54,382 nt of DNA. It comes from Candidatus Omnitrophota bacterium. GTDB taxonomy: Bacteria; Omnitrophota; Gorgyraeia; B26-G9. The stretch lies in NCBI GenBank assembly GCA_018813905.1, contig JAHJAO010000107.1, forward strand, positions 1 to 54,382, read 5' to 3'. The translations under genes were made by a program, and so were the position numbers. Positions 1 through 54,382 of this stretch are shown one piece after another (the first letter of the stretch is position 1; every line of letters begins with the position of its first letter). Under the pieces are notes generated by a model. It searched no databases. It was not told the origin of the DNA and saw only the letters and a list, made by a program, of their open reading frames with translations.

Positions 1-30
1 ATAGTTTTTTTAGCGAAATTTTATTAACCT

Positions 31-53
31 GGATTTTGCTTATTGCAAAATCC
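31..53. repeat. perfect 9-bp hairpin GGATTTTGC-ttatt-GCAAAATCC
   Basis: Read directly from sequence; lies in a non-coding left edge of the window. Confidence 0.6.
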
Positions 54-380
54 GGCCTACAGGGGCGATAGTTTAAATATGTTCAGGATTTAATTGCTTA
101 TCGAGGTATCCCGAAATTTGCCGCATGTTTTTATGCCAGGCCTGCTTTTGCTAACTATTTTATACTGAACGAGTTGAGGATCAAGCCCATTTTTAATACA
201 AATTTTGGGATTAAAACACCCTAGCATAACGTAAGGGGAATGTCAATAAGAGGACGTAATATAAGTTAAAAATAACTAATAACCAAATCCCAAGTTCTAA
301 TCTCCAGGCAACACCAAACAACCAATTTAATATCTTTCGTATTGACGCAAAGGCTGCTTTGTAGTATTTTAATATATAAT

Positions 381-1352
381 ATGAAAAACAAATCTATCAA
401 GATAGTAAAGCGCCCGCGTTTAAAGAACCCGATATTAATCGCCGCCTGGCCGGGTATGGGTAATGTTGCGGTTCGGGCGGTTGAATTTATGATCGAACAA
501 CTCAAGCCCCGGCTTTTAGCTGAAGTCAGTTCCGAGGGATTTTTCTACTCGCATGAAGCGTGGATTATAAATAGTCAAATATCACTGCCGCGGTTACCGA
601 AGGGCAGATTTTTTTACTGGTCCAATCCGGCAAGTAGAAATGATCTGATAATTTTTCTTTGTGAGGCTCAACCGGCCGTGGAAAAAGGATATGAATACGC
701 GGAATTTGTTTTAGAGTTGGCCGAAGAATTTAAGATAAAGCGAATTTTTACTTTTGCCTCCATGCCGGTGCCTATCGACCATACACAGCCCTCACGCGTG
801 TGGGCTACGGTAACCGATAAGAAATTATTGAAATCCTTGTCAAGCCTTGACGTAAAACCCATGCATGTCGGGCAGATTAGCGGGCTTAACGGCCTTCTTT
901 TGAGCGTGGCGAAAGAAAGGCGGTTGGAAGGATTTTGTTTCCTGGCCGAAATCCCATTGTACGCTATCCAGATTGAAAATCCAAAGGCGGCCAAGGCGGT
1001 ATTGACCGTCTTTAGCAGAATTGCCGGGATAAAATTCGACTTCTCCAGCCTGGAAGAACGTTCGAAAATCGTGGAAGATGAAATAGAAAAATTAGTTAAC
1101 TATTTTAAATCCGGTACTATTCCGGGGCCGATAAGCGACGAAGAGATTGAGAATATTAAACAAACACTTGCTTCGGTTACTAAACTTCCTGAGTCTGCAA
1201 AAACAAAAATTGAGGAATTGTTCGGCTTAGCCGAAAAAGATATAACAAAAGCCGGCGAATTAAAAAGAGAATTAGATAAATGGCACATCTATAAAGATTA
1301 TGAAGACCGCTTCTTGGATCTGTTCAAATCCGACCGCAAAGACCGCAACTAA
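381..1352 (+). CDS. PAC2 (proteasome assembly chaperone-like) family protein
   Basis: ORF; N-terminal 'NPILIAAWPGMGNVAVRAVEFMIEQL' is PAC2-like; internal ATG at 381 preferred to ORF-track start 342. Confidence 0.75.
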   Translation: MKNKSIKIVKRPRLKNPILIAAWPGMGNVAVRAVEFMIEQLKPRLLAEVSSEGFFYSHEAWIINSQISLPRLPKGRFFYWSNPASRNDLIIFLCEAQPAVEKGYEYAEFVLELAEEFKIKRIFTFASMPVPIDHTQPSRVWATVTDKKLLKSLSSLDVKPMHVGQISGLNGLLLSVAKERRLEGFCFLAEIPLYAIQIENPKAAKAVLTVFSRIAGIKFDFSSLEERSKIVEDEIEKLVNYFKSGTIPGPISDEEIENIKQTLASVTKLPESAKTKIEELFGLAEKDITKAGELKRELDKWHIYKDYEDRFLDLFKSDRKDRN

Positions 1353-1367
1353 TAATCTTAAATTTAA

Positions 1368-2351
1368 ATGCTTAATTATATTTTAAAAAGGTTGTTAACC
1401 CTTATACCGCTTATTCTCGGTATAAGCATTATGTCTTTCTTTGTCATCCACCTTGCCCCGGGCAAACCCACCGATATCCGATTCGAATTGAACCAGAAGG
1501 TAAGTCTTCAGACAAGAGACAGGCTGGAAAAGCTTTACGGCCTGGACGAACCAATAATAATTCAATATTGGAAATGGCTTAAGCGTCTGGGACAGTTTGA
1601 TTTTGGGCGTTCCTTTATTGATGAACGCCCGGTTATGGATAAGATTAAAGAAAGAATACCCATTACGCTGGCAATAAACCTGGTTTCGATATGCTTAATT
1701 TTTTTAATCGCAATTCCTATCGGCGTTTTTAGCGCCGTAGGCGAAGGCAAGGGGTTTGACCGTACAATGACGATAATGGTGTTTGTCGGATTTGCCGTTC
1801 CGACTTTTTGGCTGGCCTTGTTGCTAATTAAACTTTTCAGCGTAGACCTGCATTGGCTGCCGGTTTCCGGTATCCGATCTTTAGAATTTGAAACATTTAA
1901 TTTCTGGGGAAAAACTTTAGATTATATCCGGCATCTTATCCTGCCGATTTTTGTATCCGCGTTCACAAGTTTAGCGGGGCTTTCCCGTTATATGCGCACG
2001 AGCATGTTCGAGGTGCTGCATCAGGATTATATCCGCACCGCATATGCCAAAGGATTGCCGAAACGAAGAATATATTTCCGGCATGCGTTAAAAAATGCGA
2101 TTTTGCCTGTGATTACCATCGTCGGATTATCTATCCCCGGTCTTATCGGGGGGAGTGTGATTTTTGAGCAGATTTTTGCTATACCCGGCATGGGCAAGTT
2201 GACTTACGATGCGGTAATGTCCCGGGATTATCCGGTTATAATGTGTGTTCTGGTAATCAGTGCTTTTTTGACATTACTAGGTAATTTTTTGGCCGACATT
2301 GCCTATTGTTTCGCCGATCCGCGTATCCGCTATGGAGCAAAGAAACAATGA
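1368..2351 (+). CDS. peptide/nickel ABC transporter permease, DppB/OppB-like
   Basis: 'YILKRLLTLIPLILGISIMSFFVIHLAPG' N-terminus; C-terminal 'LADIAYCFADPRIRYG' typical of DppB. Confidence 0.9.
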   Translation: MLNYILKRLLTLIPLILGISIMSFFVIHLAPGKPTDIRFELNQKVSLQTRDRLEKLYGLDEPIIIQYWKWLKRLGQFDFGRSFIDERPVMDKIKERIPITLAINLVSICLIFLIAIPIGVFSAVGEGKGFDRTMTIMVFVGFAVPTFWLALLLIKLFSVDLHWLPVSGIRSLEFETFNFWGKTLDYIRHLILPIFVSAFTSLAGLSRYMRTSMFEVLHQDYIRTAYAKGLPKRRIYFRHALKNAILPVITIVGLSIPGLIGGSVIFEQIFAIPGMGKLTYDAVMSRDYPVIMCVLVISAFLTLLGNFLADIAYCFADPRIRYGAKKQ

Positions 2352-3163
2352 TGAGCAGATTTTTTAACCACAAATTAGCGTTATGCGGCTTAGTAATAAT
2401 CTTGGTGATTTCCGCGTTTTCTTTTAGCGCCCCCTTAATCTGCCGTTATCAGCCCGACGATATTGATATCGGCAAATATCTTATGCCGCCCACGTCCGAG
2501 CATTGGCTGGGGACAGATCTGCTTGGGCGCGACTTATTCAGCCGCATTGCCTACGGAGGCCGGATTTCTTTAAGCGTGGGGTTTATCGCCGTAGGGCTTA
2601 TGGCTGTTGTGGGTATTTGTTTTGGCGCGTTGGCCGGCTATTATGCCGGCAAGATTGATGAATTGATTATGCGGTTTGTAGATATCATGTTTTGTTTTCC
2701 GCGTTTTATTTTGATTTTAGCCATTATTTCTATGCTGGGACCGAATATTTTTATAGTCATGGCCGTGATTGGTTTGACCAGTTGGATGGGGATTTCGCGA
2801 CTGGTAAGAGCTGAAATTTTGAGTTTGAAAGAAAGAGATTTTGTGTTGGCCGCGCGCGCCTCAGGCGTGAACGACTTTAAAATTATTATTCGGCATCTTA
2901 TACCCAACTCCATGGGGCCGGTTTTTGTCAGTGCGACTTTAGGTGTAGCCGCGGCAATTTTGCTGGAATCATCTTTGAGTTTTTTGGGATTAGGGGTGCA
3001 GCCGCCGACGCCCAGCTGGGGTAATATCTTAATGGATGCAAAAGCGTGTTTGGGCGTGGCTTGGTGGCTGAGTGTTTTTCCGGGGCTGGCAATATTTTTT
3101 ACGGTATTGGGCTATAATTTGTTGGGGGAAGGATTACGGGATTTACTGGTGCCGAGGAAATAA
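2348..3163 (+). CDS. peptide/nickel ABC transporter permease, DppC/OppC-like
   Basis: 'HWLGTDLLGRDLFSRIAYGGRISLSVG' DppC signature. Confidence 0.9.
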   Translation: MMSRFFNHKLALCGLVIILVISAFSFSAPLICRYQPDDIDIGKYLMPPTSEHWLGTDLLGRDLFSRIAYGGRISLSVGFIAVGLMAVVGICFGALAGYYAGKIDELIMRFVDIMFCFPRFILILAIISMLGPNIFIVMAVIGLTSWMGISRLVRAEILSLKERDFVLAARASGVNDFKIIIRHLIPNSMGPVFVSATLGVAAAILLESSLSFLGLGVQPPTPSWGNILMDAKACLGVAWWLSVFPGLAIFFTVLGYNLLGEGLRDLLVPRK

Positions 3164-3172
3164 ATACAAGGT

Positions 3173-4156
3173 ATGAAGAAAAATGATCTGCTTGAAGTAA
3201 AAAACTTAAAGACCTCTGTTTTTAATGACCAGCGGCAAGTTTGCGTTGTCGATGATGTTTCTTTTTCTATTTATGAGAATTCTGTTTTAGGTTTAGTCGG
3301 CGAATCCGGCTGCGGCAAGACTATGACCGCCCTTTCTTTGACGAAACTTGTGGGTTCTGCCGCGCGGTTTGAAATATCCGGCGCGGTGAATTTTAATGGT
3401 AAGGACTTATTGAGCGCGCCGGCCAAAGATTTGCTTCGGGTCCGGGGCCGTCAAATCACTTATATATTCCAGGAGCCAAGCACTTGTTTGAACCCGGTTT
3501 TAACTGTTCGGGAACAAATGGAAGAAGTCCTGAGATTGCACCGCAAGGACATATCCCGTTCGGGTTATGATAAATTTTTAGTTGAGGGGCTTGAAAAAGT
3601 AGGTATGAACTTTGCCGCGCAAAAACTTAAAACCTATCCGCACCAGCTTTCCGGCGGTGAAAAACAAAGAATTATGATTGCGATGGCTACGCTTTCCCGG
3701 CCAAAACTTCTAATCGCGGACGAGCCGACTACGGCTTTGGATGTTACGATTCAAGCGCAAATTTTGGTATTGTTGCATAGTTTAAAACGGGAACTGGGTA
3801 TTGCCATGCTTTTTATCAGCCATGATCTGGATGTGATTGGCGAAATAGCGGATTATATCGCGGTTATGTATGCCGGAAAAATAGTAGAAATTTCACCGGC
3901 GCAGAAATTGCTGTTAACACCTAAGCATCCTTATACTAAAGGCTTAATCGATTGTCTGCCGCAAAACTGTAAGGATAATATCCGAAGGCGGAAAGTTATC
4001 GCCGGAGAGGTGCCCCGGGGCGGGATTTATCCCGCCGGATGCCGTTTTCATCCGCGTTGCCCTGATTGCATGGACAAATGCAGAACCCGGCCGCCGCCAG
4101 TCTTTCGGTCAAAGGATGCTGAAGAGGAGGTGTCTTGTTGGCTTTACTCGAATTGA
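3173..4156 (+). CDS. oligopeptide ABC transporter ATPase, DppD-like
   Basis: Walker A GESGCGKT, LSGGEKQR, C-terminal oligopeptide-type 'HPYTKGL...GCRFHPRCP'. Confidence 0.9.
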   Translation: MKKNDLLEVKNLKTSVFNDQRQVCVVDDVSFSIYENSVLGLVGESGCGKTMTALSLTKLVGSAARFEISGAVNFNGKDLLSAPAKDLLRVRGRQITYIFQEPSTCLNPVLTVREQMEEVLRLHRKDISRSGYDKFLVEGLEKVGMNFAAQKLKTYPHQLSGGEKQRIMIAMATLSRPKLLIADEPTTALDVTIQAQILVLLHSLKRELGIAMLFISHDLDVIGEIADYIAVMYAGKIVEISPAQKLLLTPKHPYTKGLIDCLPQNCKDNIRRRKVIAGEVPRGGIYPAGCRFHPRCPDCMDKCRTRPPPVFRSKDAEEEVSCWLYSN

Positions 4157-5103
4157 AAAGCTTGAATAAAAGTTATGAGATCGAAAAAAACATTTTTTCT
4201 CGCAACCGCTTTAAGCTTAAAGCGGTAGATGATGTTAGCTTCACGATAAAACAGGGAAAGACGTTTGGCCTTGTGGGAGAATCAGGCTGCGGTAAATCAA
4301 CATTGGCCAAGCTCATAGTAAAGTTGATCAATCCCGACGCCGGAAAAATTTTTTTTGACCGGCAGGATATAACGCAACAGACAGAACGTGAGTTCCGGCC
4401 CTTGCGGCAGAAAATTCAAATAGTCTTTCAAGATCCGTACAGCAGCCTGTCACCCCGCCTAAAAGTCGGACAGATAATTTCGGAACCCTTGGAAGCTTTT
4501 TCACTGCGGCCCCGTATTGTGGAAGAAAGGATAGCTGAACTTATTGTTCAAATGGGGCTGGGCAAGGAGTATTTAAACAGACTCCCGTACGAGCTCAGCG
4601 GAGGAGAACGCCAACGCGTGGGTATTGCCAGAGCTTTAGCGACTTATCCTAAACTGGTTATTCTGGATGAAGCGGTTTCTTCTTTGGACCTGTCCACACA
4701 GGCACAGATATTAAATCTCTTGCTCGAATTGCAGAATAGATATAAACTTAGTTATCTATTTATCGCGCACAATTTAAATGCCGTTGAATTTATTGCGGAC
4801 GAATTGGCGGTTATGTACTATGGCCAAATCGTAGAAACCGGCGTTACCACAAGAGTCTATGAAAAGCCCGCGCATCCCTATACCCGGATGTTATTGGCAA
4901 GTCGCCTTTCCTTTAAAAGGAAGCTTTTAAATGGGGGAAAAACGCAACTGGCCAGAGAGGGAAATGCGGTTTCCGATTTTAAAATTTTGGGCTGTAAATT
5001 TTTCAAATACTGCCCAAATTCAAAACAAAAATGCCGGCAAATCAAGCCGCAGTTGGAGGAAGTTGCGCCGGGCCATTTTGCGAGTTGTTTTTATCCGGGA
5101 TAG
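4135..5103 (+). CDS. oligopeptide ABC transporter ATPase, DppF-like
   Basis: Walker A GESGCGKST, LSGGERQR, 'HPYTRMLLAS'. Confidence 0.9.
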   Translation: MLALLELKSLNKSYEIEKNIFSRNRFKLKAVDDVSFTIKQGKTFGLVGESGCGKSTLAKLIVKLINPDAGKIFFDRQDITQQTEREFRPLRQKIQIVFQDPYSSLSPRLKVGQIISEPLEAFSLRPRIVEERIAELIVQMGLGKEYLNRLPYELSGGERQRVGIARALATYPKLVILDEAVSSLDLSTQAQILNLLLELQNRYKLSYLFIAHNLNAVEFIADELAVMYYGQIVETGVTTRVYEKPAHPYTRMLLASRLSFKRKLLNGGKTQLAREGNAVSDFKILGCKFFKYCPNSKQKCRQIKPQLEEVAPGHFASCFYPG

Positions 5104-5114
5104 GTGTTTTTGCC

Positions 5115-6242
5115 ATGCGCTACAATTACGACCTGAAATTTTTAGAAAGAAAAGATTTTAAAGCTTATAAGATAGATGCGCCTTACCTGAAAATAAAAAA
5201 TCAGGTAAAGGAGATAGCCGTCTATAAAGGCGGGGGAGGGTTGGGCGATTTAGTCGTAAGCGTGCCTTTTTTTTCTCATCTGAAACGGGCTTTTCCCCAG
5301 GCAAAAATCAGTTATATGGGTATAATCTACCCAAAGTATGAAAAAATATTTAAGTCCATACCCGCTATCGACGGCTATATCCATTACGAAAGGCCCAACC
5401 GCGCCCGGGGCTTAAAAAGGTATTGGGAATTTCGCAGGAATTTTAAAGGAAAAATTGACTTATTAATCGATACGCAGCGCCGCTGGGAAACAAGCTTTTG
5501 GCTCAAAAATCTTAAACCCCGGTATATGTTAAGCGCCGCTTTCGCCTTATCGGATTGGCCAATAGTAAAGCTTGATTACAAGCGCATGCATATTCTTGAG
5601 CAATTACTGGTATTGTTGGCGCGTTTAGGCGTTCAGGATTTTAAAAATTTGTCCGGTGGGATTACTATTCCCGCTGCGTATCGTGAGCGGGCGGTTAAAT
5701 TTTTGAAAATAGAAAACAAGGAAAAATTTGTAGCGATAATACCCGGCTGCGGGATGAATTTTAAAAATTGGCCCGCGGAATATTTCGCGCAACTGTCGGA
5801 TATGTTTTGTGATGCCGGCTTTAAACCGATTATTTTAGGCAGCCCCGAGCAGATGCCGTTAATCAAAGACATAGCGCGCCGGATGCGTAATCGGCCGATT
5901 CTGCCTTCTGTTGAGGATGCTGATTTTTGCGCGGATATAATGAATACGGCGGCGTTACTTGAAAGATGTGTTATCGCCGTCGGCAATGACAGCGGGGGGA
6001 TGCATTTGGCAAGTTTCTTGGGCGCTCAAAGTGCGACAATTTTCGGGCCGACTACGCCCCGTAAATTCGCGCCTATCGGCAATAAAAACCTGATCTTTTA
6101 TAAGGCTCTGCCGTGTTCTCCGTGCCGGTTTCAGTGCAAAAGGAAGATTTTTAAGGAATGTCTATTTTCTATAAAACCGGAAGATGTATTTAATTCGTGT
6201 ACGAACTTTTTAGAAAAAATTGATATTGGACAGGAGAGATAG
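5115..6242 (+). CDS. glycosyltransferase family 9 (heptosyltransferase-like)
   Basis: 'GGGGLGDLVVSVPF', 'GNDSGGMHLASFLGAQSATIFGPTTPRKFAP'; ATG 5115 preferred. Confidence 0.85.
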   Translation: MRYNYDLKFLERKDFKAYKIDAPYLKIKNQVKEIAVYKGGGGLGDLVVSVPFFSHLKRAFPQAKISYMGIIYPKYEKIFKSIPAIDGYIHYERPNRARGLKRYWEFRRNFKGKIDLLIDTQRRWETSFWLKNLKPRYMLSAAFALSDWPIVKLDYKRMHILEQLLVLLARLGVQDFKNLSGGITIPAAYRERAVKFLKIENKEKFVAIIPGCGMNFKNWPAEYFAQLSDMFCDAGFKPIILGSPEQMPLIKDIARRMRNRPILPSVEDADFCADIMNTAALLERCVIAVGNDSGGMHLASFLGAQSATIFGPTTPRKFAPIGNKNLIFYKALPCSPCRFQCKRKIFKECLFSIKPEDVFNSCTNFLEKIDIGQER

Positions 6243-6244
6243 TT

Positions 6245-7015
6245 ATGCCGGATAAATTACCGCTAAGCATTGTTATTATTACAAAAAATGTTATAGCCAA
6301 TATCGCAGATTGCTTGGAATCCGTAAAATGGGCGGATGAGATTGTAATCGTCGATAACCATTCTACCGACAAAACATTAGAAATAGCCAAAAAATACACG
6401 GATACCATTTACGAAGACACCTGGGATACAGAGGGCGCTATCCGTAACCGTTCCTATCAAAAGGCGAAACATGACTGGGTGCTTACCTTAGACCCGGACG
6501 AGAGGGTGAGTATAGAGTTGCGGGATCAGATCGCGCAATTTTTAACGAACGGCACCGAATATGATGCCTATTCGGTGGCGATGAAGAGTATTTTCGCCCG
6601 CAACTACTGGATGCGCTACGGCGGCTGGTATCCGGCGAGCCGGGTTAAAATTTTTAAAAAAGATAAATTTAGATATGAAGAAGCGGAAATACATCCCCGG
6701 GCGTTTTTGGACGGGAAAGAGGGAAGACTGACGGGAGAGATTATTCATTACTGTTATGATGATTTTAGTCAGCTTGTATCTAAGATGAATATCCAAAGTA
6801 CCTTGGAGGCGAAAAAATGGTTAAGAGACGGCCGGACGATGAACTTTGGGATAGCCCTTCAGCGGATGTTTTCGCGTTTTCTGAAAATGTATATTCAAAA
6901 AAGAGGTTATAAAGACGGTATCGTTGGGTTTATGATGGCTTGGCAGTGGGCTGCATATCAGATTTTGAGTTATGCGAAATATTGGCAGATGAAAAAAACA
7001 GATAGAATAAACTAA
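6245..7015 (+). CDS. glycosyltransferase family 2 (WaaE/KdtX-like)
   Basis: 'LSIVIITKNVIANIADCLESVKWADEIVIVDNHSTDKT', 'LTLDPDERVS'. Confidence 0.85.
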   Translation: MPDKLPLSIVIITKNVIANIADCLESVKWADEIVIVDNHSTDKTLEIAKKYTDTIYEDTWDTEGAIRNRSYQKAKHDWVLTLDPDERVSIELRDQIAQFLTNGTEYDAYSVAMKSIFARNYWMRYGGWYPASRVKIFKKDKFRYEEAEIHPRAFLDGKEGRLTGEIIHYCYDDFSQLVSKMNIQSTLEAKKWLRDGRTMNFGIALQRMFSRFLKMYIQKRGYKDGIVGFMMAWQWAAYQILSYAKYWQMKKTDRIN

Positions 7016-7047
7016 CGCTCCAACCTTAAAGAAAACCGCAACTGATT

Positions 7048-7290
7048 ATGCATGAATACGGCATCGCCGAAAACATTTTGGAAGAAGTATTAAAAGCGCT
7101 CGAAGGACGGAAATTCGAACGCATTACTAAAATTGAATTAGAAGTGGGCCAGTTTAACCTAGTAACAGAAAAATCATTGCAGGAAGCTTTTGAACTGGCC
7201 GCTGAGGGGACGCCGGCCCAAGGGGTGCGATTGGACATCCGGATGAGCGCCGGGATGGAAATTGAGATAAAACATGTGGAAGCCGTCTAG
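7048..7290 (+). CDS. hypA: HypA-like hydrogenase nickel-incorporation protein lacking the zinc domain
   Basis: N-terminal MHE nickel motif; HypA-like body; no cysteines; ends 'MEIEIKHVEAV' like the canonical C-terminal strand. Confidence 0.75.
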   Translation: MHEYGIAENILEEVLKALEGRKFERITKIELEVGQFNLVTEKSLQEAFELAAEGTPAQGVRLDIRMSAGMEIEIKHVEAV

Positions 7291-8455
7291 AACTAAATCG
7301 ATAAAATTTGACCTGGACGAATTAAAAATACGCGGCCAAAAAGATATCGTTGCTTTAGGCGCGGAATTAAAAGCGAATTTTTGTATAATAAAGAAAAACA
7401 AGGCTTATTTGTACTATGGGTTTGGGGATTTGAAAGACCCGCGTTGTTGGGAAAGGTTTAGGGCCGCTGTTTTACAAAAGATTAAACGGTTTAAAATTAA
7501 GCCGGCAGTTATCAGCTGTGATTTAAACCCGCAGTTTTTGAGTTCTCAGTTCGCGCAGGAACTCAAACTCCGATTCAAATCCGCAAAGCGTCTTTTGCCC
7601 GTGCAGCATCACTACGCCCATATCGCCGGCGCGCAGGCAGCGTTAGCTTTGAGCAGAAAAAAGATAATTGGAGTTGCCTGTGATGGGACAGGATTAGGAG
7701 ACAACAAAAATGTGTGGGGATGCGAGTTTTTATTGTGCGACCATTTCCGGATTCGGCGTATTGGGCATTTAAACTATATTCCTTTGCCCGGGGCCGACAT
7801 GGCCGTGCGGCAACCTTGGCGGGTGGCAATAGCTTTACTCTATAAACTTTACGGCAAGGAAATTTTTACGTTGCCGATTGAGTGGTTGAAGAAAAAAAAG
7901 GCAAAAACAAAGGTGTTAATTAAAATGATCGATAAAGGCATAAATACGCCTCTGGCCTCGAGCGCGGGACGTTTGTTCGACGCCGTAGCTGCTTTAACCG
8001 GCTTATGTCATGATGTAAAATATGAGGCCGAAGCGGCGATAGCTTTGGAAAGAAAAGCAGGTAAATTGCGGGGCCGGGAAAAATCCAGTTATCCTTTTAG
8101 CATAAGGGAAGAAAACGGGTTATTGATTGCGCGCACCGATATGATGATCAAGGCGATTGTAGAGGACATAAGATGCGGTAATAGAGTTGAAGTTGTTGCC
8201 GCGCGTTTTCATAATACTTTCTCCCGGATAATTATTAAGATGTGCGGCAAGATAAAAGATAAGTTTAATATTCGGGACGTGGTTTTGGGCGGAGGAGTAT
8301 TTTTTAACAAGATCATAACGGATAGCCTCATGCGGGGATTAGAACGCAGCGGATTTTTTGTGCACAAACCAAAGGATTGCATATTGTCCGATGAAGGGTT
8401 ATCTTTAGGACAGGCGGTGATAGCTTATGTGTCTGGGCGTACCGGTAAAAATTGA
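7274..8455 (+). CDS. hypF: HypF C-terminal (Kae1-like) carbamoyltransferase domain as a stand-alone protein
   Basis: 'ALGAELKANFCIIKKNKAYLYYGFGDL', 'VQHHYAHIAGAQAA', 'GVACDGTGLGDNKNVWGCEF', 'VVLGGGVFFNKI', 'DEGLSLGQA'; no acylphosphatase, zinc-finger or YrdC region. Confidence 0.85.
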   Translation: MWKPSRTKSIKFDLDELKIRGQKDIVALGAELKANFCIIKKNKAYLYYGFGDLKDPRCWERFRAAVLQKIKRFKIKPAVISCDLNPQFLSSQFAQELKLRFKSAKRLLPVQHHYAHIAGAQAALALSRKKIIGVACDGTGLGDNKNVWGCEFLLCDHFRIRRIGHLNYIPLPGADMAVRQPWRVAIALLYKLYGKEIFTLPIEWLKKKKAKTKVLIKMIDKGINTPLASSAGRLFDAVAALTGLCHDVKYEAEAAIALERKAGKLRGREKSSYPFSIREENGLLIARTDMMIKAIVEDIRCGNRVEVVAARFHNTFSRIIIKMCGKIKDKFNIRDVVLGGGVFFNKIITDSLMRGLERSGFFVHKPKDCILSDEGLSLGQAVIAYVSGRTGKN

Positions 8456-8651
8456 AAAAATTGAAGGGAAGACAGCGATAGTCTCCGCGGGCGGAGCGCG
8501 CAAAAAAATAGGGATAGAGCTTACCCCGGGCGTTAAATCCGGTGATTATGTTTTATTACATGCCGGTTTTGCCATCCAGAAAATCAGTGAAGAAGAAGCA
8601 AAAAAGACATTGGAGTTGTTTGAAGAAATGTATAAAAGACTGGCGGAGTGA
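8427..8651 (+). CDS. hypC: HypC/HupF hydrogenase assembly chaperone
   Basis: N-terminus MCLGVPVKI; small acidic C-terminus. Confidence 0.92.
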   Translation: MCLGVPVKIEKIEGKTAIVSAGGARKKIGIELTPGVKSGDYVLLHAGFAIQKISEEEAKKTLELFEEMYKRLAE

Positions 8652-8663
8652 AAGGTTAAGTAT

Positions 8664-8862
8664 TTGACGGAGCAGTAGGACACCGGCCAATCAGTTTTGT
8701 TTGGGCGGTGGACTAAAGAGGGTGTGGGGGAGATCGTCCTCCACGTTTTGGGGGTGCTCAGCGAACGCAGTGAGCGCCGAAGGGGGTTTGCCCCCATAGC
8801 GGAACTGCGTAGTCAGCGGTTCGCTATATCTCTACATAAAAATTAAGTTGACGGAGCAGTAG
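8664..8862. repeat. hairpin-array intergenic element A, bounded by 15-bp direct repeats TTGACGGAGCAGTAG
   Basis: Direct repeats at 8664-8678 and 8848-8862; hairpins GTGGGGGA/TCCTCCAC (8724-8744), GCTCA/TGAGC (8756-8775), GGGGG-tttg-CCCCC (8782-8795). Confidence 0.65.
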
Positions 8863-9963
8863 ATGAAATACGTGGATGAGTTTAGAAACGCAGTTATAGC
8901 AAAAAGATTGATAAAGAAAATTAAGGATATTGCCCGGCGCATAGATAGACAGGTATGTTTAATGGAGGTTTGCGGTACGCATACCGTGGCTATTTTTAGA
9001 TCCGGAATAAGAGAAATATTACCGCAAAATATCCGGATTATTTCCGGCCCCGGGTGCCCGGTGTGTGTTACGGCGCAGGAAGATATTGATAAGGCCGTGG
9101 CGGTTTGTCAGTTGCCGCAAACGATTGTTACCACTTTTGGCGATATGATGAAAGTTCCGGGAACGTTGCATAGCCTAACGACCATCGCAGCGCGCGGATA
9201 TGACGTGCGGCTCGTATATTCGGCTTTGAATGCCCTGGATATCGCACAACATAATCCGACAAAAAGGGTAGTGCACTTATCCGTCGGTTTTGAAACTACC
9301 GCGCCAACTATTGCCGCGACTTTAATGCGGGCAAGGAAAGAAAAGATAAACAATTTTTTTATTTTATGCGCGCATAAATTAATTCCGCCTGCATTGCGGG
9401 CACTTTTGAGTTCGCCCAAAATCAAAATTAGCGGTTTTATTCTGCCGGGCCATGTAAGCACAATTATCGGCGCCCGCCCTTACCGGTTTATCAGCGAACA
9501 GCACAAAATATGCGCAGTTATTGCCGGGTTTGAACCGTTGGATATTTTGCAGTCCGTTGCCGTGCTGCTTGAACAAATCAGGCAGGGTAGCTCTAAAATT
9601 GTGATCCAGTATTCACGCTGCGTAAAAGACAGGGGAAACGCAAAAGCGCAGCAAGTTTTAAAACGGGTTTTTAGCATCTGCGATACTAACTGGCGCGGGT
9701 TGGGCACGATAAAAAAAAGCGGGTATCGTCTTAGGCCCTCGTTTAAAAATTTTGATATTGAACGGCATATTAAATTTGAACTTCCCAGGCAGAAGCAGAC
9801 CAATTGCCGCTGTGGAGATGTCTTGCAGGGGATTATTTTGCCTTTTGAATGTAAATTATTTAAAAAAGCATGCACCCCTGAAAAACCGATCGGCCCTTGT
9901 ATGGTGTCGAGCGAAGGCACTTGCGCCGCCTATTATCGCTATGGAGGTAGATGTGGACAATAA
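8863..9963 (+). CDS. hypD: HypD hydrogenase formation protein
   Basis: 'LMEVCGTHTVAIFRSGIREILPQNIRIISGPGCPVCVT', 'CTPEKPIGPCMVSSEGTCAAYYRYG'. Confidence 0.95.
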   Translation: MKYVDEFRNAVIAKRLIKKIKDIARRIDRQVCLMEVCGTHTVAIFRSGIREILPQNIRIISGPGCPVCVTAQEDIDKAVAVCQLPQTIVTTFGDMMKVPGTLHSLTTIAARGYDVRLVYSALNALDIAQHNPTKRVVHLSVGFETTAPTIAATLMRARKEKINNFFILCAHKLIPPALRALLSSPKIKISGFILPGHVSTIIGARPYRFISEQHKICAVIAGFEPLDILQSVAVLLEQIRQGSSKIVIQYSRCVKDRGNAKAQQVLKRVFSICDTNWRGLGTIKKSGYRLRPSFKNFDIERHIKFELPRQKQTNCRCGDVLQGIILPFECKLFKKACTPEKPIGPCMVSSEGTCAAYYRYGGRCGQ

Positions 9964-10969
9964 AAGAATAACTTTAGCCCACGGCAATGGCGGGCAAAAG
10001 ATGCAAAAGCTTATAAATGAGCTTATAATTTCCAATTTTGGCAATCCAATACTTGACCGGATGGATGACAGCGCCGTGCTTAGCCTATCTCAAGATGCGG
10101 GCAGAATAGCTTTTACTACGGATTCTTTTGTCGTGACCCCTATTTTTTTTCCCGGAGGAGATATCGGAAAATTAGCGATATGCGGAACGGTTAATGACCT
10201 GGCCGTGATGGGGGCAAAGCCGCAATTTTTAAGCGTAGGATTTATTATTGAAGAGGGATTGGAAATTTCTATATTAAAGAAAATCATAATTTCTATGCGT
10301 AAAGCGGCCAAGGAAGCGCAGGTGAAAATTGTTTGCGGCGATACTAAAGTTGTAAATAAAAATAAATGTGATAGAATATTTATAAATACGGCCGGTATTG
10401 GCACGGTGCCACCGGGCGTTAATGTCAGTTCTAAATTTGCAAAAGCCAAGGATGTTATAATTGCCAGCGGTACGGTGGCCGAACACGGGATTGCGATTTT
10501 AGCCCAGAGGGAAGGCATAAAATTTAATAGTGTTTTAAGCAGCGATTGCGCGTCTTTAAATGCGCTGGTTTCCGTAATGCTAAAATACGCGAAGGCCATA
10601 CGCGTTATGCGGGATCCCACCCGCGGCGGGCTGGCCGCGGCGCTGAATGAGATCGCGGCTAGTTCAAACGTAGGCATTGAAATTGATGAACAGAACGTTC
10701 CGCTAAAAGCTAATGTTAAAGGGGCGTGTGAAATACTCGGACTTGACCCGTTATATCTGCCGTCTGAAGGCCGGCTACTGGCTTTTGTCCGGCCGGATAA
10801 GGCAAAAGTTATATTGAAGCGTATGAGGCAGCACCTGTTGGGCAAGGGGGCGCGAATTATCGGCAAAGTGGTGAATAGTCATAAAAAACATGTTTATTTA
10901 AATACCGTTTCCGGCTCAAGCCGCATTTTGGATATGCCGGTTGAAGAGCAATTACCGCGAATCTGTTAA
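9941..10969 (+). CDS. hypE: HypE hydrogenase maturation protein
   Basis: 'ITLAHGNGGQKM', C-terminal 'EEQLPRIC' with conserved terminal Cys; overlaps the hypD end; GTG at 9953 behind GGAGGT is an alternative start. Confidence 0.92.
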   Translation: MEVDVDNKRITLAHGNGGQKMQKLINELIISNFGNPILDRMDDSAVLSLSQDAGRIAFTTDSFVVTPIFFPGGDIGKLAICGTVNDLAVMGAKPQFLSVGFIIEEGLEISILKKIIISMRKAAKEAQVKIVCGDTKVVNKNKCDRIFINTAGIGTVPPGVNVSSKFAKAKDVIIASGTVAEHGIAILAQREGIKFNSVLSSDCASLNALVSVMLKYAKAIRVMRDPTRGGLAAALNEIAASSNVGIEIDEQNVPLKANVKGACEILGLDPLYLPSEGRLLAFVRPDKAKVILKRMRQHLLGKGARIIGKVVNSHKKHVYLNTVSGSSRILDMPVEEQLPRIC

Positions 10970-11000
10970 TAAAAAATTTTAAGGGGTAACGGAGGGCTCA

Positions 11001-12203
11001 ATGGCGAAAAGTATAGCTGAAATAAATGAAAAAATTAAAAAAGGGCAAGTGGTTGTTGTCACCAAAGAAGAGGTTTTAGATATAGTTAAGGATAAAGGGC
11101 TAAAGAAAACTTCGGAATATGTGGATGTGGTAACAACCGGCACTTTCGGCCCGATGTGTTCTTCTACGGCTATTTTTAATATCGGGCACGCCAAGCCAAA
11201 GATAAAAATACAAAAAGCTTGGGTGAACGACGTACCTTGTTATTGCGGGTTAGCGGCCGTAGATCTAATTATTGGCGCGACCGAACTAAGAGAGAACGAT
11301 CCGGTCAACCTTTATTATCCGGGAGAGTTCAAATACGGCGGGGCCCATGTAATCGAGGAAATGGTACGGGGAAATGATTTAAAACTAAGAGCGGTTGCCT
11401 ATGGAACCGATTGCTACCCGCGCAAAGAACTTAACACTTTAATAAATTTAAAAGACTTGAATGACGCTTGGCTTCTAAACCCCCGAAACGCGTACCAGAA
11501 TTATAATGTGGCGGTCAATATTTCCCAAAAAACCATTTATACCTACATGGGAATGTTGCGGGAAAATTTAGGCAACGCCAATTATTGCAGCGCCGGACAA
11601 TTATCGCCTTTATTGAACGATCCATATTTTAAGACCATTGGTATCGGTACGCGGATTTTTCTCGGCGGCGGCATAGGCTACATATTCGGGCATGGCACTC
11701 AGCATGCCACCAAAGTAAAGAGGACAAAAGAAGGTGTTCCGATAACCCCTGCCGGGACATTGGCGGTTCAGGGGGATTTAAAAAAAATGAATGGCGAATG
11801 GCTACGTGCCGCTTCTATCCAGGGTTATGGCGTGAGTTTAGCGGTAGGGATTGGAGTTCCGATCCCGATCGTTGATGAAAAAATCATGAAAGATGTTTGC
11901 GTGCGGGATGAAGATTTGCTGGCCCAGGTTATCGATTATAGCGGGGCGTATCCGCAGGGTAAAAGCGATTGCCTGGGGTACGTAACTTATAAGGATTTAA
12001 GATCGGGTTCGATAGTTGTGAATGACCGGAAAATCCCTGCGACCGGGATGTCCAGTTATTTTAAAGCGAGAGAAATATGTGAAATCTTGAAGGCGTGGAT
12101 TAAAAAGGGCGATTTCTTACTTTCCGAGCCGGTAGCCTCTATGCCGGGTGAAAATTCCGAGATGATTTTTAAACCGTTAAATTACAGGGAAAGCAGGTCG
12201 TAA
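11001..12203 (+). CDS. DUF39-family homocysteine biosynthesis protein
   Basis: 'DVVTTGTFGPMCSSTAIFNIGHAKPKIKIQKAWVNDVPCYCGLAAVDLIIGATE' and 'GTRIFLGGGIGYIFGHGTQH' are DUF39-like. Confidence 0.8.
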   Translation: MAKSIAEINEKIKKGQVVVVTKEEVLDIVKDKGLKKTSEYVDVVTTGTFGPMCSSTAIFNIGHAKPKIKIQKAWVNDVPCYCGLAAVDLIIGATELRENDPVNLYYPGEFKYGGAHVIEEMVRGNDLKLRAVAYGTDCYPRKELNTLINLKDLNDAWLLNPRNAYQNYNVAVNISQKTIYTYMGMLRENLGNANYCSAGQLSPLLNDPYFKTIGIGTRIFLGGGIGYIFGHGTQHATKVKRTKEGVPITPAGTLAVQGDLKKMNGEWLRAASIQGYGVSLAVGIGVPIPIVDEKIMKDVCVRDEDLLAQVIDYSGAYPQGKSDCLGYVTYKDLRSGSIVVNDRKIPATGMSSYFKAREICEILKAWIKKGDFLLSEPVASMPGENSEMIFKPLNYRESRS

Positions 12204-12214
12204 GTGTTGGATTT

Positions 12215-12370
12215 TCAGGAAGGGTTATTTTTCTTTTTATTTTCTTTTTGGCATATTTTAAAATAATCGCAGCGTGGACAGCAGATATCCTCTTCGTGCT
12301 TTTCCCCCCGATACCATTTGGTATCGCAAGTATAATATGTTTGGCAACGGCGGCAACAGCGCATTTTCAT
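12215..12370 (-). CDS. unlisted 51-aa Cys-rich small protein (possible zinc ribbon)
   Basis: Own translation: MKMRCCRRCQTYYTCDTKWYRGEKHEEDICCPRCDYFKICQKENKKKNNPS; below the ORF-track length cutoff; no clear RBS. Confidence 0.4.
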   Translation of the reverse strand: MKMRCCRRCQTYYTCDTKWYRGEKHEEDICCPRCDYFKICQKENKKKNNPS

Positions 12371-12418
12371 TTTTTTTTACATGGGGTAAGTATTTATAAG
12401 CAATCTCGCCAAGTATAA

Positions 12419-13054
12419 TTATTGGTTCTGGTCTTTACCGCTGGCTTTGGATTCGTCGATTAGTCTTTTTACCGCGTGCGGCTCAAAAATCAAGAAGAAA
12501 CTGCCATGGATATCTTTTTCGTTTATATCAAAAAATGTCTCGATTAAAATAATCTGGGTTTTTTCCCTGACGATTTTATTGAAGGCAACATTGAAAATCG
12601 TATCCAGGGTGCCGCAGATAAGATTAGGCGTAGAATGCAGGATTACGCTTTTAGTGAATGTTGAAAGCGTTGCTAAATATGCGGAAATGACGATATTACC
12701 GATTTCTTTTAGCGTGGATACCCCGTATTCGGTAGCGCTGCCGATTTCGCCGCCGCGCATTTGAGAGATAGAGTCTATTAATGTATAAGCGCTTTTTTCC
12801 GGGAACATCAAAACGACATTTCCCGAAAGCTTGCCCAACAGTTGGATGCTTACTCCCACCAGGACCTCTTGCGTGCCTTGTAATTGGTCAATTACTTTTT
12901 CCGAGTCCATGAGCTGTAAATCCGGGATGTTCAATTCAATCCTTTGGTTGACTACCTGTCCCAGGGCAATGGTGGCATTGCCCGTGCAGATATGCCCCAC
13001 TTCTTTTAGCATATCAATACATGCATTGTCTAAGGTTGTTTCGTTATTGGCCAT
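12419..13054 (-). CDS. CheC-like phosphatase-family protein
   Basis: 'DMLKEVGHICTGNATIALGQVVNQ', second motif 'TLKEIGNIVISAYLATLS'. Confidence 0.75.
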   Translation of the reverse strand: MANNETTLDNACIDMLKEVGHICTGNATIALGQVVNQRIELNIPDLQLMDSEKVIDQLQGTQEVLVGVSIQLLGKLSGNVVLMFPEKSAYTLIDSISQMRGGEIGSATEYGVSTLKEIGNIVISAYLATLSTFTKSVILHSTPNLICGTLDTIFNVAFNKIVREKTQIILIETFFDINEKDIHGSFFLIFEPHAVKRLIDESKASGKDQNQ

Positions 13055-13099
13055 TTGTTTTTAAAACCCCCCTTTTTAAGTTTGTAAATGTTATATATA

Positions 13100-14863
13100 C
13101 TATTTTACTACAATCCATTTCCTTTTTACAAGATTTATAAATAAATTAACAATTACCGGATCGAGCTGAGCCGGTGCGCAGTCTTTAAGCAGTTTGAGCG
13201 CAACTTTTACGCGGAAGGCCTTGCGGTACGGCCGGTCGGCAGTCATCGCTTCAAATGTGTCGGCAACGGCCAGGATGCGTGAACCGACGGGGATATCGTT
13301 TTTTTTTATCCCGTCGGGGTATCCGCCGCCGCCGTAGCGCTCGTGATGGTGATAAATAGTTGTTTTTATCTCATCGGATAAATCTGTGCTTTCTAAAATA
13401 TTTAAAGTCATCGACAAGGGAGATTCAATTTTTTTCACCAAATTTTTATTCAGGTGTTTGGATAATATCTTGTTCTGAGAACGCCGCTTCAGGAGCCATC
13501 CCGCGGTTTCGCCCCAGAAGAAGTTTACCGGGTCTAAGATGCGTTTGCCGATCAAGGGGTGGTTTTTTATAATTTTATATTCCGCGGTTGTCAATTGGCT
13601 GGGTTTTGAAAGGATTTTTTCCGGAATCCCGATTTTTCCGATATCGTGTAAAATGCCCGCGATCTGGATTCCCTCGACCATCTTCGCCGGGAGTTTCAAG
13701 GCCTGGGCCATTGCTACCGCATAATAAGATACAAGTTCAGAATGCCCTCTTGTATAAATGTCCTTTTCTTCGATAGCTTGCGCTAGCGCCTTTATCGTGC
13801 TGATATAGGTTTTGCGCAGATTTTTGTAGAGATTTGCGTTTTCCAGCGCCACCGATGCCTGATTGGCCAGAGTACTCAATGCCTGCTGGTCTTTTTCATT
13901 GAAGTGGTCCGGTTTTGTCGAGTAGAGGCTTAGCATCCCGAACATATTCCCTTTAGAAACCAGCGGAGCGTTTTTATTTGATTTTAAGTCGGCAGGACGG
14001 ATGGGTTTTTTGCTTCTTTTTATGCCTTTAATCTTTTTGGAAATTATGAAAATTTTATTTAATTGAATAACTTCTCTTTTTGCGCTGCCGGCAACGAGCA
14101 ATAAATTTTTTTTCAAAGCGTGTTTTGTCTTATCTAAAATGGGAGAGGATGAACCGATGAATAAAAAATAGTTTTCATCTTCGAAAAGCATCAGGGTAAA
14201 AATATCAAAACTAAATAAATCGCGGATGCAATCACCTAAAACATTTATGATCGCGTCCTGGTCCAGGACGGAATTTAAGGCGCAGCTGATAACATTGAAA
14301 CGGAATAATTGCTGGATTTTCTCTTCCGCCGCAACGTAAAGTTTGGCGTTGTGGATGGCGATGGAGCTTTCCCTCGCGAATTTTGAAATGATATTTAAAT
14401 CATTTTTTGTGAATTCTACCGAACCCGGAATACGGTTTAAATTCACGACGCCGATGAGTTTATTGGCAAAACTTAGGGGAATAGACAGGGATGATTTAAC
14501 GTTACGCCGCCGAGCGGCGCTCTTTTTAATCAAGGGGATTGTGGCGTCATTAAGCAATAAAGGCTGGTTTTGCTGGGCGACCAGTCCCGCAATTCCTTCG
14601 CCTAATTTTATGCGGGCGTGTTGGGCGATTTGCGCCTTTATGCCTTGAGAGGCCTTAATATGCAATTCAGTATTTGCTTCGTCATAAATCATCAAGGAGC
14701 CAGAGTCGGCGCGGGTCTGCCTTAGCATCGTATCGAGGATGACGTTATACAATTTGTTTAAATCTAGTGACGAGCCCAGGACTTTGCTGATTTCTTCGAG
14801 ACTCGCTAAATTCAAGGTTTTCTCGGATTGAGCTTTAATCGGAGAGTTAGATTCTGGCACCAT
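13100..14863 (-). CDS. GAF-domain HD-GYP phosphohydrolase (putative c-di-GMP phosphodiesterase)
   Basis: GAF-like regions; 'HSELVSYYAVAMA...HDIGKIGIPEKIL...HHHERYGGGGYPDGI...ADTFEAMTADRPYR'. Confidence 0.85.
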   Translation of the reverse strand: MVPESNSPIKAQSEKTLNLASLEEISKVLGSSLDLNKLYNVILDTMLRQTRADSGSLMIYDEANTELHIKASQGIKAQIAQHARIKLGEGIAGLVAQQNQPLLLNDATIPLIKKSAARRRNVKSSLSIPLSFANKLIGVVNLNRIPGSVEFTKNDLNIISKFARESSIAIHNAKLYVAAEEKIQQLFRFNVISCALNSVLDQDAIINVLGDCIRDLFSFDIFTLMLFEDENYFLFIGSSSPILDKTKHALKKNLLLVAGSAKREVIQLNKIFIISKKIKGIKRSKKPIRPADLKSNKNAPLVSKGNMFGMLSLYSTKPDHFNEKDQQALSTLANQASVALENANLYKNLRKTYISTIKALAQAIEEKDIYTRGHSELVSYYAVAMAQALKLPAKMVEGIQIAGILHDIGKIGIPEKILSKPSQLTTAEYKIIKNHPLIGKRILDPVNFFWGETAGWLLKRRSQNKILSKHLNKNLVKKIESPLSMTLNILESTDLSDEIKTTIYHHHERYGGGGYPDGIKKNDIPVGSRILAVADTFEAMTADRPYRKAFRVKVALKLLKDCAPAQLDPVIVNLFINLVKRKWIVVK

Positions 14864-14874
14864 ATTAAAACCAA

Positions 14875-15498
14875 TTACTTTTTAAGCTGTTTTTCACAGG
14901 CTTTTAAAATATTTTTCATGGATTCAGAGTCAAAAGCGATGAAAAATTTACCCGTAACTGATGTTATGCGTTCTGTGAATATCGTTTCGATCAGAATTAG
15001 ACTCGCGTCTTTATGCTGCTGGAATGCGCCGAAGATGCTTTTAAAAACAGAGCTGGGTAATCCTTCCATAAACTGAGGGCAGGAGGGGAAAACCGCTAAA
15101 CGGGATACGGAGCTTAAAGTTGATAAATATGAAGAAATAACGATGTTGCCGATTTCTTTTAAAGAGGAAATACCGATTTGAGTAATAAATCTGGTTTTTT
15201 GAAACGTTTTTCCTACCAAGATTTGCATTAAGTTATAGGCGCTTTTTTCCGAAAATAAAAGAAGCACATGGCCGCTGACCGCGCCTAAGGTTTCCATGTG
15301 GATAGCGACAATGGTATGCTCATCGTTATTGACCACTTTGGCGAGCTCGTGGATGTTTAGTATCTGGACAACCGGTGTTTCTAAGTCTATTTTTTTGAAT
15401 AAGATCTGACCGAGGGCGATACTTGCGTTGCCGGCACAGATATTGCCGACTTCCTTTAAGATATCCAGTTCTTTTTTGGAATAATTTTTACTGGCCAT
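14875..15498 (-). CDS. CheC-like phosphatase-family protein
   Basis: 'DILKEVGNICAGNASIALGQILFKKI', 'SLKEIGNIVISSYLSTLS'; start MASKNYSKKE with upstream AGGAGG. Confidence 0.8.
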   Translation of the reverse strand: MASKNYSKKELDILKEVGNICAGNASIALGQILFKKIDLETPVVQILNIHELAKVVNNDEHTIVAIHMETLGAVSGHVLLLFSEKSAYNLMQILVGKTFQKTRFITQIGISSLKEIGNIVISSYLSTLSSVSRLAVFPSCPQFMEGLPSSVFKSIFGAFQQHKDASLILIETIFTERITSVTGKFFIAFDSESMKNILKACEKQLKK

Positions 15499-15522
15499 TT
15501 GGTGCAACCTCCTGTTTATAGG

Positions 15523-15551
15523 AATATAACATAATAAGAAAATAGTGTCAA
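15523..15551 (-). promoter_or_regulatory. sigma70-like promoter TTGACA-17nt-TATATT upstream of the CheC/HD-GYP block
   Basis: Minus-strand TTGACA (15546-15551), 17-nt spacer, TATATT (15523-15528). Confidence 0.7.
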
Positions 15552-15632
15552 TAAAATTTGTTTTCAAAAGCATCGATGTATGCTATTATATGAAAGCATT
15601 TTTTTGTGTGAGACAACTTTAACAAGATAACT

Positions 15633-16952
15633 TTGGTGAAAAAGCTTATGGGCGAGACTTTTGCCGGTGGTAATCATATAACCGGTTATAAAGAATTAAG
15701 TAAAGACAAGCAGATTATCGAGATGCCGATACCCTCTCGGGTGGCTATACCGCTTAGCCAGCATACCGGAATTATCTGTGAGCCTATGGTTAAAGAATCC
15801 CAGCTGGTTAGGGTGGGGACCAAGATCGGCCAGGGGCAGGGGCTGATTTCAAGTTCTGTCCACGCAAGCATTTCCGGCAAAGTTACTAAAATCACGGATT
15901 ATAATCATCCGGTACTCGGAGTTTGTAAGGCTGTAATTATCGATTCTGACGGCCAGGACGAATTAGAGCCTGGAGTGGGTGTGGCTCTTGCGCGGAACAT
16001 AAAATTGTTTTCCAAAGAGCAGCTTTTGGAAATTATTAAAAACGCAGGTATCGTGGGTTTGGGCGGCGCAGCCTTTCCCACCCAGGTAAAATTAAACCCG
16101 CCCAAGCCGGTCGAGTTTCTGATTATTAATGGCGCGGAATGCGAACCCTACCTTAGTTGTGATTTTAGAATTATGTTAGAGAGGTCGCAGGATATCTTAA
16201 AGGGGGTGTCTGTTGTCCAGCAGATATTGAATGTGCGGAAAGTTCTTATCGGCGTGGAAGATGATAAACAGGAAGCGATTAAGGCGTTACGGAACAAGAT
16301 TGCCGAGTTGAAGCTGGATTTCGCGGTGGTGGGGCTTAAAACCAAATATCCGCAAGGCGCGGAAAAACAGTTGATAAAGGCGCTTCTGGACAGGGAAGTG
16401 CCGCCGGGCAAGCTTCCTTTTGATGTCGGTGTCGTGGTTTTAAATGTCGGTACGGTCTTGGCGGTGGGGGAGGCGGTTTTTTTGAACAAACCGTTGTACG
16501 AACGCGTAGTTACGGTTACCGGCAAAATTCTGAAAAATCCGGCTAATCTTAAAGTAAGATTAGGCACCAGATTTTCGGAACTGATAAATTTTTGCGGCGG
16601 GATCAAAGGGCAATGCGAGAAAATTATTATGGGCGGCCCGATGATGGGCATAGCGCAGTGCACGGATGATGTTCCGGTAATTAAAGGCACCTCCGGAATT
16701 CTGTTATTGTCAAAATCCCAAACAGCAGGGTTTGCCGAGCAGCCCTGTATCCGCTGCGGACGGTGCGTGGATATATGCCCGATGCGCATGCTGCCTTACC
16801 TGTTAAGCCAATATGGACAAACCGGCCATTATCAAAAAGCGGACGGATTAAACGTGAAAGATTGTATGGAGTGCGGAGCTTGCGTTTATATTTGCCCGGC
16901 TAAAAGACGTATTTTAGAGCATATCCGGTTGTTAAAAACGGTGTTGAAATGA
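15633..16952 (+). CDS. rnfC: RnfC-like electron transport complex subunit
   Basis: 'GIVGLGGAAFPTQVKLNPP', 'INGAECEPYLSCD', two 4Fe-4S motifs CIRCGRCVDICP and CMECGACVYICP. Confidence 0.92.
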   Translation: MVKKLMGETFAGGNHITGYKELSKDKQIIEMPIPSRVAIPLSQHTGIICEPMVKESQLVRVGTKIGQGQGLISSSVHASISGKVTKITDYNHPVLGVCKAVIIDSDGQDELEPGVGVALARNIKLFSKEQLLEIIKNAGIVGLGGAAFPTQVKLNPPKPVEFLIINGAECEPYLSCDFRIMLERSQDILKGVSVVQQILNVRKVLIGVEDDKQEAIKALRNKIAELKLDFAVVGLKTKYPQGAEKQLIKALLDREVPPGKLPFDVGVVVLNVGTVLAVGEAVFLNKPLYERVVTVTGKILKNPANLKVRLGTRFSELINFCGGIKGQCEKIIMGGPMMGIAQCTDDVPVIKGTSGILLLSKSQTAGFAEQPCIRCGRCVDICPMRMLPYLLSQYGQTGHYQKADGLNVKDCMECGACVYICPAKRRILEHIRLLKTVLK

Positions 16953-17929
16953 CACAGGAAGATACAAAAATTATAGTAGAAAGTTCACCGCATTTGCGTT
17001 CTGAAGAGTCCATACCCCGGATCATGTGGACCGTAGCGTTATGCCTTATCCCGTCCGGGGTGATGAGCATGCTGGTTTTCGGTCCGGCTACGGTTTGGAT
17101 AATAATCAGCGCGGTTTTAGGCGCCGTAATTACGGAATTGATTAGTTGCCGTTTAAGAAAGAAACCTCTAACCTTAATGGACGGCAGCGCTGTTCTTACC
17201 GGAATTCTGCTGGCGTATAATCTGCCGCCGCAATCACCGCTGTGGATGGCGTTTTTAGGGGGCAGTGTTGCTATCTTTCTGGGCAAAGTTTTGTTCGGCG
17301 GCTTGGGGTTTAATATTTTCAACCCCGCTTTAATCGGCCGGGTTTTTCTCATGGCCAGCTTTCCGCAACTGATGACCCGTTGGCCGGCTCCGTTCGGCAT
17401 TGATGCCGCTACCGCACCGACGCCGCTCGCGGTTTTTAAAGACGGGTTCGCCAATACGAATATCTTAACCCAAACGGAGATAATTAATTATTCTTATTCT
17501 GACCTGTTTTTGGGGTTGCGGGGAGGGTGTATCGGAGAAGCGTGTATCCTGGCCCTGCTCTTAGGGGCGGCTTATTTAGTTTACAAACAGTATATTACGC
17601 TGGAAGTTCCTCTCTCTTTTATCGGTACAGTCGGTATTTTTAGCTGGATATTTTCCGGTAGTGGATTTTTCAAAGGGGATTTTTTAATACATGTTTTATC
17701 CGGCGGTCTCATTTTAGGCGCGTTTTATATGGCTACGGATTATGTGACCGGCCCGATTACCAAAAAGGGTAAGCTTGTTTTTGGTGTTGGCTGTGGTTTG
17801 ATAACCTGTTTAATTCGTTTATGGGGCGGGTATCCGGAGGGCGTATCCTACGCGATTCTTTTGATGAACGTGGTTACGCCTTTAATTGATAGATTTACCG
17901 TTCCCAAAAGGTTTGGCGAGGTGAGATAA
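16949..17929 (+). CDS. rnfD: RnfD-like membrane subunit
   Basis: 'SSPHLRSEESIPRIMWTVALCLIPS', 'MDGSAVLTGILLAYNLPP', 'ATAPTPLA' near the flavinylation site, 'ATDYVTGPITKKGKLVFGVG'. Confidence 0.92.
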   Translation: MTQEDTKIIVESSPHLRSEESIPRIMWTVALCLIPSGVMSMLVFGPATVWIIISAVLGAVITELISCRLRKKPLTLMDGSAVLTGILLAYNLPPQSPLWMAFLGGSVAIFLGKVLFGGLGFNIFNPALIGRVFLMASFPQLMTRWPAPFGIDAATAPTPLAVFKDGFANTNILTQTEIINYSYSDLFLGLRGGCIGEACILALLLGAAYLVYKQYITLEVPLSFIGTVGIFSWIFSGSGFFKGDFLIHVLSGGLILGAFYMATDYVTGPITKKGKLVFGVGCGLITCLIRLWGGYPEGVSYAILLMNVVTPLIDRFTVPKRFGEVR

Positions 17930-17933
17930 GGAA

Positions 17934-18731
17934 GTGAACAGAATTATTTTAGGGATTTTAACGCTTTCAGGACTCGGCTTCGGCTTTGGTTTGCTACTTG
18001 CCTGGATGTCCAAAAAGTTTCATGTTGAAGTTGACCGCCGCATCATGAAGATTAGCGAAATACTGCCGGGCGTCAACTGCGGAGCTTGCGGCTTGGCCGG
18101 ATGCTCCGGCTTTGCCGAGGCTTTGGTAAATAACGCGGTCAATATTAATGCCTGTGTGGCCTGCTCCGGAGAAAATAAAAAAGCTATTCTTGAAATATTA
18201 GGCGTACAAGCGGACGAAACAAGTACTGATGCCGGGCAAATAGCGGTGATGCACTGCGGCGGCGGAATGAAATGCAAAGACAGATTTTTATACCGCGGAC
18301 TTAAAGATTGCCTTATTGCCGCGCAGACAATCGGCGGCCATAAAGCTTGTAAATACGGGTGTCTTGGCCAGGGTAATTGTGTTGCGGTTTGCCCGTTTGG
18401 CGCGATTGTGATTTTGGAAAATAAAACGCCTCAAGTATCTACCCAGTTATGCCGGGGCTGCAAAAAATGCGTTGCCGCCTGCCCGCGAAAAATCATCAGC
18501 ATGATGTACGTGAAGAAGAAAGTTTATATAAAATGCGTATCGCGCGAGAAAGCCGCGGATAAAGCCAGGAAATGCAAGGCAAGCTGTATTGCGTGCGGTA
18601 AATGCGTTAAGGAATGCTCGCAAGGCGCGATCGCCATAAATGATAATCTGGCCCAAATCAATTATGAAACATGTGTTGGCTGTCAGAAATGCGTTGCGGT
18701 CTGCCCAACCAAAGTTATTGCCGTGATATGA
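17934..18731 (+). CDS. rnfB: RnfB-like ferredoxin subunit
   Basis: N-terminal TM helix, 'LPGVNCGACGLAGCSGFAEALV', multiple 4Fe-4S motifs. Confidence 0.92.
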   Translation: MNRIILGILTLSGLGFGFGLLLAWMSKKFHVEVDRRIMKISEILPGVNCGACGLAGCSGFAEALVNNAVNINACVACSGENKKAILEILGVQADETSTDAGQIAVMHCGGGMKCKDRFLYRGLKDCLIAAQTIGGHKACKYGCLGQGNCVAVCPFGAIVILENKTPQVSTQLCRGCKKCVAACPRKIISMMYVKKKVYIKCVSREKAADKARKCKASCIACGKCVKECSQGAIAINDNLAQINYETCVGCQKCVAVCPTKVIAVI

Positions 18732-20326
18732 AAAAAGTTGATGTTACTGTCCTACCGATTTTAAAAAAAATCAAAGCCGTAAAAGGAACTAGATTGCTGG
18801 ACGCGCTGAAAACCGCGGGCATTGAAAGCGATTCTGCCTGCGGTGGCCGGGGAGTTTGCGGTAAGTGCGAAGTATTGCTTGTAAATAAGCAAAAAGGCGC
18901 AAGAAAAGTAACCCGGAAGGTGCTTGCCTGTCAATTTAAAGTTGAATCGCCTTGTGTTGTCCAGCTTAGATATTCTCCGGGAAGAGAAGTTAAAGTGTTG
19001 AAAGAGCATAAGACAAGTTCTAAATTCAAAGCGGACGCTTTGGTTAAAAGAAAACATTTCACAAGCGGAGTTTCCCTGGTTTTGGATGATGGCGAGCTGC
19101 TAGGGTTTGAAAAGCATAAGCGAAAACATATTTTTGGCCTGGCCATTGATGTGGGTACAACTACTGTTTGTGTGAGTTTATGTAATCTCGAGCGTCAGGA
19201 AGAGGTGGCGCAAGAGGCGGTATTGAACGCTCAGACGCGATACGGCGCGGACATAATCACCCGGCTCGACTTTGCTCTAAAGTCGAGAAAGAACCAGCTT
19301 TTGTTGCATAGAGAAGTGGTGGCTTCTATTAACCGCGCCATCGGCGAATGCGTCCAGAAATCGGGTGTGCATAGAGATCAGATTTATACCGCGGTGGTCG
19401 TGGGCAATTCCGTCATGCATCATTTACTGCTGAAGTTATCTTTGCATACTTTCGTAACTCCTCCTTATCAAATCCGGCATAAAGGCGCGCTCGCCGTAAA
19501 GGCTAAAACTCTTGATTTAGACATTAATCCTAACGCCAACGTTCGGTTTTTGCCTTTGATCGAAGGTTTTGTCGGCTCAGATGTGTTGGCTACGATTATA
19601 AGTTTGCGTTTATTTAAAAATAAACATTTTAATCTATGTGTGGATTTAGGGACCAACGGAGAGATTATTATCGGGTCCAAGCAGGGGATAGAAGTAGCTT
19701 CCTGCGCTGCCGGCCCGGCCTTTGAGGGGTATAATGTGAGCTGCGGCATGATTGCCAAAGCCGGGGCGATTGAATGGGTAAGTATGGAAAACGGACGCTT
19801 GCGGTTGTTAACTATCGGCCATATTCAGCCTCAAGGAATCTGCGGTAGCGGAATTATCGATATTTTAAGCGAATTGCTTAAAGCGGGGATAGTGGACTCA
19901 TCGGGGCAAATGAAGGGGAAGGAATTTACTGTTTACAAAGACAAACGGGTTAAAATTGATTTCACAGCGCGTGATGTGCGTTCCGTGCAGTTAGCCAAAG
20001 CCGCGGTTTGCGCGGGGGCGCAGATTTTAATGAAAAAAGTAAAGGCAAACGCCGGTAAAATCAAAAACGTGTTTTTAGCCGGCGCCTTGGGCAATTATTT
20101 GAACGCGGAAAACGCGCTTAGAATTGGGCTTCTCCCGAAGGAACTGAAAGGCAAAATAAAGTTTGTGGGCAATACGGCTTTTTTAGGCGCGAAACAGGTT
20201 TTGTTTTCGGCAAATGATTTCCGGCAGGCTGTAAAAATTTCCAAAAAAATAAAACATGTGGCCTTAGCGAAAGAAAAAGGTTTTTCCGAAATGTTCGCCC
20301 AGGCTCTGAGTTTTCCTAAAAAATAA
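18728..20326 (+). CDS. ASKHA-type ATPase with N-terminal 2Fe-2S domain (RACo-like reductive activator of corrinoid proteins)
   Basis: 2Fe-2S 'CGGRGVCGKCEV...LACQ', 'FGLAIDVGTTTVCVSL', 'NAQTRYGADIITRL', 'GICGSGIIDILSELLKAGIVD'; ATGA overlap with rnfB stop. Confidence 0.85.
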   Translation: MKKVDVTVLPILKKIKAVKGTRLLDALKTAGIESDSACGGRGVCGKCEVLLVNKQKGARKVTRKVLACQFKVESPCVVQLRYSPGREVKVLKEHKTSSKFKADALVKRKHFTSGVSLVLDDGELLGFEKHKRKHIFGLAIDVGTTTVCVSLCNLERQEEVAQEAVLNAQTRYGADIITRLDFALKSRKNQLLLHREVVASINRAIGECVQKSGVHRDQIYTAVVVGNSVMHHLLLKLSLHTFVTPPYQIRHKGALAVKAKTLDLDINPNANVRFLPLIEGFVGSDVLATIISLRLFKNKHFNLCVDLGTNGEIIIGSKQGIEVASCAAGPAFEGYNVSCGMIAKAGAIEWVSMENGRLRLLTIGHIQPQGICGSGIIDILSELLKAGIVDSSGQMKGKEFTVYKDKRVKIDFTARDVRSVQLAKAAVCAGAQILMKKVKANAGKIKNVFLAGALGNYLNAENALRIGLLPKELKGKIKFVGNTAFLGAKQVLFSANDFRQAVKISKKIKHVALAKEKGFSEMFAQALSFPKK

Positions 20327-20343
20327 CTTCCAAATTTTTTCCG

Positions 20344-21420
20344 ATGGCAACTCTTAAGACGAAAATAAAAAAACCGGCGGTTCTAACCGCAATGAGCGGA
20401 GGTACGGACTCGTCCTTTGCGGCTTATTTGCTCAAAAAACGAGGTTATGCGGTAACCGGAATTACGATGCGCGTGGATGAGGATACCAGCCAGATTGCGA
20501 AAGCGAAGCGGGTCGCGGAGGGAATCGGCATTCCGCACCTGGTCCGGGACGTGCGGCGTGAGTTTAACTTGCGGGTTATCGATTATTTCTGCCGGCAATA
20601 TATTAAAGGGTATACGCCTAATCCGTGCCTTGCCTGTAACCGTTTTATAAAATTCGGGTTGCTGTTTAATACCGCTACCGAGCAATATGATTATTTTGCC
20701 ACCGGCCATTACGCCCGCGTTGTTTACGAAACAAGGAGAAAAATTTACTGTTTAGTAAAAGGAAAGGATAAGAAAAAAGACCAATCGTACGTTTTGTATA
20801 TGCTCACCCAAAAACAGCTTAGCCGGCTGCTTTTGCCGCTTGGTAATTACACAAAACAAACCGTCCGGCAAAGGGTAAAACAATTGCGGCTGCCTGTGGA
20901 TACAGAAAGCGAAAGCCAGGATATCTGTTTTGTCCGCGATGAGGATTATACGAGTTTTATCCGGAAATTCAGGCCGGATTTTAAAATAGCTTGCGGTAAT
21001 ATAAAGAATATTCGCGGAGAAATTTTAGGAGAGCATAAAGGATACCTGAATTATACTATCGGCCAAAGAAAGGGGCTGGGCATAGCTTATAAGACGCCGC
21101 TGTATGTGGCCGGCATAGATGCTAAAAAGAACGAGGTTGTTGTGGGTGAGGAGAAAGATTTATTTAAACGCGTATTTACGGTCACGGATATTTCTTTTAC
21201 TGCCCCGCGCGATATCAAGCAAAAATTTTGCGCGCAGGTTAAAATACGTTACCATCACCAGCCGGCAAAAGCGCAGATACGCAAAGTGGACAAAAACAGT
21301 TGGCAGGTAGAATTTTTTAAACCGCAGAAAGCAATTACTCCCGGGCAAGCCGCGGTATTTTACAAAAATGAACGGGTGTTTGGCGGGGGCATTATCAACA
21401 GAGTGGAAAGCCGCTTTTAA
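20344..21420 (+). CDS. mnmA: tRNA 2-thiouridylase MnmA-like
   Basis: 'AMSGGTDSSFAAYLL', 'NPCLACNRFIKFG', 'ATGHYARV', 'SESQDICFV', 'YTIGQRKGLGI'. Confidence 0.9.
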   Translation: MATLKTKIKKPAVLTAMSGGTDSSFAAYLLKKRGYAVTGITMRVDEDTSQIAKAKRVAEGIGIPHLVRDVRREFNLRVIDYFCRQYIKGYTPNPCLACNRFIKFGLLFNTATEQYDYFATGHYARVVYETRRKIYCLVKGKDKKKDQSYVLYMLTQKQLSRLLLPLGNYTKQTVRQRVKQLRLPVDTESESQDICFVRDEDYTSFIRKFRPDFKIACGNIKNIRGEILGEHKGYLNYTIGQRKGLGIAYKTPLYVAGIDAKKNEVVVGEEKDLFKRVFTVTDISFTAPRDIKQKFCAQVKIRYHHQPAKAQIRKVDKNSWQVEFFKPQKAITPGQAAVFYKNERVFGGGIINRVESRF

Positions 21421-21440
21421 ATTCTTCGGCGAAGTATAAG

Positions 21441-21677
21441 CTATAAATTATCTTCCTCGTGGATTCTGATCAGGTTCTGGGCCGGTTTTTTCGGGCTGCT
21501 TTTGCTTTTTCCCCGCCAGCGGATTAGGTCTATTTTTCTTGTTTCGGCATTCCAGTGGATCATAAAATATCCTCCGCCGGGTAGAGCGCAGCGATATTCA
21601 TGAGCGGAATTGATAAAAACAAAAATAAAAGCGGCCAAAAGAAGCAGGATTATAAAGAGAAGGAAAAATCGGATCAT
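21441..21677 (-). CDS. small membrane protein of unknown function
   Basis: 78-aa ORF with a strong N-terminal hydrophobic helix. Confidence 0.4.
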   Translation of the reverse strand: MIRFFLLFIILLLLAAFIFVFINSAHEYRCALPGGGYFMIHWNAETRKIDLIRWRGKSKSSPKKPAQNLIRIHEEDNL

Positions 21678-21694
21678 TTTTTAAATTATTATTA

Positions 21695-21780
21695 TGGTGC
21701 CGAAGGAGAGATTCGAACTCTCAAGGTCTTGCGACCAATGGTTTTTGAGACCATCGTGTATGCCATTCCACCACTTCGGC
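21695..21780 (-). tRNA. tRNA-Leu(CAA), CCA encoded
   Basis: Acceptor GCCGAAG/CTTCGGC, anticodon loop CTCAAAA, T-arm GTTCGAATC, 3' ACCA. Confidence 0.92.
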
Positions 21781-21817
21781 GCGTTCCCGGTTTTTGAACT
21801 TAGAAATAAAATTGGTA

Positions 21818-21864
21818 GATAGTATTTTAATCTTTTCCTATGGCTTTGTCCATAGGAAAAAAGG
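21818..21864. repeat. direct repeat copy 1 (GATAGTATTTTAATCTTTTC...TTTGTCCATAGgAAAAAAGG), containing an 11-bp hairpin
   Basis: Matches 22573-22618 over about 46 bp; hairpin TTTTCCTATGG/CCATAGGAAAA. Confidence 0.75.
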
Positions 21865-21896
21865 AAGTTAGGACTATTTTTGATGTGCGCAGGGGT

Positions 21897-22502
21897 TTAG
21901 TAAAATTTGAAAAGAGTAGGGAGGACCTCCAAGTTATGCAGCTCTTCAATTAATTTTAATATTCCCAACGTCCAGATAAACCCAAAGGCTTGGATCAGGT
22001 CTTTTCTGAAAATTTTAGGATTGACTGTATATGTGTCCGGTTCGTTAAATAAGGCTATTTTAGGAAAAAAGCGGGGAGTTGTGGATAAATAATTGCTAAA
22101 TGACTTGCCATATTTATCATCAAGGTCGTGTTCTTCGGCTTTTATAACCAGCGGATAATAAAGGGCAAAAGCAGCTGCCATGATGAACGGGAAGAAAATA
22201 GTTCCCGTGGCAAAACCCATACCCATCGCCCCGATAAAGCTGAAGAAATAAAGGGGATTCCGGCAAAGAGAATACGGCCCGGTAGTGATTAATGTGTTGG
22301 ACTTATATCCTCCAATATAAAGAGAGCACCACAATCTTCCAAGCGACGCTATGGAAACAAAGATAACTCCGATAAGAAAAAGGATTAAACCGACAATCGG
22401 GCGGGTATTTTCCCAAGCGCTGGAAGAAAGCAATACGACAGCTATTAGTATGCCGCCGAATATTCGCGATAATTTAATGCGGAGTCTTCTGAATTTTTCC
22501 AT
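21897..22502 (-). CDS. isoprenylcysteine carboxyl methyltransferase (ICMT)/phospholipid methyltransferase-like membrane protein
   Basis: 'LITTGPYSLCRNPLYFFSFIGAMG', 'KAEEHDLDDKYGKSFSNYLSTTPRFFP'. Confidence 0.85.
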   Translation of the reverse strand: MEKFRRLRIKLSRIFGGILIAVVLLSSSAWENTRPIVGLILFLIGVIFVSIASLGRLWCSLYIGGYKSNTLITTGPYSLCRNPLYFFSFIGAMGMGFATGTIFFPFIMAAAFALYYPLVIKAEEHDLDDKYGKSFSNYLSTTPRFFPKIALFNEPDTYTVNPKIFRKDLIQAFGFIWTLGILKLIEELHNLEVLPTLFKFY

Positions 22503-22572
22503 AATTTTCTATGTCTAATAGTTAACTTTGGCCGCTGAACTTATGACAAATGCTATGGCCATGACGAATATG

Positions 22573-22618
22573 GATAGTATTTTAATCTTTTCGCGTTGTT
22601 TTGTCCATAGAAAAAAGG
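22573..22618. repeat. direct repeat copy 2, same orientation as 21818-21864
   Basis: GATAGTATTTTAATCTTTTCgcgttgttTTGTCCATAGAAAAAAGG. Confidence 0.75.
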
Positions 22619-22723
22619 GGCGATGCAGATTAACAGCCGATTTGCAAATCCGTAAAAGGTCAGGTATACTTAAATGCCTTTTTTTAATCTTTTGAAGGTT
22701 GAGACTCATTTCTGGACGTAAAA

Positions 22724-23788
22724 ATGTATAAAAAAAATCGTGTCTATACTAAAATAATTTGTATCTTTCTTATGCCGGCGCTATTGGTTTTAGAGTTTGC
22801 CTATGCCGGAACCGGAAATACCAGTCTAAAAATTGACGCTACTTATCTGTCTCCCCGGCTGCAAATCAATACTAAACTGTTTATGCTTAATATCAGCCGT
22901 TTAAGCGAAGAAATAAAATCGGTCTCTGTGCCGATTAGCGGGGGAACGAATGAAGAACTAATGAGGGTGCGTCGTCAATGGGAAAAAATTGCTCAAAAAG
23001 TTCCGGTTTCTCATGCGCGATGTCTGCGGTTAATAAAGATTTTTGCGTTATTTTCCAATCCCTTCATGGGACTGAATCCGGCAAGCGTTTTTTATAACGA
23101 GCCGGATGTGATTGCGTTGCAAGGCATTGGCATTATGGGCGATGTTGAACTGAAAGAAAAATTGGCGCATGATTTAGGACATGTAGCTTACAATATGCTT
23201 CCCGAGGTTCGTAAAGCTTGGGGGAAGATAAAAAATCACGCTTTGGATTACCGGTTTTTTCCGGCAGCTATCGTAGCAACAGCTGTTGCCGGTATTGGGT
23301 TTGTAATCGCGCGTAATTTTATTGATTTTGCAACAGCTAAAAAAATCGCGTATGTTTTTTTGCCGGTATTAGGGATGCATATAATGTATTTACTTTTTGA
23401 AATGCGCCTGCACCATAAAAGTTTTAACCGGACAACTTCATATGTCAGCCAGTACGCGATGAAGGATAGAGAAGAGGATTTTGCCGAAAGCTATAGATTC
23501 TACGTTTTGAAGCGTGATGAATTTCGCGAACGGGCCAAAGCCGATAAAATACTGAGCGCTAAATATGAAGTTTTGGAAAAACTATTTGGTCAAAAAAATC
23601 AAACAATGACGAATGATGCGTTTGAGACCGCGAAAACAGCCGGGAGAGAACAAAAACTTAAAGAAGCAATCCCGCCGTTGAACCCGCTGTCGAAAGCCAG
23701 CCGCGCAAAGCTTGCTCCGGATATGAAAATGGGCGTATTTGATTCTGGCCTCTTTCCAGTGAATAAGTTGATCCAGACATCGATTTAA
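22724..23788 (+). CDS. secreted/membrane protein with gluzincin-like motifs (HDxxH ... EDFAESYRFYV)
   Basis: Signal-like N-terminus; 'KLAHDLGHVAYN', later 'SQYAMKDREEDFAESYRFYVL', 'KYEVLEKLFG'. Confidence 0.5.
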   Translation: MYKKNRVYTKIICIFLMPALLVLEFAYAGTGNTSLKIDATYLSPRLQINTKLFMLNISRLSEEIKSVSVPISGGTNEELMRVRRQWEKIAQKVPVSHARCLRLIKIFALFSNPFMGLNPASVFYNEPDVIALQGIGIMGDVELKEKLAHDLGHVAYNMLPEVRKAWGKIKNHALDYRFFPAAIVATAVAGIGFVIARNFIDFATAKKIAYVFLPVLGMHIMYLLFEMRLHHKSFNRTTSYVSQYAMKDREEDFAESYRFYVLKRDEFRERAKADKILSAKYEVLEKLFGQKNQTMTNDAFETAKTAGREQKLKEAIPPLNPLSKASRAKLAPDMKMGVFDSGLFPVNKLIQTSI

Positions 23789-23987
23789 AAATAGGCAAAA
23801 AAAATCGGCAGTCCGGCCTCAACAGCGCTGCGGTATCCCTGCCTTCGACTATTCACTTAAATCAAAGAAAAATATGTGGAAATTTTGAAAGGGGGGAGTG
23901 TAAAGCGCACCCCCAGGGTGTACTTTTGGTTATTATTCCCAGAGGTTGGCGTTCACTCCGCTTCGAATCCTCATTCAAGAAAAAATA

Positions 23988-24211
23988 AATGGAGCTGGGG
24001 GGATTCGAACCCACGACCAGTCGCTCGTAAAACTCGTTCTTTAAGGGCAAACCCTGATGGTTTTCCCTTAACGTTTCACTGAACCCTTTCCTTGCGCAAA
24101 GATGTTTGCGTGCGCCGATAGGAGGAAACGGTCTTTCCTCCTAAAACCCCCTTTTATGGTCGGGGGTTCTATTTTTTTTAATGGAGCTGGGGGGATTCGA
24201 ACCCCCGACCA
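23988..24211. repeat. hairpin-array element C bounded by 32-bp direct repeats of the tRNA-Ala 3' end
   Basis: Direct repeats 23988-24019 and 24180-24211 (1 mismatch); hairpins at 24041-24071, 24094-24110, 24121-24141, 24145-24168 followed by a T-run. Confidence 0.7.
23990..24019 (-). pseudogene. partial tRNA-Ala (3' T-arm and acceptor half only)
   Basis: TGGTCGTGGGTTCGAATCCCCCCAGCTCCA with no compatible anticodon arm or 5' half upstream. Confidence 0.7.
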
Positions 24212-24254
24212 ACAGACTGCCAGTCTGCTGCGCTCCCAGCTGCGCTACAGCCCC
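24182..24254 (-). tRNA. tRNA-Ala(GGC), CCA not encoded
   Basis: GGGGCTGTAGCGCAGCTGGGAGCGC, anticodon loop CTGGCAG, T-arm GGGGGTTCGAATCCCCC, acceptor CAGCTCC-A. Confidence 0.93.
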
Positions 24255-24260
24255 ACATTT

Positions 24261-24382
24261 AGATTGCAAATAGCAAATTGCAGATTGTAAATATAATAAA
24301 GAACAAATTACAGATTACAAATTATAAATGACCAATCACAAATGCCAAGAAACAAATAATAACCAAATCACAGATTGCAAAT
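24261..24382. repeat. AT-rich degenerate repeat of AGATTRCAAAT
   Basis: Copies at about 24261, 24282, 24312 and 24372, with additional CAAAT/CACAAAT partials. Confidence 0.65.
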
Positions 24383-24396
24383 TTCAGTGAACTATA

Positions 24397-24738
24397 TCAT
24401 GACAGTTGAATTCTGTCAATCTTGTTTTTCTTATCTTTTGCTTTTGCCGGCGGTTGGGCATAAGGGCATCCGCCCGGCGGCGGCCCCGTTGGCCGGGGCG
24501 ACTGGGGTACGAAGTTGACGTTGCCCATCTTGCTGATGTCGTTTAAGCTGTCGGCCGTAGATTTGCGGCTGTCTACGGCAAAAGTAGAAAGAATCCGCTT
24601 CAGGTTTTTTGAACCGCAGGCTTCGCATTTCAATTTCGGCTTAAAAAATACCGGCCAGAACGCAAAACGCTTTTCACGCGGTTCTAAAAATGAGCTGATT
24701 TTATTACATTGTTGGCATTCGTATTCGAATATGGGCAT
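24397..24738 (-). CDS. FmdB-like zinc ribbon protein
   Basis: 'MPIFEYECQQCNKISSFLE...KCEACGSKNLKRILSTFAV'. Confidence 0.85.
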   Translation of the reverse strand: MPIFEYECQQCNKISSFLEPREKRFAFWPVFFKPKLKCEACGSKNLKRILSTFAVDSRKSTADSLNDISKMGNVNFVPQSPRPTGPPPGGCPYAQPPAKAKDKKNKIDRIQLS

Positions 24739-24838
24739 AACAGGATAAATAGTAACATAGATTACCTCAAATTTCAACTTGCTCTTAAATCCACCCCTGT
24801 GATAAAATGAACCAAGTTATATTTTGAAAGGGAATGGT

Positions 24839-27313
24839 ATGAACGATTACGATTTTAAGGCCATCGAGAAAAAGTGGCAGAAGTTCTGGCAAGAACATAA
24901 AACTTTTAGCTCCGAAGTTCGCAAAGACAAAGAGAAGTATTATGTCCTGGAAATGTTTCCGTACCCGTCGGGCCGGATACATATGGGGCATGTGCGTAAT
25001 TACACCATCGGCGATACGGTTGCCCGTTACCGGATGACGGCCGGATATAATGTGCTGCATCCGATGGGCTTTGACGCTTTTGGCCAGCCCGCGGAAAACG
25101 CGGCGATTAAAAATAAAACCGACCCCAGAGAGTGGACGGAAAAGTGTATCGAGTGGATGGAAAAAGAATTAAAGCAGATGGGGTTTGCTTATGATTGGCA
25201 GCGGGAATTGTCCACGCACCGTGATGAGTATTATAAATGGAACCAGTGGATTTTCGTCAAGATGTTTGAAAAGGGGCTGGCGTATAAAAAAGGTTCCAGT
25301 GTAAATTGGTGCCCGCGCTGTGAGACGACGCTCGCGAATGAAGAGGTGATTAATGGCGGGTGCTGGCGGTGCGAAGCACAGGTGGTGCAGAAAGAACTGG
25401 AGCAGTGGTATCTGAAAATAACCGAGTTCCAGGACGCCTTGCTCGAAGATTTAAAGCTGTTATCGGATTGGCCGGTGCGGGTTATTACTATGCAGGAAAA
25501 CTGGATTGGTAAAAGTTACGGTGTAGAGATATATTTTAAGGAAACGCAGACGTCCAAGACGATTCCGGTTTTTACCACCCGGCAGGATACGATTTTTGGC
25601 GCCACTTACGTGGTTATCGCGCCCGAACACCCGCAGCTTAAAGAAATAATCAAAAACAAGCCCGAAGAAAAAAAGGTGTTGAAATTTATCGAGAAGGTGT
25701 CCCGGGAAAGCAAAATTGTGCGCATGGCCGCGGACGTAAAAAAAGAAGGAATGTTTACCGGATGTTACGCGATTAACCCGGTTAATAACGAAAAGATTCC
25801 TATTTGGACCGCGGACTACGTGCTTATGGAATACGGTACCGGCGCGATCATGGCCGTGCCGACGCATGACCAGCGCGATTTCCTGTTTGCCAAAGAGCAT
25901 GGTTTGGGGGTACGGCTCGTGATCTCCGATCCCAAACGGCCCGATTTAAAGGCCTTGGAAATGGATTGCGCCTATGAAGAAGACGGGGTGATGGTCAATT
26001 CCGGGAATTTTAACGGCCTGGATAACGAAACCGCAAAACTGAAAATCGCGGAGTGGATGGAAAGCCAAAAAATCGGACAGCGCGAAGTATATTTTCGCCT
26101 GCGCGATTGGCTGGTTTCCCGTCAACGCTACTGGGGAACGCCGATACCTATAATCTATTGTGAGAAATGCGATATCGTGCCTGTGCCGGAGAAAGAACTT
26201 CCGGTAAAGCTGCCCAAAGGCGCGGAGATAACCGGAACAGGCGGCAGCCCGCTTTCGCGCGTTAGCGGATTTGTCAAGACCAAATGCCCCAAATGCTCCG
26301 CTCCTGCAAAACGGGAGACGGATACGATGGCCACCTTTTTTGACTCGTCCTGGTATTTTCTGCGTTTCTGCAGCCCCCGCAACAGCCAAGCGTTATTCGA
26401 TAAGGAAGAAGTGAATTACTGGATGCCCGTGGACCAGTATATCGGCGGGATAGAACACGCGGTATTGCATCTGCTCTATTCGCGCTTTTTTACTAAATTT
26501 CTGCATTCCTTAGGTTATCTTAAATTCCGGGAGCCGTTTAAAAAACTGCTTACGCAAGGCATGGTCTTAAAAGACGGAGAGGTGATGTCCAAGTCCAAAG
26601 GCAATATTGTGGACCCCGATGCAATAATCGAAAAATACGGCGCGGATTCCTTGCGGCTTTGCATCCTGTTTGCCGCGCCGCCGGAGGTGGAGTTTGACTG
26701 GAATGACCGCGGTATGGAAGGGGCGTGGCGGTTCCTGCTTAGGGTTTACAACGCAGTCGATAGTTTTTGTTTGCTCAAGGCCGCTCCGGCGAAAAATCCA
26801 GAACCGGATTTTGAAAAACCGCTGCGGTTTAAGACGCACGCGACGATAAAGAAAGTTACGGAAGAGATGGAAGGCGGGTTTAAGTTCAATACCGCAATCA
26901 GCGCGCTGATGGAGCTTAGCAACGAAATCACGCCGGCCTTAAAGCAGGCGCAGGCAGCAGGAGCCAATTCTCAAATTTTAAAAGAGGCGATAGATGCTTT
27001 GGTTATTCTGCTTTCTCCGCTGTGCCCGCATATGTGCGAAGAATTATGGCAGAGACTGGGGCATAAAGAGGGGAGTATTATCAATACCCTATGGCCGAAA
27101 TACGATGCCAATGCGCTCGTTCAGGATGAGCTGAACATTATTGTCCAGATTAACGGCAAGATGCGCTCAAAAATTGTGGTAAACAGTGATATCAGCGAGG
27201 AAGAGTTAAAGGCCAAAGTGTTATCCGATCCCAAAACCGCTACGTGGATTAAAGGCCAGCCCGTCAAGAAAATCGTGGTTGTGCCGAAAAAACTGGTAAA
27301 TATCGTGGTTTAA
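24839..27313 (+). CDS. leuS: leucyl-tRNA synthetase
   Basis: '[19 protein letters not shown]', '[13 protein letters not shown]'. Confidence 0.97.
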
Positions 27314-27316
27314 GAG

Positions 27317-27694
27317 ATGCCGAATTTTTCTTTTGAAGAACGCAAAGTCCTGATAATAATTCTGGTTATTTTTGTCTTTGGGGTGGGTGTTTCCTGGTAC
27401 CGGAAAAATTCGTGCCCGGAAAGTTTTTCTGCGCCTTATAATTTAAGTTTACAAAAGCCGGCGAGTACGTCTGTTCCCGCATCTTATAAGAAAGATATCC
27501 TTTTCCCGTTATCGCTCAATTTTGCATCCCGGGAACAATTGCAAACAATTCCGGGTATTGGGCCGGCTATCGCGGCAAGAATCGTTGACTTAAGGCAAAA
27601 GAAACAGAAGTTTAAACAAATCGAAGACTTGTTAGAGGTTAAAGGTATCGGTCCGAAGAAGCTGGAAGCAATAAAAGGATTTGTTTGTCTATGA
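27317..27694 (+). CDS. ComEA-like helix-hairpin-helix protein
   Basis: 'NFASREQLQTIPGIGPAIAARIVDLRQKKQKFKQIEDLLEVKGIGPKKLEAIKGFV'. Confidence 0.85.
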   Translation: MPNFSFEERKVLIIILVIFVFGVGVSWYRKNSCPESFSAPYNLSLQKPASTSVPASYKKDILFPLSLNFASREQLQTIPGIGPAIAARIVDLRQKKQKFKQIEDLLEVKGIGPKKLEAIKGFVCL

Positions 27695-29217
27695 TGGAAT
27701 CTCCGCTTGTGTTGATCTGCCTGTCTTTTATTTTCGGAATTATTCTCGCGCCGGCAATATCGGCGCCTTTTTTGCTTTTATATTCGGTCCAGGTATTCCT
27801 GCTTGTCTTGTGCGCTTTGTCTTTTTTTCGGCGCCGACTTTTTCTCTTTTTTCTGGTTTTTAATATTGTTTTATTAGGTATACTTTGCGCGAAGAACCAG
27901 GCAGTCCTGCCCAAAAATCATATTGCCAACTATGTAGCGCCGGATAAGGAACTGGTGACAATCCAGGCGGTAGTCGATTCTGAAATCACCAATAAAAAGA
28001 AAAAACTCTCTTTTATTTGTATCGCAGAAAAAATTAAGATAGGCGATAAGTTTTTGCCGGTTCGCGGCAGGGTTTTGGTTGATTGTTATAATAAAGACTA
28101 CAGTTTTGTCTATGGGCAGGAAATGCTTTTAACCGGCAGGCTCTATCGGCCTTATCCATTTGCGATTTCGGACAAATTAAACTATAGACAGTTTTTGGCG
28201 CGGCAGGGAATCTTCGCGATCTTATCTATAAGTAAAAAGGGGGAAGTGGAGTTTAGCGGAAAAACGAAAGGAAATATTTTAAAAAGGGCGGCGGATGTTT
28301 TAAGAGGCAAGGCCGAGATTATAATCGAACGCTATCTTAGCCCGCAAAGTCGGGGGATAGTAGAGGCGATGATTTTAGGCAAAAGAACTGCGGTTTTACG
28401 AACAATCAATCAGGATTTCGTGCGTACCGGAACCGTGCATATTCTGGCGGTTTCCGGTCTGCATGTGGGCATCGTGATTTTAATTGTTATGGCCGGATTA
28501 AGCGTTGCTAAGATCACGCATAAGTGGCGGTATTTGCTCGCGATTTTTATTATAATTTTCTACTGCTTTTTTACCGGGGCCCGGCTCTCGGTCGTGCGCG
28601 CGACAGCGATGGCGTGTGTATTCTTAATCGGCATGCTGCTCGAACGTGATTATGAGCCCTATAATGCGTTGAGTCTCGCAGCATTGAGTATTCTTGTTGC
28701 CAATCCCGCGAACATCTATCAGGCCGGGTTTCAGCTGTCGTTTATCAGTGTGTTTTCGATTTTTTATCTGGCAGGGCGGATAATCAAGTTTATCGCAAAG
28801 AGAGAATTTTTGTTTGGGGTCAAATCATTTCTGTCGTATTTTGCTATTTCTTTATCCGCTTGGCTGGGTACGGCGGGAATTGTGATGTATCATTTCGGAA
28901 TTTTTTCGCCGGTATCTGTTTTGGCGAACATGATGATCATCCCGTTTTTGGCCGTGATTGTGGTTAACGGATTTTTACTGATCGGCTTGGGGGGTATTTT
29001 TAAAGGTTTGGGCGTAATTTTGGGTGCGAGCTGCGATTTTTTTGTGTATTGCTTGTGCAAGATTAATTTATTTTTGTCGCGTTTGCCTTACGCTTATTTT
29101 GAGTTTGAAAATATAGGCAAAGGCGTTGTCGTTTCGTATTATTTTATAATTATTGCGGCAGTTATCCTTTTGCGAGTTAGAGTAAAAAGAAGCGAACGTT
29201 TAACGCGGCGGCTTTAG
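27691..29217 (+). CDS. ComEC/Rec2-like competence membrane protein
   Basis: 'ILAVSGLHVGIVILIVMAGLS', 'FYCFFTGARLSVVRATAMA', 'AGFQLSFISVFSIFYL'. Confidence 0.88.
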   Translation: MMESPLVLICLSFIFGIILAPAISAPFLLLYSVQVFLLVLCALSFFRRRLFLFFLVFNIVLLGILCAKNQAVLPKNHIANYVAPDKELVTIQAVVDSEITNKKKKLSFICIAEKIKIGDKFLPVRGRVLVDCYNKDYSFVYGQEMLLTGRLYRPYPFAISDKLNYRQFLARQGIFAILSISKKGEVEFSGKTKGNILKRAADVLRGKAEIIIERYLSPQSRGIVEAMILGKRTAVLRTINQDFVRTGTVHILAVSGLHVGIVILIVMAGLSVAKITHKWRYLLAIFIIIFYCFFTGARLSVVRATAMACVFLIGMLLERDYEPYNALSLAALSILVANPANIYQAGFQLSFISVFSIFYLAGRIIKFIAKREFLFGVKSFLSYFAISLSAWLGTAGIVMYHFGIFSPVSVLANMMIIPFLAVIVVNGFLLIGLGGIFKGLGVILGASCDFFVYCLCKINLFLSRLPYAYFEFENIGKGVVVSYYFIIIAAVILLRVRVKRSERLTRRL

Positions 29218-29295
29218 TAAAAGCTGGTTTGACAAACCGCGTTTATTGGTATATAATTAGCACTTCCGAAATATTTTTTAGAGTTGTAAAATTCA

Positions 29296-29850
29296 ATGGA
29301 AAGAGCTGTATTTTTAGACCGGGACGGCGTGATCAATCGCGATGTGCGCACGTATGTGCGCAGCTGGGACGAGTTTGAATTTCTGCCGGGCGTCAGGGCG
29401 GCGCTTGTGAAACTGGCTAAAAGTGATTTTAAGGTTTTCGTTGTTTCCAATCAGGCCGGTGTCGGCAAGGGCCTATTGGATTTAAATACTCTAGATGTGA
29501 TAACCAATAATATGCTTGGGGAAATAGAGCAGGCCGCCGGCAGAGTAGACGCGGTAAAATATTGCCCGCACCGTTCGGATGAGAATTGCGCGTGCCGCAA
29601 GCCGAAAACCGGACTGTTCCAACAGATTCTGCGGCAACGAAAAATCGATGTAGCGGCTTCGTTTATGGTCGGAGACAGCGAACGGGACATGGCTGCGGGA
29701 CGGGAGCTGGGACTTAAAACTATACTGGTTCTTTGCGGCCACATAAAAGACAAAAAAGAAACTGTTGATTTCAAAGTTAAACCCGACTACATCAGCCGGG
29801 ATTTGCTCGATGCGGTCGATAATATTATTTTAAAAGATGAGCAGCAGTAA
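29296..29850 (+). CDS. gmhB: HAD-IIIA phosphatase, GmhB-like (heptose 1,7-bisphosphate 7-phosphatase)
   Basis: 'VFLDRDGVINRD', 'VVSNQAGVGKG', 'YCPHRSDENCACRKPKTGL', 'MVGDSERDMAAG'. Confidence 0.85.
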   Translation: MERAVFLDRDGVINRDVRTYVRSWDEFEFLPGVRAALVKLAKSDFKVFVVSNQAGVGKGLLDLNTLDVITNNMLGEIEQAAGRVDAVKYCPHRSDENCACRKPKTGLFQQILRQRKIDVAASFMVGDSERDMAAGRELGLKTILVLCGHIKDKKETVDFKVKPDYISRDLLDAVDNIILKDEQQ

Positions 29851-30595
29851 AATTATCGCGGTTAGCGGCAAAGGCGGAACAGGGAAGACGAGTATCTGCG
29901 CTTTACTTGTCCGCGCGTTTAAAAACAAAGGTTACGGGCCGCTGCTGGCGGTGGATGCCGACCCAAACGCGAACCTGGCGGAAATGCTCGGGCTTAAGAC
30001 GGAATCGTCGATTGGCGAGATCTGCGAAGAAACCAAAAAATATGACGGCGGCCAGGCCGGCATGAGCAAAAACGATTATTTGCGGTTTCGCCTGGAGCAG
30101 ATTATTACGGAGGCCGAAGGGTTTGACCTGCTGGCCATGGGCCGGCCGGAAGGGCCTGGTTGTTATTGCTACGCGAATAATGTGCTGCGGGACGCGTTAA
30201 AAATACTAATGGATAATTACAAGCTTATTTTAATCGATAATGAGGCCGGGTTTGAACATGTCAGCCGAAAGACCAATTTAAAAATTGACCAGCTTCTGGT
30301 TGTGTCCGATCCGTCTTTGCGGGGGGTAGATACCGCGGGCAAAATATTTAACCTGGCCAAGAATATCGGCCTGCCGGTAGAAAAAACCGGCTTGCTTTTG
30401 AACCGGGTAAAGGGAGGGATATCTTCAGAATTAGAGAAGCGAATTGAGGATATCGGCCTTGGGCTGTTCGCGAAAATAGACGAGGATGATTGTATTGTCG
30501 ACAGCGCGCAAACCGGTAAATCCATATTTGCGTTGCCTGAAGATTGCAAAAGTGTGCGCGCTGTGGCTGGATTTTGCGATAAATTGTTGAAATAG
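29837..30595 (+). CDS. CooC-like CO dehydrogenase maturation ATPase
   Basis: 'SGKGGTGKTSICALL', 'AVDADPNANLAEMLG', 'MGRPEGPGCYCYANNVLRD'. Confidence 0.85.
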   Translation: MSSSKIIAVSGKGGTGKTSICALLVRAFKNKGYGPLLAVDADPNANLAEMLGLKTESSIGEICEETKKYDGGQAGMSKNDYLRFRLEQIITEAEGFDLLAMGRPEGPGCYCYANNVLRDALKILMDNYKLILIDNEAGFEHVSRKTNLKIDQLLVVSDPSLRGVDTAGKIFNLAKNIGLPVEKTGLLLNRVKGGISSELEKRIEDIGLGLFAKIDEDDCIVDSAQTGKSIFALPEDCKSVRAVAGFCDKLLK

Positions 30596-30612
30596 GTAAG
30601 TGAAGCCAAAAC

Positions 30613-30752
30613 TTACGGAGTAAAATGACGTAAATTGTCCGGCTGAACTTAACCCCCACACCAATAATTTAATTGGTGTGGGAGTAAATTCGCACAGTGA
30701 CTTATGTTCACGTAGTTCCATAAGCCACGTGCTCATTTAGGAGTAAAAATGA
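30613..30752. repeat. hairpin-array intergenic region D with repeated RBS-like GGAGTAAA(A)ATGA
   Basis: Hairpins TTACG/CGTAA, CCCACACCAAT/ATTGGTGTGGG, GTGaCTTATG/CATAAGcCAC; GGAGTAAAATGA at 30617-30628 and GGAGTAAAAATGA at 30740-30752. Confidence 0.6.
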
Positions 30753-31156
30753 AGAAAAAACGGGTGGTATTAACTTTTCCTCACGGGCTTTTGGATAAGC
30801 CGATTACTTATCACTTAATCAAGGATTACGACTTGATTGTCAATATCTTGAAAGCAGCGGTTACCCCGAAAGAGCAGGGGCTGCTTGTTTTGGAAATCGA
30901 AGGCAAGGAGCAGAACTTAAATTCCGGCATAAATTATTTAAAAAGTAACGGCGTGAAAATCGATTTACTCAAAGAAGATATCAAGTGGGACAAAGACAAG
31001 TGCACTCATTGCACGGCGTGCGTGACGGTTTGCCCGACCGAAGCTTTCACTTTGGACCGGGCGGTTATGCGCCTTGAATTTGATAAAAATAAATGCATTG
31101 GGTGCGGGTTGTGCGTTACGTTGTGCCCCTACCGGGCAATAGAGATCGTATTTTAA
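30749..31156 (+). CDS. NIL domain plus 2x[4Fe-4S] ferredoxin
   Basis: NIL-like N-terminus; CTHCTACVTVCPTE and CIGCGLCVTLCPY. Confidence 0.85.
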   Translation: MKKKRVVLTFPHGLLDKPITYHLIKDYDLIVNILKAAVTPKEQGLLVLEIEGKEQNLNSGINYLKSNGVKIDLLKEDIKWDKDKCTHCTACVTVCPTEAFTLDRAVMRLEFDKNKCIGCGLCVTLCPYRAIEIVF

Positions 31157-31174
31157 AGTCAACCGTTAAAATTT

Positions 31175-31651
31175 ATGACAAATATGGCCAAGAAAAACAT
31201 GATAAGAAAAGCCGTAGTCCAGGATGTGCCGGGCATACAAAAGCTGATCAATGACCGGGCAAAAGAAGGGTTTTTATTGCCGCGTTCTTTAAGCGAAATC
31301 TATGAAAATTTGCGCGATTTTTCCATTTACGAAGACGAGAAAACCATTTTCGGTTGCGCGGCTTTGCATGTGACCTGGGAAAATCTTGCGGAAATCCGCT
31401 CTCTCGTTGTCCACCAAAGCCGGCAGGGCCGGGGCATTGGCAAGCAGCTGGTCGAATGCTGTATGGAAGAAGCAAAGCAGTTGAAAGTAAAAAGAGTTTT
31501 TCTTTTGACCGAAAAGCCCGAATTTTTCGGCAAACTCGGGTTTGCGAGTATCGATAAAGCGCAGCTGCCGCATAAAATCTGGAATGAATGCGTGCAGTGT
31601 GTGCAGTTTCCGGACTGTAATGAACTGGCGATGATAAAGGAACTGGAGTAG
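31175..31651 (+). CDS. GNAT N-acetyltransferase, ArgA-like
   Basis: '[29 protein letters not shown]', '[26 protein letters not shown]'. Confidence 0.8.
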
Positions 31652-31655
31652 TAAA

Positions 31656-32954
31656 ATGGGCTATACAATATCCGAAAAGATTTTTAGGGAACATTGCGCT
31701 GGTAAAAATGTGCGGGCGGGAGATTTTGTCTGGGCTCGGATAGATTTGGCCCTGGGCAATGACGTAACCGCTCCAATTGCGATTGAGCAGTTTAGAAAAA
31801 TTGGAGTAAAGCACGTTTTTGACAAAAATAAAGTTGTGCTTGTACCCGACCATTTCACGCCGGCAAAAGACATAAAAAGCGCCACGCAGGCAAAAATACT
31901 TAGAGATTTTGCCAAAAGCGAAAAAATAAAGCATTATTATGAAATCGGCCGCATGGGAATAGAACATGCCTTGTTGCCGGAGCTGGGACTGGTCGAGCCG
32001 GGTCAGTTGATTATCGGGGCGGATTCGCATACTTGTACTTACGGCGCGCTCGGCGCGTTTGCTACGGGAGTGGGGTCTACGGATTTGGCGGCGGGCTGGG
32101 CGACGGGGTTTTGCTGGTTTAAAATACCGCAGACGTTTAAGTTCATATATAAAGGCCGCCTTAAAGAATGGGTTAGCGGTAAGGATTTGATCCTGTTTAC
32201 GATTGGCAAAATCGGCGTGGACGGAGCTTTATACCGGGCGATGGAATTCACCGGGCCGGTTATTAAAAAATTGGGTATGGATGAACGGTTTACGATGTCC
32301 AACATGGCGATTGAAGCCGGAGGAAAAGCCGGGCTCATTTATCCTGACGAGATTGCGTTCGAATATATCGAAAAGCATTCCGGAAAAAATAAAGTAAAGA
32401 AATTGGCCAAGCAAGTAAAGGCCAAATGGGCAAGCTATAAAAGTGACCCCGATGCCGCGTTCGAAAAGGTGATCGAAATAGACGTTAGCGATATCGAGCC
32501 CCAAGTGGCTTTGCCGCATTTGCCCAGCAATGCATACCCGGTAAGTAAATTGCCGAATATCAAAATCGAGCAGGTAGTTATCGGATCCTGCACTAACGGC
32601 CGGATTTCGGATTTAAGAGTGGCGGCGAAGATTTTAAAAGGTAGAAAGGTTCACCCGGATGTGCGTTGCATAATCTTTCCCGCGACCCAAAAGATTTACT
32701 TGGAGGCAATGCGGGAAGGGCTGCTCGAGATTTTTGTGACGGCGAACGCGGCTGTGTCCACGCCAACTTGCGGGCCGTGTCTGGGCGGGCATATGGGGAT
32801 TTTGGCCAAGGGCGAACGCGCTTTGGCCACAACCAACCGCAATTTTGTCGGCCGGATGGGGCATCCGGAGAGCGAAGTCTATTTAAGCGGTCCCGCGGTG
32901 GCCGCGGCCAGCGCGGTCGCCGGAAAAATAGTGCATCCGCAAAAGATTGGATAA
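31656..32954 (+). CDS. leuC: 3-isopropylmalate dehydratase large subunit / homoaconitase family
   Basis: '[21 protein letters not shown]', '[16 protein letters not shown]', '[27 protein letters not shown]'. Confidence 0.92.
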
Positions 32955-33011
32955 ATTGAGCAGTGGTATTAAATCCAGAGTATCGCTTACTTGAAGTAAA
33001 GGGAGTAGGGA

Positions 33012-33509
33012 ATGAAATTTAAAGGCAAGGCATGGAAATTCGAGCATAATATCAATACCGATGAAATAATCGCCGCGCGTTATTTAAATACCTTTGACGC
33101 GAAAGAATTAGGCGCCCATTGTCTTGAGGACGTGGACAAGGATTTTAGCAAGAACATTGCTTGCGGCGATATTATTGTTGCCGGGAAAAATTTCGGCTGC
33201 GGTTCCTCCCGCGAGCATGCGCCTATCGCTATTAAAGGCTGTGGAATATCCTGTGTAATCGCCGAAAGCTATGCGCGGATTTTTTACCGAAATGCCGTTA
33301 ATATCGGGCTGCCGATTTTTGTAAGCAAAGAAGCTTGGCGTAAGATCGGAAAGCGGGATTTGATTGAAGTGGATGCCGAAGCCGGTGTGATTTATAATCT
33401 TGCCCGGAAGCAGGAATACAAAACAGAAAAATTCCCGCACTTTATGCAGGAGATAATCGAAGCCGGAGGATTATTGGCTTGGATAAAAAAGAAGGGTAAA
33501 AAAAGATGA
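33012..33509 (+). CDS. leuD: 3-isopropylmalate dehydratase small subunit
   Basis: 'NINTDEIIAARYL', 'GKNFGCGSSREHAPIAIKGCGISCVIAESYARIFYRNAVNIGL'. Confidence 0.92.
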   Translation: MKFKGKAWKFEHNINTDEIIAARYLNTFDAKELGAHCLEDVDKDFSKNIACGDIIVAGKNFGCGSSREHAPIAIKGCGISCVIAESYARIFYRNAVNIGLPIFVSKEAWRKIGKRDLIEVDAEAGVIYNLARKQEYKTEKFPHFMQEIIEAGGLLAWIKKKGKKR

Positions 33510-33760
33510 AAATAGACCAGACCGTAGTTGAGGTGGTTATATTTATGCAAAACAGCCGCGTTGAAGGAAAACTGCATTTGCCCAGCGGCGGCCGTTTGAC
33601 CGATTATCTGGCGCTGGCGGAACGTAAGTTTTTACCGATCACTGATGCTGCGATATTTATCATACCGGGGAATGAACTGTTGTATTCAGTTCCGTTTTTA
33701 AGTATAAATAAAGATTTCATAATTTATATCTTTCTTAAAAAACAAGGCATAAAGGCATAA
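33506..33760 (+). CDS. 84-aa conserved-style protein inside the leucine operon
   Basis: ORF overlapping the leuD stop and preceding leuB; no confident family. Confidence 0.55.
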   Translation: MKIDQTVVEVVIFMQNSRVEGKLHLPSGGRLTDYLALAERKFLPITDAAIFIIPGNELLYSVPFLSINKDFIIYIFLKKQGIKA

Positions 33761-33794
33761 TTTTTTTAACAACTAAAAAATAAGGCGGGTTATT

Positions 33795-34847
33795 ATGTAT
33801 AATATTGCAGTGATCCCAGGGGATGGGACCGGGCCGGAAGTCGTTCAGGAGGGGTTGAAGGTTTTGAAAGCCGTGGCCAAAATTTATAAGTTCGATTACC
33901 AAGTTGAGATGTTTGATTTTGGCGGGGAGCGTTATCTTAAAAACAAAGAATTGGTCGGTGAAAAAGATATTGAAAAACTAAAGGCTTATTCGGCGATATA
34001 TCTGGGCGCGATCGGCCATCCCCAAGTAAAACCCGGCATTTTGGAGCAGGGCATTTTATTAAAAATAAGGTTTGGTCTTGACCAATACATAAACTTAAGG
34101 CCGGTTAAGCTGTATAACCGGGATTTTTGCCCGCTCAAAAATAAAGTCGAGTCGGATGTTGATTTTGTGGTGGTGCGGGAGAATTCGGAAGGTCTATATA
34201 AAGGAATGGGCGAATTTAAGAATAAAGGGACTAAAGACGAACTCGCCCTGCAACTGTCCTATAACACTAGAAAAGGCGTGGAGCGCTGCGTACGTTACGC
34301 GTTTGAATATACAAAAAAGCGGAACAAAAAGAAAAATCTGACCCTTTGCGGCAAAACCAATGTTTTGACTTATGCCTGGGATCTCTGGCAGCGGGTTTTT
34401 GATGAATTAGCAAAGGAATATTCGGATGTTACGACCGATTACGCCCATGTCGATGCGACGACGATGTGGTTCGTAAAGAATCCCGAATGGTTTGATGTTA
34501 TCGTTACCGATAATATGTTCGGCGATATTATTACGGATTTAGGGGCGATGATTCAGGGAGGTATGGGTATTGCCGCTGGCGGCAATATCAATCCGGAAGG
34601 CGTCTCCATGTTTGAACCGATCGGAGGTTCCGCGCCTAAATATACGGGCAAAAACGTAATAAATCCGCTGGCGGCAATTTGCGCTTTGGGGATGATGCTG
34701 GAAATAATCGGCGAGGATGCGGCCGGACAAAGCGTCGAACAAGCGGTAATTAAAGTGGTTAAAAACAATTTAAAGAGCTTGGGCGCGGGTAAAATGGGAC
34801 ATTCAACAACTGAGGTAGGGGATATGGTAGTGGAGAACCTTGCGTAG
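33795..34847 (+). CDS. leuB: 3-isopropylmalate dehydrogenase / isocitrate dehydrogenase family
   Basis: '[14 protein letters not shown]', '[14 protein letters not shown]', '[32 protein letters not shown]', '[19 protein letters not shown]'. Confidence 0.9.
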
Positions 34848-34875
34848 AGAGGGATTCATTGAGAAAAGGAATAGC

Positions 34876-35934
34876 ATGAAAAAGAAATCAAGATACAATG
34901 TGGCTGTGGTCGGTGTAGGCGCGGTAGGAGTTGAGATGCTGCGCACTTTGAAAGAGCATAAATTTCCCATAGACAAACTGCGTGTTTTTGCGCGAAGCAA
35001 AAGGAAAATTGAGGTTGACGGCATCAAATACCAGGTGGATGAGATTTGCGCGGACGCGTTCCGCGATATGGATTTCGCTCTTTTTGCCGGCACCGAAGGA
35101 GAGAAAGGCGCTGCGGTAATGTATGCGCGAGAGGCAAAAAAATACGGCGCAATCGTAATCGATAACGGGGCCGACTTTCGGATGAAGAAAGATGTGCCTT
35201 TAGTAGTCCCGGAAGTTAATGCCAGCGATGCGCGCAGGCATCAGGGCATAATCGCTAATCCCAATTGTTCCACCATCCAAATGGTAACGGCGATTGCTCC
35301 TATTCACTGGAAGGCCAAAATCAAGAGAATCATTGCGGTTACTTACCAGGCATCTTCCGGTGCGGGGCGCTCTGCACTTAACCAGCTGTGGCAGGAATCC
35401 GAACAGATGCTAAAAGGGCGGGACGTAATTTCCGCATTTGCCGGCCCTGAGCTTTATAAAAAAAGACGGAATGATTTAGCGCTTCCGGCGCAAATCGCTT
35501 TTAATGTTATCCCGCATATCGGGGGTTTTGGGGAGTTTGGTTATACTTCTGAAGAATGGAAGATGGTTGAGGAGACGCACAAGATTTTGCATACAAACAA
35601 AATAAAGATTTCCGCGACTTGCGTGCGCGTGCCGGTTTTAAACAGCCATGCCGAGGCGATATATTTGGAGACGCAAAAACACATCTCGCCGGACCAGGTA
35701 AGAAAAATATTAAGACAGGCAAAAGGGATTATCGTTAAAGATGATGTCTCAGGTTGTGTATATCCGATGCCGATAGAAACTTCGGGCCGGGATGAGGTTT
35801 TTGTGGGGAGAATTCGCAAAGACCCCTTCATCCGGAACGGGTTGTGGTTGTGGGTAGTGAGCGATAATTTAAAAAAAGGCGCGGCGACTAATGCCGTGCA
35901 AATCGCCGAATATCTGATCGGTAAATTTAAATAG
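34876..35934 (+). CDS. asd: aspartate-semialdehyde dehydrogenase
   Basis: 'VAVVGVGAVGVEMLRTLKEHKFP', 'VIDNGADFRMKKDVPLVVPEVN', 'IIANPNCSTIQMV', 'YQASSGAGRSA'. Confidence 0.93.
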   Translation: MKKKSRYNVAVVGVGAVGVEMLRTLKEHKFPIDKLRVFARSKRKIEVDGIKYQVDEICADAFRDMDFALFAGTEGEKGAAVMYAREAKKYGAIVIDNGADFRMKKDVPLVVPEVNASDARRHQGIIANPNCSTIQMVTAIAPIHWKAKIKRIIAVTYQASSGAGRSALNQLWQESEQMLKGRDVISAFAGPELYKKRRNDLALPAQIAFNVIPHIGGFGEFGYTSEEWKMVEETHKILHTNKIKISATCVRVPVLNSHAEAIYLETQKHISPDQVRKILRQAKGIIVKDDVSGCVYPMPIETSGRDEVFVGRIRKDPFIRNGLWLWVVSDNLKKGAATNAVQIAEYLIGKFK

Positions 35935-36101
35935 TTACCACTTTTTAAGTGGTAACTACTGGGGAATCTTAAAGGGGTTGCAGGCAGCCCCTTTAAGGGG
36001 TAACAGTAAGTTCCGACGGAGTCGGAACGAACGCCATAGGGGCGTGAGCCCCTTTGGAATTAGTTACTGCGGAAAAACAGGGGTTTTTCAGTGGTAACTA
36101 A
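35932..36101. repeat. hairpin-array intergenic element B bounded by AGTGGTAACTA direct/inverted repeats
   Basis: Palindrome TAGTTACCACTTTTTAAGTGGTAACTA; hairpins CTTAAAGGGG/CCCCTTTAAG, GTTCCGAC-gga-GTCGGAAC, GGGGC-gtga-GCCCC, TTAGTTAC..GAAAAAC/GTTTTTC..GTAACTAA. Confidence 0.75.
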
Positions 36102-36113
36102 GTAAAGCTTAAA

Positions 36114-36866
36114 TTGAAAAACATTCTTTTTACCATAGCCTATGACGGCACAAATTATTCCGGCTGGCAGACGCAGCGTTTAAAGGTTAAAAACAAAAAG
36201 ATTAAAACAATACAGGCCGCCATAGAACACGCCCTAAGTACCATTCTGCAAACACAAATTAAGATTTACGGTTCCGGCCGGACCGATGCCGGAGCGCACG
36301 CCAAAGGGCAAACCGCTAATTTCAAGACGGATTCTAAAATACCGCTTAAAAAAATAAAAGCCGCCCTAAATTCTTTATTGCCGGAGGATATCCGCATAAA
36401 GGCGGCAAGACAGGTGCCGTTGGATTTTCATGCCCGTTACCGCGCTAAAACCAAAATTTATCAGTATGTTATTTTGAACCGCCCGGACAGAGGTGTTTTT
36501 AACCGCTTATATGTGCTGCACATTAATAAACTGTTAGATATTGACTTGATGCGCAAGGAAGCAAGAACGCTTTTAGGCCGGCATGATTTCAGCTCTTTTC
36601 AGGCCAAAGATTCGATAGCGCGTTCTGCGGTACACACGATTAAAAAGATTTTTATTACCAGACGCGGCGGATTGATTTTTATTAATATTGAAGCGGACGG
36701 GTTTGCATACAACATGGTTAGGAATATTGTGGGGACGCTGGTAGAGTTGGGCCGGGGAAAGTTTCCCGCAGGGGATTTAAAAAAAATATTGCGTTTGAAA
36801 AACAGAAAATATGCCGGCCCTACGGTGCCGGCAAAAGGGCTTTGTCTGGTCAAGGTAAAATATTGA
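36114..36866 (+). CDS. truA: tRNA pseudouridine synthase A (TTG start)
   Basis: 'FTIAYDGTNYSGWQTQ', 'GSGRTDAGAHAKGQTANF', 'FSSFQAKDS', 'NMVRNIVGTLVELGRGK'. Confidence 0.92.
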   Translation: MKNILFTIAYDGTNYSGWQTQRLKVKNKKIKTIQAAIEHALSTILQTQIKIYGSGRTDAGAHAKGQTANFKTDSKIPLKKIKAALNSLLPEDIRIKAARQVPLDFHARYRAKTKIYQYVILNRPDRGVFNRLYVLHINKLLDIDLMRKEARTLLGRHDFSSFQAKDSIARSAVHTIKKIFITRRGGLIFINIEADGFAYNMVRNIVGTLVELGRGKFPAGDLKKILRLKNRKYAGPTVPAKGLCLVKVKY

Positions 36867-36891
36867 CAAGCAAAGTTAATTCTGTTATGCT
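36863..36891 (+). promoter_or_regulatory. sigma70-like promoter TTGACA-17nt-TATGCT
   Basis: TTGACA 36863-36868, spacer 17 nt, TATGCT 36886-36891, upstream of the 36957 CDS. Confidence 0.65.
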
Positions 36892-36956
36892 AATGAAGAG
36901 AAAAAAAATAAAGGGGGTATTTTTTATTCATAAAAATACAAAAAAGGGGGGGAATA

Positions 36957-37946
36957 ATGGGCGCAGAACTGAATGGCCACGGCATTGAATTTGATCCGGT
37001 AGAATCCAACCCGCAATCACCGCTTAAAGGACCCAGTCATAGAGACAGCGATGACATTTTAAAAGACGTCAAAACCAAAGATCGAAAATCAAGCGTTCAT
37101 GTATTGCTGACCGTTTTAGTGGTCGTTTCGATGTTTGCCGTTTCGGCGGCCGCGGCCTTGTATATGGCCAAGGAGAATGAGGTGAATAAACGCTTGGCGG
37201 TGGAAAGGGATTTAAGAGATTTGGAGATTGAAAAAAATAATGTGGCGGGAAAGCTGGAAGAACTGAAAATTTTAAATAGTGTGCTGGAAAATGATGTGGT
37301 TCAGGGTAAAAAGAATTACCGCGCTATTTTGGAACAGTTTGATACCGCACAGGAGCAAAAACGCGAGCTTATACAAGTGGTGGAACAGCGGGTGGAAACG
37401 ATTACGGCTTTAAAATCCCGGATTACCGGCGAAGAAAGAGAAAATAAACGCTTGAACCAAAAGCTGGAAAGAACGCTCAAAGAAAATGAGGATGTCCGGT
37501 TGCAGCTTGAACAAATTCGGGTTGGGAAAGAGGCGTTGGAAAATAAGATTATTGAGTTGAGCCGTACGCACAATTCCTCCCGCGGCGTGGAATTAGACCG
37601 GATTGTCGTGGAAGATGCGGCGGATACGACTGCGCAATCTTCGAAGCAAGCCGAAATTTCTCAAAAGACGCCGGGTCCAAATAAGATAAATATCGTCACG
37701 CTGCCGCCGCCGGCAAAAGTCGAAGGCCAAGTGCTGGTTGTAAATAAAGAGTTTGATTTTGTCGTGGTAAATATCGGAGAAAAAGACGGGATAAAAGAAT
37801 CGGAAGTGCTTGAGGTGTACCGGGGTACTAAGTTATTGGGACGCGTGCAGGTGGAGCGTATTTATGACACCATGTCTAGCGCCGTAATCCTGAAGGAATT
37901 TACAAAAGATGAAATTCTGGAAGGAGATATTGTTAAGCTGATTTAA
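36957..37946 (+). CDS. membrane-anchored coiled-coil protein of unknown function
   Basis: TM helix 'VHVLLTVLVVVSMFAVSAAAALYMA' followed by a long coiled-coil and a C-terminal beta-rich 'GQVLVVNKEFDFVVVNIGEKDGIKESEVLEVYRGTKLLGRVQVERIY' region. Confidence 0.7.
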   Translation: MGAELNGHGIEFDPVESNPQSPLKGPSHRDSDDILKDVKTKDRKSSVHVLLTVLVVVSMFAVSAAAALYMAKENEVNKRLAVERDLRDLEIEKNNVAGKLEELKILNSVLENDVVQGKKNYRAILEQFDTAQEQKRELIQVVEQRVETITALKSRITGEERENKRLNQKLERTLKENEDVRLQLEQIRVGKEALENKIIELSRTHNSSRGVELDRIVVEDAADTTAQSSKQAEISQKTPGPNKINIVTLPPPAKVEGQVLVVNKEFDFVVVNIGEKDGIKESEVLEVYRGTKLLGRVQVERIYDTMSSAVILKEFTKDEILEGDIVKLI

Positions 37947-37971
37947 GCTGTATTTTTAATTTTAAAAATGC

Positions 37972-38004
37972 AAAAGGGGGAGTGATTTGAAGCTTCCCCT
38001 TTTT
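37972..38004 (+). terminator. Rho-independent terminator
   Basis: AAAAGGGGGAG-tgatttgaag-CTTCCCCTTTTT. Confidence 0.7.
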
Positions 38005-38024
38005 GGTTATAAGCAGATTTTTTT

Positions 38025-39338
38025 ATGGAACAGATTAAAATCGGAAAAATTAAGAAATTAAGGGGTGAATTTTATGCTCCCGCGGACAAGTCTATTTCGC
38101 AACGGGCCGTACTGATTGGCGCGATTGCCAAGGGAGTAAGTTGTATCCATAATTTTCTTGACGCGGACGATACGCGAGGCGCAATTGGCGCCTTTGCCCG
38201 GATGAACGTTAAGATGAAGCTTTCCCGCATCCGGCGCGAAAATATTTTAGAAATACATGGCCGGAATCTATACGGGTTGCGGCAGCCAAAAAATAAAATT
38301 TTTTTGGGCAATTCCGGCACAACCATGCGCCTGATTTGCGGAATATTGGCCGCGCAGAAGTTTAGCTGTGAGCTTTGCGGAGATGATTCGCTAAATCAGC
38401 GTCCGATGAAAAGAATTGTCGAGCCTTTGTCTTTGATGGGCGCAGAAATTAGCGGGCGGAAAATAAAAAGAGAAATTTATGCGCCGCTTAAAATAGCCGG
38501 CCATAATTTGAAAGGCATTAGTTACAAGCTGCCGCTTCAAAGCGCTCAGGTAAAATCCGCGCTGCTTTTAGCCGGATTGTACGCCAAAGGCAAAACTTGC
38601 GTGTATGAGAAGCTGAAAACGCGTGACCATACCGAACGCATGTTAAGGGCTTTTGGTGCCGATATTAAAGAAGTGGGGTTGGGCGTAACCGTGCGGGGGC
38701 AGAAAGAGCTGGTTTCGCCCAAAACACTTTGGATTCCGGGAGATTTATCGTCCGTTTTATTTTTTATTGTGGCCGCTATAATTTTGCCGGGCTCAAAAAT
38801 ACTTATCCGTAATCTCGGGCTTAATCCCACCCGCAGTTATATCTTGAAGGTTTTAAAAAGGATGGGGGCGGATATCGAGTTTATAAGGACAGGGAAGAAT
38901 GATTTTGGTTTTGAGCCCGTTGCCGATATTAAAGTCAGATCTAGCCGGCTTAGAGCTACTACGCTTAACTCAAACGAGGCGGCATATTGCATTGATGAAT
39001 TACCGGCTTTTTTTGTTGCCGCTTGTTTTGCCAAAGGCATAACTCGAGTATATAATGCTTCAGAATTACGGGTTAAGGAAACGGATAGAATATTTTCTAT
39101 GATTACTAATTTAAAACTTATGGGGGCAGATATCGCAAATAAAAAGGACGCCGTAATAATTAAAGGCACAGCGTGTCTTTCTCGCGCCCAAGTTGAAAGT
39201 TTCGGCGACCATCGTACGGCAATGAGCATGGTTGTTGCCGCGAGTGCGGCTTCGGGCAAAACAATAATTAAAGATACCGGTTGTATTAATAAATCCTTTC
39301 CGGACTTTATGAAGGTATTCAATAAACTTGCCTTTTGA
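38025..39338 (+). CDS. aroA: 3-phosphoshikimate 1-carboxyvinyltransferase (EPSP synthase)
   Basis: 'ADKSISQRAVLIGAIA', 'FLGNSGTTMRLICGIL', 'GDDSLNQRPMKRI', 'GDHRTAMSMVVA'. Confidence 0.95.
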   Translation: MEQIKIGKIKKLRGEFYAPADKSISQRAVLIGAIAKGVSCIHNFLDADDTRGAIGAFARMNVKMKLSRIRRENILEIHGRNLYGLRQPKNKIFLGNSGTTMRLICGILAAQKFSCELCGDDSLNQRPMKRIVEPLSLMGAEISGRKIKREIYAPLKIAGHNLKGISYKLPLQSAQVKSALLLAGLYAKGKTCVYEKLKTRDHTERMLRAFGADIKEVGLGVTVRGQKELVSPKTLWIPGDLSSVLFFIVAAIILPGSKILIRNLGLNPTRSYILKVLKRMGADIEFIRTGKNDFGFEPVADIKVRSSRLRATTLNSNEAAYCIDELPAFFVAACFAKGITRVYNASELRVKETDRIFSMITNLKLMGADIANKKDAVIIKGTACLSRAQVESFGDHRTAMSMVVAASAASGKTIIKDTGCINKSFPDFMKVFNKLAF

Positions 39339-39375
39339 GCCGGATTTTGCGCCTTTTCTCATTTTAATTAGAAGT

Positions 39376-39404
39376 TTGACACAAAAGATACATTGTGCTA
39401 TAAA
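39376..39404 (+). promoter_or_regulatory. sigma70-like promoter TTGACA-17nt-TATAAA upstream of mreB
   Basis: TTGACA 39376-39381, 17-nt spacer, TATAAA 39399-39404. Confidence 0.75.
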
Positions 39405-39450
39405 TATAGTGTTTTAAATTGGGATAAAAATTAACCAAAGCGAGGTAGGA

Positions 39451-40515
39451 ATGGAAAAAAATATCGGAAAATTAATCTCGGTAATTAACAAGATTCGCTC
39501 ATTTTGGTCTTTTGATATCGGTATTGACTTGGGAACGGCCAATACGCTTGTCTATGTCAAAGGTGAGGGTATTGTTTTGTGTGAACCGTCCGTAGTCGCG
39601 ATCAAAAAAGGTACAAACCAGGTGCTTGCGGTCGGCGAAGAAGCCAAGCGGATGCTGGGCAGAACCCCCGGGCATATCGTGGCGATTAGACCGATGAAGG
39701 ACGGAGTAATCGCGGATTTTGAAATCAGCGAAAGAATGCTGCGCTATTTTATCAATCGTGTTCATGACCGGAGGCGTTTTATTAAGCCGCGCATCGTGAT
39801 TGCCGTGCCTTCCGGGATTACCGAAGTAGAAAAGCGGGCGGTGATTGATTCCGCGGAGCATGCGGGAGCACGGGAAGTATTTCTAATTGAAGAACCTAAG
39901 GCTGCAGCTATCGGAGTGGGGATGCCGGTAGACGAGCCGATTGGGAATATGATTGTGGATATCGGCGGCGGAACGACGGAAATAGCGATTATCTCTTTGG
40001 GCGGGATTGTTTGTTCTAAGAGTTTACGGATTGGCGGAGATGAAATGGATGACGCGATAATCCAGCACCTGAAGCGAACCTATAATTTAATGGTTGGCGA
40101 GCGCACGGCGGAGGAAATAAAAATAAAGATTGGTTCCGCCTATCCTTTGGATGAAGAAATAAGTGTTGAAATAAAAGGCCGGGACTTGATTGTCGGTCTT
40201 CCTAAAACCATTCGCGTTACTTCCCAGGAGGTGCGGGAAGCGCTGTCGGAACCGATGAGCGCGATTGTCGAATCGGTAAGAGTTATTTTAGAAAAAGCGC
40301 CGCCGGAACTCTCGGCTGATCTGGTCGATCAGGGTATTGTTTTGGTCGGCGGGGGAAGTCTTTTGCGCGGGATCGATAGATTATTGCATGAGGAAACCGG
40401 ATTGCCTGTGCGCGTAGCGGAAGATTGTCTTACAGCGGTGGCTTTAGGTACCGGAAAATTTCTGTCGGAGATTCACAATTTTAAAAAACTAAGCGCAAAA
40501 AAGGATAGATATTGA
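39451..40515 (+). CDS. mreB: rod-shape determining protein MreB
   Basis: '[30 protein letters not shown]', '[20 protein letters not shown]', '[13 protein letters not shown]'. Confidence 0.97.
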
Positions 40516-40529
40516 AAATAAATTAGATT

Positions 40530-41321
40530 GTGTTTAAAATCAGAAAGATACTCCTACTTCTTCCTGTATTTTTGCTGTTGCTGATAGTTTTAATTATTCC
40601 ACCGCAAAAGCTGATCCATTTAAAAAGTAATTTTTCCATTATCTTTCGTGGCCCGCTGCGCATAGCTTATCAGGTTTATCTTTACGCGAAAAATTCAAAA
40701 AAAATTTTCAGTTTGTATTCGGAATTTCAAAGATTGTCGGAAGAAAACCAAAGCTTATTATTTGAAGTTAACCAGTTAAAAGAAATGGAACTAGAGAATT
40801 TGAGGTTGTATAAGATAGTGGATTTTAAAAGTGTTCTTGAGTATAAGTTTGTTGCGGCAAAGGTAATCGGTAAAGAACCAAGCAATTGGCTGGATAGTTT
40901 GATTATCGATCGTGGGATAACGGACGGTATTTATCTAAATCAGCCGGTTATGAATTTTGCCGGGGTCATCGGCAAAATAATTGAAGTGGATACCGAAACC
41001 GCAAAAGTTTTGCTTATCAGCGATATTAACTCGCGGGTAGTCGTTAAAATTCAAAGGACCCGCCAGGAAGGAATGTTGGAAGGATTAGGCCGGGGCTTGT
41101 GCCGGTTGAAATATCTGCCACCAGATGCAGAACTCAAGACAGGCGATGTGGTTGTTACTACGGGAATGGGTGGTGTTTACCCTAAAGGACTAGTGGTGGG
41201 AAAAGTGGAGGGCGTAAGGATAAAACAGGGTGAAAGTTATAAGAGTTGTATAATCCGTCCGGAAGTACCCCTATCCGACATCGAAGAGGTGCTATGTTTA
41301 AAATCAGATTCAGGACAGTAA
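40530..41321 (+). CDS. mreC: rod-shape determining protein MreC (GTG start)
   Basis: N-terminal TM, coiled coil, 'GVIGKIIEVDTETAKVLLISDINSRVVVKIQRTRQEGMLEG'; position after mreB. Confidence 0.9.
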   Translation: MFKIRKILLLLPVFLLLLIVLIIPPQKLIHLKSNFSIIFRGPLRIAYQVYLYAKNSKKIFSLYSEFQRLSEENQSLLFEVNQLKEMELENLRLYKIVDFKSVLEYKFVAAKVIGKEPSNWLDSLIIDRGITDGIYLNQPVMNFAGVIGKIIEVDTETAKVLLISDINSRVVVKIQRTRQEGMLEGLGRGLCRLKYLPPDAELKTGDVVVTTGMGGVYPKGLVVGKVEGVRIKQGESYKSCIIRPEVPLSDIEEVLCLKSDSGQ

Positions 41322-41803
41322 GGTTTGTATTCATTGCTTATATCGTATTAATTTTTCAGGCCTCCCTTATAAATCTTATCTCCTTTAAAAATTGCAAGCC
41401 GGATCTTGTCCTGTTATCGGTTATTTTTTTTGGGCTTTACAACGGGCCCCGCCGGGGTACCTGGTGCGGGCTTGGCCTGGGGTTGTGCCTGGATGTATTA
41501 AGCAGCGCGGGTTTTGGTGTTAATGGCGTAATTCTGGGATTTATCGGTTACTTTAGCGGACTATTGCAGGAAAGAGTGTACGCTACGCATTTTTTAACCC
41601 ATATTCTGGTGCCTTTTGCCGCGGGGATATTGCAGGTTTTTCTTTATTATGTTTTGGCGGCAAATTTTTATCGCGTACTTGCCATATCGGAAAGTTTAAT
41701 TTTTATCGCCGGCTACGTTGCTTATACCGCCGCAATCAACATCATTTTCTTTAAAATTTTGGATAGGTTGGTTATTCTGCGTACGACTAAGCTTACAATA
41801 TGA
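41294..41803 (+). CDS. mreD: rod-shape determining protein MreD
   Basis: Multi-TM; 'KPDLVLLSVIFFGLYNGPRRGTWCGLGLGLCLDVLSSAGFGVNGVILGFIGYF'; operon position. Confidence 0.85.
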   Translation: MFKIRFRTVRFVFIAYIVLIFQASLINLISFKNCKPDLVLLSVIFFGLYNGPRRGTWCGLGLGLCLDVLSSAGFGVNGVILGFIGYFSGLLQERVYATHFLTHILVPFAAGILQVFLYYVLAANFYRVLAISESLIFIAGYVAYTAAINIIFFKILDRLVILRTTKLTI

Positions 41804-43518
41804 GACGGATAGCAGTTTTAAAAACATTTTTTATAATATTGTTTGTAGTTTTATCGGCCGATATTTTTTATTTACAAATTATCCGGGGTCGGAAATTTTT
41901 AGAGCAGAGCGAAAATAACCGCATTCGTTTGGTTCCAGAAGAAGCATCGCGGGGTGTCATCTTTGACCGTAATGGTATTGTTTTGGTGGATAACAAGCTT
42001 GTTTTTGATATCGTAGCTATCCCTCAGGAGATTCTAAGCTTAAAAAATAAAGATGAAATATTTTATAAGTTAGCAAAATTTTTAAAACTAGACGCTGAAA
42101 TTTTAAGTGAGACGTTTAAACATAACTTTCAGGGCTCATTTTTTCCCGTAATGCTGCTCTCCGATGTTTCGAAAGAAACAGCATTTCTCATCGAACAGGA
42201 ACGCTTGCAGTTGCCGGGAATTTTGGTGAAAACCCGCGCCGTGCGGCATTATAAATACGGCCCGGCCGCGGCCCATATTTTAGGGTATGTGGGTAAAATA
42301 CGCGAAGAAGAATACGCCGCGCTGAAAAATGAAGGATATAGCATTAACGACCTTAAGGGGCGGGGCGGGTTGGAAGAGGTTTTTGATGAGCAGCTGCGCG
42401 GGAAAAATGGCGGAATGCAAATCGAAGTAGACAGCGCGGGAAACATAAAGGGTGTTTTTGGGTATAAGTGCCCCCAGTCGGGAGCAAACCTTTATACGAA
42501 TATCGATATCAATCTGCAGGGTTTTATTTATGAACTGGTAAAAGATAAAAAAAGTGCGGTAGGAGTTATGGACGCGGATTCCGGCGAAATTCTGGCGCTG
42601 GTAAGCACTCCGGCGTTTGACCCGAACATACTTATAGACAAAAAAAAATACGTCGAAATCGCGGAGATTTTTAAAAATAAAGACGCGCCGTTACTTAACC
42701 GGAGCTTAAAAACTTATCCGCCGGGCTCGATTTTTAAAATTGTTACCGCCTATTCCGGCCTTGCCGAAAACATTATTAATACCGAATCGACTTTTGAATG
42801 CCCGGGAGAATATAAAATCGGCAACTATGCCAAACATTGCTGGTTAAAGCGGGGCCACGGAGCTCTGACAATCAAGAATGCGATTGCCACTTCTTGCAAT
42901 GTGTTTTTTTACAAATTGGGCTTAAAAATCGGCGAGCAGAACCTTTACCGGTATGCGTCCTTGTTTGGATTCGGCCGCAAAACCCAGATTGAATTGCCCG
43001 AGGAAGAAGCGGGGATTGTCCCGGATGCGAAGTGGAAAAAAGCGAATTTTAACGAAAAGTGGTTTGCCGGCGATACGTTAAATTTTGCCATCGGGCAAGG
43101 GTATTTACTGATTAGCCCGCTGCAGGCGTTAAAAATGGCGGCCCTGATTGCTAATATCGGTGAGGATGTTTTGCCGCATATCGTAGCGCAGAACCAGCCA
43201 AAAGCGAATAACAAACGGATACTTTCTGTTTTTGCCGTTGAAGTTATAAGAGAAGGGATGCACCGGGTAGTTTCAGCCGGATATGGAACCGGGCATCGCG
43301 CCTATGTCGAGTCGATAGAAACTTGCGGGAAAACCGGTACGGCTCAGGTTATCCGGCAGCGTTCCCATGCCTGGTTTGTCGGATACACTAAACTCGGCGG
43401 TAAGCGGATTTGTTTTGTTGTTTTTTTGGAAAACGGCGGTCACGGAGGAGAACAGGCCGCGCAGCTTATGCGGCAAATTATTGTTTATTTGCATGGTCAG
43501 AAAGGCAATTTTACATAA
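41800..43518 (+). CDS. mrdA: penicillin-binding protein 2
   Basis: 'SRGVIFDRNGIVLVDN', 'PPGSIFKIVTAYSGLAE' (SxxK), 'CGKTGTAQV' (KTG). Confidence 0.95.
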   Translation: MRRIAVLKTFFIILFVVLSADIFYLQIIRGRKFLEQSENNRIRLVPEEASRGVIFDRNGIVLVDNKLVFDIVAIPQEILSLKNKDEIFYKLAKFLKLDAEILSETFKHNFQGSFFPVMLLSDVSKETAFLIEQERLQLPGILVKTRAVRHYKYGPAAAHILGYVGKIREEEYAALKNEGYSINDLKGRGGLEEVFDEQLRGKNGGMQIEVDSAGNIKGVFGYKCPQSGANLYTNIDINLQGFIYELVKDKKSAVGVMDADSGEILALVSTPAFDPNILIDKKKYVEIAEIFKNKDAPLLNRSLKTYPPGSIFKIVTAYSGLAENIINTESTFECPGEYKIGNYAKHCWLKRGHGALTIKNAIATSCNVFFYKLGLKIGEQNLYRYASLFGFGRKTQIELPEEEAGIVPDAKWKKANFNEKWFAGDTLNFAIGQGYLLISPLQALKMAALIANIGEDVLPHIVAQNQPKANNKRILSVFAVEVIREGMHRVVSAGYGTGHRAYVESIETCGKTGTAQVIRQRSHAWFVGYTKLGGKRICFVVFLENGGHGGEQAAQLMRQIIVYLHGQKGNFT

Positions 43519-43529
43519 CGCAGGATTTT

Positions 43530-44606
43530 ATGAAATCGGATAAGCTTTTAATTATTGTTTTAACTCTTTTGCTGATATTCGGCTTGGCCGCTTTGTATAG
43601 CGCTTCCTCGCAAAAGATTATCGCCGGAGGCAAAAATTTTGTAATCAATCAGATTATCTGGATTATATTAGGGGCCGGGGTTGCTTTTTTGATAACCAGG
43701 GTAAATTATCATTCATTTTTAAGCGTAGCCTATATCATCTATGCTATCCAGATTATTTTTTTGATTTTAGTTTTATTTTTAGGCAAGACTGTTTTAGGCG
43801 CGCAAAGATGGATAAATTTTGGCGGGATCGGATTTCAGCCGTCAGAATTCTCCAAAATATTTACGGTATTAATATTGGCCCGGATTGTTGGAGACGAACC
43901 GCAACGTTTTCAAACCGTAAAAGGATTGATTGCGCCGTTTTTAATTGTAATTATTCCCATGAGTTTAATCTTTTTGCAGCCTGATTTGGGAACGGCGCTT
44001 ATATTTATTCCGATATTCTTAACCATGCTTTGGGTCGGCGGAATAAAAATTAAATATCTGGGGGCGGCGATAAGTTCTATCGCTTTATGTTTGCCTTTGT
44101 TTTGGCAAATGCTGCGGGATTATCAGAAAGACCGGTTATTGGTGTTTTTAAATCCCAATCTTGACCCCTTGGGCGCGGGCTATACCATAAATCAATCGAA
44201 AATCGCCATCGGCTCGGGTATGTTTACCGGCAAGGGATGGCTTGCCGGAACCCAGACTCAGCTGAATTTTATCCCGGAACGCCATACGGATTTTATATTT
44301 TCCGTTATTGGCGAAGAAACCGGTTTTATTGGCGCGTCGATAATCCTAATACTCTTTTTAATTTTAATCCTTAAAGCCCTGAAAGTTGCGGAAACGACAA
44401 AAAACATCTCCGGACGCCTTATTGTTGCCGGTATGGCTACGATATTGGCATTGCATGTTATAATAAATATCGGGATGACATTAGGGCTTATGCCGGTGGT
44501 CGGGATGCCGCTTCCGTTTCTCAGCTACGGCGGCTCGGCGCTGATTACGAACTTTATGGCGGTTGGTTTTATATTAAATGTGCGCAAATACCGCGCCATG
44601 TTTTAA
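43530..44606 (+). CDS. rodA: rod shape-determining protein RodA
   Basis: SEDS family 'GAQRWINFGGIGFQPSEFSKIF', 'QPDLGTALIFIPI', 'PFLSYGGSALITNFMAVG'. Confidence 0.93.
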   Translation: MKSDKLLIIVLTLLLIFGLAALYSASSQKIIAGGKNFVINQIIWIILGAGVAFLITRVNYHSFLSVAYIIYAIQIIFLILVLFLGKTVLGAQRWINFGGIGFQPSEFSKIFTVLILARIVGDEPQRFQTVKGLIAPFLIVIIPMSLIFLQPDLGTALIFIPIFLTMLWVGGIKIKYLGAAISSIALCLPLFWQMLRDYQKDRLLVFLNPNLDPLGAGYTINQSKIAIGSGMFTGKGWLAGTQTQLNFIPERHTDFIFSVIGEETGFIGASIILILFLILILKALKVAETTKNISGRLIVAGMATILALHVIINIGMTLGLMPVVGMPLPFLSYGGSALITNFMAVGFILNVRKYRAMF

Positions 44607-44646
44607 CGGGAATTTATTAATTACCTAAACAAAAAGGGAGATAACG

Positions 44647-46704
44647 ATGCCGGAAAAAATAGCTTGGAAAGTCCCCAAGAGGGGGTCGGAAGAAGAAAAA
44701 TTTATATTTGATTTATTAAGAACACTTTCTTCGACTTTGCGCATCATTCCGCTTTATCCGCCTACGCATCCGATGATTAAAGGTGCCGTGATTAAACTGT
44801 TTCTTGAGTTTGACAATTTTTTTAAAAAATACAGAGGCAATCTCTCTTTTGATATTATTGACAATAATATGTTAATCTGCGGCAAACCGGTAGAGGAAAC
44901 CCCCAATAGCACCAAAAATTTAATTGCGGATTTCAAGAAATTCAATATCGACGGATTGATTTTTGCCGAAGGGATTAACGACGTGGAATTGGGAGCCTTC
45001 CTGAAATTGCTTACGTTAAAACCGGAAGCGGTTACGGCGGCTGGAGGCCTTAAGGCCCTGATGGAAAAAGAACAGATTCGACATATCAGCCAGAGCGAAG
45101 TCCGTTATACCCGCATAAAAGAGGAAGAGGAAATCGTAAAAAAGCAGGATAAAGAAAAAAAAGGCGAAGCGGGGGGTGAGCGAATAGAAGGTTTCGGGGG
45201 GAGAGAGGAAGCGGGTGAGCCAACCGCGGGCGCAAAAAAAGATATTGTGGCTGAGGTCAGTGATTTTTTAAGCGGCAAAGGCGAGGCTATGCCGCAAAAA
45301 GAACTTATTTCGATGGAGTGTAAAAATAATACCCGCCGCTTAGTTAAGCAGCTTTTAAAACTTATCGGCCCGGAAAGAGCGATTGAAGAGGTGTTAAAGA
45401 TTATAGAAGACCGTTTTCAGCGCGCCGGCTTTACCGATGACGAACAGGATTTTTATATTGAGAAGATCAGAAAAGAAACTATTAAACTCAAAATTCCCAA
45501 AATCACGAAGAAGCAGCTGGAAAAAGAATTGATTTCATTGCGCAAGGAGAATGAACAGCTGAAAAAAAACGTGCGGACCGAAGATGGATTGATCGAAAAA
45601 AAAGTAGAGGAAGCTACGGTTGAATTGAAACAGGAGAATGTCCGGATAAAGCGCGAAAAAGAACGGATCAATGCGGTATTAAAAAATGTAGCCGAGGGTC
45701 TGGTTATTGTCGACAATGAAGGGAAGGTGCTTTTACTCAATCCCGCCGCCGAGCAGCTTTTAGGCGTGAATAAGGAAGAAAAAGTCGGCAAACACATTCT
45801 GGAAGGATTGCGGGATGAACACATGGTAAGTTTATCCAAAGAAAAACAACAGGCTATAGAAATCGAACTTGCCGGCACGAACAATCAAACAAAGAAAACA
45901 CTGCGGGCCAGCACCGCGGTAATCGAAAATGATGCCGGAGAAACAATTGGCATGGTTTCGGTGTTAAGCGATATAACCAAACAGAAGGAGCTGGACCGGA
46001 TGAAAGACGTGTTTGTCTCGCACGTCTCGCATGAACTGCGTACCCCGCTGATATCGATTCAGAAGAGCATCGAGCTTGTCCTTGAATCGGTTGCCGATAA
46101 ACTTGATGCGCAGCAAAAACAGTTTTTAGAGATTGCAAGCAATAATGCCAATCGGCTCACACGCCTTGTAAATGATATTTTGGATATTGCCAAGCTGGAG
46201 TCCGGGCACATGAATCCTCAATACGACAAGGTAAAACCGGCAAGCGTGCTTAACGAGGTGTTTGAAATGTTGAATGGCTGGGCGCAAACGAGAAAAATTA
46301 CGCTTGAGGCGACCGGTTTTGAAAACCTGGAAATAGAAGCGGACGCAAAGATGTTAAACCAGGTTTTTACAAACTTAATTGGCAACGCCATTAAATTTAC
46401 CCCCGCAGAGGGAAAAATCACGGTATCGGTTGAGGCGACCGATACCGTGATAAAATGTTCGGTAAAGGATACAGGTCTCGGCATTCCACCGGAAAGCGTA
46501 AAGCGGATTTTTGATAAATTTGAACAGTCAAAAATCATGCCGCAGGATACAAACACCAAAGGAAGCGGTTTGGGCCTGGCGATAGCGCGCGAAATTATCG
46601 AGCTGCACGGGGGTAAAATCTGGGCGGAAAGCGAACTGGGCAGGGGAAGCAGTTTTATATTCGTTCTGCCGAAAGAAAAAGTTATTTGGGACATAAGAGA
46701 TTGA
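44647..46704 (+). CDS. PAS-domain sensor histidine kinase with a novel-looking N-terminal region
   Basis: PAS 'VLKNVAEGLVIVDNEGKVLLLNPAAEQLLG'; H-box 'FVSHVSHELRTPLISIQKSIE'; 'DTGLGIPPESVKRIFDKFEQ', 'GSGLGLAIAREIIELHGGKIWAES'. Confidence 0.9.
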   Translation: MPEKIAWKVPKRGSEEEKFIFDLLRTLSSTLRIIPLYPPTHPMIKGAVIKLFLEFDNFFKKYRGNLSFDIIDNNMLICGKPVEETPNSTKNLIADFKKFNIDGLIFAEGINDVELGAFLKLLTLKPEAVTAAGGLKALMEKEQIRHISQSEVRYTRIKEEEEIVKKQDKEKKGEAGGERIEGFGGREEAGEPTAGAKKDIVAEVSDFLSGKGEAMPQKELISMECKNNTRRLVKQLLKLIGPERAIEEVLKIIEDRFQRAGFTDDEQDFYIEKIRKETIKLKIPKITKKQLEKELISLRKENEQLKKNVRTEDGLIEKKVEEATVELKQENVRIKREKERINAVLKNVAEGLVIVDNEGKVLLLNPAAEQLLGVNKEEKVGKHILEGLRDEHMVSLSKEKQQAIEIELAGTNNQTKKTLRASTAVIENDAGETIGMVSVLSDITKQKELDRMKDVFVSHVSHELRTPLISIQKSIELVLESVADKLDAQQKQFLEIASNNANRLTRLVNDILDIAKLESGHMNPQYDKVKPASVLNEVFEMLNGWAQTRKITLEATGFENLEIEADAKMLNQVFTNLIGNAIKFTPAEGKITVSVEATDTVIKCSVKDTGLGIPPESVKRIFDKFEQSKIMPQDTNTKGSGLGLAIAREIIELHGGKIWAESELGRGSSFIFVLPKEKVIWDIRD

Positions 46705-48488
46705 TGCCAAGCCCCAACCCCACAGATCAAGATATCCTGTTATCCGTAAGAAAACCCTCCCGCTATATCGGATCGGAATTCAATAGCGTCTACAAAGTAA
46801 TTTCTAAAGATACACTTAACTTTGCGCTTTGTTTTCCGGACAGCTATGAAGTGGGCATGAGCCATCTGGGGATTAAGATTATTTATCATCTTTTGAATAA
46901 GCGTAAAGATGTTTATTGCCAGAGATGCTTTTGTCCGTGGCCGGATATGGAACGCGTCATGCGCCAGAACAATATCCCGTTGTTTAGTTTAGAGATGAAG
47001 CAGCCGCTAAAATCTTTTGATATCATCGGGTTTTCTCTCACTTATGAACTGGCCTATACAAATGTGCTGAACATGCTCGAACTCTCAGGTATTCCGTTTT
47101 TTAGCAGCCAAAGGAAGGGGTTTCCGCTAATTATTGCCGGAGGGCATTGCTGCTCTAACCCGGAACCAATGGCGGAATTTATTGATGTCTTTATTATCGG
47201 CGAAGCGGAAGAAGTGATTCTGGAATTTGTTTCTGCGGTTGGAAAGTTCAAGGCCCAAAAATTTTTTAAAAACACGGATGAAGCGAAATTAAAGGATGAA
47301 TTATTGCTGGAGCTTGCCCAAATAGAAGGCGTCTATGTGCCCAGATTCTATCAAAGTTGTAACGAGGGAGCAACAAATTGCCGTGTTGCCCCGATTATGC
47401 CGCGGGCACCCGAAAGTGTGCGGCGCCGGTTTGTACGGAACTTAGACGATGTGGATTTTCCCGTGCGGCTGCCGGTCGCAATAACAGAAATTGTGCACGA
47501 GCGGATAAACCTGGAAATAATGCGCGGTTGCCCCCACGGATGTTATTTCTGCCAGGCGGCGTTTACCGTAACTCCGGTGCGTATGCGCAAGGTAGATAAC
47601 TTATTGAAACTGGCCAAAGCGAGTTATTATAATAGCGGTTATGACCAGATCGGTTTTTGCGCGCTTTCCAGCGCCAGCTACCCGCATTTAAAAGAGTTGA
47701 TCGCGGCGTTGTATCCTTTTTGCAAAGAAAAAGGCCTGAAGATTTCTTTTCCGTCTTTGCGGATCGAAAAGAATTTCGACGCGCAGATTCTAAAAACCGT
47801 GCATGATCTTAAAAAAAGCACCTTAACCTTTGCCCCGGAAACCGGAAGTAAGCGTTTGCGCACGTTTATTAATAAGGATATCGACCTTGAATCGCTAAAA
47901 GAACTTGTAACCGAGGCGTATCGTTTGGGTTGGCAGCGGGTTAAACTGTATTTTATGATCGGGTTGCCGACGGAAACAGAAGAAGATTTGGCCGGGATTG
48001 CGGATTTAGCGGACGAATTTTCCGAGCTCAAAAAAACCGTCGACGGCCGAAGGGGCAAGGTAAATATCGCCGTTTCCAACTTTATCCCCAGGCCCCATAC
48101 GCCCCTGCAGTGGTTTGGGATGGAAGAGGTGGATATATTAGAGAAAAAACAGCAGTTCTTAAAGGAGAGATTAAAAGCTAAAAATATTGAGGCCGATTTT
48201 CAGAATCCGAAAATGAGCTTTTTGGAGGCATACCTTGTGCGCAGTGACCGACGTTCGCACAAAGCGATTCTTGCCGCGTTTAAAGCGGGCGCGCGGTTTG
48301 ATGCCTGGACGGATATGTTCAATTTTGGTATTTGGAAAGACGCGTTTTTGGGCCGAGAGCCGGAAATCTTTGGTGCCGTGCACAAACTAAGAAAAAAAGA
48401 GGACAGCCTGGCCTGGGAGCATATAAATTGCGGCTACAGCAAAGACGCGCTTTACGCTAAACTTAAAGACAATGTTTTAATTTGTTGA
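46704..48488 (+). CDS. radical SAM protein with N-terminal B12-binding-like region (TIGR03960-like)
   Basis: 'RKPSRYIGSEFNSVYK', 'IIAGGHCCSNPEPMAEFIDVFIIGEAEEV', 'MRGCPHGCYFCQAAFTVTPVRMR'. Confidence 0.8.
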   Translation: MPSPNPTDQDILLSVRKPSRYIGSEFNSVYKVISKDTLNFALCFPDSYEVGMSHLGIKIIYHLLNKRKDVYCQRCFCPWPDMERVMRQNNIPLFSLEMKQPLKSFDIIGFSLTYELAYTNVLNMLELSGIPFFSSQRKGFPLIIAGGHCCSNPEPMAEFIDVFIIGEAEEVILEFVSAVGKFKAQKFFKNTDEAKLKDELLLELAQIEGVYVPRFYQSCNEGATNCRVAPIMPRAPESVRRRFVRNLDDVDFPVRLPVAITEIVHERINLEIMRGCPHGCYFCQAAFTVTPVRMRKVDNLLKLAKASYYNSGYDQIGFCALSSASYPHLKELIAALYPFCKEKGLKISFPSLRIEKNFDAQILKTVHDLKKSTLTFAPETGSKRLRTFINKDIDLESLKELVTEAYRLGWQRVKLYFMIGLPTETEEDLAGIADLADEFSELKKTVDGRRGKVNIAVSNFIPRPHTPLQWFGMEEVDILEKKQQFLKERLKAKNIEADFQNPKMSFLEAYLVRSDRRSHKAILAAFKAGARFDAWTDMFNFGIWKDAFLGREPEIFGAVHKLRKKEDSLAWEHINCGYSKDALYAKLKDNVLIC

Positions 48489-48538
48489 CATATTCGGCGT
48501 AAAGTCCCAATGCTCGTACTTGGGGTATCCCAAAGGTG

Positions 48539-48567
48539 TTGACAGCATTTGAGACGTATGTTATAGT
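48539..48567 (+). promoter_or_regulatory. sigma70-like promoter TTGACA-17nt-TATAGT
   Basis: TTGACA 48539-48544, 17-nt spacer, TATAGT 48562-48567, upstream of the response regulator / T4P ATPase operon. Confidence 0.75.
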
Positions 48568-48624
48568 CTTTATGCTTAGCGTAACTTTAATCAGGTTCGA
48601 TAGTAAAATAAAAGGAAATAGCCT

Positions 48625-49038
48625 ATGGACGCTAAAATTAGAGTGTTGCTGGTGGACGATGAAGTGGATTTTATAAATATGATGCAGTATTGGCTGCAAA
48701 AGCGCAACTTTAAGGTTGATGTATTGTACGACGGCAGTAATGTCGTCGAAGCCGTAAAAAATAACAACTACAATATTATGTTTTTGGATTTAAGACTGCC
48801 CGTGCACGACGGTATAGAAATTCTAAGGAATATCCGGGCATTCAATAAAACTATCCCGGTGATTATTTTCAGCGCCTACGGCACAAAGGAAAACATAAAA
48901 GAGGCGACGGAATTGGGAATTTCCGGGTTTTTCGCCAAAGAAAAAGGGTTTGAAGAAGCCGCCCGTTTAATCTATACGGCGATCCGCATCCATAGAAATG
49001 TGGGAAGAACTAAAGAAGGAGATAAAAATGCCGCTTGA
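48625..49038 (+). CDS. single-domain response regulator (receiver)
   Basis: 'RVLLVDDEVDFINMM', 'IMFLDLRLPVHDGIEIL', 'PVIIFSAYG'. Confidence 0.9.
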   Translation: MDAKIRVLLVDDEVDFINMMQYWLQKRNFKVDVLYDGSNVVEAVKNNNYNIMFLDLRLPVHDGIEILRNIRAFNKTIPVIIFSAYGTKENIKEATELGISGFFAKEKGFEEAARLIYTAIRIHRNVGRTKEGDKNAA

Positions 49039-50092
49039 GATAGCCGATATGCTTAAGATTCTCGTGGAAAGAAAGGCTTCAGATCTGCATATTGGGGTTA
49101 ATACCCAGCCGCATATCCGGATTGATGAAAGAATAGTTTCCCTGGACGCTAAGATCCTGGGGGCTGCGGAAGTAAAGGAAATGGTCTATAAGCTTTTGAG
49201 CCCGGATGAAATTAAGCGGTTTGAAGCGGAGAAGGAGCTGGACCGTTCTTTTGAAATTAAAGGGTTGAGCCGTTTCCGGATGAACGTATTTTTTCAACGC
49301 GGCAATATCGGTACGGCCATCAGGACAATTCCTTATAAAATAATGTCTTTTGCCGAATGCGGGCTGCCGGTAAAAGTGATTACCGAGCTTTCCCGCAAAC
49401 CCAAAGGGCTGGTGCTCGTTACGGGCGCAACCGGCAGCGGCAAGTCGACGACGCTTGCTTCGATTGTGGATAAAATAAATGAGGAGCGGCCGTGCCATAT
49501 GATTACGGTTGAGGATCCGATCGAGTTTATTCACGATAATAAAATGGCTATAATCGACCAGCGCGAAATCGGCGCGGACACAAAAAGTTTTGCCAAGGCT
49601 TTAAAGCATGTCTTAAGGCAGGACCCGGATGTTATTCTTATCGGAGAAATGCGGGATTTAGAAACGATTGAGGCCGCTTTGACTATAGCCGAAACCGGAC
49701 ATCTTGTTTTTGCTACGCTGCATACTTCCGATGTCGTCCAGACCATAAATAGAATCATTGACGTATTTCCCTCTCATCAACAGCAACAGGTGCGTACCCA
49801 GCTTTCGTTTATCCTGCAGGGCATCCTTGCCCAGCAGCTTATTCCGAAAGTCGGTGGTACGGGGCGCCTGTTGGCATCGGAGGTCATGGTGGCTACCCCG
49901 GCGATACGCAGCTTAATCCGGGAAGAAAAAGTGCACCAAATTTATTCTATCGTGCAGACCGGGCAAAAAGAAGGAATGCGGACGATGAATCAGTCCATTT
50001 ATGACCTTTATGTGCAGAAACACATCTCTTACGAAGAAGCTATTTCGCGTTCCACGGACCCGGATGATTTAATCCGTTTATTTAAAAGGTAA
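49028..50092 (+). CDS. pilT: type IV pilus twitching motility ATPase PilT
   Basis: 'ASDLHIGVNTQPHIRID', 'GATGSGKSTTLASIVD', 'VEDPIEFIHDNKMAIIDQREIG', 'AETGHLVFATLHTSD'. Confidence 0.95.
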   Translation: MPLEIADMLKILVERKASDLHIGVNTQPHIRIDERIVSLDAKILGAAEVKEMVYKLLSPDEIKRFEAEKELDRSFEIKGLSRFRMNVFFQRGNIGTAIRTIPYKIMSFAECGLPVKVITELSRKPKGLVLVTGATGSGKSTTLASIVDKINEERPCHMITVEDPIEFIHDNKMAIIDQREIGADTKSFAKALKHVLRQDPDVILIGEMRDLETIEAALTIAETGHLVFATLHTSDVVQTINRIIDVFPSHQQQQVRTQLSFILQGILAQQLIPKVGGTGRLLASEVMVATPAIRSLIREEKVHQIYSIVQTGQKEGMRTMNQSIYDLYVQKHISYEEAISRSTDPDDLIRLFKR

Positions 50093-50099
50093 TTAACAT

Positions 50100-50720
50100 A
50101 TGACGTCTAAAAAATCAAAAACAAAACCTATCGGCCAGATTTTAATCGAAAAAAAACTTATTATGCAGGAGCAACTGGATAAGGCGTTGGAGGTTCAAGT
50201 CCAAGAAGGGGGCCTTTTGGGTCAGATACTGGTAAAACTCGGTTTTATCTCTCAGGAGTCTTTGGATGTAAACCTTTATGAGCAGGCGGATAGCGCGCAA
50301 AGGTTAGAGAACGCGTTGGTCGAGATGGGGTTTTTGAATAAAGAGCAGGTAAATAAAATCTTCGAATTTCAAAAAAAAGAAGGCGGACTTATTTCTAAAA
50401 TTATAGTCCAGTTGGGATTTCTTTCTGAAGAAGATCTGGTCAGCGCTATGGTTACGCAATACGGCTTTCCGTACCTTAAATTGGAAGATTATCAGATTGA
50501 CCCTGAGATTGTTAAGCTGGTCCCGGAAAAAGTCGCCCGCAAACATTATTTAGTGCCCATAGATAAGATTGGTAATATCCTGACCGTAGCCATGGCCGAT
50601 CCGCTTAACGCTACCGCCCAAGCAGATATAAGGAAGATAACCGGTTTAAATGTTGAAACGTTTATATCCACCTTTTCCGATATTGACCAGGCATTAGAAA
50701 ATTACTATTCTAAAAAATAA
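50100..50720 (+). CDS. stand-alone MshEN / GspE N-terminal domain protein (no ATPase)
   Basis: 'IGQILIEKKLIMQEQLDKALEVQ', 'LGQILVKLGFISQESL', 'VPEKVARKHYLVPIDKIGNILTVAMADPLN'; no Walker A. Confidence 0.82.
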   Translation: MTSKKSKTKPIGQILIEKKLIMQEQLDKALEVQVQEGGLLGQILVKLGFISQESLDVNLYEQADSAQRLENALVEMGFLNKEQVNKIFEFQKKEGGLISKIIVQLGFLSEEDLVSAMVTQYGFPYLKLEDYQIDPEIVKLVPEKVARKHYLVPIDKIGNILTVAMADPLNATAQADIRKITGLNVETFISTFSDIDQALENYYSKK

Positions 50721-50741
50721 TTTTTTGTTGGGGCCAACTTC

Positions 50742-52457
50742 ATGGTTCAGAGCATAAAAGAAAAGATGCTTGAGGTTTTAACCGCGTCTAATTTCTTGAC
50801 AAAACAGCAACTGGAAGAGGCCATCGCTATACAAAAAAAAAGCGGCCGGCAATTAAGCGAAGTTTTGACCACAATGGGTTATATAACCCAAACGGATTTG
50901 GTGGTCGTGCTTAGCCAGAGCCTGAAAATCCCGCCCATAAACCTGTCTAAAACCAAACTAGATCCAGCGATTGCTCAGATTATACCTAAAGATTTAGCGG
51001 AGAAATACAAAGTCATTGTTGTTTCTAAAATCGGCAAGATATTGACGGTGGCGATGGTGGACCCGTTAAATGTTTTGGCGATTGACGAGCTCACGGTACT
51101 TACTAATTACCAGATAAAAATAGTTATTGCTTCCTTGAAAGACATAACAGACGCGACTTCGAGAATTTACGAGGATGCTTCCAGCGAACAGATGCAAGGG
51201 TTCATAAATACTGCTAAGGATATGGATCTGGAATTTCTGGAAGTGAAAGAAGAAGAAAAAGATAAAAGTAAAGCGGCATTTTCGCTGAAAGAAATTGAAT
51301 CCGCGCCTGTGGTCAAGGTTACAAACATACTGCTGACGGAAGCGATAAAGAACCGCGCCAGCGATATCCTGATTGAGCCGCAGGAAAAGAAACTGCGTAT
51401 TCGTTACCGTATCGATGGAGTATTGAAAGAGTTCCCGGCGCCGCCGAAGGCGTTTCATGAGGCAGTAGTTTCGCGCATAAAAGTTATGTCCACATTGAAT
51501 ATCGCCGAACACCGGCTTCCCCAAGATGGGCGGTTTAAAATCCGCGTGGGGGACCGGGAAGTGGATTTCCGGGTTTCGATCATGCCTTCCAGCCACGGGG
51601 AAAAAGTGGCCTTGCGTGTTTTGGATAAAGGCGCGGTAGTTTTGGATATTGAAAAAATGGGTTTTGAAGCCGAGCCGTTGAGTCATATCAAGGAACTGGC
51701 GCTTGAGCCGCATGGCATGATTCTTGTCTGCGGCCCGACAGGCAGCGGTAAGTCCACGACACTATACTCTGTCCTGACCTATGTGGATAATCCGGAGAAA
51801 AATCTGGTTACCGTGGAAGATCCGGTTGAATATCAGCTGACGGGAATAAACCAGGTGGGAGTAAGGCCGGAAGTGGGATTGAATTTTGTGAGCGCGTTGC
51901 GTTCTTTCCTGCGGCAGGACCCGGATGTCATTATGGTCGGGGAAATCCGGGATGCGGAAACCCTGGATGTCGCGATTAAGGCGGCTTTAACCGGACATCT
52001 GGTGTTGAGCACGTTGCATACAACCGAAGCCGCGGGCGCGGTTACGCGGATGGTGAACATGGGTATTGAGCCGTTTTTAATCACTTCGTCTTGTTTGTTG
52101 ATTTGCGCGCAGAGGCTGCTACGCAAGATTTGCCCTTCCTGCAAGGAATCCTATCCCGTTACCGATGAGATCAGGGGGAACTTCAACATTCCCAATGCTT
52201 ACAAAGAGCTTTGCCGGGGCAAAGGCTGTGTGGCCTGCGATAACACCGGTTATTTAGGCCGTATTGGCTTGTGCGAAGTGATGGTGTTTAGCCCGGCGAT
52301 AAGGGATTTGGTTATGGAGAAAGCGCAGGAGGTGGAAATCAAAAAGAAAGCGCGCGAAGAAGGCATGCGGACATTAAGGGAAAACGGAATAGCCAAGGTC
52401 TTGCAGGGCATTACCACTTTGGAGGAAATCACTCGTTTAACGATTGCCGACGAGTAA
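50742..52457 (+). CDS. type IV pilus assembly ATPase PilB/GspE family (paralog 1)
   Basis: 'GPTGSGKSTTLYSVL', 'VEDPVEYQLTGINQV', tetracysteine CPSC...CVAC. Confidence 0.93.
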   Translation: MVQSIKEKMLEVLTASNFLTKQQLEEAIAIQKKSGRQLSEVLTTMGYITQTDLVVVLSQSLKIPPINLSKTKLDPAIAQIIPKDLAEKYKVIVVSKIGKILTVAMVDPLNVLAIDELTVLTNYQIKIVIASLKDITDATSRIYEDASSEQMQGFINTAKDMDLEFLEVKEEEKDKSKAAFSLKEIESAPVVKVTNILLTEAIKNRASDILIEPQEKKLRIRYRIDGVLKEFPAPPKAFHEAVVSRIKVMSTLNIAEHRLPQDGRFKIRVGDREVDFRVSIMPSSHGEKVALRVLDKGAVVLDIEKMGFEAEPLSHIKELALEPHGMILVCGPTGSGKSTTLYSVLTYVDNPEKNLVTVEDPVEYQLTGINQVGVRPEVGLNFVSALRSFLRQDPDVIMVGEIRDAETLDVAIKAALTGHLVLSTLHTTEAAGAVTRMVNMGIEPFLITSSCLLICAQRLLRKICPSCKESYPVTDEIRGNFNIPNAYKELCRGKGCVACDNTGYLGRIGLCEVMVFSPAIRDLVMEKAQEVEIKKKAREEGMRTLRENGIAKVLQGITTLEEITRLTIADE

Positions 52458-52480
52458 AATAAAAAGCGCTAATAAATATT

Positions 52481-54208
52481 ATGATCCTAATTAAGAAAAA
52501 ATTAAACGAGCTCCTGCTGGAAAACAGGCTTATCACGGAAAAAGAAATGACCCGGGCCCTGGAGCAGCAACACAGCAAAGGCGGGCAGCTTTTAAACGTA
52601 CTTATCGAAGGCGGCTTTGTAAAAGAAGCGGATATACTGTTCTGCTTTTCCCGGGCGTTGAATATCCCGCCGGTAAATTTGGAAAAATTCAATGGCCGGG
52701 AACAGATCGTTAAGATATTGCCCGAACATGTCGCCCGCCATTACCGGCTTATTGCCATATCAAAAATAGGTAATTCCCTTACCGTGGCCATGAGCGATCC
52801 GTTGAATGTCCTGGCGATTGACGATATCAAGGCGCTCACCGGTTATAGTGTGATGCCGGTAGTCGCTACGATTACGGATATTACTAAAGCGATAGATAGG
52901 TTTTACAAGAAGCCGGCGGAAGAGGAAGAGGTCAAAAACATCGAATCGCTGGATGATTTAGTGCGTGGTATTGATGTAGAGAATGTCGAGGTAGTGAAAG
53001 AGCATGACCAGGTCGATATCGGCCAGGTCATCCGGTCCAGTGAAGAAGCGCCGATAGTAAAGATGATTGACGCTTTGATCGCGGAATCGCTGATGAAGCG
53101 GGCTTCGGACATTCATATCGAGCCGTACGAAAAAAACGTCCGCGTGCGCTACCGGGTGGACGGGGCATTGCAACAGGCAGCAGTTCTGCCCCGGAAGATT
53201 CAGAACGCGGTCATCGCACGGTTAAAGATAATGTCCAATCTGGATATCACCCAGCGCCATATCCCTCAGGACGGAAGGTTTAAAATTAGATTCCAAAAAA
53301 AAGAGATAGATTACCGCGTGTCCGTATTGCCGATTAGTTTCGGCGAAAAAGTAGTTATGCGGGCTCTGGATAGTTCGAATTTAAGCGTGGGCTTGGAAAC
53401 CTTGGGTTTTCTGCCGGAAACTTTGGCGGCATTTAATTATGCGGTGAACCGGCCTTACGGGATTATTTTAGTTACCGGGCCTACGGGCAGCGGGAAGTCA
53501 ACGACTTTGTATTCGGTATTAAACCGGCTGAACACGCCGGAGAAGAATCTTATTACGATTGAAGATCCGGTCGAATACCAGGTGGAAGGCATTACCCAGG
53601 TCCAGGTAAAGCCCGATATCGGTTTAACTTTTGCCGCCGGATTGCGTTCGATTTTAAGGCAAAATCCGGACGTATTAATGGTCGGCGAAATAAGAGATTT
53701 CGAAACCGGCGATATCGCGATCAAGGCGGCGTTGACCGGGGCGTTGCTCTTGAGCACACTGCACACCAATGATGCTCCGGGCGCGGTGACCCGGCTTATG
53801 GATATGGGTATTGAACCGTTTCTGATCGCTTCCAGCGTCATTTCCGTTGCCGCGCAGAGGCTCGTGCGTAAGGTTTGTCCGGTATGTAAAGAGGTATATA
53901 AAATTGCGCAATCAGTTCTGGAAAGAATGGGAATTGAAGAAGACGCCGACAAATTAACGGTATACCGGAGTAAAGGATGTGATAAATGCTCGAATACCGG
54001 TTATCGGGGCCGGTTCGCGCTTTTGGAAATAATGATTGTTAATGACGCTATCCGGGAAATGATTATGAAGAAATGTTCCAGCGACGAAGTCAAGCGTTTA
54101 GCCGTAAAAGAATTTAATATGCTGACGTTGCGCGGGGCGGGAATAAGAAAGTTTTTATCCGGAGATACAACTTTGGAAGAAGTCTTACGCGTAACCTCGA
54201 AGGATTAA
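52481..54208 (+). CDS. type IV pilus assembly ATPase PilB/GspE family (paralog 2)
   Basis: 'GPTGSGKSTTLYSVL', 'IEDPVEYQVEGITQV', CPVC...CDKC; ASDIHIEP. Confidence 0.93.
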   Translation: MILIKKKLNELLLENRLITEKEMTRALEQQHSKGGQLLNVLIEGGFVKEADILFCFSRALNIPPVNLEKFNGREQIVKILPEHVARHYRLIAISKIGNSLTVAMSDPLNVLAIDDIKALTGYSVMPVVATITDITKAIDRFYKKPAEEEEVKNIESLDDLVRGIDVENVEVVKEHDQVDIGQVIRSSEEAPIVKMIDALIAESLMKRASDIHIEPYEKNVRVRYRVDGALQQAAVLPRKIQNAVIARLKIMSNLDITQRHIPQDGRFKIRFQKKEIDYRVSVLPISFGEKVVMRALDSSNLSVGLETLGFLPETLAAFNYAVNRPYGIILVTGPTGSGKSTTLYSVLNRLNTPEKNLITIEDPVEYQVEGITQVQVKPDIGLTFAAGLRSILRQNPDVLMVGEIRDFETGDIAIKAALTGALLLSTLHTNDAPGAVTRLMDMGIEPFLIASSVISVAAQRLVRKVCPVCKEVYKIAQSVLERMGIEEDADKLTVYRSKGCDKCSNTGYRGRFALLEIMIVNDAIREMIMKKCSSDEVKRLAVKEFNMLTLRGAGIRKFLSGDTTLEEVLRVTSKD

Positions 54209-54279
54209 AAAACCGGCGCGAAAAAACAAGGCCAAAAAAGACCAGATTAACAGTGATTTAAAAAAAACAGGAGGTGGAT

Positions 54280-54382
54280 ATGCCTTTTTTTAAATACGTA
54301 GCCAAGGATGAAGAAGGGAATACGATTACGGATATTATCGAGGCCAAGGATAAAGATGTCGCCCTGGACATGCTGCGGGTGA
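54280..54382 (+). CDS. type IV pilus inner membrane protein PilC/GspF family, partial at window edge
   Basis: Own translation MPFFKYVAKDEEGNTITDIIEAKDKDVALDMLRV; RBS AGGAGG; follows pilB. Confidence 0.7.
   Translation, partial: MPFFKYVAKDEEGNTITDIIEAKDKDVALDMLRV

Follow-up and report, generated by a model that had tools for sequence, protein, structure and literature searches.

Within the window, the whole 54,382-nucleotide stretch of DNA analysed here, lie five hydrogenase-maturation (hyp) genes on the forward strand: hypA (7048–7290), hypF (7274–8455), hypC (8427–8651), hypD (8863–9963) and hypE (9941–10969), the start of hypE being the ATG at 9941 rather than the mechanically listed TTG at 9752. 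This order had been noted earlier and stands, but packing is not tight throughout, as 211 non-coding nucleotides (8652–8862) separate hypC from hypD. The gap holds a 15-nt direct repeat, TTGACGGAGCAGTAG, with copies at 8664–8678 and 8848–8862. No copy of the repeat occurs in the other loci compared, and the insert has no relative among the phage records or other loci compared. HypC, HypD and HypE are canonical by family profiles, adding HypC to the two that the earlier note had named. HypC starts with MCLGVP (TIGR00074, 82.5 bits; PF01455), HypD carries CGTH and GPGCPVC (TIGR00075, 492.9 bits, over the cut-off), and the 342-residue HypE (TIGR02124, 453.8 bits, over the cut-off) ends in PRIC, which holds the carbamoyl acceptor cysteine; carbamoylation itself is predicted. 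Outside the Hyp set, the neighbouring gene encodes a HcyBio sulfur-incorporation enzyme (11001–12203, forward strand; PF01837, 497.3 bits), and synteny places this gene after hypE in two members of the family (genomes L098 and L100).

The proteins encoded by hypA and hypF had been described as trimmed. This is confirmed and no artefact; both match their profiles only in part. HypF, at 393 residues, aligns with positions 386–740 of the 741 in TIGR00143, its 265 bits falling below the curated full-family cut-off of 466, and its Pfam matches are PF17788 and PF22521 only. The acylphosphatase, zinc-finger and YrdC domains are all absent, and what is present is the C-terminal Kae1-like carbamoyltransferase domain with its HHxxH...D metal site. 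The protein is nevertheless HypF-like, as TsaD models score only about 22 bits on it, and its structure model (pLDDT 93.4) finds its best PDB matches in HypF (3vth, 3vti and 3tsp). Catalytic residues H112, H113, H116, D137, D236, N345, D373 and Q380 are identical in all 36 half HypFs, whereas the half proteins are relaxed at S47, G51, D52, Y114, N372 and G375, columns that full HypF conserves. A changed substrate could explain this, or simply a lost domain interface.

We searched the genome of origin, a 135-contig draft that is 92.5% complete, with family models. The half HypF is its sole HypF match, so a full-length copy, which the earlier note had raised as an objection, was not found; nor was a stand-alone HypF N-terminal half, a second YrdC or hypB, the last missing from the genome as well as from the locus. 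The suggestion that the missing functions are encoded elsewhere is thus disfavoured. The same genome does encode group 1 and group 4 [NiFe]-hydrogenase large subunits (contigs C30 and C89), with the motif pairs RICGVC/DPCLAC and RICGIC/DPCYCC.

The domain layout is also conserved in relatives. We surveyed the class (probably Omnitrophota) through 98 genomes, all draft assemblies from organisms that are probably uncultured and probably anaerobic, by six-frame searches with TIGR00143, PF01300 and PF00708. About 36 contain a half HypF, which is apparently their sole HypF, three have a full-length HypF, two a divergent full-length one and 57 none. In 34 half-HypF genomes, spanning about 15 families, the N-terminus was verified and the start point is similar. 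None of the 98 yielded a HypF zinc-finger/YrdC fragment, and E. coli queries against one scaffolded 1.43-Mb genome (G077) found TsaC but no HypF N-terminal half and no HypB. A hydrogenase large subunit accompanies the half HypF in 34 of 36 genomes, against 16 of the 57 HypF-less ones (Fisher P = 8e-11), the exceptions being G008 and G095, and the gene order mbh/mrp-hycI-hypA(short)-hypF-hypC-hypD-hypE recurs in the class. With none of the missing parts found elsewhere in the genome of origin and the pattern kept across the class, the simplified pathway proposed earlier is the favoured option.

In the HypF tree, all half HypFs from the class cluster together (support 99.3). The tree is unrooted, as the outgroups TsaD and NodU are too distant, and would fit either loss of the N-terminal half or an ancestral split state. 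The group excludes both the HypF1 of Cupriavidus necator (Ralstonia eutropha) and the half HypFs of Zetaproteobacteria. The tree does not support common descent with C. necator HypF1, though HypF1 itself is a long branch whose own placement is unsure.

HypA, at 80 residues, is reduced to its nickel-binding domain. It matches positions 1–67 of the 112 in PF01155 (59.4 bits, cut-off 28.9) and scores 52 bits on the full-length equivalog TIGR00100, below its cut-off of 88.1. The MHE start and final strand are retained; the CxxC...CxxC zinc loop is gone, with no CxxC left, and in an alignment of short and full HypAs the gap falls exactly over that loop. A PDB sequence search gave no match, but in a fold search with the model (pLDDT 95.3) the best matches were all HypA. 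A second HypA in the genome, encoded on contig C69 next to a HycI-type protease, is equally short. HypB (TIGR00073) is clear in only one of the 98 class genomes, with one weak match in another. The nickel and carbamoyl branches had been thought to be reduced together, but this coupling is not supported: half HypF occurs with a full HypA in six genomes and without a detected HypA in 13. The shortening of HypA is a looser phenomenon, separate from HypF reduction: short HypA also adjoins full-length HypF on Chloroflexota and Planctomycetota contigs.

Our main reading, to which we assign a probability of roughly 70%, is that these bacteria have a working Fe(CN)2CO assembly in which HypF is cut to its Kae1-like half, carbamoyl-AMP arrives in trans and HypA operates without HypB. 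HypF would have been reduced once, long ago in the class, to the carbamoyltransferase half, whose activity we infer from the sequence. As in the textbook scheme, the carbamoyl group of carbamoyl-AMP would pass via HypF to the C-terminal cysteine of HypE, dehydration would follow and cyanide would move to the iron on HypCD, while nickel would be delivered by the trimmed HypA. Carbamoyl-AMP would be neither made nor channelled inside the HypF polypeptide. As the lost half is not found elsewhere in the genomes, the substrate would come from another enzyme, and supply in trans is, in our judgement, quite probable.

As to its source, we tentatively name the one housekeeping TsaC/Sua5 as the best candidate. 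This enzyme already provides TsaD, a separate Kae1-family protein, with an acyl-adenylate made in solution, and would take carbamate in place of N-carboxythreonine. The carbamate would be formed from NH3 and HCO3- or released from carbamoyl phosphate by a stand-alone acylphosphatase. TsaC and TsaD-type enzymes function as separate proteins (PMC9654439). In half-HypF genomes, TsaC and acylphosphatase each occur once and in ordinary form, as they do in HypF-less relatives. Canonical YrdC genes number exactly one in 35 of the 36 half-HypF genomes; a second YrdC appears in genomes with full-length HypF. In the genome of origin, YrdC is fused to a phosphatase, its neighbourhood is a housekeeping one of purine type, and it resembles TsaC at every diagnostic position. 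Across half-HypF genomes, TsaC resembles that of HypF-less relatives and shows no HypF-like change at any position separating TsaC from HypF YrdC domains. HypF-like adaptation is thus not seen, and TsaC as donor would have to act by promiscuity. Further observations count against our main reading: one half-HypF genome (G095, 93% complete) yielded neither YrdC nor acylphosphatase, and full HypF has an internal tunnel that shields the labile carbamate (PMC12134894), as free diffusion would not.

We also considered cyanide ligands formed without any carbamoyl-phosphate route, TsaC adenylating bicarbonate/ammonia-derived carbamate and half HypF taking carbamoyl-AMP from solution, which would tie the maturation of hydrogenases to the tRNA t6A pathway, but find this doubtful. 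The small subunit of carbamoyl-phosphate synthetase (CarA) was not found in 11 of 36 half-HypF genomes, in one of which CarB and the aspartate and ornithine carbamoyltransferases are present. This fits such a route but is non-specific: some HypF-less genomes lack CarA too, so its loss is no signature of half HypF. Clustering of hyp neighbourhoods gave no gene fitting a carbamoyl-AMP maker; the clusters, named from sequence, comprised arginine decarboxylase/agmatinase, UPF0280/NIL-ferredoxin, mbh/mrp and Fur-like genes.

Other explanations for the short HypF fare less well. The genome is a draft, which could suggest an N-terminal half lost in assembly or a decaying pseudogene, but the similar start across some 15 families, the single supported group and the intact active site and operon make this extremely improbable; conservation refutes it for the class and answers the concern about assembly error in the earlier note. 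It is very improbable, too, that HypF is split and its N-terminal half a separate gene elsewhere. Stand-alone acylphosphatase and YrdC proteins do exist in the genome, but as single, ordinary copies with a TsaC-type YrdC, as in relatives without HypF, and the six-frame searches of the 98 genomes largely refute the idea. We give equally little credence to a Hyp set repurposed for a role outside [NiFe] hydrogenases; it would suit the two half-HypF genomes without a large subunit, but not the 34 with one, nor the frequent location of hyp in a run with mbh/mrp and hycI.

Two further alternatives concern the donor. Half HypF might use another donor directly, such as carbamoyl phosphate, so that carbamoyl-AMP is unneeded. 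The six relaxed columns would agree with this, but metal- and nucleotide-site residues are unchanged and the fold model matches nucleotide-bound HypF, leaving it unlikely. Likewise improbable as the source are carbamoyltransferases of the NodU/TobZ type, which form carbamoyl-AMP from carbamoyl phosphate in a YrdC-like domain. The genome has three matches to their domain (PF16861) and most class genomes have some, but the domain is common without HypF too, and five half-HypF genomes (G025, which is 97% complete, G060, G061, G063 and G086) show no match to it, which speaks against a universal donor of this kind.

HypF is portrayed as an enzyme that channels an unstable intermediate within one protein. 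A transferase-only HypF with a conserved active site and adjacent hydrogenase genes, kept throughout a class of probable anaerobes, suggests that outside supply of carbamoyl-AMP is possible. It also makes testable which enzyme makes carbamoyl-AMP when HypF cannot, and whether nickel insertion is possible when HypA lacks its zinc domain and HypB is missing.

Among known systems, canonical HypF (PDB 3vth, 3tsp and 4g9i) matches the locus protein in C-terminal Kae1-like sequence, fold and active-site residues, but has the acylphosphatase, zinc-finger and YrdC domains that the latter lacks. HypA (PDB 3a43 and 5aup) shares the MHE start and nickel-domain fold, whereas the zinc-binding loop is cleanly missing at the locus, in a genome without HypB. 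TsaC and TsaD of the t6A pathway pair a separate YrdC-type adenylate maker with a Kae1-family transferase, a logic that would be common to both systems, but TsaD passes threonylcarbamoyl to tRNA and half HypF is HypF-like by profile score. The closest parallel is C. necator HypF1, encoded in the pHG1 hyp1 operon (394 residues; L314, positions 2035–3219), which resembles the locus protein in length, likewise consists of the Kae1-like domain alone and lies with hypA, hypC, hypD and hypE. According to the authors, it likely needs carbamoyl adenylate, which would have to be made elsewhere (PMC9100943; PMC5350229). In E. coli hypF mutants, which have TsaC, HypF1 showed no activity, a point against our main reading; its synthesis was not confirmed there (PMC5350229). 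In C. necator, however, HypF1 exists alongside a full-length HypF2 (PMC5350229), as well as HypB1 and a longer HypA1, whereas half HypF is the only HypF found in the half-HypF genomes of the class and just one class genome has a clear HypB. An aerobic-only function had been suggested for the half-length HypF of C. necator, and its occurrence in probable anaerobes speaks against this. A half-length HypF was thus known before from C. necator; what is new is a lineage-wide half HypF, apparently the sole HypF, in probable anaerobes.

The five hyp genes of the window (hypA-hypF-hypC-hypD-hypE, 7048-10969) encode a trimmed HypF and a trimmed HypA, as the earlier note had claimed. HypF (393 aa) matches only the last half of TIGR00143 (positions 386-740 of 741; 265 bits, below the cut-off of 466) and two Pfam Kae1-like domains; this is the carbamoyltransferase half, without the acylphosphatase, zinc-finger and YrdC domains that make carbamoyl-AMP. 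In HypA (80 aa), the PF01155 match is confined to positions 1-67 of 112. HypC (74 aa) is canonical, as are HypD (366 aa) and HypE (342 aa, from an ATG at 9941 to a C-terminal PRIC), both of which had been read that way before. The non-coding gap of 211 nt between hypC and hypD (8652-8862) contains a perfect 15-nt direct repeat (TTGACGGAGCAGTAG, copies 184 nt apart) together with a GGGGGTTTGCCCCC hairpin, and looks like a small insertion. Further along, a RACo-type corrinoid activator (18671-20326; PF14574, PF17651) lies within a gene run after an RnfC-like protein at 15633, which suggests a corrinoid methyltransferase system.

The window is one contig (C57) of a 2.15-Mb draft genome in 135 contigs, 92.5% complete, and a TIGR00143 search of that genome found no second HypF. 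The other matches were a stand-alone acylphosphatase (contig C106), a single YrdC protein that is phosphatase-fused and sits in a purine-type neighbourhood (C88), TsaD (C44) and NodU/TobZ-type carbamoyltransferases (C9, C123). A search of the genome for HypB likewise found none, and a second short HypA (80 aa, C69) adjoins a HycI-type protease. Two contigs carry a hydrogenase large subunit with both cysteine pairs: C30, of group 1 type and accompanied by its own protease, and C89, of group 4 type; the groups were assigned from gene content.

The half-length HypF recurs across the class. Half HypF is the sole HypF in 36 of 98 genomes, from about 15 families, with open frames of ~350-430 aa where complete; its N-terminus lies inside a contig in 34 of the 36, the remaining two (G011, G071) being cut by contig ends. 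Hydrogenase large subunits occur in 34 of these 36 genomes versus 16 of 57 without HypF (p = 8e-11, phylogeny not accounted for). Several families share the order mbh/mrp-hycI-hypA-hypF-hypC-hypD-hypE, and in a second arrangement UPF0280 and NIL-ferredoxin genes stand between hypE and hydrogenase genes downstream (names assigned from sequence). Second, more divergent half-HypF copies lie outside the hyp operon in three genomes (G086:C10, locus L097; G034:C1:191103; G063:C55), two of them without a middle stretch. Full-length HypF occurs in three genomes and a divergent version of ~710 aa in two (G062:C26, L095; G032:C39, L096). In this version the YrdC part is weak and the Kae1 part gapped; no hydrogenase large subunit was found in either genome and no hypCDE near the gene. 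The surveyed class is probably Omnitrophota, because named genomes from other phyla have a full-length HypF wherever the contig permits judgement, two Zetaproteobacteria excepted, and a named Omnitrophota contig (L123) carries a half form; two others (L151, L177) carry full forms.

Judged by its sequence, half HypF probably retains function. Eight residues (H112, H113, H116, D137, D236, N345, D373 and Q380) are identical in all 36 aligned half HypFs, a set that counts the two Zetaproteobacteria. An AlphaFold2 model (pLDDT 93.4, pTM 0.91) has HypF itself as its nearest solved structures (3vth, 3vti, 3tsp). Columns 47, 51, 52, 114, 372 and 375 are relaxed relative to full HypF; as a lead, they may mark the lost domain interface.

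A tree of the Kae1-like domain points to one origin for the half HypFs of the class: a branch supported at 99.3 separates all 34 sampled (rows that include L123 and the second G086 copy, and so differ from the 34 genomes whose HypF N-terminus lies within a contig) from 82 other sequences, among them E. coli HypF, Cupriavidus necator HypF1 and the half forms from Zetaproteobacteria. The latter (L147, L169; 407 and 417 aa) group with a cyanobacterial full-length HypF and apparently represent a separate truncation. The full-length HypFs of the class look acquired, since they are scattered among those of other phyla. As the tree is unrooted, ancestral loss of the N-terminal half is the simplest interpretation, and a primitively separate state is a possible one.

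How, then, is the transferase supplied? Conservation extends over the transferase half, HypE as its acceptor, the HypCD scaffold and the hydrogenases, all of them present; the half that makes carbamoyl-AMP was not found in the searched genomes. Carbamoyl-AMP is probably supplied in trans. Half-HypF genomes carry a single canonical YrdC gene in 35 of 36 cases, together with a single stand-alone acylphosphatase, just as HypF-less genomes do; in genomes with full-length HypF a second copy lies inside HypF. At every position separating TsaC from HypF-type YrdC, the YrdC proteins of 22 half-HypF genomes are TsaC-type, as are those of 20 HypF-less genomes. NodU/TobZ-type YrdC-like domains are absent from five half-HypF genomes. 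From this survey of YrdC, acylphosphatase and NodU/TobZ-type domains, no dedicated donor emerged in half-HypF genomes, and housekeeping TsaC, possibly with acylphosphatase, is the sole near-universal candidate. As a putative donor to HypF it is preferred for two reasons: its substrate for adenylation is of the carbamate type, and it acts as a protein separate from TsaD (PMC9654439). One genome examined whole (G077; 1.43 Mb, one scaffold with ~106 gaps of 100 N) encodes half HypF, short HypA, HypC, HypD, HypE, a large subunit, HycI, one TsaC, CarB and two carbamoyltransferases, with HypB absent and no clear CarA. CarA, the small subunit of carbamoyl-phosphate synthetase, was not found in 11 half-HypF genomes (for example G034, G039, G059 and G077). 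Elsewhere, a carbamoyltransferase C-terminal domain match (G093:C5:380589-381098) lies within an open frame of 18,962 aa.

The earlier note had also stressed the simultaneous reduction of the nickel and carbamoyl branches; a coupling of the two is not supported by the survey. In short HypAs it is precisely the zinc loop that is missing, with MHE and the last strand retained; a model (pLDDT 95.3) has HypA as its structure matches. Of the 98 class genomes, one has a clear HypB and a second a weak match. Half HypF occurs with full HypA in six genomes and with no detected HypA in 13, and zinc-less HypA lies beside full-length HypF in Chloroflexota (L139:3028-3297, 90 aa) and Planctomycetota (L170:4506-4778, 91 aa). 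The two reductions are therefore separable, and zinc-less HypA extends beyond this class.

What is real is a lineage-wide variant of the HypF pathway for which we found no dedicated carbamoyl-AMP donor. Omnitrophota hydrogenases have been reported (PMC8542988; PMC10066038), and the passages located in those papers make no mention of the maturation genes; together with the hydrogenase types, these papers suggest that the class is probably anaerobic. A term search of a recent review of the cofactor pathway (PMC12134894) gave no mention of truncated HypF; the literature covered was open-access, and earlier notice elsewhere is possible. For C. necator HypF1, it has been proposed that carbamoyl adenylate is required and is perhaps to be had only under aerobic conditions (PMC9100943); the protein showed no activity in an E. 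coli hypF mutant, where its synthesis was unconfirmed (PMC5350229). HypF1 and the half HypF of the class are of one kind, but C. necator additionally has a full-length HypF2.

Follow-up and report, generated by a model that had tools for sequence, protein, structure and literature searches.

A RACo-like gene overlapping rnfB in Omnitrophota hints at an electron source for a predicted corrinoid activator

Why should the gene of a predicted reductive activator overlap rnfB, which encodes the electron-input subunit of the Rnf complex? The question is raised by the window, the whole stretch of 54,382 nucleotides analysed here from the genome of an uncultured member of the Omnitrophota (G000), in which rnfC, rnfD, rnfB and a RACo-like (PF14574/DUF4445) gene form an operon on the forward strand (15633-20326). 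The rnfC gene (15633..16952) encodes a 439-aa protein with an RnfC barrel-sandwich domain, an FMN/NADH (51K) domain, an SLBB domain and two 4Fe-4S sites (TIGR01945, 521 bits against a cut-off of 246; PF01512; PF13375). It overlaps by 4 bp with rnfD (16949..17929), whose product is a 326-aa membrane subunit (TIGR01946, 335 bits, cut-off 207; PF03116, 382 bits). The rnfB gene (17934..18731) starts with GTG, 4 bp past rnfD; its 265-aa product has an N-terminal hydrophobic helix, a PF04060 4Fe-4S domain and several Fer4 domains, scores 110 bits on TIGR01944 (cut-off 69) and matches Clostridium tetanomorphum RnfB (7zc6_B) over its full length (E 3e-55). The RACo-like gene follows at 18728..20326 (532 aa), its ATG lying within the ATGA that contains the rnfB stop codon. 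The longest mechanical open reading frame of this gene opens at 18671, within rnfB; nevertheless, we placed the start at 18728 because of the alignment and of the ATGA junction, which is present in all seven same-family genomes that retain the gene. All four genes score above the family cut-offs, curated or gathering. The tight junctions described in the original prediction are confirmed, as is the lack of space for rnfG, rnfE and rnfA at the locus. Upstream, on the same strand, lies a gene for an HcyBio homocysteine-biosynthesis protein (11001..12203; PF01837, 497 bits), which several same-family genomes also have ahead of rnfC. The next gene downstream, mnmA (20344..21420, forward strand; TIGR00420, NF001138), follows the RACo-like gene in most same-family genomes and is thought to have no functional relation to the operon.

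The missing rnfG, rnfE and rnfA had been read as a sign of a partial Rnf. This reading had to be abandoned because the genome carries the genes of all six subunits, distributed over three contigs: rnfE and rnfA share contig 99, contig 61 holds rnfG, and C, D and B are in the window. The window genome thus has no single rnfCDGEAB operon, and the CDB / EA / G split extends through the family. In the 11 family genomes with rnfD (the window's and G006, whose rnfD consists of two fragments, included), rnfE and rnfA are always on a different contig from rnfD, and a third contig holds rnfG wherever this gene was found. Among the same-family draft assemblies, no RnfD was found in G008 and no RnfG in G007. 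Despite the fragmentation of the drafts, other genes flank both sides in all neighbourhoods that were inspected (rnfCDB in ten genomes, rnfEA in four). In other families of the class, the genes follow the usual order rnfCDGEAB. RnfD keeps the region of the FMN-attachment threonine (DAATAPTPLA, a motif compared over 15 genomes), and RnfG keeps the threonine motif of its predicted flavin attachment (...AITGATIS). The system therefore resembles the Rnf complex, an ion-pumping ferredoxin:NAD oxidoreductase, in its six subunit genes and in the FMN-site threonines of RnfD and RnfG, and differs from it in the gene split of this family and in the RACo-like gene overlapping rnfB.

The RACo-like protein combines a 2Fe-2S domain (18764..18943, residues 13-72, located by PF00111 and alignment; Fer2, 35 bits, cut-off 21), in which the cysteines of the motif CGGRGVCGKC are kept, with an ASKHA ATPase part (19133..20320, residues 136-531) composed of Raco_middle (PF17651, 162 bits, cut-off 27) and RACo_C_ter (PF14574, 239 bits, cut-off 27). 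The phosphate-1, phosphate-2 and adenosine motifs of the ATPase are all present (DVGTTT, DLGTNGE, AAGPAFEG, GICGSG and AGALGNYL), and the protein matches RACo (3zyy) with an E value of 1e-73, mainly over residues 131-530. RACo-type proteins are known to couple ATP to the reduction of Co(II) corrinoids (see PMC6739815). Compared with RACo/AcsV of Carboxydothermus hydrogenoformans (PDB 3zyy, 4c1n), the window protein has the same Fer2, Raco_middle and RACo_C_ter order and the same ATP-site motifs; however, it is shorter (532 versus about 630 aa), has no match to the RACo linker domain, is encoded in an rnf operon instead of a CODH/ACS cluster, and belongs to a distinct branch of the tree. The 2Fe-2S domain is absent from 19 of the 21 aligned Omnitrophota copies and is present only in the window copy and in that of G024; the copies of G030, G040 and G127 also lack a middle stretch. 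In the tree, the window copy groups with six same-family copies and twelve others (support 99/91), and the copies of G024 and G040 are placed elsewhere on long branches. The domain would thus have been either lost at least twice, or lost once and regained in the window lineage. Because so many copies lack it, electron transfer from RnfB to a 2Fe-2S domain, as in the original prediction, is not a general mechanism.

Which corrinoid protein would such an activator serve? The window genome encodes, on contig 95, a 208-aa protein with corrinoid cap and B12 domains (PF02607 and PF02310) and no match to the activation domain PF02965. In a set of 292 genomes, each of the 15 whose short (non-AcsV) RACo keeps the GTNGE loop also has a stand-alone corrinoid protein of about 215 aa, compared with 25 of the remaining 277 (Fisher p 8e-15, a value that ignores kinship, the 15 genomes representing nine families). 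A corrinoid protein counted as stand-alone when its cap-domain match lay in an open frame no longer than 261 aa, with neighbouring frames read for part of the cases only; the match of G009, at a contig start, was set aside. In five genomes from outside the first genome set (G060, G075, G084, G104 and G127), the presence of the protein was predicted beforehand, and it was found in all five (p 2e-5 for these alone). The association is not reciprocal, since 25 genomes have a stand-alone corrinoid protein and no short RACo. An AcsV-type RACo is present in 19 of these, which means that in G000, too, the protein could be served by AcsV. Among 58 genomes, the short RACo is absent from those in which MetH carries PF02965 in the same frame (G017, G027, G029 and G051) and from G047, a weaker case. 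G136, which has only RACo fragments, gave no corrinoid cap-domain match.

The methyl-transfer partner of the corrinoid protein is less apparent. Same-family relatives have an 800-aa MetH, adjoined in several by a protein of about 210 aa, and some show weak PF02965 matches beside MetH; one of the 210-aa proteins had no Pfam match by hmmscan. The window genome lacks this MetH, and neither PF02574 nor PF01717, the homocysteine methyltransferase domains, had a match in its assembly, which is 92% complete, nor in those of six further RACo carriers. Although this absence counts against the assignment, the co-occurrence described above makes the stand-alone methyl-corrinoid protein of contig 95 the most likely client.

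The position beside rnfB is not a local accident, since other families, too, show strong synteny between rnfB and the RACo-like gene. Six further families of the class have the order rnfCDGEAB-trx-RACo-purN, with RACo copies that lack the 2Fe-2S domain: f6 (G016, G075), f15 (G025), f20 (G060, G084, G104), f30 (G040), f33 (G043) and f41 (G127); in some of these genomes the contig begins within the operon. G050 and G057 have RnfB-Trx-RACo-purN, the G057 contig beginning within rnfB, and neither genome gave a match to RnfA/E, RnfD or RnfG. In G024, rnfB-RACo-purN, with a RACo that has the 2Fe-2S domain, lies on a contig separate from rnfCDGEA. G136 has RnfB-Trx-purN with mere RACo fragments in between. 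The gene is not adjacent to rnfB in G030 (Trx-RACo-purN) and G026 (RACo-purN). Thus, rnfG, rnfE and rnfA were indeed found elsewhere in the window genome, whereas the loss of synteny in relatives that would have spoken against a link between the RACo-like gene and rnfB was not observed. Among the best 78 other RACo loci of at least 579 relatives, nearly all from other phyla and one (L127) from another Omnitrophota, none adjoins RnfB. Many of these 78 loci adjoin corrinoid proteins or methyltransferases. No relative was found in viral contigs. Since purN is equally conserved in the block, a common function does not follow from adjacency alone.

On balance, we favour the reading that the RACo-like protein is a reductive activator of the stand-alone methyl-corrinoid protein, with RnfB as its likely electron donor. 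An activator of the RACo/RamA/DUF4445 kind would bind the corrinoid protein once the cobalt of the latter has fallen into the inactive Co(II) state, and the use of ATP would let a low-potential electron reduce Co(II) to Co(I). Ferredoxin is the electron source of RnfB (PMC12174285), and electrons could thus pass from reduced ferredoxin through the iron-sulfur relay of RnfB to the activator and on to Co(II), entering by the activator's own 2Fe-2S domain in the window genome and directly in relatives without the domain. When ferredoxin is scarce, the electrons could come from a complete Rnf that runs in reverse, driven by NADH and ion motive force.

The strongest competitor of this reading keeps the activator and its client, makes soluble ferredoxin the donor and reduces the rnf linkage to inherited gene order or co-transcription. 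It would account for the conservation of purN and thioredoxin in the same block with no obvious link, for the activators of G026 and G030 that have no adjacent rnfB, and for the loci of other phyla that do not adjoin RnfB; moreover, soluble ferredoxin could just as well reduce the fused 2Fe-2S domain of the window copy. Nevertheless, RnfB stays with Trx-RACo in G050 and G057, where other Rnf genes were not found, the RnfB-RACo pair of G024 is separate from rnfCDGEA, and the ATGA overlap is kept in every same-family genome that has the gene. In addition, the many copies lacking the 2Fe-2S domain would need an outside relay, for which RnfB is the best placed candidate. Taken together, we regard soluble ferredoxin as the sole donor as rather unlikely.

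A second competitor is suggested by the same-family copies, six of which (G001, G005, G007, G009, G010 and G011) no longer have the GTNGE and AAGP loops, nor the 2Fe-2S domain. For the G001/G009/G011 trio, which belongs to one genus, a custom Nei-Gojobori count gave dN/dS values of 0.12, 0.13 and 0.26 for RACo, near those of RnfB (0.08, 0.12 and 0.24) and MnmA (0.09, 0.11 and 0.18), the synonymous distance being just above 1 in two of the three pairs and the third pair having the highest dN/dS. A pseudogene interpretation is thus unsupported for these three genomes, whose loop-less copies look maintained by selection. Six copies having lost the ATP-site loops and the three measured ones looking maintained, the protein probably has another or a reduced role, at least in that genus. 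The RACo-derived protein could accordingly be conceived as a subunit of Rnf with an accessory or regulatory part, employing the ASKHA fold for assembly, gating or sensing, and not as a corrinoid activator. We consider this improbable, since the loop-keeping copies track the stand-alone corrinoid protein without exception and also occur where there is no Rnf complex, in G026 and, with their lack of RnfA/E, RnfD and RnfG matches, in G050 and G057, and since most rnf-bearing genomes of the first genome set have no such gene.

Finally, although the genome has a CODH/ACS cluster and AcsV is the best NCBIfam model of the RACo-like protein, reactivation of the CODH/ACS corrinoid iron-sulfur protein in the manner of canonical RACo/AcsV is highly improbable, because this cluster (contig 47) includes its own full AcsV, the RACo-like protein scores only 325 bits against a cut-off of 800 on NF040756 (AcsV), several carriers (G016, G024, G030, G040 and G050) have no AcsV-type match, and the tree separates the AcsV type from the RACo-like type. 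The proposed rescue of a Co(II) corrinoid gains support from the co-occurrence with the stand-alone protein and loses CODH/ACS as its probable target.

The enzyme class itself is not new, since fitness data have already revealed B12 reactivators of the DUF4445 kind: in Phaeobacter and Desulfovibrio, DUF4445 proteins share the phenotypes of methionine synthase (PMC5764234). These RamA-like reactivators of three-part or short MetH belong to the same Pfam family, have a ferredoxin domain and likewise occur together with a corrinoid protein devoid of the activation domain PF02965. They differ from the Omnitrophota system in that the gene described here lies next to rnfB, most of its relatives lack the ferredoxin domain, and a recognisable homocysteine methyltransferase is missing in most carriers. 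The main text of PMC5764234 makes no mention of Rnf. A parallel on the Rnf side is Rsx, the E. coli homologue of Rnf, an Rnf-type complex thought to reduce SoxR, a 2Fe-2S protein that is not a metabolic ferredoxin (PMC12174285); however, the client of Rsx is a transcription factor and not a corrinoid activator, and there is no ATPase partner. In the open-licence PMC literature, mostly as titles and abstracts, we found no description of a linkage of Rnf with RACo, corrinoid proteins or methionine synthase, nor of the loss of the 2Fe-2S domain or of loop-less RACo copies.

More tentatively, the comparisons may be extended to a split, membrane-tethered activator, in which an ASKHA ATPase devoid of a 2Fe-2S domain would use the RnfB relay in trans. 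Corrinoid repair would then be wired to Rnf and could be driven by reverse electron flow, and one family would later have lost the ATPase loops, keeping the protein beside RnfB for another role.

As far as we know, it has not been settled which electron donor serves RACo/RamA-type activators physiologically. The overlap with rnfB hints at the electron source of such repair enzymes, and the conserved pairing with RnfB provides a concrete donor candidate that can be tested in vitro. If this is true, Rnf would have a second output in addition to NAD and ferredoxin, comparable with that of Rsx to SoxR. Additionally, the carriers that have the activator and a corrinoid protein, but in which no methionine synthase can be recognised, suggest that a methyl-transfer enzyme of these bacteria awaits discovery.

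Seven Omnitrophota genomes (G000, the window's own, G024, G025, G026, G030, G043 and G057) carry both the putative RACo-like activator and its proposed client, the stand-alone corrinoid protein, and no PF02574 or PF01717 proteins were found in any of them. The stand-alone corrinoid gene is adjoined by an AccD-like gene (L048:4098-5585 and the matching loci L049-L057), and a gene for a protein of approximately 430 amino acids is a further neighbour in most other families. Around the rnf genes, two CheC-like proteins and one GAF/HD protein are encoded divergently from the operon at window positions 12419-15573, a set that is kept, in whole or in part, in several same-family genomes. Directly 5′ of rnfE, two same-family genomes encode a protein of approximately 162 amino acids (L023:8494-8982, on contig 99 of the window genome, and L026:6857-7354); the window genome's copy matched no Pfam family.

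In the same family, six genomes (G001, G005, G007, G009, G010 and G011; L028-L033) encode, 3′ of rnfB, RACo-derived proteins from which the 2Fe-2S domain has disappeared, together with the ATP-site loops GTNGE and AAGP. For the trio G001, G009 and G011, the dN/dS of these proteins was 0.12-0.26.

In genome G136, only RACo fragments are present, located between thioredoxin and purN (L153:1316-1739), and no corrinoid cap domain was detected in this genome, as expected if the activator decays along with its client.
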